Positions 1 through 64,000 of a DNA stretch of 64,000 nt are shown here, one piece after another. This DNA is from Brevundimonas sp. LM2 (GTDB taxonomy: Bacteria > Pseudomonadota > Alphaproteobacteria > Caulobacterales > Caulobacteraceae): assembly GCF_002002865.1 (NCBI RefSeq), contig NZ_CP019508.1:744001-808000 (forward strand), in the 5' to 3' direction. Every line of letters begins with the position of its first letter. Positions within the stretch are counted from its first letter, which is position 1. A program made the translations under genes and the position numbers. Below the pieces are notes generated by a model. That model had not been told where the DNA came from. It was given only the letters and a program-made list of their open reading frames with translations, and searched no databases.

Positions 1-1
1 A

Positions 2-70
2 CTTCCCCCATCGGTCCTGGATCGCTGCGCGATCGACGGACCGCTTTCCCCCGCGAAGGGCGGGGGAAGG
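2..70 (-). repeat. Palindromic intergenic element directly after recQ
   Basis: Read on the minus strand, this begins two bases after the recQ stop codon. It has a first hairpin (arms 61-70 and 44-53, nine of ten bases paired, 7-nt loop). A second imperfect hairpin follows (about 12-43, outer arms CGGTCC/GGACCG, inner arms around GATCGC/GCGATC). It closes with TGGGGGAAG (2-10), which is complementary to the opening CTTCCCCC. No U-tract follows, so it is not a clear intrinsic terminator. The three-part layout looks like the dispersed C/G-rich palindromes of alphaproteobacterial intergenic DNA; assignment to a named family is my inference. Confidence 0.65.
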
Positions 71-72
71 GC

Positions 73-2322
<2,250 letters not shown>

Positions 2323-2348
2323 CCGTTCCGGGGTGTCATCCGCCGAAA

Positions 2349-4634
2349 CTAGAAGGCGCGCCGCCAGCTCCCGACAAGGGCATAACCCAGCGGCGCACCC
2401 CGGCGGTGCTGCTCCTGGGTGATGGCCAGGGCCTCGACCGAAAGCGCCGACCCGTCGGGCAGGCCGTACAGGCTGCGCAGCGCGTAGTTGATCTCGCGGC
2501 CGCTCGGGGCGGCGGAGAAGCGGCGGACCGAGAAGGTGATCGGATCGAAATAGGCCAGGGGCACGTCGGCCAGTTCGGCGGCGAAGGTGCCGCGCTCGAT
2601 CCGGATCGGTTGGGACACCTCCCAGGTCAGGGCCAGACAACCCGGTAGCCAGCCGGGGCAGCCGGTGCGCAGGGCCGCGCGCCAGGTGGAGCTGACGGCC
2701 GCTTCTTCCAGCGACAGGAGCCGTCCGTTCAGCGCCGTCCGGCCCAGGCCGAACTCCCCCGACAGGGACGCGCCATGCCACAGCGGGAGCACGCCCCCCA
2801 GCGCCCCGAAGGTGGTCCGCGACGGCAGGGCCAGGTCGGACCCCGACGGCAGATAGGCGCCCAGCGGGCCCAACCGTTCCTCGAGGTCACCCAGGCTGAC
2901 GGTCAGAGACCCGCCTGGTCCCTGCCAGGCCAGCGCCACCCGACTGTAGGTGGAGGCGTCCTGCTCGACCGGACGCAGCAGGGCGGCGCGATCACCGCCG
3001 CCGGTCTCGGCCGTGAGGGTGAACGTCCCCAGGTCGACCGCGCCCCGCACGGCACGGTCGGCGTGGGCCAGGGCCGTGAAGGCGTCGCCGGATCCGGTCC
3101 GGAACGGCGATCGGACACCCCCCTGGCCCTGCCAGGCGGAGAAGCCGTAACGTCCGGCGGCGACGGACAGGCTCGCCTCGCGCGGCGCCTCGGCCCCCAG
3201 CCAGGGCGCGTTGAAGGGGGTCGCGCGGTCCAGCACCGGTTCCGGCTCGGCGGACTGGGCGGACGTGGTCAGGGACAGGGTGGCGCCGGACGGAGTCGCG
3301 ATCTCGACCGCCGCGCTCTGCATTGTGACCGGCACGCCGGGCTGGCGGCTGATCCGGGGGGCGGACGGATAGGCGCTGCCCAGATCGGTCCGGAACAGCC
3401 GGTCGTAGGCGTCGTAGCTGATGGTCGCCAGTCCGCCCTGGCCGCTCAGGGCATCCCCGAAGGCCCCGCCGAGGAAGGCTCCGGGCTGGGCGCTGACCTG
3501 CACCGGCGATCCGGTCGCCGTCGGCGAACGGGTGGCTCCCACCGGCGCGAAGGCCCGCGCCAGGTCCAGCAGCCCCTGACCATAGACCGTATCCACGCCG
3601 GGATCGCCGGCGTCGCGCGCGGTGGTCAGCAGCAGGCTGACGGCCTGGCGTCCCGTCAGATTGGGGAAGGCTTCCAGCAGGAGCGCCAGGGCCCCGGCCA
3701 CCGCCGGCGACGAGAAGGAGGTGCCGCTGCCGAGCAAACAGGACGTGCCGTCGCACTGGCTGATGATGTCGACGCCGGGGGCGCTGAGAAAGCTGGCGGC
3801 GGAACTGCCCGCCCGGTTCGAGAAATCGGCGATCTGGTCCGTCCGGCCATGGGCCCCCACCACGATGATGGCCCCGGCGAAGCGGGGATCGCTGGCATAG
3901 CGACCGGGAAACTCCGGGTCGGCTCCGGCCTCATTGCCGGACGAGATGGCGAAGACGACGCCCGCGCTGATGGCGCGCTGCAGGGCGGCCTCGAACGTCC
4001 CGCCCAGTCGCTTTTCGCCGCCGAGCGACAGGTTGATGATCCGCGCGCCATTGGCGACCGCATAGTCGATGCTACGGGCCAGATCGCTGCTGGCGAAACA
4101 GACGGTATCGGTCGGGTCGTTGCAGTCGCTGATATCCGACCGCACGGACAGGATCGTCGCGTTGTAGGCCACGCCGACCGTCCCGAAGCCATTGAAGCCC
4201 GCCGCCGTCACCCCCGCCACAAAGGTACCGTGATCGTTCTCGCCCCGGGGCAGGTTGCGACCGGTGATGATGTCGGTCGACAGGGGCGAGACCCGTCCGA
4301 CCAGATCGGCCTGGTCCGGCTGGACCCCGCTGTCGATCACGCCGACCGTGATGCCCGTGCCGGTGGCTCCGCGGTTCCAGGCCGTCGTCGCCCGCAGGTT
4401 CGCGACGCCGTAGTTGCGCAGGTACTCGCTGGAGTTCGAGGACGGGACCGGCGGCGGCGGCGGTGGAGGAGGCGGAGGAGGCGGAGGGGGAGGCGGCGGT
4501 GTCGTCGAAGGCAGGGGCGTCGGCGCGCCCATGCCGCCGCCACCGCCGCCCCCACCGCATGCGGCCAGAGGCAGGGCCACGAGGGCCAGCGCGCTCAACG
4601 AAACCCAGCGGCCGCGGCCTGTCAGACGACCCAT
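2349..4634 (-). CDS. S8 (subtilisin-like) serine protease, surface lipoprotein/autotransporter type
   Basis: Secreted serine endopeptidase of 761 residues. The N-terminus has a basic, hydrophobic signal ending in a lipobox (LAAC, Cys26), then a glycine run and 17 consecutive prolines (46-62). The S8 domain (about 70-355) shows all catalytic residues: Asp101 in VIDSG, His135 in NDHGTFVAG, oxyanion Asn234 in SSGNEAG and Ser306 in GTSFSSPAVAG. The last 300 or so residues are rich in alternating small and aromatic residues and end in Phe, as in an outer-membrane beta-barrel with a C-terminal beta-signal, so an autotransporter-like arrangement is inferred. A lipobox together with a barrel is unusual. 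The substrate is unknown. Divergent from the export gene at 4860 across a 225-bp gap. Confidence 0.9.
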   Translation of the reverse strand: MGRLTGRGRWVSLSALALVALPLAACGGGGGGGGMGAPTPLPSTTPPPPPPPPPPPPPPPPPVPSSNSSEYLRNYGVANLRATTAWNRGATGTGITVGVIDSGVQPDQADLVGRVSPLSTDIITGRNLPRGENDHGTFVAGVTAAGFNGFGTVGVAYNATILSVRSDISDCNDPTDTVCFASSDLARSIDYAVANGARIINLSLGGEKRLGGTFEAALQRAISAGVVFAISSGNEAGADPEFPGRYASDPRFAGAIIVVGAHGRTDQIADFSNRAGSSAASFLSAPGVDIISQCDGTSCLLGSGTSFSSPAVAGALALLLEAFPNLTGRQAVSLLLTTARDAGDPGVDTVYGQGLLDLARAFAPVGATRSPTATGSPVQVSAQPGAFLGGAFGDALSGQGGLATISYDAYDRLFRTDLGSAYPSAPRISRQPGVPVTMQSAAVEIATPSGATLSLTTSAQSAEPEPVLDRATPFNAPWLGAEAPREASLSVAAGRYGFSAWQGQGGVRSPFRTGSGDAFTALAHADRAVRGAVDLGTFTLTAETGGGDRAALLRPVEQDASTYSRVALAWQGPGGSLTVSLGDLEERLGPLGAYLPSGSDLALPSRTTFGALGGVLPLWHGASLSGEFGLGRTALNGRLLSLEEAAVSSTWRAALRTGCPGWLPGCLALTWEVSQPIRIERGTFAAELADVPLAYFDPITFSVRRFSAAPSGREINYALRSLYGLPDGSALSVEALAITQEQHRRGAPLGYALVGSWRRAF

Positions 4635-4859
4635 CTCTTCCCCCTCATGCCGAACGGCCCGGCGACCCTAACCCCTCCGCCCCGCAAACTTCATTAAGCG
4701 CACCCGGCTGGCCAGCGAGCGCTGCGGCCAAGCTGATCACGCTTTCGAGAGGGCTGTCGTCGCGCGGCGACCCGCATGCCGGCGCGCGTCCTCAGACGGC
4801 CTCTAGCCCAGCCGAACAAAGGCCGGTAAGCACGACCCACCTTTCGTGAGTGCGGTCCT

Positions 4860-6008
4860 ATGAAACGATCCCTGCTGGCTCTGCTGGTCCTTACCGCTCT
4901 TGGCGGCTGTTCGACGGTCCCGCGTGACGGACCCTCGGGACGCGCCATCGAGCGTGGGGCCGAAGCCGGTCCCGCCGGGCCGTCCTATGCCATCGTCGAG
5001 CTGGACTATGCGGCGGCCGAGCGGGTCAAGGCCGCTGCGGCTCCCTATGGCGGGTCGTTGGCCGGTGCCGCGAGCACGGCCCCGCTCGATCTCATCGGTG
5101 AAGGCGATCAACTGGTCGTGTCGATCTTCGAGCCGAGCGGGGCGCTGTTTGGCGGCGGGGGAGGGAGCACCGCAGTGCGTTCAGGCAACCAGGCCCTGCC
5201 CGCCGTGACCGTCGACCGTTCTGGGGCGGTGACGATCCCCTACGCGGGGGCCGTGCGGGTCGCCGGTCTGACGCCGACGCAGGCCGGCGCGGCCATTCGG
5301 CGGGCTCTGGTGGGCAAGGTCGGTAATCCGCAAGTCAGCGTCGCGTTGGCGGACAATCGGTCTAGCGCGGTGACGGTGCTCGGCGAGGTTCGTCAACCCG
5401 GTCGCGCGCCGCTGTCCGTCAATGCCAACACCGTGTTGGACGTTATCGCTGCCGCCGGCGGATCGGAGCGTCCGGCACAGGATGTTCGCGTCGATGTCCG
5501 GCGCGGCACCCAGACGTTCTCGGCCCCGTTGACAGCGGTGAACACCGACTTCGCTGAAAACGTGCGGCTTCAAGCCGGTGATCTGGTGAGCCTCACCTAT
5601 GTGCCGCGGCGCTACAGCACCTTCGGCGCACTGGGGGCGATCACCCTGGTTGATATGCCCGCGGGTGACACGACCCTGGCGGCCGCGCTGAGCCGTGTGG
5701 GGGGTCTTAACGACGGTGCCGCCAATGCCCGGTCGGTCATGGTCTTTCGCTTCGAGCGACCCGAAGTGGCGCAAGCCCTGGGCGTCACTCAGCCGGCCAC
5801 GGTCCGTGGGGTGCCCGTGATCTATCGCCTCAACCTGGAGGAGGGCGAGGGTCTGTTCACCGCCGGAAGCTTCGTGATCCAGCCCGAAGACATCATCTAC
5901 GCGCCGCGCGCCCTGTCGGCAGAAATCAGCAAGTTCTTCGGCTTGATCCAGCAGGTGACCCGCGTTGTGTACGACCTGTCGGTGACGAGCACGCTGAACA
6001 CCAACTAG
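4860..6008 (+). CDS. Outer-membrane polysaccharide export lipoprotein (BexD/CtrA/Wza family)
   Basis: Forms the outer-membrane channel for a surface polysaccharide. The 382-residue protein starts with a lipoprotein signal (LTALGGC, Cys17). It has a Poly_export domain (about 78-165; APLDLIGEGDQLVVSIFEP, then the VDRSGAVTIPYAG stretch) followed by SLBB-type segments (VTVLGEVRQPGR about 178; DTTLAAALSRVGGL about 268). Its length is close to CtrA/BexD (about 390) rather than KpsD. It is the natural partner of the KpsM/E/T-type exporter at 38.4-41.0 kb, although it lies outside the low-GC island on the far side of argB. The 194-residue gene follows after 8 bp, so they probably form an operon. A holdfast-type HfsD role is an alternative I cannot exclude. 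Confidence 0.88.
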   Translation: MKRSLLALLVLTALGGCSTVPRDGPSGRAIERGAEAGPAGPSYAIVELDYAAAERVKAAAAPYGGSLAGAASTAPLDLIGEGDQLVVSIFEPSGALFGGGGGSTAVRSGNQALPAVTVDRSGAVTIPYAGAVRVAGLTPTQAGAAIRRALVGKVGNPQVSVALADNRSSAVTVLGEVRQPGRAPLSVNANTVLDVIAAAGGSERPAQDVRVDVRRGTQTFSAPLTAVNTDFAENVRLQAGDLVSLTYVPRRYSTFGALGAITLVDMPAGDTTLAAALSRVGGLNDGAANARSVMVFRFERPEVAQALGVTQPATVRGVPVIYRLNLEEGEGLFTAGSFVIQPEDIIYAPRALSAEISKFFGLIQQVTRVVYDLSVTSTLNTN

Positions 6009-6016
6009 GTGACAGC

Positions 6017-6601
6017 ATGTTGCGTGACCTGCTGCGCAACTTTCGTCGTTCTGGTCACCCGAGTGATGCCAGCGCGCTGGCCGCCGATGACGTCTGGGCT
6101 TCGGTTGGCCAGGCGCCCCGCCCCGGCTCCGAAGTCCTGGCGCGGATCGAGCGGGCTGCGCTCGAGGTGTATGCCGCGCACGGTCTGCCGACGCGCCCGG
6201 GGCATTATCGCTGGAACCCACGGACCCGGACGTGGACGTTTCTGGGCGAGCACCTGACCCCCGAGGCCCGTTGGGAGATGCTGCTGGAGCGCCCCGCTGA
6301 GGCTGGATGGCGCTATGGGACCCTGTCGGATCTCGGGCGGACCGGTGACGTGGACGTGGTCGCCGCTGCGGCCGTGCTCGACAACTGCACGCGGCTTCGG
6401 ACGCGGCCCCCCACCCGCGAGGGGGCCGGGCCGTGGGAGGAAATGGAACTCGCGATTCAGCTCGGGGCGCAGTGGCAGGCGCTTGAAAGTCGCCGCCTGA
6501 AGATCAGCGAACCCCGGCTGCGCCTCACCGCCCCCGACGCGGCGCTGAGAGCCGACGGAACGCCGAAACCCTCCCGCCGGAAGCCCGCCAGGAAGCCCTA
6601 G
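6017..6601 (+). CDS. Protein of unknown function downstream of the polysaccharide export gene
   Basis: A 194-residue soluble protein that I do not recognise. There is no signal peptide or membrane segment. Residues about 30-80 contain charged and aromatic blocks (ARIERAALEVYAAHG, GHYRWNPRTRTWTFLGEHLT). The middle ends in a short helix pair (WEEMELAIQLGAQWQALESRR, within 134-155), and the last 30 residues are basic and proline-rich (PSRRKPARKP). The start lies 8 bp after the export lipoprotein stop in the same direction, so translational coupling is likely. GC-rich third positions fit the host flank. A link to polysaccharide export is inferred from position only. Confidence 0.7.
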   Translation: MLRDLLRNFRRSGHPSDASALAADDVWASVGQAPRPGSEVLARIERAALEVYAAHGLPTRPGHYRWNPRTRTWTFLGEHLTPEARWEMLLERPAEAGWRYGTLSDLGRTGDVDVVAAAAVLDNCTRLRTRPPTREGAGPWEEMELAIQLGAQWQALESRRLKISEPRLRLTAPDAALRADGTPKPSRRKPARKP

Positions 6602-6629
6602 CCGACCCGATACGCGCGCCGGGTGTGGC

Positions 6630-7487
6630 TCAGTCCCGCAGCAGCTCGTTCACCGCGGTCTTGGCCCGCGTCTGGGCGTCGACCCGCTTGACGATGACGG
6701 CGCAGTACAGCGACGGCCCGCCGTTGGGGTCGGGCAGGGTGCCCGGCACGACGACCGAATAGGCCGGTACCTCGCCGCGCAGGATCTCGCCGGTCGCCCG
6801 GTCGACGATCCGGGTGGTGGCCGACAGATAGACCCCCATCGACAGCACCGCGCCCTCGCGCACGATCACGCCCTCCACGACTTCGGACCGGGCCCCGATG
6901 AAACAGCCGTCCTCGATGATGGTCGGATTGGCCTGCAACGGCTCCAGCACGCCGCCGATGCCGACCCCGCCCGACAGGTGCACGTTCCGGCCGATCTGGG
7001 CGCAGGACCCGACCGTGGCCCAGCCGTCGACCATCGACCCCTCGCCGACATAGGCCCCGATGTTCACGAAACTGGGCATCAGCACGACGTTGCGGCCGAT
7101 GAAGGCCCCCTTGCGCACGATCGATCCCGGAACGGCGCGGAAGCCCGCCGCCTTGAAGTCGCTGCCGGTCCAGTCGCCGAACTTGTTGGGCACCTTGTCG
7201 TACCAGGGGCCGACGCCGGGCGCCGGCGAGGACAGGCCGCGGTCGCCCGCGCGCATGATCTCGTTGTCGTTCAGCCGGAAGGACAGCAGCACCGCCTTCT
7301 TCAGCCACTGGTGCGTCGTCCACACGCCGGCGTCGTCGCGCGAGGCGACGCGGGCCTGGCCCGAGTCCAGCAGGCCGATGGCGGTCTCGACGGCGCGGCG
7401 CGTCTCGCCGTGGGTGTTGGGCGACAGATCGGCGCGCGCCTCCCAGGCGGACTCGATCACGGCTTCCAGAGCGGCCAAATCGGTCAT
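6630..7487 (-). CDS. dapD: 2,3,4,5-tetrahydropyridine-2,6-dicarboxylate N-succinyltransferase
   Basis: Transfers succinyl from succinyl-CoA to tetrahydrodipicolinate in the lysine/meso-DAP pathway, in the cytoplasm. The 285-residue product has the helical N-terminal domain ([20 protein letters not shown]) and a left-handed beta-helix of hexapeptide repeats (about 110-235: [30 protein letters not shown], cited here as the region around 125-155), then the C-terminal tail [16 protein letters not shown] typical of DapD. I chose the ATG at 7487 because it overlaps the preceding gene's stop (ATGA, 4 bp) and matches the family N-terminus. It is the last gene of the argB-HAD-dapD operon. Confidence 0.96.
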
Positions 7488-8161
7488 GCGGCATCCTTCA
7501 GGGACAGGGGAACGAGAAAGTCGAGCAGATCGGGAGACTGGGCGTCGATCCAGTCGCCGAGGTCGTGGCCGTGTCCGTCGCCGATCAGCACGGTGGCCAT
7601 GCCCAGCGCCTTGGCCGGTGCCAGATTGCGGGGGGTGTCCTCGAAGAAGACCGCGCGGTGCGGATCCACCCCGAACCGCTCGAGGAAGCGGCGATAGGTG
7701 GCGGGGGCGGGCTTGGGCGTCAGGTCCATGTCCTCGATGGCGAAGACCCCGTCGAACCGGTCGGTGATGCCGATCCGGTCCAGCACCCGGGCGGCGTGAC
7801 AACGTGCCCCGTTGGTCAGCACGTATTTCCGGCCGGGCAGGCCGTCCAGCACCGCATCCAGTCTGGGGTTGGGCTCCAAGGTGTCCAGCGGCACGTCGTG
7901 GACCTCGCGCAGGAACCGCTCCGGGTCGATCGCATAGTTGGCCATCAGCCCGGCCAGGGTGGTGCCATGCTCCGTCAGGAACTGTTTCTGCAGCACCCGG
8001 GCCTCGTCGGCGGGCAGGCCGACGGCATCGACCATGAAGGCGTTGATCCGCCCCTGGACCAGGTTCATCACCCCCTGCTCGCGCGGATACAGGGTGTCGT
8101 CCAGGTCGAAGACCCAGGCCTCGACGTGGCTCAGGTCCGGACGGGCGGAGAGGCGGCTCAC
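7484..8161 (-). CDS. HAD-superfamily pyrimidine 5'-nucleotidase
   Basis: Predicted cytoplasmic HAD-IA phosphatase of 225 residues, similar to the SDT1/PynA-type pyrimidine 5'-nucleotidases. Motif I is [10 protein letters not shown] (about 14-23, nucleophile Asp and second Asp). The helical cap follows. Motif II is VLTNGA (about 114), motif III is the Lys in LTPKPAP (about 148), and motif IV is [14 protein letters not shown] (about 168). It is translationally coupled on both sides: its start overlaps the argB stop by 4 bp and its stop overlaps the dapD start by 4 bp. The conserved link with two amino-acid genes is typical of Caulobacterales; the physiological substrate is not visible from sequence. 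Confidence 0.9.
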
Positions 8162-9084
8162 GCCTGCACCAGGGTGCCTGCCCCGTATTCGGTGAACAAC
8201 TCGACCAGCATGGCGTGGGGGCGGCGGCCGTCCAGGATGACCACGGCCTCCACCCCGGCGCGGACGGCGGCCATGGCGGTTTCCAGCTTGGGGATCATGC
8301 CGCCCGAGGCGGTGCCGTCGTCGATCAGCCCCTGCGCCTCCGCCACCGTCATCTGGCGAATGATGTCGCCGTTCTTGTCCAGCACGCCCTTGACGTCGGT
8401 CAGCAGCAGCATGCGCTTGGCGTCCAGCGACGCCGCGATGGCCCCGGCCACGGTGTCGGCGTTGACGTTGTAGGTCTGGCCGTCGTCGGCGACCCCGATC
8501 GGGGCGATCACCGGCACCCAGTCGTCGGTCTCCGAGGCGATCAGCCCGGCGATCAGTTTCGGATCGACCTTGGTCGGTTCGCCCACGAAGCCCAGGTCGA
8601 CCTCGTGCTCGATCAGGCTGTCGGGATCGCGTTTGGTGCGCGTGGTCTTCTCGACCGTCAGCAGGCCGGCGTCCTTGCCGGACAGGCCGATGCCGCGCAC
8701 GTCGGCCTCCTTGCCCGCAACGGAGATCCAGTGGGCGATCTCCTTGTTGACCGCGCCCGACAGAACCATCTCGGCCACCGCCATGGTGTCGCGATCGGTC
8801 ACCCTCAGGCCATCGACGAAGTTCGACTTGACCCCGGCCTTGTCCAGCATGGCGCTGATCTGCGGCCCGCCGCCGTGCACCACGACCGGGTTGACCCCCA
8901 TCAGCTTCAGCAGCACCACGTCGGCGGCGAACTGCTTGGCCACCGCGGTCTCGCCCATGGCGTGGCCGCCGTATTTGATGACCACGGTCTCGCGATCATA
9001 GATCTGGATATAGGGCAGGGCCTCGGCCAGCGTTTTCGCCGTGGCCCAGCCCCGCTCCTCGGATTGGCGTTCGGATTCGTCCAT
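8158..9084 (-). CDS. argB: Acetylglutamate kinase
   Basis: Phosphorylates N-acetyl-L-glutamate, the second step of arginine synthesis. The 308-residue protein shows the amino-acid-kinase fold: [11 protein letters not shown] (about 34-44, phosphate-binding Lys), [11 protein letters not shown] (about 67-77), [11 protein letters not shown] (about 93-103, substrate loop), [17 protein letters not shown] segment ([13 protein letters not shown], about 205) and [11 protein letters not shown] (about 224). Its length fits the hexameric arginine-sensitive class. First gene of an operon with the HAD phosphatase and dapD. The divergent 172-bp gap upstream leads into the polysaccharide island, so the island border lies directly behind this housekeeping gene. 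Confidence 0.96.
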
Positions 9085-9256
9085 GGGGCGGGCTGATAGC
9101 GGGGGTGAGGGGTGGTGTCACTGTGAAACCCCAAATGTGAACTGGCGCCGATGATCGAGAAATCCGGTACGCGCCCTCGGTGAGGCAGCCTTGAATCTCG
9201 TCAAGTTGGGTGTTTCGAGCACTTTGAATCAATACGATCGTGGGTTAGGCAACATC

Positions 9257-11470
9257 ATGAAACTTTACCCGGTGATCATGTGCGGCGGGTCTGGCTCCCG
9301 GCTTTGGCCAGCGTCGCGACCTTCGCGCCCAAAGCAGTTTATTCCTTTGGCGGGAAATCGATCGTTGTTTCAGGAAACGGTCCTTCGGGTTGCCGAGTTG
9401 GCTAAAACCGGGGGTCGGTTGATCGTGGTCGCGGGCGTCGGCCACAGACCTTGGATCATCGAACAGCTAGAGGAAATCGGCGTGGAAGCGCATGTTCTTC
9501 TAGAGCCCGAAGCTCGGGATTCTGCCGCGGCGATGGCGGCGGCGGCGGCCTGGACTGAGCGCGAGGACGCCGACGGTGTGATTGCCTTCGTTGCATCCGA
9601 CCATCATATTCCTGACTATGTCGCCTTTCAGGAAGCCGTGCGCACGGCGGCAATTAGCGCTTCCGAGGGCCGCATCGTGACGCTTGGTGTCAAGCCTACT
9701 GAAGCGTCGTCGGCTTACGGTTACATCAAGCCATCAGGCAAAGGTCTTTCTGATGTTGATCGGTTCATCGAAAAGCCCGATTCCGCGATGGCAGCAGAGT
9801 ATATTGGGGCCGGATATCTGTGGAATAGCGGCAATTTCGTGGTTTCAGCCAAAACTCTGCTGTCGGAGTTGAAGGCCTATGCCCCCGCAGTTGAGGCTGC
9901 GGCTCGAGCAGCTCTACCGACCGGAAGCAACGCGTTTGTAGAGGTGTTGACCCAGGCGTTTTTAGCCGCACCCAAGATATCGATCGACTACGGATTGATG
10001 GAGAAAACGCGCTTAGCTTCGGTGCTCGAGGTCCATTTCGGTTGGTCAGATCTGGGGGCCTGGGACGCTATTGCGGCGAGCGGGGAGGGCGATACGGGGT
10101 TGCACATCTTTGAGGACGCAGAGGGGTGCCTGGCTCGGTCGTCAAACGGAATCATGATCGCCGCGCTGGGTGTGAGAAACATCGCGATCGTTGCGGAAAG
10201 CGACGCGGTTCTCGTCTGCGACCTGTCACGCGCTCAAGACGTCAAGCGGATCGTCGAGCGGTTGAAGCTAGCTTCTCCTCAGCATCTAGACTTCGCCAGC
10301 CCAGATCCGCAGACTCTTCAGGCCAGTGGGCAGAGGCTTGCCGACTGGCTCCGTACGCGCGCTCTTCCGACCTGGGCTACGCTCGGCCAAAATTCCAACG
10401 GCGCGTTCGCTGAGATGATAGGGCTGGATGGCCGCAAGCTGAGCACTGCGCGCCGAGCACGGGTCCAGGCCCGCCAGGTTTATGTCTTCGCCCAGGCAGG
10501 CCTGCTTGAGTGGTCTGGACCGTGGCGTCGCTGCGTCGATGACGGAGTGGACCGGTTGATCTCCGATTACCTTCGTGACGACGGATTGTGTCGTACGTTG
10601 TTGAGTGCCGACGGAACTCCATTGGACGAAACAGCGATGGTCTATGACCAGGCCTTTGTCATGTTGGCATTCGCATTAGCCAAAAGCGCTAGATGTTCAG
10701 ATGCCAGTCTGGAGATCCGAGCGCGGCGGATCCGCGAGGCCTTGCGTGCTCGATCACTGCCGAATGGTGCCCTCGTTGAGGGCGGCGACGAGCCATATCA
10801 ATCCAACTGCCACATGCACCTGCTTGAATCCTGCTTGGCCTGGGAGGAGTTAGGCGGCGACGTCGGCTGGACGGAGCTAGCCGATCAGATCGTGGGTTTG
10901 GCGCGATCAACTTTCATCGATCGGCGGGGCGGATTTCTACGGGAGTTCTTCGATGCCGATTGGCAGCCCGCTGCGGGCGAGGCTGGCCGCTTGGTGGAGC
11001 CTGGGCATCAGTTCGAATGGGCGTGGCTCTTTGCGCGCTACGGTCGTGCGCGCGGCGATCACGCTGCCGTCGATGTCGCCCGCAAACTCTTTGGCCACGG
11101 CTTGAGCGGCGTCAGCGAATTCTTGGGGACTGCCGTTGACGCCATGAATGACGACGGTTCGATCCGTAGTCGACGGGCTCGATTATGGCCGCAGACAGAA
11201 TGGTTGAAGGCCGCTTTGATCCTCAGCGAGTTAAGCCACGATGGAGAACGTCAAGCTTATCTCGACAGCGCTCTCGACGCGCAAGGCGCACTATGGCTCT
11301 ATCTCACCGACGGCGGTCTCTGGCGCGATAAACGATTGCCGGATCGCACTTTCATTGACGAGCCTGCTCCCGCAAGCTCATTTTATCACATCATGGCGGC
11401 GTTTCGGCAGATGGCCGATACGGGGGTATCGAATGAGGTGGACCTTCTGACGTCACTAGATCTCAAATAA
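9257..11470 (+). CDS. Mannose-1-phosphate guanylyltransferase fused to an AGE-family isomerase domain
   Basis: A 737-residue bifunctional enzyme. Residues 1-350 are a GDP-mannose pyrophosphorylase with the signature CGGSGSRLWPASRPSRPKQF (8-27), ASDHHIPD (about 115) and RFIEKPD (about 168). The usual C-terminal cupin isomerase is missing. Instead residues about 385-735 resemble the N-acylglucosamine-2-epimerase/(alpha/alpha)6 barrel family, with WSGPWRRCVDDGVDR, YDQAFVMLAFALAKSAR, HMHLLESCLAWEEL and PGHQFEWAWLFARYG. This domain probably isomerises mannose-6-phosphate, so one protein would supply two steps to GDP-mannose for gmd/fcl. I chose ATG 9257 (MKLYPVIMCGG) over the in-frame TTG at 9191. 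First gene of the low-GC block. Confidence 0.9.
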   Translation: MKLYPVIMCGGSGSRLWPASRPSRPKQFIPLAGNRSLFQETVLRVAELAKTGGRLIVVAGVGHRPWIIEQLEEIGVEAHVLLEPEARDSAAAMAAAAAWTEREDADGVIAFVASDHHIPDYVAFQEAVRTAAISASEGRIVTLGVKPTEASSAYGYIKPSGKGLSDVDRFIEKPDSAMAAEYIGAGYLWNSGNFVVSAKTLLSELKAYAPAVEAAARAALPTGSNAFVEVLTQAFLAAPKISIDYGLMEKTRLASVLEVHFGWSDLGAWDAIAASGEGDTGLHIFEDAEGCLARSSNGIMIAALGVRNIAIVAESDAVLVCDLSRAQDVKRIVERLKLASPQHLDFASPDPQTLQASGQRLADWLRTRALPTWATLGQNSNGAFAEMIGLDGRKLSTARRARVQARQVYVFAQAGLLEWSGPWRRCVDDGVDRLISDYLRDDGLCRTLLSADGTPLDETAMVYDQAFVMLAFALAKSARCSDASLEIRARRIREALRARSLPNGALVEGGDEPYQSNCHMHLLESCLAWEELGGDVGWTELADQIVGLARSTFIDRRGGFLREFFDADWQPAAGEAGRLVEPGHQFEWAWLFARYGRARGDHAAVDVARKLFGHGLSGVSEFLGTAVDAMNDDGSIRSRRARLWPQTEWLKAALILSELSHDGERQAYLDSALDAQGALWLYLTDGGLWRDKRLPDRTFIDEPAPASSFYHIMAAFRQMADTGVSNEVDLLTSLDLK

Positions 11471-11648
11471 GTGACATATGTCGTGAGGTTCGTTTGAGCT
11501 CTTAACGAGGAGATTTGCGATATCTTCGGACGACGTCTTCCCCAAGTAGTTGATGGTGATATCTCCGCGCCCAACTTTGAGAAAGCGTCGGAACATTCGC
11601 GGGGCATTGATCGGAGAATTTCCGATAAGAAAGTTTGGAGGAAGCCAA

Positions 11649-12602
11649 GTGTCGCAAGCGAAGCCAAAGGCAGTGATTTCTGTCGAGGCGCAACTCCACT
11701 CAATGGCAACCCAGGCCGGCTACGATCCTCATTTCACAGTGGCTCGCCTTGCATACGGGACCTTTGTTTCTCGTCGGCATCGCTACATGTATGTCGAGAC
11801 GCCGAAGGCTGCCTGCAGTGCGTGGAAAAAGCTCGTAGCAACCGTTGAAGCCACGCCCTTGGATCTGAGCGCACCACCGTATCAGCGTGAAAGCAGGGTC
11901 GGGATGCTGATTCATGAACGGCGCCGTATTGCGATCCCTTCATTGCTGGATGTCAGACCTAAGGAGCGCGGCGCCATTTTGACGGCGGGCTCGGAATGGT
12001 TGGTCTTCGGTATTTGCCGCAATCCCTTCAGTCGGCTTGTGTCTGTCTTCGAAAACAAAGTCCGCAGTAGGGAGCCTGGATACGCCAACGCGCATGCAGA
12101 ATTCGGATCGAAGATGGCAGACGCAGATCCTCAAAGTGCTTTTTCAGCCTACATTCATCAAGTGGTACGAGAAGAAGCTACCAGGATGAACGATGCTCAC
12201 CTTCAGTTGCAAGACACGCTGCTGATGCCGCGATTGATACCCTACACCGGTATTTTCAAGACTGAGGATATGAGTTCAGCCTTAGCAATCTTTACGAATC
12301 AACTGAGATTAAAGGGTTATAAAAAAGGTATCGAGCTGGAACGTCACAATGAAAGTCCTCCCGTGTCATGGAGAAACTACTATGACGAAAAATCGGCGAA
12401 CGTCGTGGCTGATGTATACAGAAAAGACTTTGACGTATTCGGGTATGATGCAGAGGACTGGCAGGGCGGCGTAAAGCCACTTCCAGCATCCCCGGACGAG
12501 ATCTTCTGGCGGCGTTCTACGGCTGAGCGCAATGAAATGATAGAATACCTATATGACGCCCTGGACCAGGCAGGCGTAAAAAAACGCAACGACCAAGCCT
12601 AG
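11649..12602 (+). CDS. Sulfotransferase family protein
   Basis: Predicted PAPS-dependent sulfotransferase of the carbohydrate (Sulfotransfer_2-like) type, 317 residues. The 5'-phosphosulfate loop is VETPKAACSAWKKLV (about 49-63) and the 3'-phosphate site is FGICRNPFSRLVSVFENKV (about 118-136). A late helix (LRLKGYKKG, then NESPPVSWRNYYDEKSANVV around 237-256) is typical of this family. I chose the GTG at 11649 because GGAGGA lies 6 bases upstream (11637-11642); the open frame continues up to 11550 and an internal ATG lies at 11703. In this island it most likely adds sulfate to the exported polysaccharide; the acceptor is unknown. Confidence 0.82.
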   Translation: MSQAKPKAVISVEAQLHSMATQAGYDPHFTVARLAYGTFVSRRHRYMYVETPKAACSAWKKLVATVEATPLDLSAPPYQRESRVGMLIHERRRIAIPSLLDVRPKERGAILTAGSEWLVFGICRNPFSRLVSVFENKVRSREPGYANAHAEFGSKMADADPQSAFSAYIHQVVREEATRMNDAHLQLQDTLLMPRLIPYTGIFKTEDMSSALAIFTNQLRLKGYKKGIELERHNESPPVSWRNYYDEKSANVVADVYRKDFDVFGYDAEDWQGGVKPLPASPDEIFWRRSTAERNEMIEYLYDALDQAGVKKRNDQA

Positions 12603-12790
12603 AAAATTTTGGAGTGTCGTCTTCGATTGGAAGTGCTTGTATTGTCAATCCGTTCGAGCCCGTGAGTGAATACGCCTGAGGCGATGCCCGCGAGCTAGCT
12701 GGTGTCTCGAGCGACGGGGCCGAACAGCCCGGCCGCGCAACTTTAGCCATATGCCCTCCCGCAGACCCCGGAGGCAGTTCAAACCGCCAA

Positions 12791-12848
12791 AGCGGGCGTT
12801 GCTCGTTGTAGTGTCTACGACAAGCCGTCTAAAACGAAGCTGCCCGCT
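12791..12848. other. Possible structured element before fkbM
   Basis: In the 279-bp gap between the sulfotransferase and FkbM genes, outer arms AGCGGGC (12791-12797) and GCCCGCT (12842-12848) enclose an inner hairpin GTTGTAG (12805-12811)/CTACGAC (12815-12821, one G-U pair). It ends 33 bp before the fkbM ATG. It could be a leader structure or chance; no known riboswitch class was recognised. The rest of the gap shows nothing recognisable. Confidence 0.3.
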
Positions 12849-12881
12849 AATGCTGGGCAATGTACGCTGTCAGGATCTACG

Positions 12882-13592
12882 ATGTCACACACCGAACGTT
12901 CGACACCTCAGGGCCGGGGACCCCTTAAGCACCAGGCCTTGGACCTGCTTGTTGCGCGAGGCGTTGAGATTGCTACGATTCTGGATGTCGGAGTTGAACG
13001 CGGAACGCCAGAACTAATACATGCCTTTCCGTCGCTCCTGCACGTGCTGTTCGAGCCGGTTGCCGAGTTCGTGCCTTTTATTGAAGCCGCCTACGCGAAC
13101 GTAGATCATCGGCTTGTACGGATGGCGGTGTCGGATCGGACGGGCGAAGGGACCCTGCAGATTGAGTCGATCATGGGGGGCGAAGTTACGCACAGTGCGC
13201 TGGTGGCCATTGGCACGGAAGGCGAGGCTCAGCGGTCCATTCCGATTACGACATTGGATGACGCGGTCGCCGCGATGGGGCTACAAACCCCCTTCCTCCT
13301 AAAGATCGATATCGACGGACAGGAGCTTCGCGCTCTAGCAGGTGCCTCGAACGTGCTTCTCAACTGTGCTGTCGTCATAGTCGAAGTGCCGGTCTACGAG
13401 TTCTCGCAAAGACTTCGGGTTCTAGAAGCGGCCGGCTTTCGACTCTATGACATCGTCGAGCCTTGCTACTATGATGGATCCTTGTGGCAGGCCGACGCGA
13501 TTTTCATTCGAAACGAGATCCACGCGCAGCACTTTTCCGACCTCCGCAACAAAGGATTTGAGGTCGAGAAATATCAAATGTTTAAAGGATGA
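12882..13592 (+). CDS. FkbM family methyltransferase
   Basis: Predicted SAM-dependent O-methyltransferase of 236 residues. The family core is visible: ATILDVGVERGTPELI (about 31-46, SAM motif I region), HVLFEPVAEFVPF (about 54-66), the ITTLDDAV segment (about 124) and LLKIDIDGQELRALAGA (about 142-158), followed by VVIVEVPVYEF (about 166). Methylation of a sugar hydroxyl during or after polysaccharide synthesis is the usual role of such proteins in glycan clusters. A paralogue lies at 30207-30890; the two share the LDVGxxxGTPELI core and the late DIVEPCYYD block. It stands alone between the sulfotransferase and a convergent methyltransferase gene. Confidence 0.88.
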   Translation: MSHTERSTPQGRGPLKHQALDLLVARGVEIATILDVGVERGTPELIHAFPSLLHVLFEPVAEFVPFIEAAYANVDHRLVRMAVSDRTGEGTLQIESIMGGEVTHSALVAIGTEGEAQRSIPITTLDDAVAAMGLQTPFLLKIDIDGQELRALAGASNVLLNCAVVIVEVPVYEFSQRLRVLEAAGFRLYDIVEPCYYDGSLWQADAIFIRNEIHAQHFSDLRNKGFEVEKYQMFKG

Positions 13593-13655
13593 TGTCTGGA
13601 GAGCCTTCGAATTCCGGCACCTATCTTGCTGATGGTGACCTCTGAGGCCGTAATC

Positions 13656-14369
13656 TTAGGCCGGCTTTCTCATCGAAACGATGGATTGCCAAAAGGCGGC
13701 GTGATGGCTCACATCCGACCCGCTGGTGAACTGCGGACCCTCGAACCCTATCACTTCGGCCCAAGATGAAATCCAGCTCCGCGGTAGGAACGTGTCGAGA
13801 TGGTCGAGCTGATCACCGGATGCCATGGCCTTCGAACGGACAATGAACAGATTCCTGTGCTCTGCATCTTCATATTCAAGAAACGAAAACACGGTTTTGC
13901 CCCCAGGCCGTAGGGCCCTGTAGGTATCCGACAGGTACGCAAAGCATTCCTCCGGCAGGAGGTGGGTGAACACTGACCAGTGGAAGACAATATCCAAAGA
14001 CGCGTCAGGCGCAGCGATAGTGAGGCCGTGATGGATGATAGCCTTAAAACCTGGACACTTCTTTTGAACGTGCAGGACCAGGTCATCGACTATGTCGGCT
14101 CCCGTATACTGCCCCCTCCAGCCGCTGCGCTGTAGAGCCTGAGCAGTCCGGCCTGAACCGCAACCAAGATCATAGAGGTCCATCCCATCAATCAAACCGT
14201 GATGACGGAGCACTTCTACGTGGCCATCCCCTTGTATCGCGAACAACTCCATATTCGTGGAGCCGATGCTTTGAGCCAATGCAAGATCGCGATTTTTCGG
14301 ATGTTCAGACAGCTTATTTGCCACGAGTCGTTTGTACGATTCGAGCGAATGTTTGGCGATTCCATGCAT
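13656..14369 (-). CDS. Class I SAM-dependent methyltransferase
   Basis: A 237-residue methyltransferase with Rossmann motifs: DLYDLGCGSGRTAQAL (about 63-78, motif I), YTGADIVDDLV (about 86), DIVFHWSVFTHLLPEECFAY (about 127-146) and ALRPGGKTVFSFLEYE (about 152, motif III region). The N-terminal 55 residues are helical. The target is unknown; its place among polysaccharide genes suggests a sugar or lipid-carrier substrate. It is downstream of the PhyH-type oxygenase gene on the same strand with a 171-bp gap, so cotranscription is uncertain. It converges with fkbM (63-bp gap). Confidence 0.85.
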   Translation of the reverse strand: MHGIAKHSLESYKRLVANKLSEHPKNRDLALAQSIGSTNMELFAIQGDGHVEVLRHHGLIDGMDLYDLGCGSGRTAQALQRSGWRGQYTGADIVDDLVLHVQKKCPGFKAIIHHGLTIAAPDASLDIVFHWSVFTHLLPEECFAYLSDTYRALRPGGKTVFSFLEYEDAEHRNLFIVRSKAMASGDQLDHLDTFLPRSWISSWAEVIGFEGPQFTSGSDVSHHAAFWQSIVSMRKPA

Positions 14370-14540
14370 AGGGCGACAATGGCCTTGGGTTGGTCAGGCG
14401 GCAAGTCAAACTTGTACACCTGACTGAATCATATGGTTGAGAAAGTCAGGGCCGCGGCCCGGCGCTTCGTTAACCCAGCAATGCAGCCAGGGGGCGGACG
14501 CGTCGTTTAGCACGCACCGTTTAAGCCCGCCGCTTACCGA

Positions 14541-15653
14541 TCAAGTCTCCTCGACTGGGCGGAGCAATCGACCTTCGGCGCGCCCATGCTTCAACCAGTG
14601 CTCGAGGGGATCCTCGCCAACCGCCGCCACATCCGGATTGGCTCGCAAGTAAGCCGAGCCATCGAACCCGCCCGCTTTCACTCGAAGCGGATTGGTCACA
14701 TCGATGAAATCTTCCGGCACCTTCTGGCCGATGTAAAAGTTATCCGACTCTTTTCCGGTTATAATGTTGAACGGCCGGCGAAAGTCTATAACGCCTGCAG
14801 GAACATCAGAATTCATGGGGGTGTAGTAGGCGCAGTCGTCAAAGTAGTAGTGCGTGACCTGAGACCATCTTGTCTTATCGCGATTAGTCTGGACGTCGCC
14901 ACCGTGCAGGAGATTGGCCGACCAGATGAGAGCTTGCCCCTTTTTTATCGCCAGGCGAGTGGGCTCTATACCGCTAGCCTCTACCAAGCGCTCCCACATG
15001 TATTCATAAACAGTTTGGCTTGTATGGTAGCGATCACTGTGCCGATGCCCGATGTGTTCATTGGTATAGATAGGCCATTTGTGTGAGCCGGGGTAGTAGA
15101 TCAAAGGTCCCTGGTCGAGTTCGACGTCTTCGAGCGGTATCCATACGCCACACATAAAACGCTCTGGCATCGATGAAAAATGCACCGAATCCGTATGGTA
15201 GTGCTGCTGTGTTCCCACAGGGAAGTTCAAGGTTTGAAAAGGCCATGCTTGCCGCCCATAAAGCTGCGTCAGCATTTGCAGGATCGTCTCGTTGACAGCA
15301 AGCCGCCGCACGTCGGCGTCGAACTTCCAAGCGTCCTGAATGCGAAGGCCTTCCCCCCGCTCTCGCCAAGCGGCCCAGTCGTATCGACCGGTGAGACTCC
15401 TCTTGATTCTGTCAGCGATCGCGTCGATCTCGCCATCCGGAAAATCAATGATCGCGAAGCCTTTCTCGTTCAGCTGAACCGCATAGTCGTAGACTACGGG
15501 GTCGGTTGTTTCTGGATCAAAAAAATCCTTGAAAAACGGCGACTCGGTATTGGGTACGCCGGGAAGCGGGTTCTTGCGGTTGGGAATCATGCTCAGTCGC
15601 AGTCCAATGCCAAAATCATTGAGGTGCAGGCGTTTAGGCCTGCGTCGTATCAT
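14541..15653 (-). CDS. PhyH-type Fe(II)/2-oxoglutarate oxygenase with a 40-residue glycosyltransferase-type repeat tail
   Basis: A 370-residue phytanoyl-CoA dioxygenase family protein. The iron-binding facial triad is visible as His153-x-Asp155 in QQHYHTDSVHF and His250 in NLLHGGDVQTN. Substrates of such enzymes vary widely, so hydroxylation of a glycan or lipid in this island is only inferred. The tail (328-370) reads FDGSAYLRANPDV, then PLEHWLKHG and AEGR. This is one copy of the same module found about 14 times in the glycosyltransferase at 18372-21671. That link supports a role in the same pathway. The start is uncertain: ATG 15653 or ATG 15590 (MIPNRKNPLPG), neither with a strong ribosome binding site. 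Confidence 0.82.
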   Translation of the reverse strand: MIRRRPKRLHLNDFGIGLRLSMIPNRKNPLPGVPNTESPFFKDFFDPETTDPVVYDYAVQLNEKGFAIIDFPDGEIDAIADRIKRSLTGRYDWAAWRERGEGLRIQDAWKFDADVRRLAVNETILQMLTQLYGRQAWPFQTLNFPVGTQQHYHTDSVHFSSMPERFMCGVWIPLEDVELDQGPLIYYPGSHKWPIYTNEHIGHRHSDRYHTSQTVYEYMWERLVEASGIEPTRLAIKKGQALIWSANLLHGGDVQTNRDKTRWSQVTHYYFDDCAYYTPMNSDVPAGVIDFRRPFNIITGKESDNFYIGQKVPEDFIDVTNPLRVKAGGFDGSAYLRANPDVAAVGEDPLEHWLKHGRAEGRLLRPVEET

Positions 15654-15699
15654 GAGATGCGGACGGTGTCCTCCGCTTCATAGCCGTTTTTTTGGTGCG

Positions 15700-18177
15700 T
15701 TAGCTCAGCACGGTAGGTCTGGGCGCGTGTCGCGGCGTCACAGGCGAACGACGTCGTTCCGATCTCGGGAACCATACCCGAGCCGGAAAACGCGCATCTC
15801 GTAATGTGCCGGGGCGGTGCGCCGTAACCTGCGATAGTTGCGGGTTGTATGCCGGGTCACCTGCCGCCAAGAAAGAGCGCCACCTTGAAACAAAGAGCGC
15901 TGTATCGCGGGGATGGTCGAGCTCTCCTGACCTCGCGCGGGTTGCTGATTCGTGATGATAAAGGACCGTACGGCCATCGTTTAAGATCCGATAGCCGGAC
16001 TCCCGCACGCGAAGGCACAGATCCGTGTCGTTGAAGCCGATCGCCAGTTCCTCATCGAAACCCTGCACTGCACGAAACACTTCGCAGCGCATTATCATGC
16101 AAGCTGCCGTGACGGCTGAGTATTCTCGAGTTGACGCAAGGCTGTGGTCGCGGCCAGGCCGTCGATTACCGTCAAAATCTTCGAGCTGCTCATATCTATG
16201 AGCGTGATCCGCCGCGCCAGAAAGTCCAACAACAACTCCGGAGTGCTGAATACGGCGATCGGCGTAGATCAGGTTGGCGCCCACGATTCCGATTTCTTCT
16301 CTTGCTGCCAGGCTAGCGATCCGACCAAGCCAGCCGGGTTCTATCGCTTCAATGTCGTTGTTCATGAATAATACAAAATCATGATCTCTCCCAAAACGTT
16401 CGAATGCGACGTTATTCATTCGGGCGAAGTTGAAGGCTCCAGAATAGGGCATTATCTCCACCCTGCCTTTGATGCTGTCCAAATAGGTTGTGGTGTCGGT
16501 CTCATCGGACTGGTGATCGATGACGACGATATCTATTCTCAGGTCGCCGCAGGTGCGCCAGACTGAATCAAGGCACGTTCTCAATAGATCGGCCCGATTT
16601 CTAGTCGGAACGATTATGAGGATCGAGCCTGCGGGCCGGGGATAGGTGACCATGAAGCCGTGCTCCTGATCGTTTACGCCAACGCTGCCGGTTGAGCGCG
16701 ACCGCCGAAGGTGACCGGCAATGGCCCGCACCATCGCGGGCCGGTCACCTTCAGGAATCGAAATCGGAGAAGCCCTGCAGAGGACGGCAGGTATGTGCCC
16801 TACGGCCTTCGTTTCCTCTACGGCCCGCAAAGTTAGATCAAACAGTAGAATGGATTCGATAGGTTCAACAAGCGAAGATAATAGGTATTTTAGTAGGCTG
16901 GCTTCAAAACATACTAGGTCGAGAAAATACGGATAAGAGTGAAGGTAGTCTAGGCTAAAGGATGGACGTAAACTGAAGTGCGATACACTATCAAAAGCTG
17001 ATTCCATGACGGCGGTATCGGCATAAGAAATCTGGCAGGTGTCTGTTGTAACATCAAGTAGTCGGTAAACTGTTTCTGGTTCAAGCCTAATAGGCCGATC
17101 TATCAGCACTATCGCGTCGCCCACGGCCTGGCTCGCCGCGATCGCTAATCTAGATATCGCTGTTTCTGCATCCGGGACGACCACGCGGCGCACGCGTGAA
17201 TCGTTTCCAGCCGCGTCTTCCAGAACGCCCACCAGATCTGTGGGAGTCCCGCTATCGCTGATCCAGATGGCCTCCCAGCGATTGCACCACTGGCTACGGA
17301 GGTCTTTAAGCAGGCCTAACAAAGCGGGTGTATTCTGCCTATCAAGGGTCAGGATAAATGTAAGTGACCGGTCGCCGACCTCGCGCGCACAGCCAGCGCG
17401 AAGAATATCGATAACGTCATCTGTAAGGTCGTCATTGCGCGTCCGCCAAGTCTCGATCGCGGAGACATGATTCACCGTCAACGATGCCGGAGAGAGCGGT
17501 ACTTTCCCACGCTTGGTTCGCGCTCTGATAACGTCTCCAAAACTGACCCTGTCATCGATATCGACCATAAAGCCGCTGGGTTGGCGCTCCGGTCCCCCCG
17601 TAACGTCGTGTGCGCGGTGGATATTCGCGCGAACTGTCGCCAGGAGCTCATCGCCGCGGAAAATTTCGACATCAACGGGATCATCCGGGAAATCCAGGTC
17701 GACCGCCCAGCCGGTTAGAAGGCCGTTTGTGAACCCATCAATGATACCGCCGCGGCCAGGTGAGTTGGACGATGACAGGATCTCCGATTCTGCTGCGACA
17801 TTTCCATCGAGTGAATAACTTGCCCGATAGCACGACATCGCAGACTGGAAATCGCCGCGAGATTTGGCCAGGTGGCCCCTATGCAACCAAAGGTCCGAGT
17901 CGTCGGCGTTAATTGCCGCCGCGCTCCGATAAGCTTTGTCGGCCTCTTCCCAACAGGACTGCTCGCGATAGGCGTGGCCAGCCTGCACCCATATAGCGAA
18001 ATCGTTGGGGTATCGAGCGAGATGGTGCCCATATGCTAGGCTTGCTGCCTGCCAATCTTGACGATCTCGCGCCTGGTCGCCCAGTTGTCTGTTGTCGATG
18101 CCTCTCGGGCGAACGATCATGAAGCGTTTGGCGCGCCGGAGGATTGAGGCAATCTTCATATTTGGTCGTCTCGTCAT
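15700..18177 (-). CDS. Multidomain glycosyltransferase: TPR + sugar-binding-like domain + GT2
   Basis: An 825-residue protein. Residues about 25-135 are TPR-like helices (QLGDQARDRQDWQAASLAYG, YRSAAAINADDSDLWLHRG). Residues about 145-240 are a beta-domain beginning IIDGFTNGLLTGWAVDLD, a type often attached to large glycosyltransferases. A degenerate transferase-like half (about 265-480) lacks a clear DxD. A complete GT2 domain follows (about 520-770) with ILIIVPTRNRADLLRTCLDS, VVIDHQSDE, FARMNNVAFE and LFMNNDIEAI; FNDTDLCLRVRESGYRI carries the catalytic-base region. It is related to the 705-residue enzyme at 41134-43248. No membrane span, so it is cytoplasmic or peripheral. Start ATG 18177; ATG 18159 is an alternative. 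Confidence 0.88.
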   Translation of the reverse strand: MTRRPNMKIASILRRAKRFMIVRPRGIDNRQLGDQARDRQDWQAASLAYGHHLARYPNDFAIWVQAGHAYREQSCWEEADKAYRSAAAINADDSDLWLHRGHLAKSRGDFQSAMSCYRASYSLDGNVAAESEILSSSNSPGRGGIIDGFTNGLLTGWAVDLDFPDDPVDVEIFRGDELLATVRANIHRAHDVTGGPERQPSGFMVDIDDRVSFGDVIRARTKRGKVPLSPASLTVNHVSAIETWRTRNDDLTDDVIDILRAGCAREVGDRSLTFILTLDRQNTPALLGLLKDLRSQWCNRWEAIWISDSGTPTDLVGVLEDAAGNDSRVRRVVVPDAETAISRLAIAASQAVGDAIVLIDRPIRLEPETVYRLLDVTTDTCQISYADTAVMESAFDSVSHFSLRPSFSLDYLHSYPYFLDLVCFEASLLKYLLSSLVEPIESILLFDLTLRAVEETKAVGHIPAVLCRASPISIPEGDRPAMVRAIAGHLRRSRSTGSVGVNDQEHGFMVTYPRPAGSILIIVPTRNRADLLRTCLDSVWRTCGDLRIDIVVIDHQSDETDTTTYLDSIKGRVEIMPYSGAFNFARMNNVAFERFGRDHDFVLFMNNDIEAIEPGWLGRIASLAAREEIGIVGANLIYADRRIQHSGVVVGLSGAADHAHRYEQLEDFDGNRRPGRDHSLASTREYSAVTAACMIMRCEVFRAVQGFDEELAIGFNDTDLCLRVRESGYRILNDGRTVLYHHESATRARSGELDHPRDTALFVSRWRSFLAAGDPAYNPQLSQVTAHRPGTLRDARFPARVWFPRSERRRSPVTPRHAPRPTVLS

Positions 18178-18371
18178 CCTGATCGGAGCGTCGCGTCGGC
18201 GTAGCGCTCCTGTCCCTCAGGTCAAGCGGAGTCCTGACCTCACAGGCTTATAGCCATTGCAAAAATTGCATATCGCTTGTGCGGGCGCGAAGCGGAAGTT
18301 AGGATTCTGCGGCGATGTTCGGTGTGCCCGAAGCGGCCGCCGACAGGCCAATAAACCTATGTGGGGATACG

Positions 18372-21300
18372 ATGCGTCTGACAAAGAAGGCGGCGAAGCT
18401 CTTTGGAGCATTCAAGCGCCGCATTCATCCGGGCGCGAGAGTGACGGTTCGGTCTCCAGAAGACCTGTTTGATCAAGATTGGTATCTCGCTCGCTACCCG
18501 GATGTGGCCGCGGCGGGGATAGCAGCCTACGAACATTATTCTAATCAAGGCTGGAAGGAGCGCCGTGCGCCCCACCCGATGATCAGCCCAGATTGGCTCG
18601 CCCGTGAGTATCCACTCTCCAAAGACGAGAATCCGTTGATATGGTATGTTCGAGAGAGTACTCGCAAAAATTTGCTACTTACGCCAGCCTTCAATGGTAA
18701 AGTCTATAAGACGTCGAATGCCGATCTCGGCGGCGTCTCAAATCCGCTAGCGCATTTCCTGAAACACGGGTGGCGTGAAGGTCGCCGCGCCAGCCACGCG
18801 TTCGATCCGTTGGCATACCGAAAACACAATCCCGATTCGCCTCAAGACGCCGGACTGGCCATGGCGGAATGGGCCCAGGAAGGGTTTCCGGTGCTAGATG
18901 CACACCTTCTGGAACTGGCCGCCTTGGGTCCCCCGCGGTGGGATCCCGAAGATGTCTATTCCTTTGGCTTCGACCGAAAGTGGTATGAAAGCCAATATCC
19001 CGAAGCTTCTACGTCGGACGGCGATCCACTTAGTCACTATCTCAAACGTGGGTGGAAAGAGGGGCGATCTCCTCATCCGATGATCAATCCAGCGTGGATA
19101 CGTTCTCGCTACCCTGATGCGAGCAACGTGGAGTTGATCGTATGGCTCTTTGGGCCGGGATCGACCATACGGAACTTCTGTCCCATCTTCGATGCCGCCA
19201 CCTATGCCGATAGCAATCCTGATCTAGCCTCGTTGCATAGGCCGGTTGAACATTTCATGGCAGGCGGGTGGCGCGAGCATCGCGTCACGCACCCGGTTTT
19301 CCGCGAACTTCACTACTTGATGGCGCATTCCGATGTCGCGTCGGCGGGAGTTCGTGCGGCAGAACATTTTGTTCAATCCGGGGTGACCGAAGGCAGGGCC
19401 ATGTCACCCCTCTTCTGGCCCGACTGGTATGCGGATCAAGCCGGGCTCCCCAAGGGTGATCAGATTTCCTTGCTTGGGCACTATCTGAAGGAGGGGTTTT
19501 TATCGGGCCGCGAGCCCAACCCTTTCATGGATCGAGAGTGGTACGACCTAACCTTGGCGCCGCGGACACGTGGTGACGTCTCGCCTCTGCAGCATATGCT
19601 GGCTGACACCGGGCCCAATCCGGCCAGTCCTCATCCTCTCTTCGATGCGGAATTCTATGGTGCGGCTCTTGAGGTGCCGCTTGCCCATGTCGATCGCTAC
19701 GCACACTTCCTTGCCGAGGGCGATCGCGACGGTCGATCCAGCCATCCTTTGTTCGATGCCGACTTCTATCGCCAGGGGAACGCCGACGTCTCCGCATCAG
19801 ATTTTGGGCCGCAGCTCCATTATGTACTGATCGGCGCCCCAGAGCAGCGGTGGCCAAACCCGATGTTCGATCCAGAGCATTATGTCTGGAACAGCCCGAC
19901 GCCAGACGCCGCTAGGAGGGGCGGTTTGATGCACTACGTCCGCAGTCCGCGGAATGCGCGTCATCCTCACCCATTGTTCGACGCGTCGGCATATGCGGCC
20001 CATGCCGGCGGCCGATTGGGCGGCATGCATCCTCTGGTTCATTACCTCACGACCAGCTCCAACTTGGACGCTCTGTTGGTGGAAGGCAAAAAGACAGGCG
20101 TTCCGACGCATCGACCCATTCGCACCGGCTTTGAAAGCCGTAGGGCACCGGTCATTGAACGTTCGGAACTCGTATCCGTCGTGATGCCGTTGTTTAACTC
20201 CTCAGTAGACCATCTGCGACGCGCGATCGAATCCGTCCTGCTACAAAGCCATCAGGCGTGGGAGTTGATCATGATAGACGATGGATCGACCGAGACGTTA
20301 GGTCGGGAACTAGCGGATCAGTATTCAGCCGCTGACGAGCGTATCGTCCTCACAGTCCTCGACGCAAATCAAGGGATCGCTGGCGCTACTAATCAAGCCT
20401 TGGCATTGGCGAGTGGCGAGTTCGTCGCCTTTCTCGATCACGATGACGTCCTGCATCCGCATGCCATTGCTTTGGCGATGGATCGGCTCGCGGGTTCTGA
20501 CGCAGACGCGTGCTATACTGATCAGTCGTCAATCGGCCCTTCCGGCGAATTCCGCTCGGTTTTCTTTAAGCCGGACTTCTCGCCGACCATGCTTTTGGGC
20601 GTGATGTATATTGGGCACTTGCTGGTTGTCCGGACAGAAACCGTCCGGGCGATGGGCGGCTTTGATCCGGCCTTCAATAGGATTCAAGATTATGAGTTCA
20701 TGCTGAGGCTTTCTGAGAGGTCGTCGGCCATCAACCACATAGCTGACATATTATATCAATGGCGGATGGTGCCCGGCAGCATAGCAGCCGATCCAAACTC
20801 CAAGGGTGCCATCGAGCCGCTTCAGGCCCTCGCGGTGAACGCTCATCTTGAGCGGAGAGGGCTGCCCATAAAGGCGCGTCCTCACGCCGTCTTGCCCCAT
20901 CGCTTGGTTCTCGAGCCAGCTTTCGACAAAGGGTCACGCCGGCCGACTGTAGCGTTTGTCGTTCGAGATCGCGGTTCAGTCGGGAGCAACTCGAACCTGA
21001 TGGAGCAGGTCCTCCAGCAAAATCCAGAGGCCAGCATCAGGCTGGTGGGGGGCGCTGGAACCGATCGAGGCTCTTTGATCGCGGACGTTGAGGATCTACT
21101 GCAGAAAACTGAGGCCGAAGTCATAGTTTACGTCGATGCGGGCATCCACAACTCCACGGCGAACGATTGGCTGGATTACCTGCTGATGCATTTGGCCGAT
21201 GTGAAAGTTTTCGCTGCCGGTCCGCATGTGGTTGATGAGGACGACCGGGTGATAAGCGCGGGTTGGGTGTTGACTTCAACGGGGTTGGCTCCCGCGATGA

Positions 21301-21671
21301 GCGGTCTTGCGGGTGACCACGACGGCCACGGAGGCTCGCTAGCCTGCGACCGCGAAGTGAGCGTTTTGTCCGACTTGGCCTTTGCTTTCAAAGTGAGCGA
21401 GGCGAGGGCGGCGGGCGGCTTCAACCTGGATTATGAGGGCATGCTTCATGGCATGGCTGACCTCTCTCTCAGGGTGGCGCTGACAGGCGCGCGCCTGGTC
21501 GCCGTGTCGGGCGCGAGAGTGACTCTCGACGAGCACGATGAGGAAAAGCAGGCAATCGAAGAAATAGACGCATTGATATTTAGGGATCAATATCGGGATC
21601 AGCTTGAAAACGGAGATCCGTACTTCAGTCGAGGATTCGCAGGAGACGCGACTTTCCGGGCCGAAATCTAA
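18372..21671 (+). CDS. Giant glycosyltransferase with about 14 degenerate 40-residue repeats and a GT2 domain
   Basis: A 1099-residue protein. Residues about 33-575 consist of some 14 degenerate copies of one module: FD..WY...YPDV near its start, PL.HYL..GW.EGR near its end, then a short PHP linker. Well-preserved copies begin at residue 33 (FDQDWYLARYPDVAAAG) and near 209 (FDRKWYESQYPEA); several middle copies have lost one half. A GT2 domain follows (about 598-830): LVSVVMPLFNSSVDHLRRAI, MIDDGSTET, FLDHDDVLHP and YEFMLRLSER. A further transferase-like region (about 865-1085) ends the protein. I chose ATG 18372, with GGGGAT 6 bases upstream. Its stop overlaps the next start by one base. The repeat array may grip a long glycan; this is inferred. 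Confidence 0.87.
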   Translation: MRLTKKAAKLFGAFKRRIHPGARVTVRSPEDLFDQDWYLARYPDVAAAGIAAYEHYSNQGWKERRAPHPMISPDWLAREYPLSKDENPLIWYVRESTRKNLLLTPAFNGKVYKTSNADLGGVSNPLAHFLKHGWREGRRASHAFDPLAYRKHNPDSPQDAGLAMAEWAQEGFPVLDAHLLELAALGPPRWDPEDVYSFGFDRKWYESQYPEASTSDGDPLSHYLKRGWKEGRSPHPMINPAWIRSRYPDASNVELIVWLFGPGSTIRNFCPIFDAATYADSNPDLASLHRPVEHFMAGGWREHRVTHPVFRELHYLMAHSDVASAGVRAAEHFVQSGVTEGRAMSPLFWPDWYADQAGLPKGDQISLLGHYLKEGFLSGREPNPFMDREWYDLTLAPRTRGDVSPLQHMLADTGPNPASPHPLFDAEFYGAALEVPLAHVDRYAHFLAEGDRDGRSSHPLFDADFYRQGNADVSASDFGPQLHYVLIGAPEQRWPNPMFDPEHYVWNSPTPDAARRGGLMHYVRSPRNARHPHPLFDASAYAAHAGGRLGGMHPLVHYLTTSSNLDALLVEGKKTGVPTHRPIRTGFESRRAPVIERSELVSVVMPLFNSSVDHLRRAIESVLLQSHQAWELIMIDDGSTETLGRELADQYSAADERIVLTVLDANQGIAGATNQALALASGEFVAFLDHDDVLHPHAIALAMDRLAGSDADACYTDQSSIGPSGEFRSVFFKPDFSPTMLLGVMYIGHLLVVRTETVRAMGGFDPAFNRIQDYEFMLRLSERSSAINHIADILYQWRMVPGSIAADPNSKGAIEPLQALAVNAHLERRGLPIKARPHAVLPHRLVLEPAFDKGSRRPTVAFVVRDRGSVGSNSNLMEQVLQQNPEASIRLVGGAGTDRGSLIADVEDLLQKTEAEVIVYVDAGIHNSTANDWLDYLLMHLADVKVFAAGPHVVDEDDRVISAGWVLTSTGLAPAMSGLAGDHDGHGGSLACDREVSVLSDLAFAFKVSEARAAGGFNLDYEGMLHGMADLSLRVALTGARLVAVSGARVTLDEHDEEKQAIEEIDALIFRDQYRDQLENGDPYFSRGFAGDATFRAEI

Positions 21672-24031
21672 TGAATTTAGTCTTCGCATCGCATTGCAAT
21701 TTTAAGGGCAACAGCGCGATGCACGTGTTTTCGATCGCGGAAGCGCTGATCGACCTCGGCCACGATTGTCTTGTCATTGTTCCGGACGAGCCGCAGACCG
21801 TACTGGCTCATGGAGCGCATCGCTTCTCCTTATCTACCTACGCCGAGGCTCTATCCACGAAGTTGAAGTTCGCGAACGGGGCTGGGCCGGACTTTATTCA
21901 TGCCTGGACCCCGCGGGACCACGTAAGGGAGGTGGTGGAGGCTATTTCGCGTGCCGAGCGCTGCCCCTACCTTGTTCACATGGAAGATAACGAGGAGCAG
22001 ATTCTCGTTGATGAAATCGCTTCTCTGGACATCGAGACTATTAGGAGGTTGCCTGATGAAACGATCAGCGGCCTCATCGGAGTAGATCATCGTTCTCACC
22101 CGGTAAAGTCGCGTTTGTTTATCGATGGCGCTATCGGCTTTACGTGTCTGATTGAGACGTTGCTTGAATTTTCTGCTGTTGGCCAAGACGCTCTGACTTT
22201 TTGGCCGGGGTTTGATGCTGCGTTCGCGGAACTAGGCGATCGCAATGCCGTACGTCGTAGCTACGATCTCCAACAAGACGAAACTGTTATTCTTTATTCC
22301 GGCAACGTCCACCTTTCTATCGTTGAAGAGATAGCCGACCTTTATGGGGCGGTGGCGCTTCTCCGCCGACGTGGTCGAAACGTCAGGCTTGTCCGGACAG
22401 GGTGGGATTACGCGGCTATGCCGCTGGGCCCGCAGGCCATCAGTCATATTGGCGCCCTCGAACTAGGCTTTATCCCGCGCGGCGATTTGCCAGGCCTGGT
22501 TAGCGCGGCGGACATTCTGGTCCAGCCCGGCAAGGTTGGTGCCTTCAACGACTACCGGTTCCCGTCGAAGCTACCCGAATTTCTCGCGTCCGGCCGACCG
22601 GTCCTTCTGCCGAAAGCCAATATCGGATTGCATCTGACGGATGGCGAGAACGCCTTCCATCTGGAAGACAGCGGTGTTCTGGATATCGCATCGCATGTCG
22701 AACGTATCATGGACTTGCCTGATCGCGGTTTGTCCGTGGGAATAGCCGGACGCGCTTTCGCGCTTGAGAATCTTACCTGGACAAAAGTCGCCATTCGTTT
22801 GGAGAGCTTCTACCGCAAGCTCATCGAAAAGGCGGCTTCGAATGCGCTGGACCTCAACGACAGCCGCATGACTGTGGACCGCAGGACTCCGCAGTTTCCA
22901 GTGGATCTGATCGCTTTCTATCTCCCCCAGTACCACCCAATCCCCGAAAATGACCTCTGGTGGGGCAAGGGCTTCACCGAATGGACAAACGTGACCAGGG
23001 CGCGTCCTACGATAGAAAGCCACGATCAGCCGCGACTGCCGACCGATCTAGGATTTTACGATCTGCGTCTGCCGGAAATCATGGTCAATCAGGCAGAAAT
23101 GGCGAGAGACTTTGGGGTTTCTGGGTTTTGCTTTTATTATTATTGGTTCGATGGGCGTAGATTACTCGAAGCACCCCTCGATGGCTGGCTAGCAGGCGGT
23201 CCAGATTTTCCGTTCTGCATTTGTTGGGCGAACGAGCCTTGGAGCCGTCGATGGGACGGCTCGAATGCAGAGGTCCTGCTGGACCAGACCTACGGAATCA
23301 ATTTCGCTGAGTCATTTATCAGCGATATCCTGTCGATTTTGAAGGATCCGCGCTATATCCGTGTCGACGAGGCACCCGTGCTTTTGATCTACAAAATCAG
23401 CGATATCCCGGACGCCCGAGGCGCAATCGCCACTTGGCGCCGCGTTGCCCGGGAGAATGGTATTCCGGAAATCCATGTCGTGGCCGTCCAGTCGTTCGGG
23501 CTCGGCGATCCTACGGGCTACGGCGCGGATGCAGCGGTGGAGTTTTCGCCGCCGCATGAAGACCGAATGCTGATTGATCCCATCAATGCCGGCGTCGCCG
23601 GAGGTTCCTTCCGTGGATATCTTGAAGACTATATCTCCGTCGCGATGCGCAGCATCAAAGCCGATCCGGTCAACTATGTCCGTTACCGTGGCTTATTCCC
23701 CCGTTGGGACAATACGGCGCGACGCAGGGAATATGGGCACGTCTTTATAAACGATAGCGCGAAGGCTTACGGCTCGTGGTTGCGACATCTCACTTGGGAA
23801 GCGCTTTCCAGCCGTGAGGTCAAAGCTCCCCTCGTATTTGTCAACGCCTGGAATGAATGGGCGGAGGGTGCCTACCTCGAGCCTGACCAGACCTATGGTG
23901 ACGGCCTTCTCCATGTCACCCGTGCCGCTCTAGGCGAAGGCGTTATCGACTTTGTGCGAGGGCGAACCCCAGCGCGCGATAGAGCGTTCACGAACGCTGT
24001 GTCTATCCTTCCTGATCTGCAGCGGCGTTGA
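21671..24031 (+). CDS. Glycosyltransferase with GT4-like N-terminus and GH99-like WbsX C-terminus
   Basis: A 786-residue fusion. Residues 1-390 form a GT-B fold: NSAMHVFSIAEALIDLGHD at the start, ETVILYSGNVHLSIVEEIAD (about 200) opening the second half, and SKLPEFLASGRPVLLP (about 300), the nucleotide-sugar contact region. Residues about 415-770 are a GH99-like WbsX domain: FPVDLIAFYLPQYHPIPEND, WWGKGFTEWTNVTRARP, FCFYYYWFDGRRLLE, CICWANEPWSRRWDG and FVNAWNEWAEGAYLEPD. WbsX domains occur in O-antigen and S-layer glycan clusters; their activity is not settled. The stop/start overlap with the preceding giant transferase (one base) implies cotranslation. Start ATG 21671. Confidence 0.9.
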   Translation: MNLVFASHCNFKGNSAMHVFSIAEALIDLGHDCLVIVPDEPQTVLAHGAHRFSLSTYAEALSTKLKFANGAGPDFIHAWTPRDHVREVVEAISRAERCPYLVHMEDNEEQILVDEIASLDIETIRRLPDETISGLIGVDHRSHPVKSRLFIDGAIGFTCLIETLLEFSAVGQDALTFWPGFDAAFAELGDRNAVRRSYDLQQDETVILYSGNVHLSIVEEIADLYGAVALLRRRGRNVRLVRTGWDYAAMPLGPQAISHIGALELGFIPRGDLPGLVSAADILVQPGKVGAFNDYRFPSKLPEFLASGRPVLLPKANIGLHLTDGENAFHLEDSGVLDIASHVERIMDLPDRGLSVGIAGRAFALENLTWTKVAIRLESFYRKLIEKAASNALDLNDSRMTVDRRTPQFPVDLIAFYLPQYHPIPENDLWWGKGFTEWTNVTRARPTIESHDQPRLPTDLGFYDLRLPEIMVNQAEMARDFGVSGFCFYYYWFDGRRLLEAPLDGWLAGGPDFPFCICWANEPWSRRWDGSNAEVLLDQTYGINFAESFISDILSILKDPRYIRVDEAPVLLIYKISDIPDARGAIATWRRVARENGIPEIHVVAVQSFGLGDPTGYGADAAVEFSPPHEDRMLIDPINAGVAGGSFRGYLEDYISVAMRSIKADPVNYVRYRGLFPRWDNTARRREYGHVFINDSAKAYGSWLRHLTWEALSSREVKAPLVFVNAWNEWAEGAYLEPDQTYGDGLLHVTRAALGEGVIDFVRGRTPARDRAFTNAVSILPDLQRR

Positions 24032-24215
24032 TGGGGAAGCCCAGCATTTGCGCGCGACTTTTGGGTTGCTCAACCAAGCGCTGGGTCCCATGAGGTGGCG
24101 TCTCGGAACGGGACTCGTGCAGCGATCGGCGGGGTTCGGACCAGCTAGCTTCGGATCGTTGACTTCGTCCTCCTCTTTCGCCGGACATCGGCCATCGCCG
24201 CCCGGAAACATAAGC

Positions 24216-24236
24216 GGTGCAGCCCGGGGCTGCACC
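24216..24236. promoter_or_regulatory. Perfect 21-bp palindrome upstream of a glycosyltransferase gene
   Basis: Arms GGTGCAGCCC (24216-24225) and GGGCTGCACC (24227-24236) are exact inverted repeats around a single G. The site lies 21 bp before the ATG at 24258 and could be a dimeric-repressor operator, or a tight hairpin near the ribosome binding site. No protein is assigned. The rest of the 226-bp gap shows no gene I can support. Confidence 0.45.
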
Positions 24237-24257
24237 TCAACTATCAGGCTGTGACTT

Positions 24258-27200
24258 ATGAAGATTGCTATTCAAGATAGCTGGCCAAACCTACCAGAGA
24301 ATGCCGAGAAGGAATTCATCCAGAGATTTCACATTGCCTGTGATCACCTTGGCATAGCATGCGAGACGGTCGTCACGAGTGCTGACATCATGAGGGCAGA
24401 CCCCCATATGGTATTGGCGTCTCATGAATTTTCGCGCAAACTAACCCAATATCCGACTATTGGTCTAGTATGGAGTCCCACTCAATTTTTCGAGCGAGAC
24501 GCCTATCGCGTCAGATCCCTGCTTTCATATGACGGATACACAGCGGCCAACACCCGGGTTCGCCGTTGGCTAAAGGATAACTCGTTCGGCGTTGGTATTG
24601 AAAAGCCTATCGGCGAAGGCCTATTCTTGCCCACCACCTACATCTCGGACCTCAAGACCGATCCTATAGCGCGCCGCATGAACTCTGCCGCCTATATTGG
24701 TGTGCATTGGGATGGTGGTCGACACGCTGAATTGTTCGCTGAGCTTGCCAAACGAAATGCTGCGACATTTTACGGGCCGTCTAGTAGCTGGGATCACGTA
24801 GGAAGCCGATACGGAGGTTTTTTGCCGTTTGACGGACGGTCCGTACTTGCCGCGCTTGCGAAACATACTGCCGTATTGTGCCTTCACAAGGATGAACACC
24901 GCGCCGAAAATACGCCTTCCATGCGAATATTTGAAGCCTGTTCCGTGGGCGCAGTACCCATTTGTGATAACATTGATTTCGCGAGGGAGCACCTCGGTGA
25001 CATAGCGCTTTTTGTCGATCTCAATCGGAAGCCAGAAGCCGTGGCTGACCAGATTGAGGCTCATCTACAATGGATCACCAACAATCCGGAGGCGGCAGCT
25101 GAACGGGCGCTTCGCGGCCAACGTTGGTTTCAGGACGAATGGTCGCTCGAATCGAAGATCAAGACCGTCATTCTTCCTTTGTACGAGCAGGTCCTGGCGG
25201 CCGGGTCCTTCGCGCCGCGTGTCAAAGACGTGGCGGCGGGACGCCGACGCAAAACGAACTCGCCGGCTGCGGCACCGATCTGTGAGGTGGTCATCCGTAC
25301 CGGTGGACGGGATCTCGTCTTCCTAGAACGAGCGCTCAAATCGGTCATGGCCGCCAGTTCTGTCGACCTGCCTGTCCACGTGGTCGTAGCGGACTACAAG
25401 GGCAAGGCCGAGGTTGCCGCTCTATGCGATGCGCTGCATTCGCCCGTCTTCAGAGTGCGCTACGTTCGCACGCCGGACACAGGCTTCCGGTCGACGGCAC
25501 TCTGGGGTGGCATTCTGGCGTGTGAGGCCGAGTTTGTCGCTCATATGGACGACGACGATACGGTGTTCCCCAACCATTATCGCCAACTGGTTAAGACCTT
25601 GAAGCGGTACCCTAAGTCCAATGTCGCCTATTCCGGAGTCGTACTGATGAACGACGAGCCGGACAACTATTTCAAAACAATAAACTTTTTTGGCCCCCGC
25701 GAAGAGATAATAAAAGAAGATCGCGACTTGAAGTTTCTGGACGCCTTTGATCTCGATCGGCTGTCCATTTTTGATAACTTTATTCAGAGCAACACCTGGC
25801 TGGCACGGCGCGATTTTATCCAATCTGCGATAGGGGAAGATCCCGAACTTGTCGTGGTCGAAGACGTCTATCTTTATCTTCTCATGGCCAGCTCCGGGCC
25901 CTTCAGGTTCACTGGTAGCGCTACCGCTCTTTGGCACTGGCGGTCGCAGACTGACGGCGACAACTCCATGTTCGCGATCGACCAAAACATCTGGGCCGAA
26001 AATGGCAAGCGGGTCATGCGACGTCTGGCCCGAATGCCGTTTCTCGTATCCTCGCTGCCGGGAAAGCTGCCGGGGGCGAACGATCCCAATTGGGAAACCG
26101 CGTCCCACCAGCCTGCCGTGGGCTTACGCTACGGAGATACTGTATCGGTCGACCGCGACTTTGTGATCGCCCATCGATGCTTGGGGTTCCATCCGATCGG
26201 GGAGGGGATCGGTCTCTGGTCGAAGGAAACGGTCAGTATTGTTGTGGTTCATCTGTCCCGCGGTGCAGCCGAAGGTGGTTGCGTCCTGCTGGTGACATGT
26301 GCCGGAGCCTTCGATCCAGAGGTATCCGATCAATGGATTCGGATCAGCCTCTCCAGCGGCGCGTCAGTCCGTCTTCCTGTGACCGATTGGGAGACGCGAC
26401 AGATTTCCCTCGAAATTCCACCAGGTGGGAGCACCGCAATCACGCTGTCGGTGACAACGTCCCATTTCGTGAACCCGGGGCGCCATGGGTCTGCCGACGA
26501 CCGCGATCTCGGTGCTCGCATCGTTGATATAGGCGTCGTCAGAACCGAAGAACTCGTCCCGTTCCCAACCTCGGTTGAGTTTGGCGGCCAAAATGATGAG
26601 ATCGAGTTCGACGGCTTGGGGCATTATGGGCTGCTTGCCGCCAACCCCAATCAGCAATTTATCGTCGCCGACGGGCCGGCGACCTTGTTCGTGGGCGTCG
26701 GCTCAACCATCTGGGCGACCCATCTAGATGCCGACGAGCCCGTCGCCCTGACAGATGAAGCGCGTGCAAGCGTGTGGTATCTGATTGTGCGACATCCTAA
26801 CCTTGATGAACGGCGCAAGGGGATGAAGGTCTCACTTTCGCGGCGTGAGCCCGACGCTACGTTTCTCGGGCGCTGGAACAGGTTCGCCTCATCCATTGAG
26901 GGCCAGGTGGGCACTTATACGTCGGCGGGGGTTGATGATGAGCAACTCTCGTTCGTGTTCGGTGAAAAGCCGGTTCGCGGCCAGGCTTCTTCCGACAGTG
27001 TCTTCGTGTTTCGCCGGAAAGATGACGATCTTTTCTGGGAAGTGCGGTCTGATCAGGTTGAAACTTGGAAAATTTTGGCCCCGCTCGGGTCACGCACCGC
27101 CTGCGACGGTGATCTGGTCAGCCGCGGCCGGCTCGAACCTCCAGGGGCTATCGCCGCGAGTGCCTATGAGGCGCTTGTGATCGAGACCAACCCATGGCTG

Positions 27201-27323
27201 CCGGACGCAGCTCGGTCGCTGCTCTGCAGGACAATCTATGGGCTTGTGCGTGAGGTGTTGGCGGGCGGTAGGGTCGAATGCAAACCGCTGGCGCTATCGC
27301 TGCTTATCAGGATGGTCGCTTGA
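24258..27323 (+). CDS. Two-headed glycosyltransferase (GT-B half + GT2) with C-terminal beta-rich domain
   Basis: A 1021-residue protein. Residues 1-315 resemble a GT-B glycosyltransferase: a variable N-half, then YIGVHWDGGRHAELFAELAK (about 153) and the nucleotide-binding RAENTPSMRIFEACSVGAVP (about 217-236). Residues about 335-590 are a GT2 domain with CEVVIRTGGRDLVFLERALK, VHVVVADYKG and the DxD-like HMDDDDTVFPNHY (about 430). Residues about 620-1020 have no catalytic motif and look beta-rich, possibly sugar-binding (LSRGAAEGGCVLLVTCAG, ISLEIPPGGSTAITLSV). It follows the WbsX-type gene after 226 bp with a perfect palindrome just upstream, so it may have its own control. The donor sugar is unknown. 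Confidence 0.85.
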   Translation: MKIAIQDSWPNLPENAEKEFIQRFHIACDHLGIACETVVTSADIMRADPHMVLASHEFSRKLTQYPTIGLVWSPTQFFERDAYRVRSLLSYDGYTAANTRVRRWLKDNSFGVGIEKPIGEGLFLPTTYISDLKTDPIARRMNSAAYIGVHWDGGRHAELFAELAKRNAATFYGPSSSWDHVGSRYGGFLPFDGRSVLAALAKHTAVLCLHKDEHRAENTPSMRIFEACSVGAVPICDNIDFAREHLGDIALFVDLNRKPEAVADQIEAHLQWITNNPEAAAERALRGQRWFQDEWSLESKIKTVILPLYEQVLAAGSFAPRVKDVAAGRRRKTNSPAAAPICEVVIRTGGRDLVFLERALKSVMAASSVDLPVHVVVADYKGKAEVAALCDALHSPVFRVRYVRTPDTGFRSTALWGGILACEAEFVAHMDDDDTVFPNHYRQLVKTLKRYPKSNVAYSGVVLMNDEPDNYFKTINFFGPREEIIKEDRDLKFLDAFDLDRLSIFDNFIQSNTWLARRDFIQSAIGEDPELVVVEDVYLYLLMASSGPFRFTGSATALWHWRSQTDGDNSMFAIDQNIWAENGKRVMRRLARMPFLVSSLPGKLPGANDPNWETASHQPAVGLRYGDTVSVDRDFVIAHRCLGFHPIGEGIGLWSKETVSIVVVHLSRGAAEGGCVLLVTCAGAFDPEVSDQWIRISLSSGASVRLPVTDWETRQISLEIPPGGSTAITLSVTTSHFVNPGRHGSADDRDLGARIVDIGVVRTEELVPFPTSVEFGGQNDEIEFDGLGHYGLLAANPNQQFIVADGPATLFVGVGSTIWATHLDADEPVALTDEARASVWYLIVRHPNLDERRKGMKVSLSRREPDATFLGRWNRFASSIEGQVGTYTSAGVDDEQLSFVFGEKPVRGQASSDSVFVFRRKDDDLFWEVRSDQVETWKILAPLGSRTACDGDLVSRGRLEPPGAIAASAYEALVIETNPWLPDAARSLLCRTIYGLVREVLAGGRVECKPLALSLLIRMVA

Positions 27324-27987
27324 TGCTCAGATCGATGGCAAAGCCCCGAGTTCGAAAATTCGAGTGAGTTCAACTTAGGCTCACTATAGTCATAGTATAG
27401 TTCGGGGCTGGGCGTCTGTGTCGTCCGCTGTAAATTTGGTCATCCGAGAAACCGGCGTATCGAAAGGGCGGCGCTCATTGTAAGCAGCCGCATCGCCGCA
27501 TAGGACGCCATGTACAGCCGGCGAGCCGGAATTGCCTTCCCACGCCATCACGATTTTCTTCGGCTTTTTCCCGGTTCTTGATCAGCCATCGCGGTGGTAC
27601 CGCGAAGGTGTTTTTGATGAGGTTGCGCGCTAGTCGATCGAGCAAAGGACCGGCTTAGGCTTCCCTGAAGCCGGATCCATGGGTGCCAGCCGGGTCGAGC
27701 CACCGGCCGCTTTCGCTGCTCAGACGTTCCGATGGCGCAAGGAGAGGGGGCTGGGACGCTCCTGGTGATGAAGAAGGCCCGCACGTTGAACGGCGCCCAC
27801 TCAAGTCCTTAGGCCCATGCACCCGGTCGTTTGATCCAAGTTCGCGTGGCATTTTTCCATTTGGCCCGCGTTGTCTCGCTCTGACCCTCAATGTTTTTGT
27901 TGTCCGGTCGGCTGCGGCGTTGATACAAGGGCGCGTTGCGCGAATGGGCGGGGTTACGCTCCAAGCGCGTGGAATTTGCGGGGTAAG
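27324..27987. other. 664-bp gap before gmd, no intact gene
   Basis: No convincing gene. Positions 27342-27409 form a nested inverted-repeat structure described separately. On the minus strand, about 27480-27630, one frame gives a protein-like stretch (LARNLIKNTFAVPPRWLIKN, then REKAEENRDG) without a start or family match; this may be the remnant of a lost gene. The final 200 bp before gmd are GC-rich and hold no recognisable promoter. The gap is the longest without an intact gene inside the island and may mark a past deletion or junction. Confidence 0.5.
27342..27409. other. Nested inverted-repeat (multi-stem) element
   Basis: Outer arms AGCCCCGA (27342-27349) and TCGGGGCT (27402-27409) are exact complements. 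Inside are CGAA/TTCG (27353-27362), AGTGAG/CTCACT (27363-27385) and ACTATA/TATAGT (27383-27401), the last two sharing three bases. The shape recalls a cloverleaf but lacks a T-arm. It begins 18 bp after the stop at 27323. There is no U-tract to make it a simple terminator. Confidence 0.4.
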
Positions 27988-29064
27988 ATGGCCGACGGGG
28001 TTAGTGGCAAGGTTGCGCTGGTGACGGGTGTGACGGGTCAGGATGGGGCCTATCTATCGGAACTATTGCTGGAGAAGGGCTACACCGTTCATGGGGTCAA
28101 GCGGCGGTCGTCTTCGTTCAACACCGCACGTATCGAACATCTTTACCAAGATCCGCACGAAAAGGATCCGCGGTTCATCTTGCACTACGGTGATCTGACC
28201 GACTCGACGAACCTCATCCGCATCATTCAGGAAACGCAGCCCGACGAGATATATAACCTGGCCGCGATGAGCCACGTCCAGGTGTCGTTCGAGACGCCTG
28301 AATACACTGCAAACGCTGACGGCATCGGTACCCTGCGTATTTTGGAGGCGATCCGTATTCTGGGACTGGAGAAGAAGACCCGATTCTATCAGGCTTCGAC
28401 TTCCGAACTCTACGGGATGGTACAGGAAGTGCCGCAGTCGGAGACCACGCCCTTCTATCCTCGAAGCCCTTACGCGGTCGCGAAGATGTACGGCTACTGG
28501 ATCGTGGTGAACTACCGCGAGGCCTATGGTATCCACGCCTCCAACGGTATTCTGTTCAATCACGAGAGCCCGCTTCGCGGCGAGACCTTCGTGACGCGCA
28601 AGATTACTCGGGCGGTGGCTGCCATCCACCATGGCTTCCAGCAGACACTCTTCCTCGGCAATATCGATGCGAAGCGGGATTGGGGTCATGCCCGCGAGTA
28701 TGTTCGCGGCATGTGGCTGATGCTGCAGCAGGAAAAGCCAGACGATTATGTGTTGGCCACGGGAGAGACCACCGTCATCCGTGACTTTGTCAGTCACGCC
28801 TTCGCACAAATCGATGTTGAGCTCCGCTGGGAGGGCGAGGGGGTTGATGAGAAGGGTATTTGCGTCGAGACCGGCCGAGTCTATGTCGAGATCGATCCTA
28901 GATATTTCCGCCCTACCGAAGTTGAGCTGCTGATCGGCAATCCCGCCAAGGCAAAGGCAAAGCTGGGTTGGACTCACGAAACCAAATGGCAGGCGTTGTG
29001 CGAAGAGATGGTTGCTGCTGACCTCGTCGCCGTTGCCAGGGAGAGGCGTGGCAATGGCGAATGA
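27988..29064 (+). CDS. gmd: GDP-mannose 4,6-dehydratase
   Basis: Converts GDP-D-mannose to GDP-4-dehydro-6-deoxy-D-mannose, the first step to GDP-L-fucose. The 358-residue SDR enzyme has the cofactor motif [20 protein letters not shown] (about 12-31), [17 protein letters not shown] (about 35), the Ser/Tyr/Lys triad ([13 protein letters not shown] about 135; [13 protein letters not shown] about 157-169) and [20 protein letters not shown] (about 187-206), diagnostic for GMD. I chose ATG 27988; the upstream in-frame ATG at 27871 adds a non-conserved extension. It overlaps fcl by 11 bp and forms a two-gene unit. Confidence 0.96.
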
Positions 29065-30025
29065 GGCCGTCTTCCAGCTCGCCGGAAAGCGAGTCTGGGT
29101 CGCAGGGCATCGTGGCATGGTCGGCTCGGCAATCGTCCGTCGGCTCGCGTCCGAAGACTGCGACGTCATCACTGCGACACGGGCCGATGTCGACCTGAAA
29201 TCACCAGATCAAGTTCAGGCGTTCGTGGGGGACCACAAGCCGGATGCAATCTTTATGGCTGCGGCAAAGGTCGGCGGTATCTTGGCTAATGATACTTATC
29301 CGGCAGACTTTCTCTACGATAACCTGATGATTGCGGCCAATGTAACCGAGGCGGCTTATCGACAGAACGTGTCCAAGATGCTTTTTCTGGGCTCCAGCTG
29401 CATCTACCCGAGAGATGCACCGCAGCCGATCCCGGAAGACGCCCTGCTTACGGGACCGCTGGAGGGCACAAACGAATGGTACGCGATCGCCAAAATCGCA
29501 GGCATCAAGCTTGCCCAGGCTTATCGCAAACAGCATGGCTGCGACTTCATCAGCGCCATGCCCACCAATCTGTACGGCCGGGGCGACAACTACGACCTAA
29601 ACTCCAGTCACGTCCTCCCCGCGCTGATTCGTAAGGCCCACGAAGCCAAAATGGCAGGCGCAAGCCAGATTACGATCTGGGGTACAGGAACGCCAAAGCG
29701 CGAATTCCTGAACTCCGATGACTGCGCCGACGCATGTGTCTTTCTTATGAAGGCCTATTCAGACGTCGAACATGTGAACGTGGGCTCGGGGCAAGATATC
29801 GCCATAATCGACCTCGCGAGATTGGTCTGCGATGTCGTGGGCTTCACGGGCTCTATCGTCACCGATACCTCAAAGCCCGACGGCACCATGCGAAAGCTAA
29901 TGAGTGGAGACAAAATCCGCGCCATGGGCTGGGCCCCCACCATCGAACTAAGGGCCGGAATCACGGACGTCTATTCGCTGATGGTGGACTCAGGTCTATT
30001 CACGCATCCAGCGCCAGTAACCTGA
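29054..30025 (+). CDS. fcl: GDP-L-fucose synthase
   Basis: Epimerises and reduces the Gmd product to GDP-L-fucose with NADPH. The 323-residue SDR protein shows [17 protein letters not shown] (about 16-32, cofactor site), [19 protein letters not shown] (about 77-95), [20 protein letters not shown] (about 116-135) and the active-site [14 protein letters not shown] (about 143-156, Tyr and Lys). [20 protein letters not shown] (about 176) is diagnostic. Start ATG 29054 overlaps gmd by 11 bp. It converges with the FkbM gene at 30207. With gmd it fixes fucose (or a GDP-fucose-derived sugar) as a component of the island's product. Confidence 0.96.
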
Positions 30026-30206
30026 GCCCGTCGAGACCGTAGCGCTTGCTCAGGCTCTAGCGGCAATGGGGTAGGCGTTGGAAAATAGCCTCCCACGGGG
30101 CTGTCCGAGGGTCAGTTATAAGCGACTTTTGTATATCGTTTGGGTAGACCATCAAATCAGCTGAGCTGAGCCCTCGCGCAATATGAGGGGCGAAGGTCAG
30201 GTAAAC

Positions 30207-30890
30207 CTATCCGCGATAAATCTCGTAAAGATCGGGCTCAAAATCCACCAGTAGATCTTTAAAGTATTTCGGCTTGAGCTCATTCTTTATGAAAACGAGA
30301 TCACACTGCCAGATCGTCTGATCGTAATAGCAAGGCTCGACAATATCAATCAAATCGAAGCCCCGCATGCATACGGTTTGCAACCGCTCGGCAATATTCC
30401 ACCGCGTTGCCTCAATAATAACGATGCTGCATTCGTTAAGAACATTGTGAGCGCCATTGACGACCCGGAGATCTTCGCCATCAATGTCGATCTTTAGAAG
30501 GTAAGGGCCAGGTACCGGGTTGTCTTTTATGTAAGTATCGAGCTTGATCATTGGAACGACGCGGTCATTGCTGCTAGGCTGTTTGCCTGGCTCAATGTAG
30601 CTGTGCGAGATCTCATCTTCTGAGATTTTGCTGACGGTGGACAAGATCACCGAGCCGTCCGTGTCCGAAACGGCGGCGCTGACGAGGCGATAATCGATAT
30701 CTCGATAGGAATGCGCGATCGCGCCCGTATACTCCGACAGGGGTTCAAACAGAATGTGGGTCTTGGTGGGAAAGGCCGAAATCAGCTCCGGCGTCCCAGA
30801 CAATATGCCCACGTCGAGTATCGTGGTTATCGGAATATTCCGATCCTTCAACAGTTGGAGAACCTGATCCTTGGACGGACTCCGCTGCAT
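30207..30890 (-). CDS. FkbM family methyltransferase (second copy)
   Basis: A 227-residue SAM methyltransferase paralogous to the product of 12882-13592. It shows ITTILDVGILSGTPELISAF (about 21-40), HILFEPLSEY (about 45), YLLKIDIDGEDLRVVNGAHN (about 130-149), IVIIEATRW (about 156) and FDLIDIVEPCYYDQTIWQCD (about 174). I chose ATG 30890 because homology begins there and an upstream extension would overlap the divergent transferase gene at 31083. The conserved DIVEPCYYD block shared with the first copy suggests the two act on related sugars. It faces fcl across 181 bp and is divergent from the TPR transferase. Confidence 0.88.
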   Translation of the reverse strand: MQRSPSKDQVLQLLKDRNIPITTILDVGILSGTPELISAFPTKTHILFEPLSEYTGAIAHSYRDIDYRLVSAAVSDTDGSVILSTVSKISEDEISHSYIEPGKQPSSNDRVVPMIKLDTYIKDNPVPGPYLLKIDIDGEDLRVVNGAHNVLNECSIVIIEATRWNIAERLQTVCMRGFDLIDIVEPCYYDQTIWQCDLVFIKNELKPKYFKDLLVDFEPDLYEIYRG

Positions 30891-31082
30891 GTGTTTTCGA
30901 TCCTGACCGACGCTTTGCGCTTCGTTAGCCGTTAAGGCGGGCCAGATGCAACTCTCTTCCAAGCTCTTACAGCCAGGCTTCCAAAAACCGTTTCCCACGG
31001 CAGTGGGGGGAGGCTGTCTGTAGCCTGGAGGGATTGACGCCTCATCAGAAAAATGAGCACTGCGAACGGAAGAAGTCTGGCG

Positions 31083-34000
31083 ATGTTTATGCATCAGCCG
31101 GCAGCCGAGCGCGGGAATTCGAGGGTGGATGTGGCGAAGAAGAAGACGCTCGCTTTGGATAAAAGCGCCGTGACATCCGCTGCTTCCAAGCGGGAGGCTG
31201 TAGAGAGTCGCCAATCGCTGTCGCGCGTCCGTGCCCTATTGAAGGACGGAGAGCCTCGTGCCGCTCTAGCTCTCCTGGATGCGATCGCAGATGAAAATAG
31301 GGCCCTCGAAATCGCGACGCTACGGGGGACTGCTTTTCTCCAACTCGGACGGTTCGCCGAGGCCGAGGCCTTGTTCGAGGGGGAACGCAAGAAGGGATCA
31401 GTGCCGCTAGAACTTGACTTGGCGCACGGGCGGGTGATGGACCGGATTGGTCGTACGGATGAATCCATCCGGTTGATCGAGTTGGCTCTTGCCGATTATC
31501 GGGCTGATCACCTCGGCTTTGACAAGGTGTATGGCGAGGCAATCGTTGAACTTGCCGGGTATTGTGTTCGCGTTGAGGATTACGCCAGGGCCATGTCGGT
31601 TTTGGCGCGTCAGTCCCTGACGGGTCAGCCGCCCTATGAGTTCTGTCTTGTTCAGTTCCAGGCGGCCGTCGGGCTCAACGACCCAGATCAACTCCGCTTT
31701 GCGGCGACCGCATTGTGTGCGCACCCCGACGTCACCCGGCAGCAGATAACCTCCGTCTGCATCGAGCTCCATCAACAAGGTCAATTCGAGACGCTGCAAA
31801 AAATTGCGAGCGCGATCCAAGCCGGGCAGAAGCCTTTGATGGAGGTGACCGGCTTTTTGATGAGCGCTGGCCTGCCTGCCTTGCTGGCTGCGGACAAGGG
31901 TCTGGACGCAACGTCTGTCGAGCGATCGATAGCAGTCGTAAATACGTGGATCTCGCATCCCCGCATTAGAGCCGTGGCGCTTTTTCAACTGGCTTGGTTG
32001 GGCCGCGAGAGCCTCGACGCCAAGCGGTTGGCGGATCTGATGTTCCAAGTCTCGGCGGCTGGCCTCGATCCGGATAAGGACCTGGCTTATATTCTCAACA
32101 AATTCCTGAATGAAGTCCGCGAGCGACTTGGGCTTTCGCTCAAGGACGATATGGAGACGTCCTGGTGGACTGACCGTCAACGCGCGGCCCAAACCTTGGC
32201 CTTGTGGACACGGCTTCTGTCTCAAGCCGACGAGCCCGTGATGGCGTTGTTCGGGCTTTCCATTGCACTCTCGGCGACACCCGAGAACCCTGGGATGGTT
32301 TTTGCCTTTGCCCAACTGCTGGCTCACGTTGGCGAGATTTCAGCGGCGCGCCAGTTGTTCGCCCGAACGGGTTGTATCTCCGGGAATGATGTGCCCGCTC
32401 TCATCTGGCCTCCCTCGTGGCCTGAGCACGTTCTTGATACAGCGCCATACGACGCATTGCTCCCGAGCGGCGTGAATTGGCCCAGAATTTCGGTCGTTAT
32501 CCCGACCTTCAACCAAGGTGAGTATATAGAGGAGACTATTCTCTCTATTCTAAACCAGAACTATAGTGACGTAGAAATTATTGTTATCGACGCGGTATCG
32601 ACAGACAACACTCCGGAGATACTGGAACGTTATCGTCACCGGTTCACGCATTTGATTTCTGAGCCTGACAAAGGGCAATCCGATGCTATCAACAAGGGCT
32701 TTGCGCTCGTGACCGGTGATCTGGTCACGTGGTTGAATTCCGACGACATGTTCGGGCCGGGTGCGCTGCATATGTGGGCGCTGGAATGGTTGAGAACCAA
32801 GGCCGATCTGCTATTCGGCATTTGCGTGGCCCACAGGCGCAAGATTCCGGCGCTTGTAAACAAGCCTCGCGTCAAACAGGAAGATTTCACCCCCAACGTT
32901 CTAGCAAATATCGGCGAGTATTGGCTAAAAGGGCACTTTTTCTATCAACCCGAGCTGGTGTTTACGCGTGAACTCCTCAATCGTGTTGGTGGAAATGTTA
33001 ATTCTGACAATTACTACTGCATGGACTATGAGTTGTTTATGCAGTTTGCGAAGGCTGGTCTGAAAATCCAAGGCGTTCCGTGGCCGACGGCGTTGTTTAG
33101 GCACCATGACAAGCAAAAGACCGCTCATCTTGATCGTTGTGTGCGAGAGCAAGGCAATGTCAGAGACAAATACGTTCCGGATATCCTCTCCTCCGAGAGG
33201 TCCGACGACATAATTGGCCGTCTGGCCAATTTTTCAAAGATCGGATCTCCGCGCGTTCTCGTTGTTACGACGAGAATGGATAAGATATTCTCGCCACGAA
33301 CGGCAAGCGAGGTCTCATCAAGCTTCAGTGCGCTCGGCGTAACTTGCCACTTTAGCGATTCTGTCGACCCGGAAGTTTGGCTGAACTATGACGCGGTGAT
33401 TCTGCTCGTGCACCTCTGGCCGTCGGAGAGGCGCGCTTTGCAATCGTTGTCCCACAGGCAGCGCCGCCCCATTCTGGTGGGTTGGTATTGGGACAACCAT
33501 CATATTTATATGGACAATCTGGAGACCAGTGGCCTGCTGGATATTTCTGTCCCGGGGCACGCTTTTGCCGGGGCCTATCTAAGAAGCCGGAACTCGGCCC
33601 TTTGGCCGGCCGTTCCGCTGTGTGTCACACAGTGGACCCGCGAGGAGGCAGGTCAGCTCGAGCCACTGATGACACCGGCCGATCGCAGATCGAAAGACCT
33701 TTACGGCGGATTCGTCCGGTATCCAGACGCTGTTGAACGCAATAAGCGACTGGATTCCCTCATTGAATCGGGGCTCGTGCCTAGCATATTTACGATCGAT
33801 CCGCACAAGCTAGACAAGTATTTCACGCTTTCAGCGAGCGAACGGTTTGCGAATTGGTCCAGCCACGCGACCTCGCTTTCGCTGCCGTTTGATCAGGATC
33901 TGTCGCAAAGATTTTTTGATGCGTGGCTAACGGGTCAGGTGCCTGTGGTCACCCCGGATATGCTGGATATCGCCACCACGCAGGGCATATCGGATCGAGT

Positions 34001-34229
34001 TGGTTACGATCTGGTGGTGTCGAAAGACGCTAGTCCCGAGGCGGTGCATGCCGCAGGGTTGGAAGCCGCAAAACTGTTTGAGACGGGCGGCGAAGCTGGC
34101 GTCAGACGTCGACATCTGATGGCCAAGGACGGGCATATGCTGGTTCATCGTTTGATTACGATTGTTGAACGGATGAAGGCAGCCGGGCTCGCCGGGTCGA
34201 CTCAACCGCCCGTTGGAGTGGTGAAATGA
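31083..34229 (+). CDS. TPR-containing glycosyltransferase (GT2 + GT-B-like C-terminus)
   Basis: About 1048 residues. The first 450 are helical TPR-like repeats (ALLKDGEPRAALALLDAIAD, LRGTAFLQLGRFAEAEALFE). A GT2 domain spans about 465-690: WPRISVVIPTFNQGEYIEET, IIVIDAVSTDNTPEILERY, DKGQSDAINKGFALVTGD and TWLNSDDMFGP (metal-binding DD). The last 330 residues resemble a CgeB/GT-B-type half (VLVVTTRMDKIFSPRTASEV, LPFDQDLSQRFFDAWLTGQV). I favour ATG 31083 because GGAAGAAG lies at 31069-31076; ATG 31053 is also in frame. Its stop overlaps the next gene's start (ATGA), so the two proteins are probably made together and may form a complex. Confidence 0.86.
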   Translation: MFMHQPAAERGNSRVDVAKKKTLALDKSAVTSAASKREAVESRQSLSRVRALLKDGEPRAALALLDAIADENRALEIATLRGTAFLQLGRFAEAEALFEGERKKGSVPLELDLAHGRVMDRIGRTDESIRLIELALADYRADHLGFDKVYGEAIVELAGYCVRVEDYARAMSVLARQSLTGQPPYEFCLVQFQAAVGLNDPDQLRFAATALCAHPDVTRQQITSVCIELHQQGQFETLQKIASAIQAGQKPLMEVTGFLMSAGLPALLAADKGLDATSVERSIAVVNTWISHPRIRAVALFQLAWLGRESLDAKRLADLMFQVSAAGLDPDKDLAYILNKFLNEVRERLGLSLKDDMETSWWTDRQRAAQTLALWTRLLSQADEPVMALFGLSIALSATPENPGMVFAFAQLLAHVGEISAARQLFARTGCISGNDVPALIWPPSWPEHVLDTAPYDALLPSGVNWPRISVVIPTFNQGEYIEETILSILNQNYSDVEIIVIDAVSTDNTPEILERYRHRFTHLISEPDKGQSDAINKGFALVTGDLVTWLNSDDMFGPGALHMWALEWLRTKADLLFGICVAHRRKIPALVNKPRVKQEDFTPNVLANIGEYWLKGHFFYQPELVFTRELLNRVGGNVNSDNYYCMDYELFMQFAKAGLKIQGVPWPTALFRHHDKQKTAHLDRCVREQGNVRDKYVPDILSSERSDDIIGRLANFSKIGSPRVLVVTTRMDKIFSPRTASEVSSSFSALGVTCHFSDSVDPEVWLNYDAVILLVHLWPSERRALQSLSHRQRRPILVGWYWDNHHIYMDNLETSGLLDISVPGHAFAGAYLRSRNSALWPAVPLCVTQWTREEAGQLEPLMTPADRRSKDLYGGFVRYPDAVERNKRLDSLIESGLVPSIFTIDPHKLDKYFTLSASERFANWSSHATSLSLPFDQDLSQRFFDAWLTGQVPVVTPDMLDIATTQGISDRVGYDLVVSKDASPEAVHAAGLEAAKLFETGGEAGVRRRHLMAKDGHMLVHRLITIVERMKAAGLAGSTQPPVGVVK

Positions 34230-37200
34230 TTGTTCATGGCACCGTGCAAGCGCTTCGTGCGGTCGATGAAGCGCTACTCGACGGAAATGCTGGCGCCGTT
34301 TGGAAGGCCAAGGTCCAGTTGGGCGGGGTTCTGGCAGTTGCGAACGCGGACGATCTGACGGCGCTCGCAGGCCTGAACATCGGAGGCATTCAGGCGTGGT
34401 GGCGGGGCCGCTTGGGCTGGGATGTCGCCCTCCGAGAAAAGGTGTTCAGCACTTCGGCAGACGCTGTGTCCTATGACTTGAAGTTCAACAGCGATCTTGC
34501 CGGGGGCGACAGCCAGGTGCTCGCCATAGCAAGCCTGGTCGTGCTCGAAGCTCTGCCTGAAGTCATTGACATACTCGCTGCTCGGAAAGGAACCGATGGC
34601 CTGCTGAGGCTCGAGGCAGAGCTGGCTCTAGCCCTGTTGGAGCTGAGTTCGAGCCCACAACACGCGGGCGAGTTTGCGAAATGCCGCAGCGCGCTCATTT
34701 CTCACTTCTACAGCTCGTCTGTTACGCACCCTCAGGTCCGTGGTGCGACGCCGCGTGCGCCTATTCTTGAGGCCCTGGTCCGAAACCCCAACTACCTTGA
34801 CTTGTTGAGGAACTTCTCGACCGCAGAAATTAGGGCGGCCACCAAAACGATGACCGCCTTCATCGAGAGTGGCGGTAAAGATGCGCGGTTACGGGGCGCA
34901 GTCGTTGCGGCGCTCCTTCTCTTCGGACCCGCCTTCCTTGAGCGTCAGCAGATCGACTGGATGCTGAAGGATCCTGACTGGCGGGCTCAGCTTCTGGGCG
35001 CTCTCGGCCCGCAGCAAAAGGTGTACTGGAACGCACAGCAGGCCGAAATAGCGGAGAGCTTTGCCACATTGCTATTTGAAGCGGTGGGCGACTACCAGGC
35101 TTCTTCCGATTTAGGCGAATGGATCATCCTTGCCGAGACAGTTCTCAAATCTGTCAAGGTTGCGTCGCTGTACGGGCAGCCGACAAATATGAAAGCCCTT
35201 CAAGTTGCGCGCGGTAAGTTGGTCGACGCTTTCGTTCGTGAAACAATCAAGGTTCCTCTCCTGTCGTCCGAGCTCAAGAGCCGCGTTGCAGTTATTCTCG
35301 CGCATACCGACCTGAGTACGGAAACCCTGACGGCCCTATCCTATATTCGCGCATTCAAGCGACCGGATTTGGAAGTTGAGATTTTCGTTTGCCCGCACTC
35401 AGCTGGGTCTTACGCACCGGGTTCTCTGCAGGACGAGTTGACCGCACTCGCAGACCGATTTGAGGTTCTGAATGAAGGTGTTGAACGGGCTGCAATCCGG
35501 ATCTTGCGTCGCTCTCCCGCAGTGGCCCTCTTTCTCAACAGCGTCACCTGGGGAATATCGGACTATATCTTGCTTGCTGCGTCCCGGGTCGCGCGCATCC
35601 AGGCGACCACCTACGTCTCAGCTACGACCACCGGCTTTCCTAATATGGACGTGTGGATTTCAGGTAAGCACAGCGAGCGTTCCTCTCGGCCGTCCGCGAA
35701 CTACTCTGAAAAACTGATGCTCAAGCCGGGTAGCGCGGTATGTTTCCCGGCGAATGAGATTGAAATCAAAGACCCCGAGTGTATCGTTCAGGTCGAGAGC
35801 AAGCCGGCGTTCATCTCCGGCGCAAACTTCTACAAGTTAAACCGGACCATACTTACGACGTGGATGAAGTTACTTGCGCTGGAGCCGACGGCGGTATTGA
35901 AACTGTACCCATTCAATCCGAACTGGGATCCTCTCTATCCACGCGTTGCCTTCCGCCAATGGCTGTCCGAAATCGCGCACGAACAGGGGGTGGATCCAGC
36001 GCGGATTGAACTGATAGGTCCTTGGGACACTCGGTCGGAAATGCTGGCAGCGCTCCCCCAAGCCCGGGTTTATCTCGACAGCTTTCCACACTCAGGAGGC
36101 CTATCGACGCTCGATCCATTGTTGATGGGATTGCCGGTTGTTACACAGCGGGGCAGCTACCAACGCAGCACTCAAGGAGCCGACATCCTGGATGCGATGG
36201 ATCGGTCCAACTGGGTTGCCCAAAACGAGGAGGCCTATATCCAGATAGCACGGCGTTTGCTCGTTGGTGGCGACGTCTTAAAAGCCGACATCGACCGCCT
36301 ACGCGGCTCCCCTATCCTGAACGAAGACGCCTTTGAAGCTGAGCTCGGCGGAGTCGTGGAAGGCCTGATGGAGCTCGCGCGCGCTGAGCCACAATTAACT
36401 CTTCCGTCAAAGAAGTCCGGCCGCTCAGAGGTAGCAATCCAGTCGGAGGAGGACAGTGATTATAGTTTCGACGGCCTATGGCGGTTTGGAACGGGGTTCA
36501 GCTTTGAAGAAGCTCCCGTGCCAGATATCGGTATCACCAAACCTTACCGATGGACTGACGGTCGTTCGGCTTCGATCACTGTCAGTTCCTCCGTCATAGC
36601 AAATCGGACCGTCCGACTAAGATTGAGGACATTTGTCCTCGGTCAATCCATTGGCGTTACGTTCAATGGCGAGCTCATCGGTTGGAGCATTCCGCTCGTC
36701 GGTGACCTGTCTCAGGTTCAATCGATTACTTTCCGGGGCGATTTCCGTTACGGCCAGAACCTGCTGGAGCTTGTCCCCGCAGAGACCCACCTTGATAGCG
36801 GAGGACGGTCGCTGGCATTTATCCTTGAAGGCGTCCGGATCGACGCGGCGGATCCGGGGCCGTCCATCGATGGATATGCACGCTGGACCGTATTGTCGGG
36901 CTTTCACGACTGGGAGAACCCCCCACATGATGGTTGGCTAGCGCATCCCTTTAGGTGGACGATGCCGCCTGAGAGCACTTTCGAGGTGGTCAACCACGTA
37001 CAGGATGCAACGCGTATGACCATTGTCTACCGATCCGCGGTGCCGGGCCAAGTCCTTACGGCTTTGCTAGAAGATGTCGGGAGTTTCGACGGCGTACCGC
37101 ATAGTGGTGACCTGGCGCAGGAGGGGCGGCTTGTTATTGAGCATGCCTTTTCCGCGGGGCGATACGTCATCCAGTTGAAGTCGTCTGAATACCTCAGCGG

Positions 37201-37246
37201 CGATCGCCCGATTGGTGTGATGATCGAGCGAATCGTTTTCGAATAG
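34226..37246 (+). CDS. Large protein with OGT/SPY-like (GT41-like) catalytic half and C-terminal beta-sandwich
   Basis: A 1006-residue protein. The first 370 residues are helical without clear repeats. Residues about 370-720 resemble the C-terminal half of the O-GlcNAc transferase/SPINDLY family: NFYKLNRTILTTWMKLLALE (about 534), AVLKLYPFNPNW, RIELIGPWDTRSEMLAALPQ (about 593), ARVYLDSFPHSGGLSTLDPL (about 613) and LMGLPVVTQRGSYQRSTQGA. The last 270 residues contain two beta-sandwich-like segments (WRFGTGFSFEEAPVPDIG, WTVLSGFHDWENPPHDGW), plausibly carbohydrate-binding. Whether it glycosylates protein or polysaccharide is not visible. It overlaps the upstream TPR transferase by 4 bp (ATGA). Confidence 0.78.
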   Translation: MIVHGTVQALRAVDEALLDGNAGAVWKAKVQLGGVLAVANADDLTALAGLNIGGIQAWWRGRLGWDVALREKVFSTSADAVSYDLKFNSDLAGGDSQVLAIASLVVLEALPEVIDILAARKGTDGLLRLEAELALALLELSSSPQHAGEFAKCRSALISHFYSSSVTHPQVRGATPRAPILEALVRNPNYLDLLRNFSTAEIRAATKTMTAFIESGGKDARLRGAVVAALLLFGPAFLERQQIDWMLKDPDWRAQLLGALGPQQKVYWNAQQAEIAESFATLLFEAVGDYQASSDLGEWIILAETVLKSVKVASLYGQPTNMKALQVARGKLVDAFVRETIKVPLLSSELKSRVAVILAHTDLSTETLTALSYIRAFKRPDLEVEIFVCPHSAGSYAPGSLQDELTALADRFEVLNEGVERAAIRILRRSPAVALFLNSVTWGISDYILLAASRVARIQATTYVSATTTGFPNMDVWISGKHSERSSRPSANYSEKLMLKPGSAVCFPANEIEIKDPECIVQVESKPAFISGANFYKLNRTILTTWMKLLALEPTAVLKLYPFNPNWDPLYPRVAFRQWLSEIAHEQGVDPARIELIGPWDTRSEMLAALPQARVYLDSFPHSGGLSTLDPLLMGLPVVTQRGSYQRSTQGADILDAMDRSNWVAQNEEAYIQIARRLLVGGDVLKADIDRLRGSPILNEDAFEAELGGVVEGLMELARAEPQLTLPSKKSGRSEVAIQSEEDSDYSFDGLWRFGTGFSFEEAPVPDIGITKPYRWTDGRSASITVSSSVIANRTVRLRLRTFVLGQSIGVTFNGELIGWSIPLVGDLSQVQSITFRGDFRYGQNLLELVPAETHLDSGGRSLAFILEGVRIDAADPGPSIDGYARWTVLSGFHDWENPPHDGWLAHPFRWTMPPESTFEVVNHVQDATRMTIVYRSAVPGQVLTALLEDVGSFDGVPHSGDLAQEGRLVIEHAFSAGRYVIQLKSSEYLSGDRPIGVMIERIVFE

Positions 37247-37409
37247 CCGACGATCGACGGATCAACCCTTCTTAGCGGCGTTGCTCAAGCGTTAAACCAT
37301 CGGCAGGATTTAGTAAGGTGTTGGGTTGCCTGAGAAGCAGGCCGCGAGCATCGATCGGCAGGCGCGCCTTGATTTAGGTTTCCGCGCTTAACGGGCTTTG
37401 GGACATCAT

Positions 37410-37429
37410 GACACCAGGTTATTGGTGTC
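37410..37429 (-). other. Hairpin after the ABC-export operon
   Basis: Exact 7-bp arms GACACCA (37410-37416) and TGGTGTC (37423-37429) with a 6-nt loop, starting 5 bases after the stop of the last operon gene on the minus strand. No U-run follows, so it may stabilise the mRNA end rather than terminate. Confidence 0.4.
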
Positions 37430-37434
37430 CCTCC

Positions 37435-38355
37435 TCAGCCCGTGCGACGCACCTGGGCACCTAGGAACTCAAATTGCCCATGTAGAGCCCCTTCAGTGAG
37501 GCGGATCCTCAGTTCACTTCGAACGGATCGATCTGTTTCAAACGACATCACAGCCCTAAACAGGCCGCCATGGTTCGGCTTAACCGACATCGTCACAAAA
37601 TGGTCAGGCAGACCGCCCCACTCGAGAGCCAACTCGTATCTCGCTGCGTCATCATCCAGTGTAAATTGCACTGTGATTTCCCAGCGCCCCGGAGGTAGAC
37701 TGATCTGCGGTCCGTTGACGAGCAAGCCAGGCCCACCCGTGATATCTAGACTCGTGATGCGTTCTCGTTGTTTCTCGCGTCGCGGCGAATAGAAAAACAG
37801 CTGCGGCAACCACTCGCTCGAAGTACCCACATCGGGTAAGCCATTCGCGTAAAGTAACAGGGCTTTTGCGCCCGCGCTTTCCACTGGGCCTAGCATGTCG
37901 CCGGACGACGGGGTCGGCGCGACCACACGCAAGCCAGGCAATATTTCAAGAGCCCGGCCGGCCGCGGTAGCCTCTTCGGTTATGATATTGGCATTAGGAT
38001 AGTTTAGCGCGTCGACGACAAGCTCCGCAGCATCGATGACGGCATAGATACCACTTCCTCCCGTCAGCTCGCACGTTTTCGCCACCGCTCCTACCAAGCC
38101 GGTTGCGATGACCGCGATGTGGGCATCCGGCGCCGGGTTAAGAAATTTTTTATTGGTCGTAACGATCAGGCGTCGATCTTCGGTTGAGCCCGGTTCCAGA
38201 TCCCCTGTGTGATTAACGATCATTTCGAGACCGGCTTCGAGGGCACCGTAATGCAAGGCGGCCAGCCAAGCCTCGTAGTCAAAAGAAGGGGTAATCAGCA
38301 CGCAGCGCATCATCCAGCCATGTGGATGGTTCGCCTGCCGAGGCTCATGGTCCAT
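37435..38355 (-). CDS. Unknown protein at the end of the ABC polysaccharide-export operon
   Basis: A 306-residue protein I cannot assign. The first 180 residues form an alpha/beta domain (MRCVLITPSFDYEAWLAALH, HIAVIATGLVGAVAKTCELT, GSGIYAVIDAAELVVDALNY) with no known catalytic motif. The last 105 look like a beta-sandwich (GLLVNGPQISLPPGRWEITV, YELALEWGGLPDHFVTMSV), resembling sugar-binding ends of other island proteins. The start ATG (38353-38355) overlaps the kpsT-like stop by one base, so it is made with the exporter. A role as substrate-recognition or modifying partner of the ABC transporter is inferred from position only. No signal peptide or membrane segment. Confidence 0.72.
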   Translation of the reverse strand: MDHEPRQANHPHGWMMRCVLITPSFDYEAWLAALHYGALEAGLEMIVNHTGDLEPGSTEDRRLIVTTNKKFLNPAPDAHIAVIATGLVGAVAKTCELTGGSGIYAVIDAAELVVDALNYPNANIITEEATAAGRALEILPGLRVVAPTPSSGDMLGPVESAGAKALLLYANGLPDVGTSSEWLPQLFFYSPRREKQRERITSLDITGGPGLLVNGPQISLPPGRWEITVQFTLDDDAARYELALEWGGLPDHFVTMSVKPNHGGLFRAVMSFETDRSVRSELRIRLTEGALHGQFEFLGAQVRRTG

Positions 38356-39032
38356 CAGGCGGCTCGGAGCCAGCGATAGATTTCGACTGCTTCCTGTATG
38401 TCGTCGAACATTTTTGCTTTGCCGCTCTCGATAATCAAAGCCCTGTCGCAATACCCAGCGATCAGGTCGATGTTGTGGGATGCCATGAGGAAGGCGCGGT
38501 GGGCTCGACGTTCAAACAACTCGTGTTGACATTTCTCTTGGAAACGGGCGTCTCCTACCGCTACCAACTCGTCGATCAGATAGCAGTCAAACTCAATCGC
38601 AAGTGACAGGCCAAAGGCGAGGCGGGCTCTCATGCCTGAAGAATAATGCTTTACCGGCGCACGTAACGACATCCCCAACTCCGCGAAATCATCCACGCGC
38701 TGCCAGGTTTCCTTGAAATCACGGTTGTAGAGCCGCGCAAGAAACTTGATGTTATCTATACCGCTTAACGTTCCTTGAAACCCGCCGGAGAACCCGATGG
38801 GCCAGGACTGGTTCATCGACCAAGCGATCTTGCCCTCCGATGGACGTACAATTCCTCCCAAGAGCCGTATGAGGGTGGACTTACCTTGTCCATTCCTTCC
38901 CAAAATAGCAAGACGGCCCTGCTTCTCCAGGGTGAAGCTCAGATCGGTGAATACCGGCTTATGAGCGGTGCGATACGTATAAGAAAGTCCTTGGACGTGA
39001 AGTCCGACATTGCTCGGCAACACATCGGTCAC
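38355..39032 (-). CDS. kpsT: Polysaccharide ABC exporter, ATP-binding protein (KpsT family)
   Basis: ATPase of a capsule-type polysaccharide exporter, 225 residues. Walker A is GRNGQGKS (45-52), the ABC signature is YSSGMRARLAFGL (about 142), Walker B is CYLIDELVAVGDARF (about 160) and the switch His is in LMASHNIDL (about 190). The short length without a C-terminal carbohydrate-binding domain matches KpsT/BexA/CtrD, not the Wzt type. It overlaps the kpsE-like stop by 4 bp and the next start by 1 bp. It should drive the KpsM-like permease at 40227. Confidence 0.93.
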   Translation of the reverse strand: MTDVLPSNVGLHVQGLSYTYRTAHKPVFTDLSFTLEKQGRLAILGRNGQGKSTLIRLLGGIVRPSEGKIAWSMNQSWPIGFSGGFQGTLSGIDNIKFLARLYNRDFKETWQRVDDFAELGMSLRAPVKHYSSGMRARLAFGLSLAIEFDCYLIDELVAVGDARFQEKCQHELFERRAHRAFLMASHNIDLIAGYCDRALIIESGKAKMFDDIQEAVEIYRWLRAA

Positions 39033-40192
39033 GTTTGTCTATGCTCCCTGACGCCAGCCCAGAGCAGCCAACCGATACCATAGATCAATAGGCATGATGT
39101 CAAAACGACTAGGATTGACAGTAGACGTTGAGGTTCGATCGCTTGATCAGGCAAGCTGGGGGCAACGATCCGCTCGAGGTATAGGCGTTGACGACGCGCA
39201 TCCTGCTCAGCAGCGATCAGCACAGCGGTGGCTTGAGTTAGTTCTTCGGATGCCAGTTCGCGATCCAAGATCATCTCTTCGTACTGACCAATCTTGGGCG
39301 CCAGGGAGCCTGAACTACCTGTGACCTTTGCTCTCTCAGCGTTGATCTGGCGTTGATATGCGGCAATGCGACCATCAAGGCTGGGAAGGGCAGGGCTGGA
39401 CGGAGCTTCGCTGGCCAGTTGGCTCCGTTCGGCCTGAAGCTGAGCGACGGTTTCCAACAAGCCGCCGATCAATTGCGAACTCTCCGTTGCCGTACGAACG
39501 GGATCGATAAATCTCTCTTGGTTTCGAAAGCTCGTTAACGTGGATTGCGCTTGGTTCAGACGCGTCTGCGCCTGCGTCTGGGCGAGCTTAGCTTGCGCGA
39601 CGGCGTCGTTGACCGAGCGTTCGTTCAACCGGTTTACGAGAGCCTCCCCGCCTTCCAGCAGGGTTAGGGCAATGCGCTGAGCGTCTTGCGGCCGAAATGC
39701 CTTGACCCGGAGGGTGCTGATGCTGGTCGTAGAGTCATAGCCAACTGTGACAAAGCGATACAACGCTTTCTGAACTCCTTCGTCGGATCTATACTCTCCG
39801 GGCCGCGGGTATCGCGAGAACAAATCCGTGCCGGGCGGCCCCAGCACTGCCGGCAGGTCCATCGTCCGTTCGAGATCGGCAACGGCGTTCGTTGATCTAA
39901 CGTACTCGTGCACTGCGAAGGCGTCCGTTTGCCCCGCGCTCAAACCCACCCCTTGGAGAGCGACGCCGAATGACGAAGGATTGCCTCCTCCGTTCGCCGT
40001 GCGGACAACGAACCGCGACTCGGACACATAGACAGGCGATGCGATCAGCAGAAAGTAGATCGCTGCGATGAGGGTCGGAACGACCACCACCACGATGAAC
40101 CCCCATGGCCATTCTTTCCACTTCGCACCTTTGCCGTCGTAGGTGAGGGCCTTCGGAAGGGGGCCTACATATTGTAGATGCGGTTCAGTCAT
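39029..40192 (-). CDS. kpsE: Capsule polysaccharide export inner-membrane protein (KpsE/BexC/CtrB family)
   Basis: Periplasmic adaptor (polysaccharide co-polymerase type) linking the ABC transporter to the outer-membrane channel. The 387-residue protein has a first membrane span (GFIVVVVVPTLIAAIYFLLI, about 31-50), a long periplasmic region with SPVYVSESRFVVRTANGG and coiled-coil stretches (AQAKLAQTQAQTRLNQAQST, about 207), and a second span (LSILVVLTSCLLIYGIGWLL, about 357-376). This matches KpsE/CtrB architecture and length. GGAAG precedes the ATG. It is downstream of the kpsM-like gene by 34 bp and overlaps kpsT by 4 bp. Confidence 0.92.
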   Translation of the reverse strand: MTEPHLQYVGPLPKALTYDGKGAKWKEWPWGFIVVVVVPTLIAAIYFLLIASPVYVSESRFVVRTANGGGNPSSFGVALQGVGLSAGQTDAFAVHEYVRSTNAVADLERTMDLPAVLGPPGTDLFSRYPRPGEYRSDEGVQKALYRFVTVGYDSTTSISTLRVKAFRPQDAQRIALTLLEGGEALVNRLNERSVNDAVAQAKLAQTQAQTRLNQAQSTLTSFRNQERFIDPVRTATESSQLIGGLLETVAQLQAERSQLASEAPSSPALPSLDGRIAAYQRQINAERAKVTGSSGSLAPKIGQYEEMILDRELASEELTQATAVLIAAEQDARRQRLYLERIVAPSLPDQAIEPQRLLSILVVLTSCLLIYGIGWLLWAGVREHRQT

Positions 40193-40226
40193 GACACTTC
40201 CGTGAGCGAGTAAGCACCCGCAATTG

Positions 40227-41021
40227 CTATTCGTTATCTACGCGTTCCCGGGCATCCGCCAGCAGGATCATGGCCAAAAAATTGAATATGGCGGCCCAGG
40301 CCATGGCATACCAAAAGTCGTAGTACGTTTTTACGAACTCTCCGAACACCCCGTGCCGAACCATCTCGATGCCATGGGCGAGAGGTATCAGGAGAAATGT
40401 GTCGCGAAACTGGCTCGGCAGCCAATCGACCATAAAAAACGCGCCGGATATGGGAATCATCGCGTAGGTCAGGAGCGACACCAGTCGCTCCATCACTTCG
40501 TATCGCAACGCCAGGGCGGCGACCATGTTGGCTAGGCCAGTGCTCATGACGCCGAGCAGAAACCAGCCTGCGTACAGCGCGCCCCAATCCCTGGGCAACG
40601 ACACTTGAGCGGTTGCGATCAAGGCGACATAGACCACTATGAACGCCACCGTTGTGCCCATGAACTCGAGAATGTTTCTCGCCAGGTAGAGGTGCAGGAC
40701 CTGGACGCGTCGATGAAAAAGCAGTCCGACGTTGGCCTGAACTGCCGCTTGCGCGTAGGAGATCTGGTGCCGGAATAGCAGCAAAGACATGTAGCCAGTC
40801 ATGACGAACGGGCCCAGCCGGACGCCATGCTCATACTCCGGCTTGATCACGCTCCACATAAAGAGAACGCCGAAACAGAACATCAGAGGTTCGCCGACGA
40901 GCCACAGAAAGCCAAGGCCCTCCCGGCCAAATCGTGTGATGACCTCGCGCATCATCAAGGCGCCCAAAACCCTGGAGTGTTTGGAAGCGAACGCAAATGT
41001 TTTCATAGTGATCGCACGCAA
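40227..41021 (-). CDS. kpsM: Polysaccharide ABC exporter, permease (KpsM family)
   Basis: Inner-membrane permease of the ABC exporter, 264 residues with about six hydrophobic spans (for example LGFLWLVGEPLMFCFGVLFM, about 37-56, and TTVAFIVVYVALIATAQVSL, about 121). The N-terminal REVITRFGREGLGFLW and the amphipathic HRRVQVLHLYLARNILEF are conserved in KpsM/BexB/CtrC proteins. Start ATG 41021 is given; ATG 41006 (MKTFAF) is possible. The upstream gene on the strand, a TPR/GT2 transferase, ends 112 bp before. With KpsE- and KpsT-like proteins and the lipoprotein at 4860 it completes a group 2/3 capsule export machine. Confidence 0.92.
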   Translation of the reverse strand: MRAITMKTFAFASKHSRVLGALMMREVITRFGREGLGFLWLVGEPLMFCFGVLFMWSVIKPEYEHGVRLGPFVMTGYMSLLLFRHQISYAQAAVQANVGLLFHRRVQVLHLYLARNILEFMGTTVAFIVVYVALIATAQVSLPRDWGALYAGWFLLGVMSTGLANMVAALALRYEVMERLVSLLTYAMIPISGAFFMVDWLPSQFRDTFLLIPLAHGIEMVRHGVFGEFVKTYYDFWYAMAWAAIFNFLAMILLADARERVDNE

Positions 41022-41133
41022 TGGGTCATGGACGGGTGAGCTGTTCTGTTCGGTTGATGGAACACGCCATAGGCTTTCGCTACAAACTCTCTTGCGGCCA
41101 GACCTGCCACTTGCACGCGGGGCTTAGGCGTTT

Positions 41134-43248
41134 TTAGGGTGCCGTTGTAGCGTCAATTCTACGGGGCGGGCGTTTGCGATCGTGCCCCCGCGCCCGACCT
41201 TTGGATGCAGCGATTGACCGAGCTGAAATTTTCCGTCGATGGTTTTCCATCAAAGGATCGCCGCTTAGGGCCTGTTCTATTTCCTTCAAACTGATCGGGC
41301 GAGGTTCGGGAAGGATGCGCTCCGCGGCGAATGACCAGCACGGACTCACATAGGGGTCGATCTGGCAGGCCTCGCCCCAAATTCGGAACAACTGTAGGAA
41401 TTCTTCGTCGTCCCAAGCGATCTTTTCAGAAGTTAGGGCGAGCCCTCGCGTCTTGCTTTCATAGTGTGTGGCCTCAATCTGCGGATGATACAAAACCCGC
41501 AGTCCAGCCGCCCTGACGCGGAAGCAGAAATCCAAGTCGTTGTAAGCAATCGATAAGCGCTCCTCGAAACCGTTGATTTCAGCAAAGGTCCCGGCGCGGA
41601 CGGCGAGAAAAGCGCCCGTCACCGCAGAAGCCTCTCGCTGGCTGAACCAACGACCAAGCAATCCATCATCCGTCGCCGGTGCGCCGCGTCCTTCATGTAT
41701 CGGTCGGCCCCCTACGGCACCAAGGACTATGCCGACATGCTGGAGGGTGCCGTCTGGGTACAGCAGCCGCGCGCCCACCGCCCCGACTGAGGGATCCGAG
41801 AGCGCTGCGCGCAGTTCGCTGTCCCAGTTCTGGGATTGCATCTCGATGTCATTGTTGACAAACGCAAGAATGTCACCTTCCGCGTGACTAGCTCCAACGT
41901 TGTTCAGTCTGGACCAGTTGAAAGGCTCGTCTACCCTCACAACCGTTATGTTCGCAATCTTCGCGAGTCGGTCGAACACTTCTTGCGTGACGCGCTCCTG
42001 GCTACGGTTGTCTAGAACGAGATAGTTGATCTGATCCGGATTGCTCGCAAGTGCGACCATGGACCGAATGCATGTCTCGAGAACTTCCCCCTCGTCGCGG
42101 GTCGGGATGATCACCGATATTCTGGTATTCTGGCCATGGGACTTCGTTGTTAAGCCGCAAGAATCCGAGACCTGAGGGCTCGTATTCTCCCGGTCCTGTC
42201 GCACGGACGAAAGCGGTAGCGGACAATGAGCGACGACCTGATTGGCCTCCATCGCCTCTCTTAGACTTGTGCTGATCATTGCCCACCCTGACAACTCTTC
42301 CCAACGCTGCAGCAGCCGTTGCGGGTTGGCTTGGGCGACAAACAGCAGGGAAGGCGGCGGAGATGATGCCGCCCCATACTTGCCGGGTTCACAAAACAGG
42401 ACCGGCGATCTCCACGGCGGCTGTCGGTGTCGGTCTGGGGAGTGGTGGTCGTGATCCGCAAAAACCAGGTCGCTTGCGCTGTAGGAAAGGGCGAATCGCA
42501 GCCAACTTAACGCTCTCGGATCCAGAATAGTCCTGGGAGCCACCAAGACGACGCCCATGGCCACAGGATCTGTACCATCCCAGTCCGCGGCCTCTTCAAC
42601 CAACCTGAACCGATGGTCACGATAGGCGAACCCTGCAACCGGATGCTGGTCCGTGCCGCGATCGACGAGAACAGTCGCTGTCCAATCGTGATCGGTTTGA
42701 TCAGCCATCGCTGTCAACATGGCGCGGAGCTCAGAAGGCTGAAGGCCACGCCCATCCGCTATGATGGCCAACTGACCGCCGCGCGAACCGTCTGGAATGT
42801 TTGGCCAAACGAACCCTGAACGGAAGTCTGACCATTCCCGATCGATGTCGATGACGGTAGGTGAGGCCTTGAGTGCGGTTCCGGCGGCATACATCCTGGC
42901 GGCTTCATCCTTGCGTCCCAGCAAGGAAAGCAGATGGCCATACTGTACATAAAGCTGGGGTGATTTCTGGCGGAGGCCCATGGCTTCGCGAAAAACTGCC
43001 TCGGCCTCGCCGTAGCGGTTCAGGTCGACGAGCACCTTCCCTAGCCCAACTCTTGCCACGCCGCTTTCTGGACGTACAAGGCAGGCTAGGCGATAGTGCC
43101 GCTCCGCTTCCAACCAGTCGAATTGACCATATGACAGGCGCGCGGCATCCAAGCTATTTTTGTAACTGGGGTGCCCGGCAAGCCATTCGAACCTGACCCG
43201 CTGGAGGAAGCGCTTAACCTGCCAGAGGATTTTGTCCGAGCTCAACAT
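41134..43248 (-). CDS. TPR + GT2 glycosyltransferase
   Basis: About 704 residues. N-terminal TPR-like helices (about 30-125: FDWLEAERHYRLACLVRPES, LNRYGEAEAVFREAMGLRQK). A degenerate transferase half covers about 140-335. A complete GT2 domain follows (about 375-620): ISVIIPTRDEGEVLETCIRS, YLVLDNRSQERVT, FNWSRLNNVGASHAEGDILA, FVNNDIEMQSQNWD and YNDLDFCFRVRAAGLRVL. The C-terminal 45 residues are basic. The layout repeats that of the enzyme at 15700-18177, without its beta-domain. I favour ATG 43248 (MLSSDKILWQ), since homology to TPRs begins soon after; the frame stays open up to 43365. Possible first gene of the export operon. Confidence 0.87.
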   Translation of the reverse strand: MLSSDKILWQVKRFLQRVRFEWLAGHPSYKNSLDAARLSYGQFDWLEAERHYRLACLVRPESGVARVGLGKVLVDLNRYGEAEAVFREAMGLRQKSPQLYVQYGHLLSLLGRKDEAARMYAAGTALKASPTVIDIDREWSDFRSGFVWPNIPDGSRGGQLAIIADGRGLQPSELRAMLTAMADQTDHDWTATVLVDRGTDQHPVAGFAYRDHRFRLVEEAADWDGTDPVAMGVVLVAPRTILDPRALSWLRFALSYSASDLVFADHDHHSPDRHRQPPWRSPVLFCEPGKYGAASSPPPSLLFVAQANPQRLLQRWEELSGWAMISTSLREAMEANQVVAHCPLPLSSVRQDRENTSPQVSDSCGLTTKSHGQNTRISVIIPTRDEGEVLETCIRSMVALASNPDQINYLVLDNRSQERVTQEVFDRLAKIANITVVRVDEPFNWSRLNNVGASHAEGDILAFVNNDIEMQSQNWDSELRAALSDPSVGAVGARLLYPDGTLQHVGIVLGAVGGRPIHEGRGAPATDDGLLGRWFSQREASAVTGAFLAVRAGTFAEINGFEERLSIAYNDLDFCFRVRAAGLRVLYHPQIEATHYESKTRGLALTSEKIAWDDEEFLQLFRIWGEACQIDPYVSPCWSFAAERILPEPRPISLKEIEQALSGDPLMENHRRKISARSIAASKGRARGHDRKRPPRRIDATTAP

Positions 43249-43473
43249 TTTTGCGGTCGTTGTCGTGCGGATGACGGGAAAGCCTTCGAGGAGGGTGGCA
43301 ACGCCCTTACGACAATTGACGCACTGTGTCTCGCAGCGCCCGTTCTTATTTTGGGGCAAGCGCATGCCCAGAGGTACCCCGGGTCCGGCAGGAATCGCGC
43401 TTCTATCGGGGCGCTAGTAGGCGCTAGCCATAGGCAAGGCGTCGGTGCCCAGGGATCAACCTGACGCAAGTTG

Positions 43474-44808
43474 TCATGCCTTGGTTTCGGAAGAAGATTT
43501 GATATCGACGCCAACTTTACTATAAAGCTCGACCAACCGCGCCTTGTACGCAGTGGTGGAAAAATCGGCTGCGCGCACAACTCCCCCCCGTTCCAGGCCC
43601 TCTCTCAAGCTGTCATCGCCGTCAATAGCCCGAAAACCTCGGGCAATTGAATTGACGTCGTAGGGGTCAACGAGGAAGGCAGCAGTGCCAACGATCTCAG
43701 GCAAAGAGCCAGCGGTCGATGTCAGGACGGCGGTCCCCAGCGTCATCGCTTCAAGTACGGGGAGCCCAAAACCTTCGTACAATGACGGAAAAACAACCGC
43801 TCGCGCGCCTTTGATCAACGGAAGCAGCAGATGCAACGGCAGATACTCGTAGCGCTTGATCCGGCTGGCCTGATCGCCTCCTTCTCGAGCAATGCGTTCC
43901 AGCAGTGCGGTTTCTCCTTCCGACATCCATGCTGGAGCGCCCACGATAACCAACGGCGTGCGGACGCCCGATGCGACGTAGGCTTCAACGATCCGACCGA
44001 GATTCTTTTTCGGTTCGATCGCCCCGAAGTGCAAATAGTATCCCTTCCAATGCAGATTGAACGCAGCATCGAGCACAGCTTCGACATCATCGGGGGTCGA
44101 ACTGACAACGGCGTCCGGTATATCCACCGCCTGATACGTGTTGGTGATACGTTCCCAGGGAACGCCTAGGATATCAATCAACTCGCGCCGCGTCGTCTCG
44201 GAGACGACTGATATATGATCAGCCCGTTTGAGGACCGTGTTGCAAAGCTCGGCGTAGCGTTTTGGGTTCCCTGATGTCAGCTCGGGAAAACGAAGTTGGA
44301 TCAAGTCGTGAAAAGTATAGATGTTGGGCACGCTCTGCGCATAGATTGGCAGCGGACTAGTCCAGTGCATGACTGAAGGGGCTGGGTGATCGATACTTGC
44401 GCGGAATTTAACACCGGTCTCGGCTCCGTATCTCGAGTAACAGCGGTTCCCGAGCCTGTATAGCGAGGGCGAGAGCCACAGGCGATCTGCCTGAGGTCGC
44501 CTGCCGGAGGGCCAGACGGTGTTTGGGGCAGGCCTGATCGGATAGGCTGTTCGACCCAGGCGGCTACTAGCCGTGCGCCAGAAAAAACTGAAACGCGCCA
44601 TCGTCCGATCACGATCGTCGTTTGCGGCGATCCGCGATTCATCAATACGTTCGTCGTTTGTTCGCTTCGTCAGGGTTCCGTAAAGCGCCTCTCCAGAAAC
44701 GCCGATTTGCGAGAACGACGAAAGAAGGTTTCGCCCGTATGTGGCAATTCCCGTTCCGCGCGGCAAAGACAGATTGTATCCGTCGATGCATATGCGTGCT
44801 TGGCTCAA
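43474..44808 (-). CDS. GT4 family glycosyltransferase
   Basis: A 444-residue GT-B enzyme. It opens with ICIDGYNLSLPRGTGIATYG (about 6-25), typical of retaining mannosyl/rhamnosyl transferases of group 1. Domain hallmarks are PNIYTFHDLIQLRFPEL (about 166), HISVVSETTRRELIDILGVP (about 202), YYLHFGAIEPKKNLGRIVEA (about 258-277) and the donor-binding ARAVVFPSLYEGFGLPVLEA (about 342-361, E-x7-E). Residues about 65-140 form an insert relative to shorter family members. It sits between the rfb operon and the export operon with gaps of about 210-225 bp on both sides. Likely adds rhamnose or mannose; this is inferred. Confidence 0.9.
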   Translation of the reverse strand: MSQARICIDGYNLSLPRGTGIATYGRNLLSSFSQIGVSGEALYGTLTKRTNDERIDESRIAANDDRDRTMARFSFFWRTASSRLGRTAYPIRPAPNTVWPSGRRPQADRLWLSPSLYRLGNRCYSRYGAETGVKFRASIDHPAPSVMHWTSPLPIYAQSVPNIYTFHDLIQLRFPELTSGNPKRYAELCNTVLKRADHISVVSETTRRELIDILGVPWERITNTYQAVDIPDAVVSSTPDDVEAVLDAAFNLHWKGYYLHFGAIEPKKNLGRIVEAYVASGVRTPLVIVGAPAWMSEGETALLERIAREGGDQASRIKRYEYLPLHLLLPLIKGARAVVFPSLYEGFGLPVLEAMTLGTAVLTSTAGSLPEIVGTAAFLVDPYDVNSIARGFRAIDGDDSLREGLERGGVVRAADFSTTAYKARLVELYSKVGVDIKSSSETKA

Positions 44809-45018
44809 GACGCCCCCACTGGTTTCCGAAGCGGCTGAGGTTGCGTCCCCGCCGACACGTTTTTTAAGCTCGACAGCAGGTCGGGCAACATGGCCAAGTG
44901 GTACTTTGACGAAAATCGTTCGAACTTCGAATGGTGAAATGAGCGTCTTTTCACTGGATTTGCCGAAATAGCCTAGTGCCGACGCCCACGTCCAACGATG
45001 TCCGTCTAACCTCTCTCA

Positions 45019-45888
45019 TCAGCGGCCGAGGATCCGCTTCGTTAGATAGGTCCCATAATCACTCTTTCCGAGCTTTTGGGCTAGCCGCGCAAGTTGTGTC
45101 GCGTCTATGAAGCCCATTTCGTAGGCGACTTCTTCTGGACATGCGATCTTGAACCCCTGGCGCTTTTCGAGCGTGCGGACAAACTCAGCTGCCTCCAGAA
45201 GACTGTCCGGCGTGCCAGTGTCCAGCCAAGCAAAGCCACGACCCATTATCTCCACTGAGAGCCGGCCGCGCTCGAGATAGATGCGATTGATGTCGGTGAT
45301 CTCAAGTTCGCCGCGCGGCGATGGCTTTAGGTCGGCGGCAATGTCGACCACGTCGCCATCATAGAAATAAAGGCCGGTCACCGCCCAATCGGATTTCGGA
45401 ACAACAGGCTTTTCTTCAATCGATAAGGCTCGCATGCGATCGTCAAACTCGACTACGCCGTAACGCGTGGGGTCGGCTACTCTGTAGGCGAAGACGCTGG
45501 CGCCGTCGGGTCGACCGAGGGCACTCGAAAACAGGTCGTTTATACCGTGTCCGTAGAAAACATTGTCACCAAGGATCAACGCGGAAGGCGAGCTTCCCAC
45601 GAAGTCCGCGCCAATGATGTAGGCTTGGGCTAAGCCATCCGGGCTGGGTTGAACTGCATAGGCTATGCTCAAGCCCCACTGGCTCCCGTCACCAAGAAGG
45701 GCCTCAAAACTCGGAAGGTCGCGTGGGGTCGTAATCAACAGCACATCACGGATGCCCGCTAGCATAAGTGTCGATAGCGGATAGTAGATCATGGGCTTGT
45801 CATAAACAGGCATGAGTTGCTTAGACGTAACCGTTGTCATCGGATGAAGTCGAGTCCCAGCTCCCCCTGCGAGAATAATACCCTTCAT
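45019..45888 (-). CDS. rfbA: Glucose-1-phosphate thymidylyltransferase
   Basis: Makes dTDP-glucose from dTTP and glucose-1-phosphate, the first step to dTDP-L-rhamnose. The 289-residue protein has the signature [20 protein letters not shown] (8-27), then [29 protein letters not shown] (about 107), [20 protein letters not shown] (about 144) and [20 protein letters not shown] (about 223). Length is that of RmlA. Its ATG overlaps the rfbD stop by 4 bp. It is the last gene of the rfbC-rfbB-rfbD-rfbA unit. Confidence 0.96.
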
Positions 45889-46787
45889 TTCCGTGCCCTT
45901 TGAGAATCAAGTTCGGCGATTATTTCGACGACTGCGAGTTGCCACGGGCGCGGGCCAACATCGAAGTCGCGCTTCAGCTTGGAGGTCAATAAGCGTGAGT
46001 TAGCAGGGCGTCGGGCTGGCGTCGGATATTCGGCGGTGCTGATCGTTTCGACGGTCGCGGATGGGCCACCGCTCGCGCCGCTGACTCTGAAGATTTCCTC
46101 GGCCAAACCGGCCCAGCTTGCCTCCCCCGCATTGACGAAGTGGTAGGTCCCGGTAGGTCCCTTGGGATCATGGATCATTCGCAGCGTGATGGTCTTTAGG
46201 GTTGTTGCAATGTCGCGCGCCGATGTCGGGCATCCGACCTGATCGGCGACGACCTTCACCATAGGGCGATCGCATGCGAGCCGAAGCATGGTTTTGAGGA
46301 AGTTGGTGCGATGGATGCTTAACACCCAGGCCGTGCGTAGAATGACGGATTTTGGATTGCCAAGCCGCACGGCCATCTCGCCTGCAAGTTTGGATGCACC
46401 ATAGATGCTTAGCGGGTCGACGGGATCGTCCTCCACATAGGGATCGGCTTTCAGGCCGTTGAATACATAATCTGTAGAGACATGGATAAGCGGAATCCCA
46501 GCGCTTCGCGTGATTTCCGCCAATACGGCCGGACCCAGACCATTCGCGGCAAAGGCCGCCGACATGTCGGTCTCGGCCTTGTCAACGGCCGTATAGGCCC
46601 CGGCATTGATCACCGCAGCGAAGGACATAGCGGAAAACGCGTTCTTCAAAGCGGTCCGGTCACCAAGGTTCAGAGCGTCGCGGTCCGGGGCGTGAATGAC
46701 CACGCCTGGGGGCCAGTCGGCTTGCGTTAGCTCCAGGCCCACTTGCCCCGTGCCACCCGTCACGAGGATGTGTACGGGTTCAACCAT
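45885..46787 (-). CDS. rfbD: dTDP-4-dehydrorhamnose reductase
   Basis: Reduces dTDP-4-dehydro-L-rhamnose to dTDP-L-rhamnose. The 300-residue SDR protein has [20 protein letters not shown] (about 6-25), [16 protein letters not shown] (about 61), the [14 protein letters not shown] segment (about 104) and [20 protein letters not shown] (about 127-146, Tyr/Lys active site). I chose ATG 46787 ([12 protein letters not shown]); the frame is open further upstream but that part lies inside rfbB. It overlaps rfbB by 8 bp and rfbA by 4 bp. Confidence 0.95.
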
Positions 46788-47841
46788 GCGTCGCGACGCC
46801 AAGGCGCTGGGTCGCATAGCGCACATCAAGAATGTCCTGCCACCAAGCCTGATTTTCCAGATACCATAGGACGGTCTGTTCAATCCCCTCCTCGAACGTC
46901 ACCGACGGCGTCCAACCTAAATCTGCCGTGATTTTGGAAGCGTCGATAGCATAGCGGTGATCGTGTCCTGGCCGATCCGCCACATAGGAAATCTGATCAG
47001 CGTACGGCTTGCCACCGGTACGCGGCCGCAAACGATCCAGGATCTTGCAGATTGTCGTCACGACCTCGATGTTCGTTCGTTCGGCGTTGCCACCGACGTT
47101 GTATGTCTCGCCGGGTCTTCCAGTTTCGAAAACCGTCTTAAGGGCACGCGCATGATCGTCGACATGCAGCCAATCACGAACGTTCGATCCGTCCCCATAG
47201 ACAGGGAGCGCCTCGCCACCGAGGGCGCGGATGATGATCAGGGGGATAAGCTTTTCCGGGAAATGGAAGGGTCCGTAGTTGTTTGAGCAGTTCGTGATGA
47301 GCACGGGCAATCCGTAGGTGTGACCCCAGGCGCGCACCAGATGATCAGAACCCGCTTTGGAAGCCGAATAGGGTGAGCGCGGATCGTACGGCGTTGTCTC
47401 GGTGAAGGCCCCGTGATCGCCCAGCGATCCAAACACCTCGTCGGTGGAGATGTGATGAAACCGAAAGTCGGCTTTCTCGTCGCCCTGCAGGGTCCGCCAG
47501 TAGCCAAGGCTTTGGTTTAACATGACGAAGGTGCCGACCAGGTTGGTCTGGACAAACTCGCCCGGTCCGTCGATCGAGCGATCAACGTGACTTTCGGCGG
47601 CCAGATGGGCAACAACGTTCGGGCGGAAATCCTTCAAGGCTTTCGCGACGGCATCGGGGTCGCAGATGTCGGCCCTGATGAATCGGTAGCGATCGCTGGC
47701 GTCCACGGATTCCAGCGAACTCAACACACCGGCGTATGTCAGCTTGTCGAAGACAAGCACCTGATGATCGGTATGCGCGATGAGGCGCCGAACCAAAGCC
47801 GATCCTATAAAGCCCGCACCGCCGGTTACCATTATGCGCAT
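46780..47841 (-). CDS. rfbB: dTDP-glucose 4,6-dehydratase
   Basis: Converts dTDP-glucose to dTDP-4-dehydro-6-deoxyglucose with bound NAD. The 353-residue protein shows [20 protein letters not shown] (1-20), [20 protein letters not shown] (about 79), [15 protein letters not shown] (about 130), [20 protein letters not shown] (about 150-169, catalytic Tyr/Lys) and [18 protein letters not shown] (about 183). The DE after the Thr in STDEVFG fits the dehydratase acid/base pair. It lies 12 bp after rfbC and overlaps rfbD by 8 bp. Confidence 0.96.
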
Positions 47842-47853
47842 GTGCCAGGCTCC

Positions 47854-48435
47854 TTAAGGGACGGAAAGCGGCTCGAGCGGCCGACCATCATAAACAAACG
47901 GACTGTTAAATTCGGCCAGGGTGGGCAGCGCCTGGTCCTTGTCGGAAAGAATGGGTCCGGAAGCGGGCAGCGGCCAGGAGATGCCGATTGTTCGATCGCT
48001 CCAAACAATGCCCCCATCGCATTCGGGCGCATAAATGTCGGTCACCTTGTACACAACCTCGACATCCGGTTCGAGGGTGACAAAGGCATGTCCGTAGCCG
48101 ACCGGCACATACAGTTGTTCCCCGCCTTCGGCCGTCAACTTCGCGGCTATATGGTGCCCAAAGGTCGGGGAGCCGCGTCGAAGATCCACAGCGTAGTCCA
48201 GAATTGAACCGCGTACGCAGTGCACCAGCTTGGCCTGTGCATGCGGTGGTTTCTGGAAGTGAATGCCCCGGATCGTGCCTTCAAAAGCCGAGAGGGAATG
48301 ATTATCCTGAACGAACCGGTCGTGGATGCCAAACTTTGCGGCGGCGACTTCCGAATAGGTTTCCATAAACCAGCCACGGTTGTCGCCGAAACGCCGCGGC
48401 GCAATCATCAATGGCGTGGCAATGCTTTCGTTCAT
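47854..48435 (-). CDS. rfbC: dTDP-4-dehydrorhamnose 3,5-epimerase
   Basis: Epimerises C3 and C5 of the dTDP-4-dehydro sugar. The 193-residue cupin-type protein has RRFGDNRGWFMETYSE (about 13-28), FVQDNHSLSAFEGTIRGIHF (about 41-60), VHCVRGSILDYAVDLRRGSP (about 71-90; catalytic His region before it) and YVPVGYGHAFVTLEPDVEVV (about 110). First gene of the rhamnose operon. Directly upstream lies a decayed nucleotidyltransferase gene, which marks the right-hand border of the island. Confidence 0.95.
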   Translation of the reverse strand: MNESIATPLMIAPRRFGDNRGWFMETYSEVAAAKFGIHDRFVQDNHSLSAFEGTIRGIHFQKPPHAQAKLVHCVRGSILDYAVDLRRGSPTFGHHIAAKLTAEGGEQLYVPVGYGHAFVTLEPDVEVVYKVTDIYAPECDGGIVWSDRTIGISWPLPASGPILSDKDQALPTLAEFNSPFVYDGRPLEPLSVP

Positions 48436-48540
48436 GAGATGTCTCGTAACGGGTGGATCTTCGGCTGGGCCGAGCTTCCTAGCCGCGCCTTGGCGTTGTG
48501 CCTACCGCAGTCCATACGTTGATGTCGCTAACGACTGGGC

Positions 48541-49057
48541 ATTGTGAAACGTTCAACGAAGCATATTGCACCGGTCCATCGCCGAAATGTTCGGTAATGA
48601 CACGGCCAGATAGTTCACCACCAGGCGAAACCGGCTGAACCCCTGGTCCCTCATCCCTTCGGTGATGCTTTCCAACAGCGGGCGTGCCGCGACCTTCAGC
48701 GTCGGCTTGGGGCAGCTCTGGGCCAGGGGGCAGGGCACACACCGCGCCCGCCGGCCATGATCACCACCAAAATGGCCCACGCCTTCGTCGCGATCCCCGC
48801 ATCGGGGGCCAGGCCCACGACCCGGCCAGCCTCATCGAACAAGGGGGGAGTAGGGACACGCCCCGCTCGGACAGGCGAACCATCGCCTCCGCTTCCAGGC
48901 CGGCGAGACGAAGGGCGACGGGGTCGCGGTTCATGACGGCGCTAACCGGTGCGCTCATCTCGGGGTGGCGCATTAGGCCGCGCCGGATATCCGCGTCCGA
49001 GACCGTGCCCAGCAGGCGACGGTCCGCATCGACCACGACGGTTGGCTTGCGCCGCAT
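48541..49057 (-). pseudogene. Decayed CBS-domain/sugar nucleotidyltransferase gene
   Basis: Three different minus-strand frames carry consecutive pieces of one protein. The first (49057 down to about 48855) is a CBS segment: RRKPTVVVDADRRLLGTVSD, IRRGLM, VMNRDPVAL. After a C-run near 48845 the frame changes and gives LFDEAGRVVGLAPDAG and WAILVVIMAGGRG, the start of an NTP-transferase domain. A second shift gives SCPKPTLKVAARPLLESITE and GFSRFRLVVNYLAV, and a third gives VITEHFGDG. The order matches CBS-NTP_transferase proteins of nonulosonate and related sugar pathways. The C-terminal catalytic part is missing, so the gene is dead. Confidence 0.85.
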
Positions 49058-49433
49058 CCACCCGCTCTGGCGAAGCGGCGGCGAACTGTTTTAGTGGCGG
49101 CCGGACTGCCAGCGCGTTGCTCCGACGTCATCAGCCTTGGCAAGGCGTCATCCGACGCGCGTACGCCGGGGGCGCATCATTTTGCTTGCCTGCTGGCAGT
49201 GTCGATCATGCAACCACCTCAACAGATCGGTTTTGATCGTCAGACCACAGTCCCCGCATCGGTCCATCTGATAAGCAGGTTTCGATTGCGCCTGTAGCCT
49301 CACGGCCACGGTCCTCTCCTCGTCAGGTTTCGAGGCATTCGAGCTCTCGACCTCCTGCGGCAACGCTGTTAAGAGGCTCGAAGGCGGTGAGGCCGCCGCA
49401 TATACAACAATTGGCTGCGGAGGGCTCACACCC
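49058..49433. other. Intergenic leader of ompA, no gene
   Basis: 376 bp between the decayed nucleotidyltransferase gene and ompA. No intact gene, IS end or clear promoter hexamers were recognised. The last 20 bases contain GGAGGG nine to ten bases before the ompA ATG, a good ribosome binding site. The base composition changes here from the island's lower GC back to the host's high GC. Confidence 0.5.
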
Positions 49434-50603
49434 ATGCGATTCAAGACCTTGTTCCTGGCTTCTAGCGCGGCGGCGGCACTTGCCCTGTCGGCTGGTGCTG
49501 CTTCGGCTGAGCCGGACGGCTGGTACGGCGCGGTTGACGCGGGCTACCACTTCGCCCAGGGCCAGTATAACGTCGAGGCGGCCGGCAACGGCGTCAACTG
49601 GCAGATCGACGCCAACGACGGCTGGGCCGCGTTCGCGCGTCTGGGCTACCGGTTCAACCCGAACTGGCGCGTCGAGCTCGAGGGCGGCTACCGCTCGGGC
49701 GACGTCGGCACGATCCGTCACTCGACCGGCACGGTTCCGTCGGGCGTGTGTAACTTCACCCCGGCCACGGGCGCCTGCTTCTCGCCGGAAGGCGACGTCG
49801 AATCCACCACGCTGATGGCCAATGTCATCTATGACATCGGCGGCGAGTACTGGGGCGTGCGTCCGTTCGTCGGTCTCGGCGTCGGCGTGAACCGCGTCAA
49901 CACCGACTTCACCGGCACCATCCGCGGTCAGCGCGGCGTGTCGATCGTGGCCGACGACTCCTCGACCAAGTTCGCGGCCCAGGCCCTGGCCGGCCTGAGC
50001 TATGCGGTCGGCGACCGCGCCAACATCGACCTGACCTATCGCTATCTGACGGGTGAGTTCGAGTTCGACACGACCACGTCGTCGGCCCTGGCGGTCAACA
50101 ACTACGGCACGTTCGAAGGCGACTACGACGACAGCCACACCGTGACCCTGGGCCTGCGCTATGCGTTCGGCGCCGACGAAGCGCCGATGGCTCCTCCGCC
50201 CCCGCCGCCCCCGCCGCCCGCCGCCGCCCCGCCCCCGCCGCCGCCGCCGCCCCCGGCCCCGCGCCCGACCGCGCGTGAGTTCGTGGTGTATTTCGACTGG
50301 GATCGTTCGGACCTGACGGCCGAAGCCCGTTCGGTGGTGACGCAGGCCGCCACCTACGCCAAGTCGGGTCAACCGACGCGCGTTCTGGTCGTCGGTTACG
50401 CCGATACGTCCGGCTCGGCCGCCTACAACGTGGGTCTGTCGAACCGTCGTGCCCGCACCGTGGCCGACGCCCTGGTGTCCAACGGCGTCAACGGCGGCGT
50501 GATCGCCCTCGACGGCAAGGGTGAGACCAACCTGGCCCGTCCGACCGCCGACGGCGTGCGCGAGCCCCTGAACCGTCGCGCCACCATCGGCATCAACTTC
50601 TAG
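49434..50603 (+). CDS. OmpA family outer-membrane protein
   Basis: A 389-residue porin-like protein anchoring the outer membrane to peptidoglycan. Signal peptide about 1-24 (ALSAGAASA, cleavage before EPDG). An eight-stranded barrel covers about 25-243 (WYGAVDAGYHFAQGQYNVEA, YRFNPNWRVELEGGYRSGD, TVTLGLRYAFG). A proline/alanine linker follows (about 247-277), then the OmpA peptidoglycan-binding domain (about 282-389) with VYFDWDRSDLTAEARSVVTQ, VVGYADTSGSAAYNVGLSNR (binding Asp and Arg) and EPLNRRATIGINF. High-GC codon use fits the host core. A strong terminator follows. Confidence 0.94.
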   Translation: MRFKTLFLASSAAAALALSAGAASAEPDGWYGAVDAGYHFAQGQYNVEAAGNGVNWQIDANDGWAAFARLGYRFNPNWRVELEGGYRSGDVGTIRHSTGTVPSGVCNFTPATGACFSPEGDVESTTLMANVIYDIGGEYWGVRPFVGLGVGVNRVNTDFTGTIRGQRGVSIVADDSSTKFAAQALAGLSYAVGDRANIDLTYRYLTGEFEFDTTTSSALAVNNYGTFEGDYDDSHTVTLGLRYAFGADEAPMAPPPPPPPPPAAAPPPPPPPPPAPRPTAREFVVYFDWDRSDLTAEARSVVTQAATYAKSGQPTRVLVVGYADTSGSAAYNVGLSNRRARTVADALVSNGVNGGVIALDGKGETNLARPTADGVREPLNRRATIGINF

Positions 50604-50659
50604 GACGGTTCCGCCCGGTTCGCCGGGCGACCCGTTCGCCGATGACGCGACACGACCTG

Positions 50660-50696
50660 ACCGCCGGTTCCCGAAAGGGGGCCGGCGGTTTTGTTT
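50660..50696 (+). terminator. Rho-independent terminator after ompA
   Basis: Stem arms at 50660-50672 and 50677-50689 (13 bp in RNA, two of them G-U) close a GAAA tetraloop and are followed by TTTTGTTT. This is the clearest intrinsic terminator in the window and ends the ompA transcript. Confidence 0.9.
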
Positions 50697-50904
50697 GGCC
50701 CCGCCCCCTGTCTCCCCCGGGCGGATGGCCCCGGGCCTGTGGCCCGGATCACCCGGGATGCGCGAAAACCCGCCCGTCGCCTCCGCTTTTCTGGACAAGC
50801 CGGTTGATCCCGGTCGCGCGGGCGACGACAAGGGAGCCCATGTCACACCGTCGCACCTCGACGCTCCCGACCGTGTCCTCACCCTGCCCGAGCCGGGTCT
50901 GATC
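50697..50904. other. Gap between terminator and KpsS-like gene
   Basis: GC-rich sequence without a supported gene. It contains a hairpin CCGGGCC/GGCCCGG (50731-50747, 3-nt loop). The KpsS-like reading frame stays open through this gap, so an earlier start cannot be excluded, but the encoded sequence is not protein-like. Confidence 0.4.
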
Positions 50905-52518
50905 ATGGCCGACATCCGTATTCCCGCCCGCCGGACGCCCGCGCGCGCCCCGGCACCCACGGCGAGGGCCGACGCCCGGGCCGAGGCCAGGGTCGAGGGT
51001 CGAGGGGCGAGGGGCGAACGTCCCCCGGCGTCGCCCGAGCCTGAACACCCACGCGCTCAAGCCGCGCCGCTCCGCGAGTCGAGCGATAGCGCCCCTGAGC
51101 CCCCCCGCGCTCAAGCAGCGCGCGACCGCGTCGCGCGCGATAGCGCACTCAACCTGCAGTCCCGCCGCTTCCTGATCGTGACGGCCCCCTTCGGCCCGTT
51201 CGGCCGGATCCTGGCCGAGGCGCTGGAGGCGGGGGGCGCGCGGGTCTGGCGCATGGAGTTCAATGCCGGGGACGCGGCCTATTGGGGTCGGCCGGGGGCG
51301 GTGCCCTGGCGCGGCGCGGTGCGCGACTGGCCGGACGCCCTGGCCGGGCTGGTCACCCGCCTGGGCCTGACCGACCTGATCGTCTTCGGCGAGGGCGGAT
51401 CCTACAACCAGGCCGTCCTCAGCCAGGCCGAGGCGTTGAAGGCTCTGGCCGCCCAGGCAGGGGCGAGGGCCGAGGGTCGCGGGGCGAGGGAAGACGACCG
51501 CGCTCAAGCAACGAGCGACCGCGTCTCGAGCGATAGCGCCCCCTCCAATCCTGCCGCTCAAGCAGCGAGGCGCCGCGAGCCGAGCGTTAGCGGCTGGGCG
51601 CAACGCCCCCACCCCCTCAACATATGGGTGCTGGAGAACGGCTATTTCCGCCCGGACTGGATCACGGTCGAGCCGGACGGCGTCAATGCCTCCTCCGGCC
51701 TGCCCCGGGACCGCCACGCCTATGAGGCGGTCCTGCCCGAGATCGTGCCGGTCCGGCCGGTCGGGCGTATCCTGCCCCACCACGTGCTCAACATCAGCCT
51801 GTATCACCTGTTCGAACTGCTGGGCCGGCCCTTCTACCGCGGCTATGCCCCGCCCTACACCACCCCGCCGTGGCTGCAGTGCCTCGGCCATGTGCGGCGC
51901 TATTTCGGGCTGATGCTGGCCTCGCGGACCGAGAGCGAGGTCCGCGTCATCCGCGCCCGCGGGCCGTATTTCATCGCCTGTCTGCAACGCGAGGGCGACG
52001 CCCAGCTGCTGCGCTATTCCCACTACGCCGACAACACCGCCTTTCTGGCCGAGGTCCTGACCTCCTTCGCCCACCACGCCCCGGCCGAGGCCCGGCTGGT
52101 GGTCAAGAACCATCCCCTCGACCCCGGGCTGATGGACCTGCGCCGCATGACCCGGATCCTGGCCGTCGAGCGCGGCGTCGCCGACCGCGTCGACTTCATC
52201 GACGGCGGCAACCTGGCCCAGCTCTGCCGCGCCTCCAACGGCATGGTGGTCAACAACTCCTCCGCCGCCCTGTCCGCCCTGGGCTTCGGCACTCCGGTCA
52301 AGGTCCTGGGCCAGGCCTTCTTCGACATCGACGGCCTGACCGACCCGGCCCCCCTCGACGCCTTCTGGGCCGACCCGGCGACCCCCGACCCCGACCTGTT
52401 CACCCGCTTCCGCGCCCACGTCATCGCCCGCACCCAGGTCAACGGCAACTATCACGAACCCCGATCCCTCACCCCCACCGCCCGCGCCATCGCCAGACGC
52501 TTCGCCCAACAGGACTAG
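50905..52518 (+). CDS. KpsS-like capsular polysaccharide synthesis protein with in-frame repeat insertions
   Basis: About 537 residues; capsule_synth family, whose KpsC/KpsS members build the Kdo linker on the lipid anchor of ABC-exported capsules. The core is seen in two parts: RRFLIVTAPFGPFGRILAEA (about 90) to LTDLIVFGEGGSYNQAV, and LNIWVLENGYFRPDWITVEP (about 237) through LPHHVLNISLYHLFELLGRP, LVVKNHPLDPGLMDLR and NNSSAALSALGFGTPVKVLG. Two stretches do not belong to the family: the N-terminal 85 residues and about 188-233. Both contain a GRGAR block and pairs of a 38-nt repeat encoding AQA..DRV..DSA. The start is uncertain because the leader is built of repeats; ATG 50905 is the best of several. 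Confidence 0.85.
   Translation: MADIRIPARRTPARAPAPTARADARAEARVEGRGARGERPPASPEPEHPRAQAAPLRESSDSAPEPPRAQAARDRVARDSALNLQSRRFLIVTAPFGPFGRILAEALEAGGARVWRMEFNAGDAAYWGRPGAVPWRGAVRDWPDALAGLVTRLGLTDLIVFGEGGSYNQAVLSQAEALKALAAQAGARAEGRGAREDDRAQATSDRVSSDSAPSNPAAQAARRREPSVSGWAQRPHPLNIWVLENGYFRPDWITVEPDGVNASSGLPRDRHAYEAVLPEIVPVRPVGRILPHHVLNISLYHLFELLGRPFYRGYAPPYTTPPWLQCLGHVRRYFGLMLASRTESEVRVIRARGPYFIACLQREGDAQLLRYSHYADNTAFLAEVLTSFAHHAPAEARLVVKNHPLDPGLMDLRRMTRILAVERGVADRVDFIDGGNLAQLCRASNGMVVNNSSAALSALGFGTPVKVLGQAFFDIDGLTDPAPLDAFWADPATPDPDLFTRFRAHVIARTQVNGNYHEPRSLTPTARAIARRFAQQD
51054..51145 (+). repeat. First pair of 38-nt intragenic repeats
   Basis: Two units, 51054-51091 and 51108-51145, both beginning CGCTCAAGC and ending GCGATAGCG, start points 54 bp apart. 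Unit two contains an exact hairpin (GCGCGCGAC, 3-nt gap, GTCGCGCGC). Both are in the same codon phase and encode AQAAPLRESSDSAP and AQAARDRVARDSAL near the N-terminus of the KpsS-like protein. Confidence 0.85.
51501..51592 (+). repeat. Second pair of 38-nt intragenic repeats
   Basis: Units 51501-51538 and 51555-51592 begin CGCTCAAGCA and end GCGATAGCG or GCGTTAGCG. Their start points are again exactly 54 bp apart and in the same codon phase as the first pair, encoding AQATSDRVSSDSAP and AQAARRREPSVSG. They split the KpsS-like domain just before the conserved VLENGYFRPDW block. Confidence 0.85.
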
Positions 52519-52572
52519 GGCCGGCAGGGGGCGACGCGGGACGTCATCGTCGCGCAGAGCGGCGCACGGCCG

Positions 52573-52740
52573 TCAGTGACGCGCCGCGATCAGGAGCGGG
52601 GAGGGGGACGGGGCGCGGGGGCCGGCCGGGTCCAGCACGGCCTGGCCGATGCCGATGACGAGCGTCGCGGTGACCACGGCCGAGACCAGGGCGGTCACGA
52701 TCAGGCGGAGGCTCGCCCCGAAACCGCTCTCGTCATCCAT
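52573..52740 (-). CDS. Small single-span membrane protein
   Basis: A 55-residue open frame. It starts MDDESGFGASLRLIVTALVS and continues with AVVTATLVIGIGQAVL, giving one clear hydrophobic span (about 12-36), followed by a short proline-rich tail. Codon use has the strong G/C third-position bias of neighbouring genes. It fills the otherwise empty 313 bp between the KpsS-like gene and the OmpA-type lipoprotein gene, and could be transcribed after the latter (91 bp downstream of its stop). No family recognised; no strong ribosome binding site seen. Confidence 0.55.
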   Translation of the reverse strand: MDDESGFGASLRLIVTALVSAVVTATLVIGIGQAVLDPAGPRAPSPSPLLIAARH

Positions 52741-52831
52741 GAATCGCCCCCGCGCCGACAGGCTTCAGGGACCACACACGGTCCGGCGACGCAAGTCACC
52801 GAACCGTGTGTCTGTCTCCGTCGCGAACGGA

Positions 52832-53506
52832 TCAGCCGGTGAAGGGGCGGATCAGGATCTCGACGCGACGGTTCTGGGCCCGGCCCTCGGTCGTGGCGTT
52901 GGAGGCGACCGGGACGCGCGACGACTGGCCGGCCACGAACAGGCGTTCGCGGATGACGCCGCGCGCGATCAGGGCGTCCGCGACGGCGAGGGCGCGGCGC
53001 TCGGACAGGGGCTGGTTGATCGCGTCGCCGCCGGAGGAATCGGTGTGGCCGACGACGTCGACGACCGAACGATCATATTCCTGCAGCACGCCGGCCACGT
53101 CGGACAGGACGGCATCGAAGCGCGGCTCGATGTTGGACTGGTTCACCGCGAAGGTGACGTCCGACGGCATGCGCAGGACCAGATTGTCGCCCTGGCGCGC
53201 GACGCCCACGCCGGTGCCGGACAGCTCGGCCTCCATGGCCCGCTGCTGCCGGTCCATGTAGTTGCCGACGGCGGCGCCGCCCAGAGCGCCCACGCCCGCG
53301 CCGATCAGCGCGTTGCGACGGCCCTGCTCGCCGTTGGAGGTGTTGGTCAGATAGCCCAGCACCGCGCCGCCCAGGGCCCCGGCGAGGGCCCCCGAGGCCG
53401 TGTTGTTGCGGGTCGGGGTCGAGCTGTACGGATCCATGGTGGTGCAGGCCGAGGCCCCCAGCATGGCGACGACGCCGAGACTCGTGACGATCAGGTTGGT
53501 GCGCAT
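52832..53506 (-). CDS. OmpA-type lipoprotein with glycine-zipper (YiaD-like)
   Basis: A 224-residue outer-membrane lipoprotein. Signal with lipobox (MLGASAC, Cys about 21), a glycine-zipper segment (SGALAGALGGAVLGYLTNTS and NALIGAGVGALGGAAVGNYM, about 38-84) and an OmpA domain (about 108-222): FAVNQSNIEPRFDAVLSDVA, VDVVGHTDSSGGDAINQPLS (peptidoglycan-binding Asp) and EGRAQNRRVEILIRPF. I chose ATG 53506, preceded by GGAAGAGAA; an upstream extension has no signal peptide at its start. It is divergent from the 2OG oxygenase gene and likely stabilises the cell envelope. Confidence 0.93.
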   Translation of the reverse strand: MRTNLIVTSLGVVAMLGASACTTMDPYSSTPTRNNTASGALAGALGGAVLGYLTNTSNGEQGRRNALIGAGVGALGGAAVGNYMDRQQRAMEAELSGTGVGVARQGDNLVLRMPSDVTFAVNQSNIEPRFDAVLSDVAGVLQEYDRSVVDVVGHTDSSGGDAINQPLSERRALAVADALIARGVIRERLFVAGQSSRVPVASNATTEGRAQNRRVEILIRPFTG

Positions 53507-53676
53507 GGTTCTCTTCCTTCTGGAATTCAGTGATGGGGGAACGTGGCGCTTATGGTGAAGGTTCCGACCTGACCCGGACATGAACAGAGGGCTAATCCGC
53601 GCATCGCGACCCGAAAGTGCCAATTTTGCCGCGCAGGGCGTAAAGACAGCCATCCGTGCTTTCGAAAGGCCCTGCC

Positions 53677-54657
53677 GTGACATCCACGCTCGACGCTGCT
53701 CCGACCCCCTCAACGCGCTCGGCCGAGGCGATCCGGCCTGTTTCGATGTCGCGCTACGACGCCGACTTTCAGGGTTTCAGCGACGACCTCGGCGCGTCGT
53801 TCAAACGCTATGGCTTCGCCGTAGTGTCGGATCATGGCCTGGACGAGGCCGTGATCGCGGCCGCCGTCGAGGATGCCAGGGCCTTCTTCGCCCACCCGGA
53901 AGACGTCAAGCGCGCCTACCACCAGCCCGGCACGGGCGGGGCGCGCGGCCTGACGCCGTTCGGAACCGAGGCGGCCAAGGACGCCCAGGCGGTCGACTTG
54001 AAGGAGTTCTGGCACACGGGCCGGGAGCTGCCCGCCGGTCATCCCTATGGCCGCTACATGCGCGCCAATCTCTGGCCGACCGAGGTGCCGGGGTTCCGGG
54101 ACCATGTCTACGGCATGTTCGAGGCCCTGGACGCCCTGGGGCGCCGCCTCCTGAAGGCCATCGCCCGCTCTCTGGACCTGGGCGACGATTTCTTCGAGGA
54201 CAAGGTCGAGATGGGCAACAGCGTGCTGCGCATGCTGCACTATCCGCCGGTGCCCGCCGACGCCCCCGGCGTCCGGGCGGGCGCGCATGAGGACATCAAT
54301 GTGATCACCCTGCTGCTGGGGGCCGAGGAGGCCGGTCTGCAGCTGAAGGATGCCAACGGGGACTGGCTGGACATCGCCCCGCCGCCCGGGGCCCTGGTCG
54401 TGAATATCGGCGACATGCTGCAGCGCCTGACCAACCATGTCCTGCCCTCGACCACCCACCGGGTGGTCAATCCGGCCCCTGAGCGCCGCGGGTTCGCGCG
54501 CTATTCGACCCCCTTCTTCCTGCATTTCAACCCGGACTTCCGGATCGAGACCCTGCCCGGGACGATCACCGCCGAAAACCCCGACCGCTATGCCGGCCAG
54601 GCCATCACGGCCGAGGACTTCCTGCTGCAGCGGCTGAAGGAGATCCGGCTGCTCTAG
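53677..54657 (+). CDS. Isopenicillin N synthase family 2OG-Fe(II) oxygenase
   Basis: About 326 residues. The N-terminal DIOX_N part (about 20-130) has FKRYGFAVVSDHGLDEAVIA and FWHTGRELP. The catalytic double-stranded helix (about 170-290) shows LHYPPVPADAPGVRAGAHED (iron His and Asp), then LVVNIGDMLQRLTNHVLPST and THRVVNP (second iron His), with the 2OG-binding RYSTPFFLHF. The substrate is unknown; such enzymes in alphaproteobacteria are often stand-alone. I favour GTG 53677 because GAAAGG lies 8 bases upstream; GTG 53656 is in frame too. It converges with the NDUFA9-like gene (9-bp gap). Confidence 0.9.
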   Translation: MTSTLDAAPTPSTRSAEAIRPVSMSRYDADFQGFSDDLGASFKRYGFAVVSDHGLDEAVIAAAVEDARAFFAHPEDVKRAYHQPGTGGARGLTPFGTEAAKDAQAVDLKEFWHTGRELPAGHPYGRYMRANLWPTEVPGFRDHVYGMFEALDALGRRLLKAIARSLDLGDDFFEDKVEMGNSVLRMLHYPPVPADAPGVRAGAHEDINVITLLLGAEEAGLQLKDANGDWLDIAPPPGALVVNIGDMLQRLTNHVLPSTTHRVVNPAPERRGFARYSTPFFLHFNPDFRIETLPGTITAENPDRYAGQAITAEDFLLQRLKEIRLL

Positions 54658-54666
54658 TCGGCAGGA

Positions 54667-55662
54667 TCAGGCGGGGTGCGCCTCGTCCTTCGGCGCGCCC
54701 GGGTTGGCGGCGAACTGTCCGCCCCGGCGATAGCGCCACAGATAGGAGGGGGCGATCGCCTCCAGACCGGTGGGCTCGATGCCGAGGGCGGCCAGACCCT
54801 CGGCCCCCGGCGACACGACATTGTCGACCTTCAGCATCAGCACCTGGTCGCGGGTCAGGACCGGGGCGATGCCGACCAGGCTGCTCATCTGCAGCACGCG
54901 GCCCAAACTGGCGGCGACGAAGACGGGCAGGGGGGCCAGCAGCCGGGCCCGGCCGGTCTCGTGCAGGATGTATTTCAGGATGTCCCGGAACGACCACACC
55001 TGCGGCCCGCCCAGTTCGAAGGTCCGTCCCGCCGCCTCGGGCAGGACGACGGCGCGGGCGATGGCCTCGGCCACGTCCCCGACCCAGACCGGCTGAAACT
55101 TCGTCTTGCCGCCGCCGATCAGGGGCAGGGCGGGCGCGGTCGTCGCCATGGAGGCGAAGCGGTTCAGGAAGCCGTCGCCGTCCCCGAACACGATGGAGGG
55201 CCGCAGGACGACCGTGTCGGGCTTGACCGCGCGGGCGGCGGCCTCGGCCTCGCCCTTGCTGCGGCCATAGTCGGCTTCCGAGCCCGCGTCGGCCCCGATG
55301 GCCGAGACCTGGACGAAGCGCCCGACGCCGGCCGCTGCGCAGGCTTCGGCGATGTTGCGGGTGCCCTGGATGTGGGCGGTGTCGAAGCCCCGACCCGGGG
55401 CCTCGAACAGCAGGCCGACCAGGTTGACGGCGGCGTCGGCCCCCTTCAGGGCGGCGGCCACGTCGGCGGGGCGGGTGATGTCGCAGCGCACCGGCTGGAT
55501 CTGTCCCACGTCGCCGAGGATGCGCAGATCCTGCGCCAGATGCGGTTTGCGCACGGCCACCCGCACACGCCAGCCGCGTCGGGCCAGGGCGCGAACGGCC
55601 TGGGTCCCGACGAATCCGGAGCCGCCGAAGACGGTGACCAGACCAGGGGTCGATTCGGACAT
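54667..55662 (-). CDS. NAD(P)-binding SDR protein, complex I NDUFA9 subunit family
   Basis: A 331-residue atypical SDR. Cofactor motif VTVFGGSGFVGTQAVRALAR (about 9-28), then CDITRPADVAAALKGADAAV (about 59), VQVSAIGADAGSEADYGRSK (about 116-135, active-site-like Tyr-x3-Lys) and VVLRPSIVFGDGDGFLNRFA (about 150). This matches the NDUFA9-like proteins of alphaproteobacteria, which can be accessory to respiratory complex I; a free reductase role is also possible. It is monocistronic, divergent from tRNA-Leu, and converges with the oxygenase gene. Confidence 0.9.
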   Translation of the reverse strand: MSESTPGLVTVFGGSGFVGTQAVRALARRGWRVRVAVRKPHLAQDLRILGDVGQIQPVRCDITRPADVAAALKGADAAVNLVGLLFEAPGRGFDTAHIQGTRNIAEACAAAGVGRFVQVSAIGADAGSEADYGRSKGEAEAAARAVKPDTVVLRPSIVFGDGDGFLNRFASMATTAPALPLIGGGKTKFQPVWVGDVAEAIARAVVLPEAAGRTFELGGPQVWSFRDILKYILHETGRARLLAPLPVFVAASLGRVLQMSSLVGIAPVLTRDQVLMLKVDNVVSPGAEGLAALGIEPTGLEAIAPSYLWRYRRGGQFAANPGAPKDEAHPA

Positions 55663-55860
55663 GGGCGCGATCCTGCGAAGTCGTTGGCAAGCCCATCGGG
55701 CCTTGTGCGGCGGGGATAGACGATGGGCTCGCCGCTCGCAACGCGGGGCATCCGCGCAGCGTCGCAGATGCCGTTAAAACCGCTGTTGACCCCGTCCGTA
55801 CACTGCCTTAAGGGTCCGCGCCTTCCGGATGAGAACGACAGCGTGTCGGGATCAGACGGG

Positions 55861-55947
<87 letters not shown>

Positions 55948-55953
55948 GTTTCC

Positions 55954-55987
55954 AAAGGCGTCGCACTTCGGTGCGGCGCCTTTTTGG
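55954..55987 (+). terminator. Terminator after tRNA-Leu
   Basis: Arms AAAGGCGTCGCAC (55954-55966) and GTGCGGCGCCTTT (55971-55983) with one mismatch close a TTCG tetraloop, with TTTTT at 55981-55985 then GG. Clear intrinsic terminator, ending about 50 bp before the RNase D start. Confidence 0.88.
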
Positions 55988-56036
55988 TTTTGCCCGCCGC
56001 TCTCGCCTCCGCCGCACCGCTGGTCTAGGAAACCCC

Positions 56037-56651
56037 ATGACTGTCTACCTGCATGAGGGCGACCTGCCCGACGACCTGGACCTGGGCCCGGAGGTCGCGG
56101 TCGATTCCGAGACCATGGGGCTGCGCTTCCGCCGCGATCCCCTGTGCGTGGTCCAGCTGTCCTCGGGCGACGGCGACGCCCACGTCGTGCGCCTGAACCG
56201 TCCCGGCTACGACTGTCCGAACCTGAAGCGGCTGATGGCCGACCGGGGGGTGCTCAAGATCTTCCATTTCGGCCGGTTCGACATCGCTATGGTCGAACTG
56301 CACCTGGGGGTAGAGACCGGCCCGGTCTACTGCACCAAGATCGCCTCGAAACTGGCCCGCACCTACACCGACCGGCATGGGCTGAAGGACGTGGCGCGCG
56401 AGATGGCGGGGATCGACCTGTCGAAGGCCCAGCAGTCGTCGGACTGGGGCGCGCCAGAACTGTCGCAGGCCCAGCTGGAATACGCCGCCTCCGATGTCCT
56501 GCACCTGCACGTCATCATGCGCCGGCTGAACGAGATGCTGGTGCGCGAGGATCGGATGACCCTGGCCCAGGCCTGTTTCGACTTCCTGCCGACCCGCGCG
56601 CGCCTCGATCTGCGCGGCTGGGACGAGATGGACATCTTCGCGCACACCTGA
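56037..56651 (+). CDS. rnd: Ribonuclease D (exonuclease domain only)
   Basis: 3'-5' exoribonuclease for tRNA and stable-RNA processing. The 204-residue protein has the DEDDy motifs: VAVDSETMGLRF (Asp23 and Glu25), FHFGRFDIAMVELHLGV (about 78-94) and LEYAASDVLHLHVIMRRLNE (about 145-164; the Tyr and Asp). The HRDC domains of E. coli RNase D are absent, as usual for short alphaproteobacterial versions. I chose ATG 56037, preceded by AGGAAA. Its stop overlaps the lptC start by one base, the head of a run of cotranscribed envelope genes. Confidence 0.94.
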   Translation: MTVYLHEGDLPDDLDLGPEVAVDSETMGLRFRRDPLCVVQLSSGDGDAHVVRLNRPGYDCPNLKRLMADRGVLKIFHFGRFDIAMVELHLGVETGPVYCTKIASKLARTYTDRHGLKDVAREMAGIDLSKAQQSSDWGAPELSQAQLEYAASDVLHLHVIMRRLNEMLVREDRMTLAQACFDFLPTRARLDLRGWDEMDIFAHT

Positions 56652-57310
56652 TGACCGATTTTGACCGCAGCGAGGATCGCAAGCGCGCTGACGAGGCGCG
56701 GCTGGCCACCGAGGCCGGTCGCTGGCGCGCGCGCTCGCGTCGGGTCCAGCTGTATCGCCGCCTGCTGCCGATCCTGATCGTGCTCCTGGCCGGCGGGGCC
56801 CTGACCTGGACGGTGTTCCGCACCGTCATGTCGGGGGTGGAGCGCAACGCCAGCGCCTCCAAGGAGATCAGTCTCGACAATCCCATGTTCCACGGCCAGG
56901 ACGCCCAGGGCCGCAGCTTCGTGATCGGGGCCCAGGGGGCCGTGCGCGACCCGGCCACGGGGCGGTTCCGCCTGAACGGTCCGGTGCTGCGGCTGAACCT
57001 GGGCGGCACCAAGATCACCGAACTGACCGCCGACGCCGGGATGTACAACGAGACCGCGCGCAGCGTGACGATCGGCCCGAACGTCAAGATCTCCGACGGC
57101 GGCTCGGGCTTCACCCTGACCACGCCCGAGGCCGTGGTGGATACGGCGACCGGCGTCGTGACAGGCGACAAGGGCGTCCAGGGGCGCGGCCCCCTTGGAA
57201 CCATCTCGGCAACGTCCTATGCCATCTACGAACAGGGCGGACGGGTCGTGTTCCGCGGCTCGGGCGACAACAAGGTGCAGGGCACGATCAGCCCTTCTTC
57301 CGGTGGATGA
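56651..57310 (+). CDS. lptC: LPS export ABC transporter periplasmic protein LptC
   Basis: Bitopic inner-membrane protein passing lipopolysaccharide from LptBFG to LptA. The 219-residue product has an N-terminal cytoplasmic part, one membrane span (LLPILIVLLAGGALTWTVFR, about 37-56) and a beta-jellyroll periplasmic domain (about 75-215: NPMFHGQDAQGRSFVIGAQG, GMYNETARSVTIGPNVKISD, VTGDKGVQGRGPLGTISATS). It overlaps rnd by 1 bp and lptA follows after 1 bp, a tight operon. Confidence 0.93.
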   Translation: MTDFDRSEDRKRADEARLATEAGRWRARSRRVQLYRRLLPILIVLLAGGALTWTVFRTVMSGVERNASASKEISLDNPMFHGQDAQGRSFVIGAQGAVRDPATGRFRLNGPVLRLNLGGTKITELTADAGMYNETARSVTIGPNVKISDGGSGFTLTTPEAVVDTATGVVTGDKGVQGRGPLGTISATSYAIYEQGGRVVFRGSGDNKVQGTISPSSGG

Positions 57311-57311
57311 T

Positions 57312-57806
57312 ATGAAGACGACCAGCTTTCTCCTGCTCGGCAGCGCCGTCGTCGCCCTGGCGGCCGGGGGCGCGGCCCTGGCCCAGGGCCGGCCCAACAC
57401 CTCCGACCAACCGATCGGCTATGGCGCGGATTCCGGCGAACTGACCAACACCGCCGTGTCGCTGCGTGGCCGGGCCGAGATCCAGCAGGGCCAGACCCGG
57501 CTGCGCGCCAATGCCATCGAGGGGGCCCGCGACGCGTCGGGCGGCCTGACCCGGATCGAGGCGACCGGCGACGTCTATTACGTCACCCCCAATGAGACGA
57601 TCCGCGGCGATCGGGCCATCTATGCGGTCAACGACGCGACGGTCACCGTGACCGGCGACGTGATCCTGACCCAGGGCCAGAACGTCCTGACGGGCGCCAG
57701 CCTGACCTACAACGTCGACACCGGTCAGGCCCGGATCCAGGGGGGCGGCACGGGGACCAACGCCGGCCGCGTGCGCGGCGTCTTCTATCCGGAAGGGGCC
57801 GACTGA
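57312..57806 (+). CDS. lptA: Lipopolysaccharide transport protein LptA (OstA-like)
   Basis: Periplasmic bridge protein of LPS transport, 164 residues. Signal peptide about 1-24 (LLLGSAVVALAAGGAALAQG). The OstA-like domain has TNTAVSLRGRAEIQQGQTRL, ATGDVYYVTPNETIRGDRAI and VTGDVILTQGQNVLTGASLT, the repeating beta-strand pattern of LptA. Start ATG 57312, right after the lptC stop. The C-terminal NAGRVRGVFYPEG is typical. LptB follows after 24 bp. Confidence 0.94.
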   Translation: MKTTSFLLLGSAVVALAAGGAALAQGRPNTSDQPIGYGADSGELTNTAVSLRGRAEIQQGQTRLRANAIEGARDASGGLTRIEATGDVYYVTPNETIRGDRAIYAVNDATVTVTGDVILTQGQNVLTGASLTYNVDTGQARIQGGGTGTNAGRVRGVFYPEGAD

Positions 57807-57830
57807 GCCCCGGCTCGGTTCCGCATCCGA

Positions 57831-58622
57831 ATGGCGCGCAAGGAACTCTCCGCCCTCAATCTGGACGATCGCCAGGCCACGCCGGAGACGCCCGCGTCGG
57901 TTCCCGCGCGGGGCCTGCGTGTGCAGAACATCGCCCGGGCCTTCGGCGCGCGCCAGGTCGTGGCCGACGTCTCCCTGACGGTCCAGCGCGGCGAGGTGGC
58001 GGGCCTGCTGGGCCCCAACGGCGCCGGCAAGACCACCTGTTTCTACATGATCACCGGCCTGATCCCGCCCGACAGCGGCAGCATCTGGCTGGACGGCGAG
58101 GACATCACGGCCCAGCCCATGTACCAGCGCTCGCGCATGGGCCTGGGCTATCTGGCGCAGGAGGCCTCGATCTTTCGCGGCATGACGGTCGAGGACAACG
58201 TCAAGGCCGTGGTCGAGCTGCGCGAGACCGGCAGGGCGATCGAGACCGAGACCACCCGGCTGCTGGAAGAGCTGAACATCCAGCACCTGCGCCACGCCCC
58301 CGCCACCGGCCTGTCCGGGGGCGAGCGGCGCCGGGTCGAGATCGCGCGGTCACTGGCGGGCAAGCCCAGTTTCATGCTGCTGGACGAACCCTTCGCCGGC
58401 ATCGATCCCCTGGCCATCGCCGACATCCGCCAGGTCATCCGCTATCTGGCGGGGGAGGGGATCGGCGTCCTGATCACCGACCATAATGTGCGCGAGACCC
58501 TGGACATCATCGACCGCGCCTCGATCATCTCGAACGGCAGCGTGCTGTTCGAAGGCACCGCCGACGAGGTCATCCACGACCCCGAGGTGCGCCGCGTCTA
58601 TCTGGGCGACCTGTACGGCTGA
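57831..58622 (+). CDS. lptB: LPS export ABC transporter ATP-binding protein LptB
   Basis: ATPase powering LPS extraction from the inner membrane. The 263-residue protein has a 25-residue N-terminal extension, Walker A GPNGAGKTT (61-69), the Q-loop region LGYLAQEASIFRGMTVEDNV (about 104-123), ABC signature LSGGERRRVEIARSLAGKPS (about 161), Walker B FMLLDEPFAGIDPLAIAD (about 181-198) and switch His in LITDHNVRETL (about 219). FRGMTVEDN is diagnostic for LptB. End of the rnd-lptC-lptA-lptB run; convergent with mntP. Confidence 0.96.
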   Translation: MARKELSALNLDDRQATPETPASVPARGLRVQNIARAFGARQVVADVSLTVQRGEVAGLLGPNGAGKTTCFYMITGLIPPDSGSIWLDGEDITAQPMYQRSRMGLGYLAQEASIFRGMTVEDNVKAVVELRETGRAIETETTRLLEELNIQHLRHAPATGLSGGERRRVEIARSLAGKPSFMLLDEPFAGIDPLAIADIRQVIRYLAGEGIGVLITDHNVRETLDIIDRASIISNGSVLFEGTADEVIHDPEVRRVYLGDLYG

Positions 58623-58631
58623 GGCCCCGCC

Positions 58632-59207
58632 TTACCCGGGCAGGACGCCCAGGTGCTCGAACAGGATCAGCGTCCCCAGACCGATCAGGGCCACGCCGCC
58701 GATCAGCTCGGCCGTCTTGCCGAAGCGAAGCCCCACGGCCCGCCCGATCAGCATGCCGACGGTGGTGAGGGCGAAGGTCGTCAGGCCGATGCACAGCGCG
58801 ATGATCCAGATATTGGCTCCCAGGAAGGCCAGGCCGACCCCGACCGCCGCCGCGTCGATACTGGTGCCGATCGCGGTGGCGACCAGGATCCAGGCCGCGG
58901 ACCGCGATCGCCGCGGCGGGCCCGCGTCCGCGGTCGCCGGCTTGCGGGACTCCCAGATCATCCGGCCGCCGACGACCGTCAGCAGACCGAAGGCGATCCA
59001 GTGATCGACCTGTTCGGCCATGCCGGCCGCCAGCATGCCCAGGGTCCAGCCGATCAGCGGCGTGATGGCCTCGACGATGCCGAAGACCAGCCCGGCCCTA
59101 ACCGCGCCCCGCCACGACGGGCGATGCGACGCGCCGCGGCCGACGGCGGCCGCGAAGGCGTCCGTGGACATGCTGAGAGACAGGATCGCGATGGTGCCGG
59201 GGGTCAT
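58632..59207 (-). CDS. mntP: Manganese efflux pump MntP
   Basis: Inner-membrane exporter of Mn(II), 191 residues with six hydrophobic spans. The hallmark N-terminus AILSLSMSTDAFAAAVGRGA (about 8-27, with the conserved Asp) and the second repeat VATAIGTSIDAAAVGVGLAF (about 110-129, second conserved Asp) are present, as is GIVEAITPLIGWTLGML (about 44). The hydrophilic loop RKPATADAGPPRRSRS sits mid-protein. It is monocistronic and convergent with lptB (9-bp gap). No mntP riboswitch was recognised upstream. Confidence 0.92.
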   Translation of the reverse strand: MTPGTIAILSLSMSTDAFAAAVGRGASHRPSWRGAVRAGLVFGIVEAITPLIGWTLGMLAAGMAEQVDHWIAFGLLTVVGGRMIWESRKPATADAGPPRRSRSAAWILVATAIGTSIDAAAVGVGLAFLGANIWIIALCIGLTTFALTTVGMLIGRAVGLRFGKTAELIGGVALIGLGTLILFEHLGVLPG

Positions 59208-59358
59208 GCGGCAGCCCTAGAGACCCCGCAGCGTGTAAGCCAAGACTGAACCGACACGGCGGGGCGCCAAAGCGTGGCCTTGGCGTCGAAAGCCGCCGTT
59301 AACCGCTCTGCCTCATCCTGACAGCAAGTTCCGGGCCACGGCGGTCCGGCGATCAGGG

Positions 59359-60870
59359 GTGGCGCGCGTGATCGGTCAGAGGCTGGAGGTTCGTCAGGGC
59401 CAGGGGCTGGTCATCACGCCCCAGCTGCAGCAGGCCATCAAGCTGCTGCAGCTGTCCAACCAGGAGCTGGACGAATACGTCGACGCCGAACTGGAAAAAA
59501 ACCCCCTGCTCCAGCGCGAGGAGGCGGAAGGCCTGCCGAACGAGGGCCGCGAGGCCCCCGTCGACGCCACCGAGCTCAGCTTCTCCGATGCCGAGGCCCC
59601 CGACCGGTCCTCCACCGTCGATGCGCGCGAGGACGACGTCTATGGCGACGCCACGCCCGGCGAGCGCACCTCGGACCGGCTGTCGGACGAGGCGGCGGAA
59701 CAGCCGGGCCTGTCGGACTGGTCGGCGGCCGGCAAGGGCGGCTCCTTCAACGACGGCGACGGGGGGGAACGCCCCGACCGCCATGATCCCACGCTGTGGG
59801 AGCATCTGCAGGCCCAGGCCTCCACGGCCGGCCTGTCCCCCACCGACCACGCCATCGCCCTGTCGCTGATCGACGGGGTCGACGACGGCGGCTATTTCCG
59901 CGGCGAACTGCTCGAAATCGCCGAGCGGCTGGGCTGCGACCTCAAGCGGGTGGAGCGGATCTTGACCGTCTGCCAGGGGTTCGAGCCGACGGGCGTCATG
60001 GCCCGCTCGGTCCCCGAATGCCTGAAGCTGCAGCTGATCGAACGGAACCGGTTCGACCCGGCCATGGCGATCCTGCTCGACAACCTCGAGCTCCTGGCGC
60101 GCCGCAACCTGGTCGCCCTGCGCACCGCCTGCGGCGTGGACGGCGAGGATCTGGCCGAGATGATCGGCGAGCTGAAGGCCCTGACGCCCCGACCCGGTGC
60201 CGGGTTCGCCGGCGAGGTGGCCCAGACGGTCATCCCCGACGTCCATGTGCGCGCCGATCCCGCCGGCGGCTGGCGGGTCGAGCTGAACACCGACACCCTG
60301 CCGCGCCTGCTGGTCGACAAACGCTATCATGCCACCGTCTCGGCCGCCGCCCGCAGCGAGACGGAGAAGGCCTTCGTCGCCGACTGCGCCGCCCAGGCCA
60401 ACTGGCTGGTCAAGTCGCTGGACCAGCGGGCCAAGACCATCCTGAAGGTCGGGTCCGAGATCGTGCGCCAGCAGGACGCCTTCCTGGCCTTCGGGGTCGA
60501 GTTCCTGCGTCCCCTGAACCTGAAGACCGTCGCCGACGCCATCGGCATGCATGAGTCGACGGTCAGCCGCGTCACCTCGAACAAATACGTCTCGACCCCG
60601 CGCGGGGTGTTCGAACTGAAATTCTTCTTCACCGCCGCGATCCAGGCCACCGACGGCGGGGCCAGCCATTCGGCGGAAGCGGTCCGCCATCGGATCAAGT
60701 CCATGATCGACCACGAGGGGTCCGGGGGGGATGTCCTGTCCGACGACCGCATTGTCGAGATCCTGAAGGAGGCGGGCATCGACATCGCCCGCCGTACGGT
60801 CGCCAAGTATCGGGAAGCGCTGCGTATTCCGTCGTCGATCGAGCGCCGGCGGATGCTGAAGACCGGCTGA
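59359..60870 (+). CDS. rpoN: RNA polymerase sigma-54 factor
   Basis: Alternative sigma factor for -24/-12 promoters that needs AAA+ activators. The 503-residue protein has the Gln/Leu-rich region I (ITPQLQQAIKLLQLSNQELD, about 16-35), an acidic linker (about 60-145), the core-binding domain (about 150-335), the HTH LKTVADAIGMHESTVSRVTS (about 388-407) and the RpoN box ARRTVAKYREALRIP (about 477-491). The start is a GTG (MARVIGQRLEV), in a GGGG-rich context. It is followed by hpf and ptsN, the conserved rpoN neighbourhood. Confidence 0.97.
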   Translation: MARVIGQRLEVRQGQGLVITPQLQQAIKLLQLSNQELDEYVDAELEKNPLLQREEAEGLPNEGREAPVDATELSFSDAEAPDRSSTVDAREDDVYGDATPGERTSDRLSDEAAEQPGLSDWSAAGKGGSFNDGDGGERPDRHDPTLWEHLQAQASTAGLSPTDHAIALSLIDGVDDGGYFRGELLEIAERLGCDLKRVERILTVCQGFEPTGVMARSVPECLKLQLIERNRFDPAMAILLDNLELLARRNLVALRTACGVDGEDLAEMIGELKALTPRPGAGFAGEVAQTVIPDVHVRADPAGGWRVELNTDTLPRLLVDKRYHATVSAAARSETEKAFVADCAAQANWLVKSLDQRAKTILKVGSEIVRQQDAFLAFGVEFLRPLNLKTVADAIGMHESTVSRVTSNKYVSTPRGVFELKFFFTAAIQATDGGASHSAEAVRHRIKSMIDHEGSGGDVLSDDRIVEILKEAGIDIARRTVAKYREALRIPSSIERRRMLKTG

Positions 60871-60975
60871 TCCGGCGGCGGGTCGCGGGCGCAAACGACG
60901 CCCAATCGCGCAAGCGTGACCGCAAAACCGTCGTTCGCCGTTGACACCTTCCGCGCCCGGTCGCGTTCTGTCGGC

Positions 60976-61635
60976 ATGCAAGTGCAAGTGAGCGGCAAGC
61001 ACGTGGATGTCGGCGAAGCGTTAGGCTCGCGCATCTCCCAGGAACTCCAGGACGGCGTCGGAAAATATTTCGAACGCGGCGGCGAGAACGCCGAGGTCGT
61101 GGTCTCCAAGGACGGTCATGGCTTCAAGGTGGACTGTTGGGTCCGCCTGGCGTCCGGCCAGGCCCTGGTTACGACGGGCCTCGGCGGCGACGCCCACGCC
61201 GCCTTCACCGACAGTCTCGAGAAACTCGAGAAGCGGGTCCGACGCTACAAGCGTCGCCTCAAGGATCACCACATCGGCCCCAAGGGCCTGTCGCCCGAGA
61301 AGACGGAAGACGCCGCGCGCGAGGTCGCCCGCAGCATGGTCCTGCGCGATCCGGACACCGTCGAGGACGAGACCTTCGGCGACACCGAGCAGGAAGGCCC
61401 TCCGCCGGTCGGCATGGTCATCGCCGAGAGCGTCTCCGAGATCCGCACGATCACCGTCGGGCGTGCGGTGCTGGAACTCGATATGACGGGCTATCCGATC
61501 GTCCTGTTCCGCAATGCGGCCCACGGCGGGCTGTCGGTGGTCTATCGCCGACCGGACGGAAACGTAGGGTGGATCGATCCTGAACGCACCGCGTCTTTGA
61601 ACGGACACGGTTCTGTAAACGGTTCCGGCGCATAA
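60976..61635 (+). CDS. hpf: Ribosome hibernation-promoting factor (long form)
   Basis: Binds the ribosomal decoding region and promotes 100S dimers in resting cells. The 219-residue protein has the S30AE domain (1-100: MQVQVSGKHVDVGEALGSRI, FTDSLEKLEKRVRRYKRRLK) and the C-terminal long-HPF dimerisation domain (about 155-205: VITRTITVG-like segment EIRTITVGRAVLELDMTGYP, VVYRRPDGNVGWIDPE). I favour ATG 60976 because family N-terminus begins there; GTG 60916 is also in frame. It lies 105 bp after rpoN and before ptsN. Confidence 0.94.
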   Translation: MQVQVSGKHVDVGEALGSRISQELQDGVGKYFERGGENAEVVVSKDGHGFKVDCWVRLASGQALVTTGLGGDAHAAFTDSLEKLEKRVRRYKRRLKDHHIGPKGLSPEKTEDAAREVARSMVLRDPDTVEDETFGDTEQEGPPPVGMVIAESVSEIRTITVGRAVLELDMTGYPIVLFRNAAHGGLSVVYRRPDGNVGWIDPERTASLNGHGSVNGSGA

Positions 61636-61729
61636 TCCTTTCCAACCCCGCCCTCGCCGTCTAGACGGCGGGGGCCGACCTTTGGCCGCTCCTCCGTCCG
61701 TCCGACACCCCGCTGAAACTGGTACAAAC

Positions 61730-62194
61730 ATGGATATCGGCGAGCTACTGGTCCCGGAGGGCATCGTGCTGAAGAGCGGGGCGTCCTCCAAGCGTCAGGC
61801 CCTGCACAGCGTCGCCGCGGCGGCGGCCCAGTGCATCGGCATTGCCGAAGCCCTGATTTTCGACGCCTTGATGGAGCGGGAAGCGCTCGGATCGACCGGC
61901 CTTGGGAACGGCGTCGCCATTCCCCACGCGCGTCTGGAGGGACTTCCGGGCATTCGCGCGGTGTTCGTGCGCCTCGATACGCCGGTCGCCTATGACTCCG
62001 TCGACGATCGGCCGGTCGATCTGATGTTCGCGCTGCTGGCCCCGGCCAGGAACGGGGCCGAGCATCTGCGCGCTCTGGCGGCGGTGTCGCGGGCGTTGCG
62101 GTCGGCTGAACTGAGAGAACAGCTGCGGCAGGTGCGAACGGTCGACGCGCTTCACGCCCTGTTCGTCCGCAACGAGGCCGCCACCGCCGCCTGA
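61730..62194 (+). CDS. ptsN: PTS IIA-like nitrogen regulatory protein (EIIA-Ntr)
   Basis: Phosphoacceptor of the nitrogen PTS, regulating potassium transport and stress/polymer metabolism. The 154-residue protein has the phosphorylated His66 in TGLGNGVAIPHARLEGLPGI and family blocks ALIFDALMEREALGSTGLGN (about 41), VDLMFALLAPARNGAEHLRA (about 100) and ALAAVSRALRSAELREQLRQ. Start ATG 61730 (MDIGELLVPEG). It is the third gene of the rpoN-hpf-ptsN set; convergent with the DUF1150 gene (8-bp gap). Confidence 0.95.
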   Translation: MDIGELLVPEGIVLKSGASSKRQALHSVAAAAAQCIGIAEALIFDALMEREALGSTGLGNGVAIPHARLEGLPGIRAVFVRLDTPVAYDSVDDRPVDLMFALLAPARNGAEHLRALAAVSRALRSAELREQLRQVRTVDALHALFVRNEAATAA

Positions 62195-62202
62195 ACGCCG
62201 TC

Positions 62203-62457
62203 CTAGTGGACGGACACCGGCTCCAGCTCGTGGGCGACAGCGGCGGCGAAGGCGGTCGCACGATCCAGCATCACGGCCAGCCGTTCGCCGTCCGCGCCAT
62301 GGACGGCGTACAGGGTCTGCTCCGGGTCGATCGCAAGGCCCTGGGCCTCCGCCGCCGGCGTATCGGCCAGGACGTCGGCCGCGCTGATCTCGCGCACATA
62401 GACGAGATCAGGCGCTCCGAAGCCTGCAAAATCTTCTTTGGTCATCATCGGCGTCAT
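62203..62457 (-). CDS. DUF1150 family protein
   Basis: An 84-residue protein of the DUF1150 family, found mainly in alphaproteobacteria beside small heat-shock genes. Visible blocks are FAGFGAPDLVYVREISAADV (about 9-28), TLYAVHGADGERLAVMLDRA (about 48-67) and AFAAAVAHELEPVSVH at the end. GGAGG (62466-62470, complement CCTCC on the plus strand) lies 8 bases before ATG 62457 and supports this start over the TTG at 62460. It is 82 bp downstream of the Hsp20 gene on the same strand and probably cotranscribed. Function unknown. Confidence 0.88.
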   Translation of the reverse strand: MTPMMTKEDFAGFGAPDLVYVREISAADVLADTPAAEAQGLAIDPEQTLYAVHGADGERLAVMLDRATAFAAAVAHELEPVSVH

Positions 62458-62539
62458 CAAGACCGCCTCCTTTTCAAATTAGACAACGCCCGACCGTGCG
62501 GCCGGTTCGCCGCCGTGGCGTCGCGTCGCGTCTCCGGGA

Positions 62540-62953
62540 TCAGCCCAGGGAGATCGGAATACGCCGGACCGTCTGGGCCTGTTCGGGCCGTTTCAGGTCG
62601 ACATGCAGCAGGCCATGTTCGAGCCGGGCCCCTTCGACTTCCAGGCCATCGGCCAGAACGAAGGTGCGCACGAAACCGCGGGCCGCGATGCCGCGATGCA
62701 GAAAGGCCTGATCCGGCCCCGGCTCGCGCTTGCCGGCGATCGTCAGCTGGCGGCCTTCCAGGGTGATGCTCAGATCGTCCGGCGAAAAGCCGGCCACGGC
62801 CAGCGAGATCCGCACGGCCGTCTCGCCCAGCTGTTCGACATTGTAGGGCGGATAGCTCTCGGCCGCCGCCTTGGCGGCCCGGTCGATCAGGGCGCGCGTC
62901 TGGTCAAAGCCGAGCAGGAAGGGGCTGTCGAACAGCACGGGGCGGGCGGTCAT
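62540..62953 (-). CDS. Small heat-shock protein, Hsp20/alpha-crystallin family
   Basis: ATP-independent holdase chaperone, 137 residues. A short N-terminal arm (SPFLLGFDQTRALIDRAAKA) leads to the alpha-crystallin domain (about 33-125): YPPYNVEQLGETAVRISLAV, GFSPDDLSITLEGRQLTIAG, HRGIAARGFVRTFVLADGLE and LEHGLLHVDLKRP. The A-x-x-x-G-x-L motif appears as GARLEHGLL. IbpA-like proteins of this size are usual in Caulobacterales. ATG 62953 is chosen because the family begins there. A sigma-32-like promoter lies about 70 bp upstream. Confidence 0.94.
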   Translation of the reverse strand: MTARPVLFDSPFLLGFDQTRALIDRAAKAAAESYPPYNVEQLGETAVRISLAVAGFSPDDLSITLEGRQLTIAGKREPGPDQAFLHRGIAARGFVRTFVLADGLEVEGARLEHGLLHVDLKRPEQAQTVRRIPISLG

Positions 62954-63021
62954 GGTCTCAGTCCTTGCAGAAGCGACTGCGCCCGGTGACCCGATCAACG
63001 GCGATACCGGACGCAGGCCGG

Positions 63022-63050
63022 ATATGGGGGGCCGGCCTGTTCGCAACAAC
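63022..63050 (-). promoter_or_regulatory. Candidate heat-shock (RpoH) promoter of the hsp20 gene
   Basis: On the minus strand a -10 CCCCATAT (63022-63029) exactly matches the sigma-32 consensus. A weaker -35 GTTGTTG (63044-63050, TTG conserved) lies 14 bases upstream, within the accepted spacing. It is placed about 69 bp before the hsp20 ATG, fitting heat induction. The match of the -35 is partial. Confidence 0.5.
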
Positions 63051-63120
63051 CATGCAGGCAACTTTGCCTCCGCCGCGACGGTCCGTCCGGCGGCCTTCTC
63101 CACTGTCTTTAGGGTACGCC

Positions 63121-64000
63121 TTAAGGCTGCGGAACTCGGCCGGCGACCATGATGACGATCTTGCCCAGATCGCTGCTGGTCTCCAACGCCTGGTAGGCCT
63201 CGCGGGCCTCGGAGAAGGTGAACCTCCGTGCGATCGGGGGCTTGATCCCATGCCTGTCGACGAAATCGACGAGGTCGCGATACGCCATGGCGCTGCCGAC
63301 CGAGATCCCCCGGATCGATCCGCCCTTCATCATCAGAAGGACGAAGTTCGGCGCGGCCTCGGCGTGTTCGAACAGGCCCATCAGGGCGATCTCGCCCCCG
63401 GGGGCAAGGGCGACGATGCACTGGTCCAGCGATGCGCTGCCGGCGGCGTTCACGACCCGGTTGAACCCGCCCACACCCTCGGCCGCCCGTTCACCCCAGT
63501 TGGCGTCTGTGCCGTAGTGGATGACATCGCCAGCTCCGAGGGCCTTGATGCTTTCGATCTTCGAGTCGGACCCCGTGGTCGCAACGACGTCCGCGCCCGC
63601 GGCCTTGGCCAGCAGCAGGGCCAATACGGAGACGGAGCCGGTACCGGTGACCAGCACCTTGTCGCCCTGGCTGATCCTGTTCGTATAGGGACGGTTACCG
63701 TGAAGCGCGGTCCAGGCCGTGAGACCCGCACACGGCAGACACGCCGCCTCCTCGAACGACAGGGTTTCGGGTGCGGCGGTGAGCCTCCGAGCGTCCAGAA
63801 TGACATATTCGGCCAGCATCCCGTCCTGACCCGGCGATCCGAGGCCCCAACCCTGATCGGGCGCAGGGGGGCCATCCGCCCAGGACGGGTAGTAGTTGCC
63901 CGTGACCCTGTCGCCGATAGCCCATTCGGTCACGTCCGGTCCCACGGCGTCAACTTCGCCGGCGCCGTCAGACACGGCGACGAAGTCGGAAGGGGCTACG
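63121..64000 (-). CDS. NAD(P)-dependent alcohol dehydrogenase / quinone oxidoreductase (MDR family), 5'-truncated by window
   Basis: The C-terminal 290 or so residues of a medium-chain dehydrogenase/reductase; the frame stays open through position 64000, so the start lies outside the window. Visible are VGPDVTEWAIGDRVTGNYYP, EEAACLPCAGLTAWTALHGN, KVLVTGTGSVSVLALLLAKA (nucleotide-binding GTGSVS), VVATTGSDSKIESIKALGAG and the family end AREAYQALETSSDLGKIVIM. The structural-zinc cysteines are not seen; the catalytic part lies partly outside. Substrate unknown. It lies 167 bp upstream of hsp20 on the same strand. Confidence 0.9.
   Translation of the reverse strand, partial: VAPSDFVAVSDGAGEVDAVGPDVTEWAIGDRVTGNYYPSWADGPPAPDQGWGLGSPGQDGMLAEYVILDARRLTAAPETLSFEEAACLPCAGLTAWTALHGNRPYTNRISQGDKVLVTGTGSVSVLALLLAKAAGADVVATTGSDSKIESIKALGAGDVIHYGTDANWGERAAEGVGGFNRVVNAAGSASLDQCIVALAPGGEIALMGLFEHAEAAPNFVLLMMKGGSIRGISVGSAMAYRDLVDFVDRHGIKPPIARRFTFSEAREAYQALETSSDLGKIVIMVAGRVPQP

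Follow-up and report, generated by a model that had tools for sequence, protein, structure and literature searches.

A 38-nt palindromic repeat dispersed in Brevundimonas, with in-frame copies in a KpsS-like gene and other unrelated genes

Introduction

In-frame palindromes are best known from Rickettsia, and among the paired repeats the REPINs are inverted pairs. The Rickettsia palindromic elements (RPE) place a palindrome in frame within unrelated genes, so that a similar peptide appears at many sites. In PMC10969869 they are described as about 150 bp long, with nearly half of the copies in genes, and CIR, a repeat of the same bacterial order as the genome considered here, is described as strictly intergenic. 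The REPs, including the intragenic REPs treated in PMC3733652, are palindromes of 20-40 bp that occur in tens of copies, often paired, mostly beside gene ends and sometimes inside genes; that paper gives cases inside genes for several species besides Rickettsia. Tagged REPs carry a GTAG or CGTC tag and form mostly inverted pairs, and head-to-tail pairs are, according to the same paper, absent, under-represented or negligible in most tagged families. Likewise, REPIN and BIME consist of paired REP-like hairpins dispersed in a genome, with the BIME pairs described as inverted in PMC2817692. With respect to function, REPs of E. coli within 15 nt of a stop codon have been reported, in PMC12306157, to down-regulate translation. 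The words Brevundimonas and Caulobacter are absent from the main texts of PMC3733652 and PMC12306157, and no co-mention of “Brevundimonas” with “palindromic elements” was found in the open-licence papers searched; the family considered below may be described outside them.

Here, four palindromic units in a KpsS-like gene of Brevundimonas are examined within a 64-kb window, the stretch of DNA to which window positions refer, and against the rest of the genome and its relatives. A sequence-only reading of the window had proposed that these units may represent an element of Caulobacterales comparable with RPE, and in agreement with that proposal the family to which they belong is dispersed and enters genes in frame, at sites that vary and are probably disordered. 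The dispersal of the units, their covariation, head-to-tail pairing and gene-adjacent location, and their in-frame copies in several unrelated genes are very likely to reflect a REP-like palindromic repeat that is non-autonomous, has become widespread in Brevundimonas and is tolerated as a linker where it lies inside genes.

Two unit pairs in a KpsS-like gene

The KpsS-like gene holds two dimers of the unit, one in the N-terminal leader of the protein and the other in an expanded loop (Table 1). The places, 38-nt length and paired arrangement given in the sequence-only reading were all borne out: the four units start with CGCTCAAGC and end in GCGATAGCG in three cases and GCGTTAGCG in one, in both pairs the unit starts are 54 nt apart, with 92 nt covered by a pair, and all four units share one codon phase. 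The perfect 9-bp stem that had been claimed for one unit was found in unit 2, and the second pair indeed lies in the loop directly before VLENGYFRPDW. No further unit was detected in the 64-kb window at up to 9 mismatches. Position 50905 is the sole in-frame ATG, GTG or TTG between 50758 and 51178, and position 51178 already lies within the conserved domain of the gene; given a usual start codon, the first pair must therefore be translated.

Table 1. Features of the KpsS-like locus and of a second gene with both kinds of repeat (window positions unless a locus or genome is named)
Feature	Position	Strand	Remarks
KpsS-like gene, host of four units	50905..52518	+	Pfam Capsule_synth PF05159 match
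Heptamer array (GAGGGTC)n before pair 1	about 50973..51013 (to 51020)	+	encodes ..RVEGRGARG
Palindromic unit 1	51054..51091	+	inner stem imperfect; RAQAAPLRESSDSA encoded with flanking bases
Palindromic unit 2	51108..51145	+	perfect 9-bp stem; encodes RAQAARDRVARDSA
Expanded loop, residues 173-240 of the KpsS-like protein	51421..51624	+	from orthologue alignment; low pLDDT in second half
Heptamer array before pair 2	about 51450..51490 (51449-51497)	+	encodes ..ARAEGRGARE
Palindromic unit 3	51501..51538	+	inner stem 4/5 pairs; encodes RAQATSDRVSSDSA
Palindromic unit 4	51555..51592	+	inner stem 4/5 pairs; encodes AAQAARRREPSVSG
ThiC gene, both repeat kinds in frame	L099 2571-4658 (G000 3200970-3203057)		unit in leader, inverted heptamer array in variable region

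Comparison with orthologues places the second pair in a segment that is variable in length. Of 61 KpsS-like loci found, the 56 with long open frames were aligned and five partial ones left out. The loop, which comprises 68 residues here, has 10 residues in 47 orthologues, 9 in one and 21-60 in eight; the notion that the segment is a conserved part of the KpsS domain, which the sequence-only reading had set against its own proposal, is thus ruled out by the loop of just 9-10 residues in 48 of 56 orthologues. A unit was recognized in two of the 56, intact and in the same frame in the loop of the L036 orthologue and decayed, as spotted by eye, in that of L032 (B. bacteroides), and further decayed units may have been overlooked. 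In several relatives the loop is expanded without a recognized unit, so that it seems tolerant of any insert. The AlphaFold2 model of the protein has pLDDT below 50 at residues 1-66, 68-76, 211-213 and 221-232, with the low-pLDDT part of the loop placed between a helix and the strand of VLENGYF. A Foldseek search with this model returned KpsC at rank 10 (target TM 0.54), below sugar epimerases of low TM.

Some properties of the assemblies around this gene are recorded separately. Many Brevundimonas draft contigs stop just upstream of the KpsS-like gene (about 50400-50900 of the window), and of 36 draft upstream contig ends near it among loci L030-L085, 23 start inside an ompA-like gene. A structured RNA as the cause of these ends was discarded, there being no Rfam match in six loci. 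Brevundimonas-like contigs are also filed under other taxa, namely L036 (a Verrucomicrobiaceae MAG), L085 (a Bordetella MAG) and L088 (a Micrococcales MAG), probably through binning errors.

A dispersed family of covarying hairpins

Many copies of the unit were found elsewhere in this genome and in its relatives, a search that the sequence-only reading had named as a check on its proposal. The 736-nt segment gives 35 blastn matches against its own genome, self included, and the pattern CGCTCAAGC-N12..30-GCGWTAGCG has 21 matches in the genome versus none for the reversed control, which rules out chance or base composition. A covariance model built from 27 units (26 distinct) recovers 45 units in this genome at E<=1e-3. 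With the same model, units were recovered from 127 of 131 Brevundimonas genomes and none from the other four; counts per genome in this genus scan, obtained from about 51 candidates scored, are to be read as “at least.” In a sample of the phylum, 9 of 299 genomes match, of which four are Brevundimonas with 15-23 matches each, and the other five (of 295 outside the genus) have one weak match each, at E 5.8e-6 or weaker. In a sample of the family, E<=1e-4 is reached in 72 of 199 genomes, of which 38 belong to the genus. The 34 outside it, G133 and G158 among them, have 1-24 copies per genome, all of them weaker matches (best E 8.7e-10), which suggests sister palindrome families in other Caulobacteraceae. 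An Rfam scan of positions 50850-51700 for a known RNA family gave one weak and irrelevant match (E 0.58, under the gathering score). A repeat built on CcrM sites was likewise rejected, as GANTC occurs in merely 3 of 209 units; the unit differs from CIR in this setting also in being found inside genes.

The unit is a 38-nt stem-loop. Its outer arms (CGCT/AGCG) are followed inward by an internal loop (CAAGCA/GAT), then by a short GC pair and a GA/GA mismatch or GC pairs, and its core is a freely varying, self-complementary 5-bp stem with the loop CGC. Variants of the outer pairs (GGCT/AGCC, CCCT/AGGG and TCCT/AGGA) are also present. Among the 27 units, 26 of them distinct, there are 36 double-change cells versus a shuffled mean of 15.1, with 36 reached in none of 500 shuffles. 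All 26 rows have a standard pair at 17-25, where four pair types occur. When 209 distinct units were collected from this genome and from the genus loci, the inner 5-bp stem was perfect in 184, and 16 types of it were seen. The scan left the three middle stem positions free, yet its result is biased upward because most loci had been picked by the model; in the pattern matches, a set not picked by the model, the stem is perfect in 16 of 21. Six single units folded as RNA are only moderately more stable than their shuffles (z -0.4 to -2.3), so that the case for the hairpin is one of covariation and not of energy. This covariation shows that pairing has been kept or copied, and alone is no proof of function. 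The perfect stem is broken in four of the eight in-gene units versus 7 of the other 37, a difference that is not significant (p=0.085). In the yebC leaders of L259 and L263, a unit-like hairpin differs in its core, which is longer (CCCCGGAT/ATCCGGGG) and is flanked by similar outer arms; the family may therefore include length variants that the 38-nt model misses.

Position, pairing and polarity

When units were counted inside and outside genes, as the sequence-only reading had advised, 8 of the 45 in this genome lay in genes and 37 were called outside them. The gene finder was a home-made codon model that sets some gene starts wrongly, and units 795054, 795108, 2688009 and 3201032 were reassigned to genes by hand. 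A few others (e.g., 1771497) lie in open frames that may be coding. In a tally made with this gene finder, 186 units are divided into 9 in genes, 26 in leaders, 47 after stop codons and 104 others, with the in-gene class undercounted on account of mis-started genes. Adjacent units form head-to-tail pairs in 45 of 47 cases, and the direct pairs are spaced 45-55 nt apart.

Extragenic units are also oriented with respect to their neighbors, the GCGATAGCG end lying close to a gene boundary in this genome. Of the 37 extragenic units, 35 have a called neighbor on each side, and these were collapsed to 27 clusters. The next gene boundary is at a median of 14 nt on the 3' side of the unit versus 138 nt on the 5' side, and a boundary lies within 25 nt in 19 of 27 clusters on the 3' side versus 1 of 27 on the 5' side (Wilcoxon p=0.0013). 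A sample of 100 loci from other species of the genus (148 distinct units, some orthologous, with home-made gene calls) was treated likewise. On the 3' side, an antiparallel stop is no more than 15 nt away in 35 of 91 cases, and a parallel start is 14-24 nt away in 21 of 46. On the 5' side, the corresponding figures are 8 of 79 for gene ends within 15 nt and 5 of 57 for divergent starts within 24 nt.

The leaders of yebC illustrate such boundary positions. YebC is present in 129 of 131 genomes, and among the 30 loci that best match a query taken from a locus with a unit, which by that choice do not give a genus average, seven leaders have a recognizable unit a short distance ahead of the start; in several of the seven, a promoter-like TGACA..GGCTAGA lies upstream of the unit. 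The stems of these units differ yet are self-complementary, and their flanks have diverged; other leaders are empty or decayed.

Copies within genes and their reading frames

The eight in-gene units of this genome, four in the KpsS-like gene, two in the N-terminal leader of TsaD, one in the leader of ThiC and one in a DUF2390 gene, are all sense and in the frame that encodes AQAASDRVASDSA. The DUF2390 unit follows codon 3 of a gene whose ATG overlaps the stop of the upstream gene, and the TsaD start in this genome would be a GTG, placed opposite the ATG of other species in the alignment. Besides the KpsS-like gene, the host genes are SelO, TsaD, ThiC, DUF2390 and a desaturase. SelO is found in 128 of 131 genomes and TsaD in 127. 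For both, the 30 best matches to a query taken from a unit-carrying locus were fetched, so that the frequencies of units in them are not averages for the genus. Of the 30 SelO loci, 12 carry a unit (at up to 8 mismatches) in the same loop, L218 and L219 have none, and the other 16 have inserts that differ in length or sequence, several recognizably related; the loop of L153 apparently has three tandem peptide copies. Of the 30 TsaD loci, three have units in the leader: L275 (this genome), L291 and L302. Twenty extra TsaD loci were added, chosen for a longer or broken match; in these, L311 and L312 have units in a TsaD loop, ALKQ-type peptides occur in 17 of the 20, these two included, and L309 has three tandem ALKQ-type copies in the loop.

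Two sense frames of the unit are in use, one giving AQAASDRVASDSA in the KpsS-like protein, SelO and ThiC and the other ALKQ..ASRAIA in the TsaD loop. The single codon phase noticed in the sequence-only reading thus holds within the KpsS-like gene and does not extend to the family. Two of the three sense frames of the unit have no stop codon, and two antisense frames are also open. The spacing of paired units is divisible by 3 in six of seven coding dimers (45 or 54) versus 9 of 40 other pairs (Fisher p=0.0026, with coding pairs that are few, partly orthologous and not independent, three of them moved to the coding group by hand); the seventh coding dimer, in L312 at 55 nt, shifts into the other open frame. 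All in-gene copies examined are sense despite the two open antisense frames, an orientation that mere tolerance does not explain and that pure passengers need not show.

A separate heptamer repeat

The G-rich block that the sequence-only reading saw before each pair is present in both places, the two being 85% alike. It is a repeat in its own right, however, composed of GAGGGTC heptamers that are also found elsewhere in the genome (G000 2381743, 3201575-3201688, 1532313 and 2553303). The heptamer has 7 matches in the window versus 0.19 expected, six of them overlapping registers of the two arrays, and 11 partly overlapping matches genome-wide versus none in the reversed control. The arrays at 2381743 and in ThiC (3201575) are inverted pairs, and the former has no listed unit within 40 kb. 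In the ThiC and KpsS-like genes, both of which also carry palindromic units, the arrays are in frame and encode EGRG peptides.

Comparison with known systems and alternative explanations

The unit agrees with REPs in the broad sense: it is a short palindrome, its many copies are alike, and most of them (37 of 45 called outside genes) are extragenic and close to gene ends. It is unlike tagged REPs in having no end tag and in pairing head-to-tail (45 of 47) rather than mostly in inverted orientation, no Y1 transposase having been found in its genome, and unlike REP-RAYT systems in that no RAYT flanked by the repeat was found. The direct pairing, at 45-55 nt, also distinguishes it from BIME. With RPE it shares in-frame insertion in unrelated genes (KpsS-like, TsaD, SelO, ThiC and DUF2390). 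The resemblance to RPE drawn in the sequence-only reading stands to the extent that both are dispersed palindromes read in frame and finds no support as regards build or kinship, the unit being 38 nt long with 8 of 45 copies in genes, whereas RPE are about 150 bp long with nearly half in genes, a comparison made by description rather than by sequence. The family is closer to REP elements occasionally found inside genes than to RPE, which may be regarded as an apt analogy, not as demonstrated kin.

One alternative is that the units are true REPs, formerly mobilized by a RAYT-type Y1 transposase since lost. That reading fits the size, the palindrome and the copy number of the units, as well as their location near gene ends and the occasional copies inside genes, as far as REPs are described in PMC3733652. 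The Y1_Tnp family also gives matches in the Caulobacter vibrioides control genome, which speaks for it as well. The consensus ends of the 27-unit alignment nevertheless have neither GTAG nor CGTC (GGTAGCG is a minority variant of the right arm only), and the head-to-tail pairs are unlike those of most tagged families in PMC3733652. Moreover, PF01797 (RAYT, IS200/IS605; Y1_Tnp) was not found in this genome, and the four of 131 genus genomes that have it gave no unit in their Y1_Tnp loci of 2-3 kb; RAYT mobilization from those loci was rejected accordingly. An origin as true REPs is consequently judged unlikely. No empty site with defined ends was obtained, nor a target duplication, which together with the terminal inverted repeats of an insertion sequence would typify a MITE, neighboring units and diverged flanks being confounding; SelO of L218 and L219 looks empty beside that of L116, with ends that are not defined.

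A different possibility is that the units have a function as RNA or DNA elements and are retained at gene boundaries for it, e.g., as mRNA hairpins that tune translation or decay, with the in-gene copies as by-products. This would account for the 3' polarity (19 of 27 clusters versus 1 of 27), for the stops and starts close to the 3' side in the genus sample, and for yebC leaders whose differing stems stay self-complementary before the start while their flanks diverge, and the effect reported in PMC12306157 for E. coli REPs near stop codons points the same way. Against it, occupancy is patchy, with units in 7 of 30 yebC leaders and others empty or decayed, four of 131 genomes gave no unit, and the genus sample includes orthologous loci and home-made gene calls. 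Boundary function is therefore a tentative candidate, rather less probable than not, and is partly compatible with the preferred explanation. By contrast, there is almost nothing to recommend regarding the AQAASDRVASDSA segments as an evolved linker or domain of the KpsS-like protein that is alike elsewhere by chance or base composition. The segments are in frame and the coding gene is intact, as such a reading expects, yet the same DNA unit lies mostly outside genes, which already refutes it, occurs in unrelated proteins as well, and is recognized in 2 of 56 orthologues.

The preferred explanation, a non-autonomous REP-like repeat, may be pictured as follows. The unit would multiply in the genome, most surviving insertions would lie between genes, and copies in leaders or after stop codons would be transcribed as hairpins. 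Since a stop codon is absent from two of the three sense frames, a copy that lands where a protein is variable or disordered would be tolerated if the length of the insert is a multiple of three, and it would then be read as a linker such as AQAASDRVASDSA. The dimers of the KpsS-like protein are, on this explanation, more likely to be passengers that the enzyme tolerates than to contribute to its function.

Implications

Intragenic REPs as such are already known. What looks new is that several features come together in one family: the units are untagged, pair head-to-tail and have a 3'-end polarity, 127 of the 131 genomes are without a Y1 transposase, and in-frame sites recur in SelO, TsaD and the KpsS-like gene. 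A bolder and improbable reading is that the unit serves as a directional element of gene boundaries and has a way of spreading of its own: on whichever side of a gene it lies, its GCGATAGCG end points toward that gene, its copies in leaders and genes are sense, and it is found repeatedly in the same few SelO and TsaD loops. If true, a bacterial repeat would both mark gene borders and supply new protein linkers. The 3'-end polarity together with the near-absent Y1 transposase poses a concrete question about how such a repeat spreads. In the 131 genomes of this one genus, empty, filled, tandem and decayed sites occur side by side in the same conserved genes, which makes it testable how a selfish repeat turns into protein sequence.
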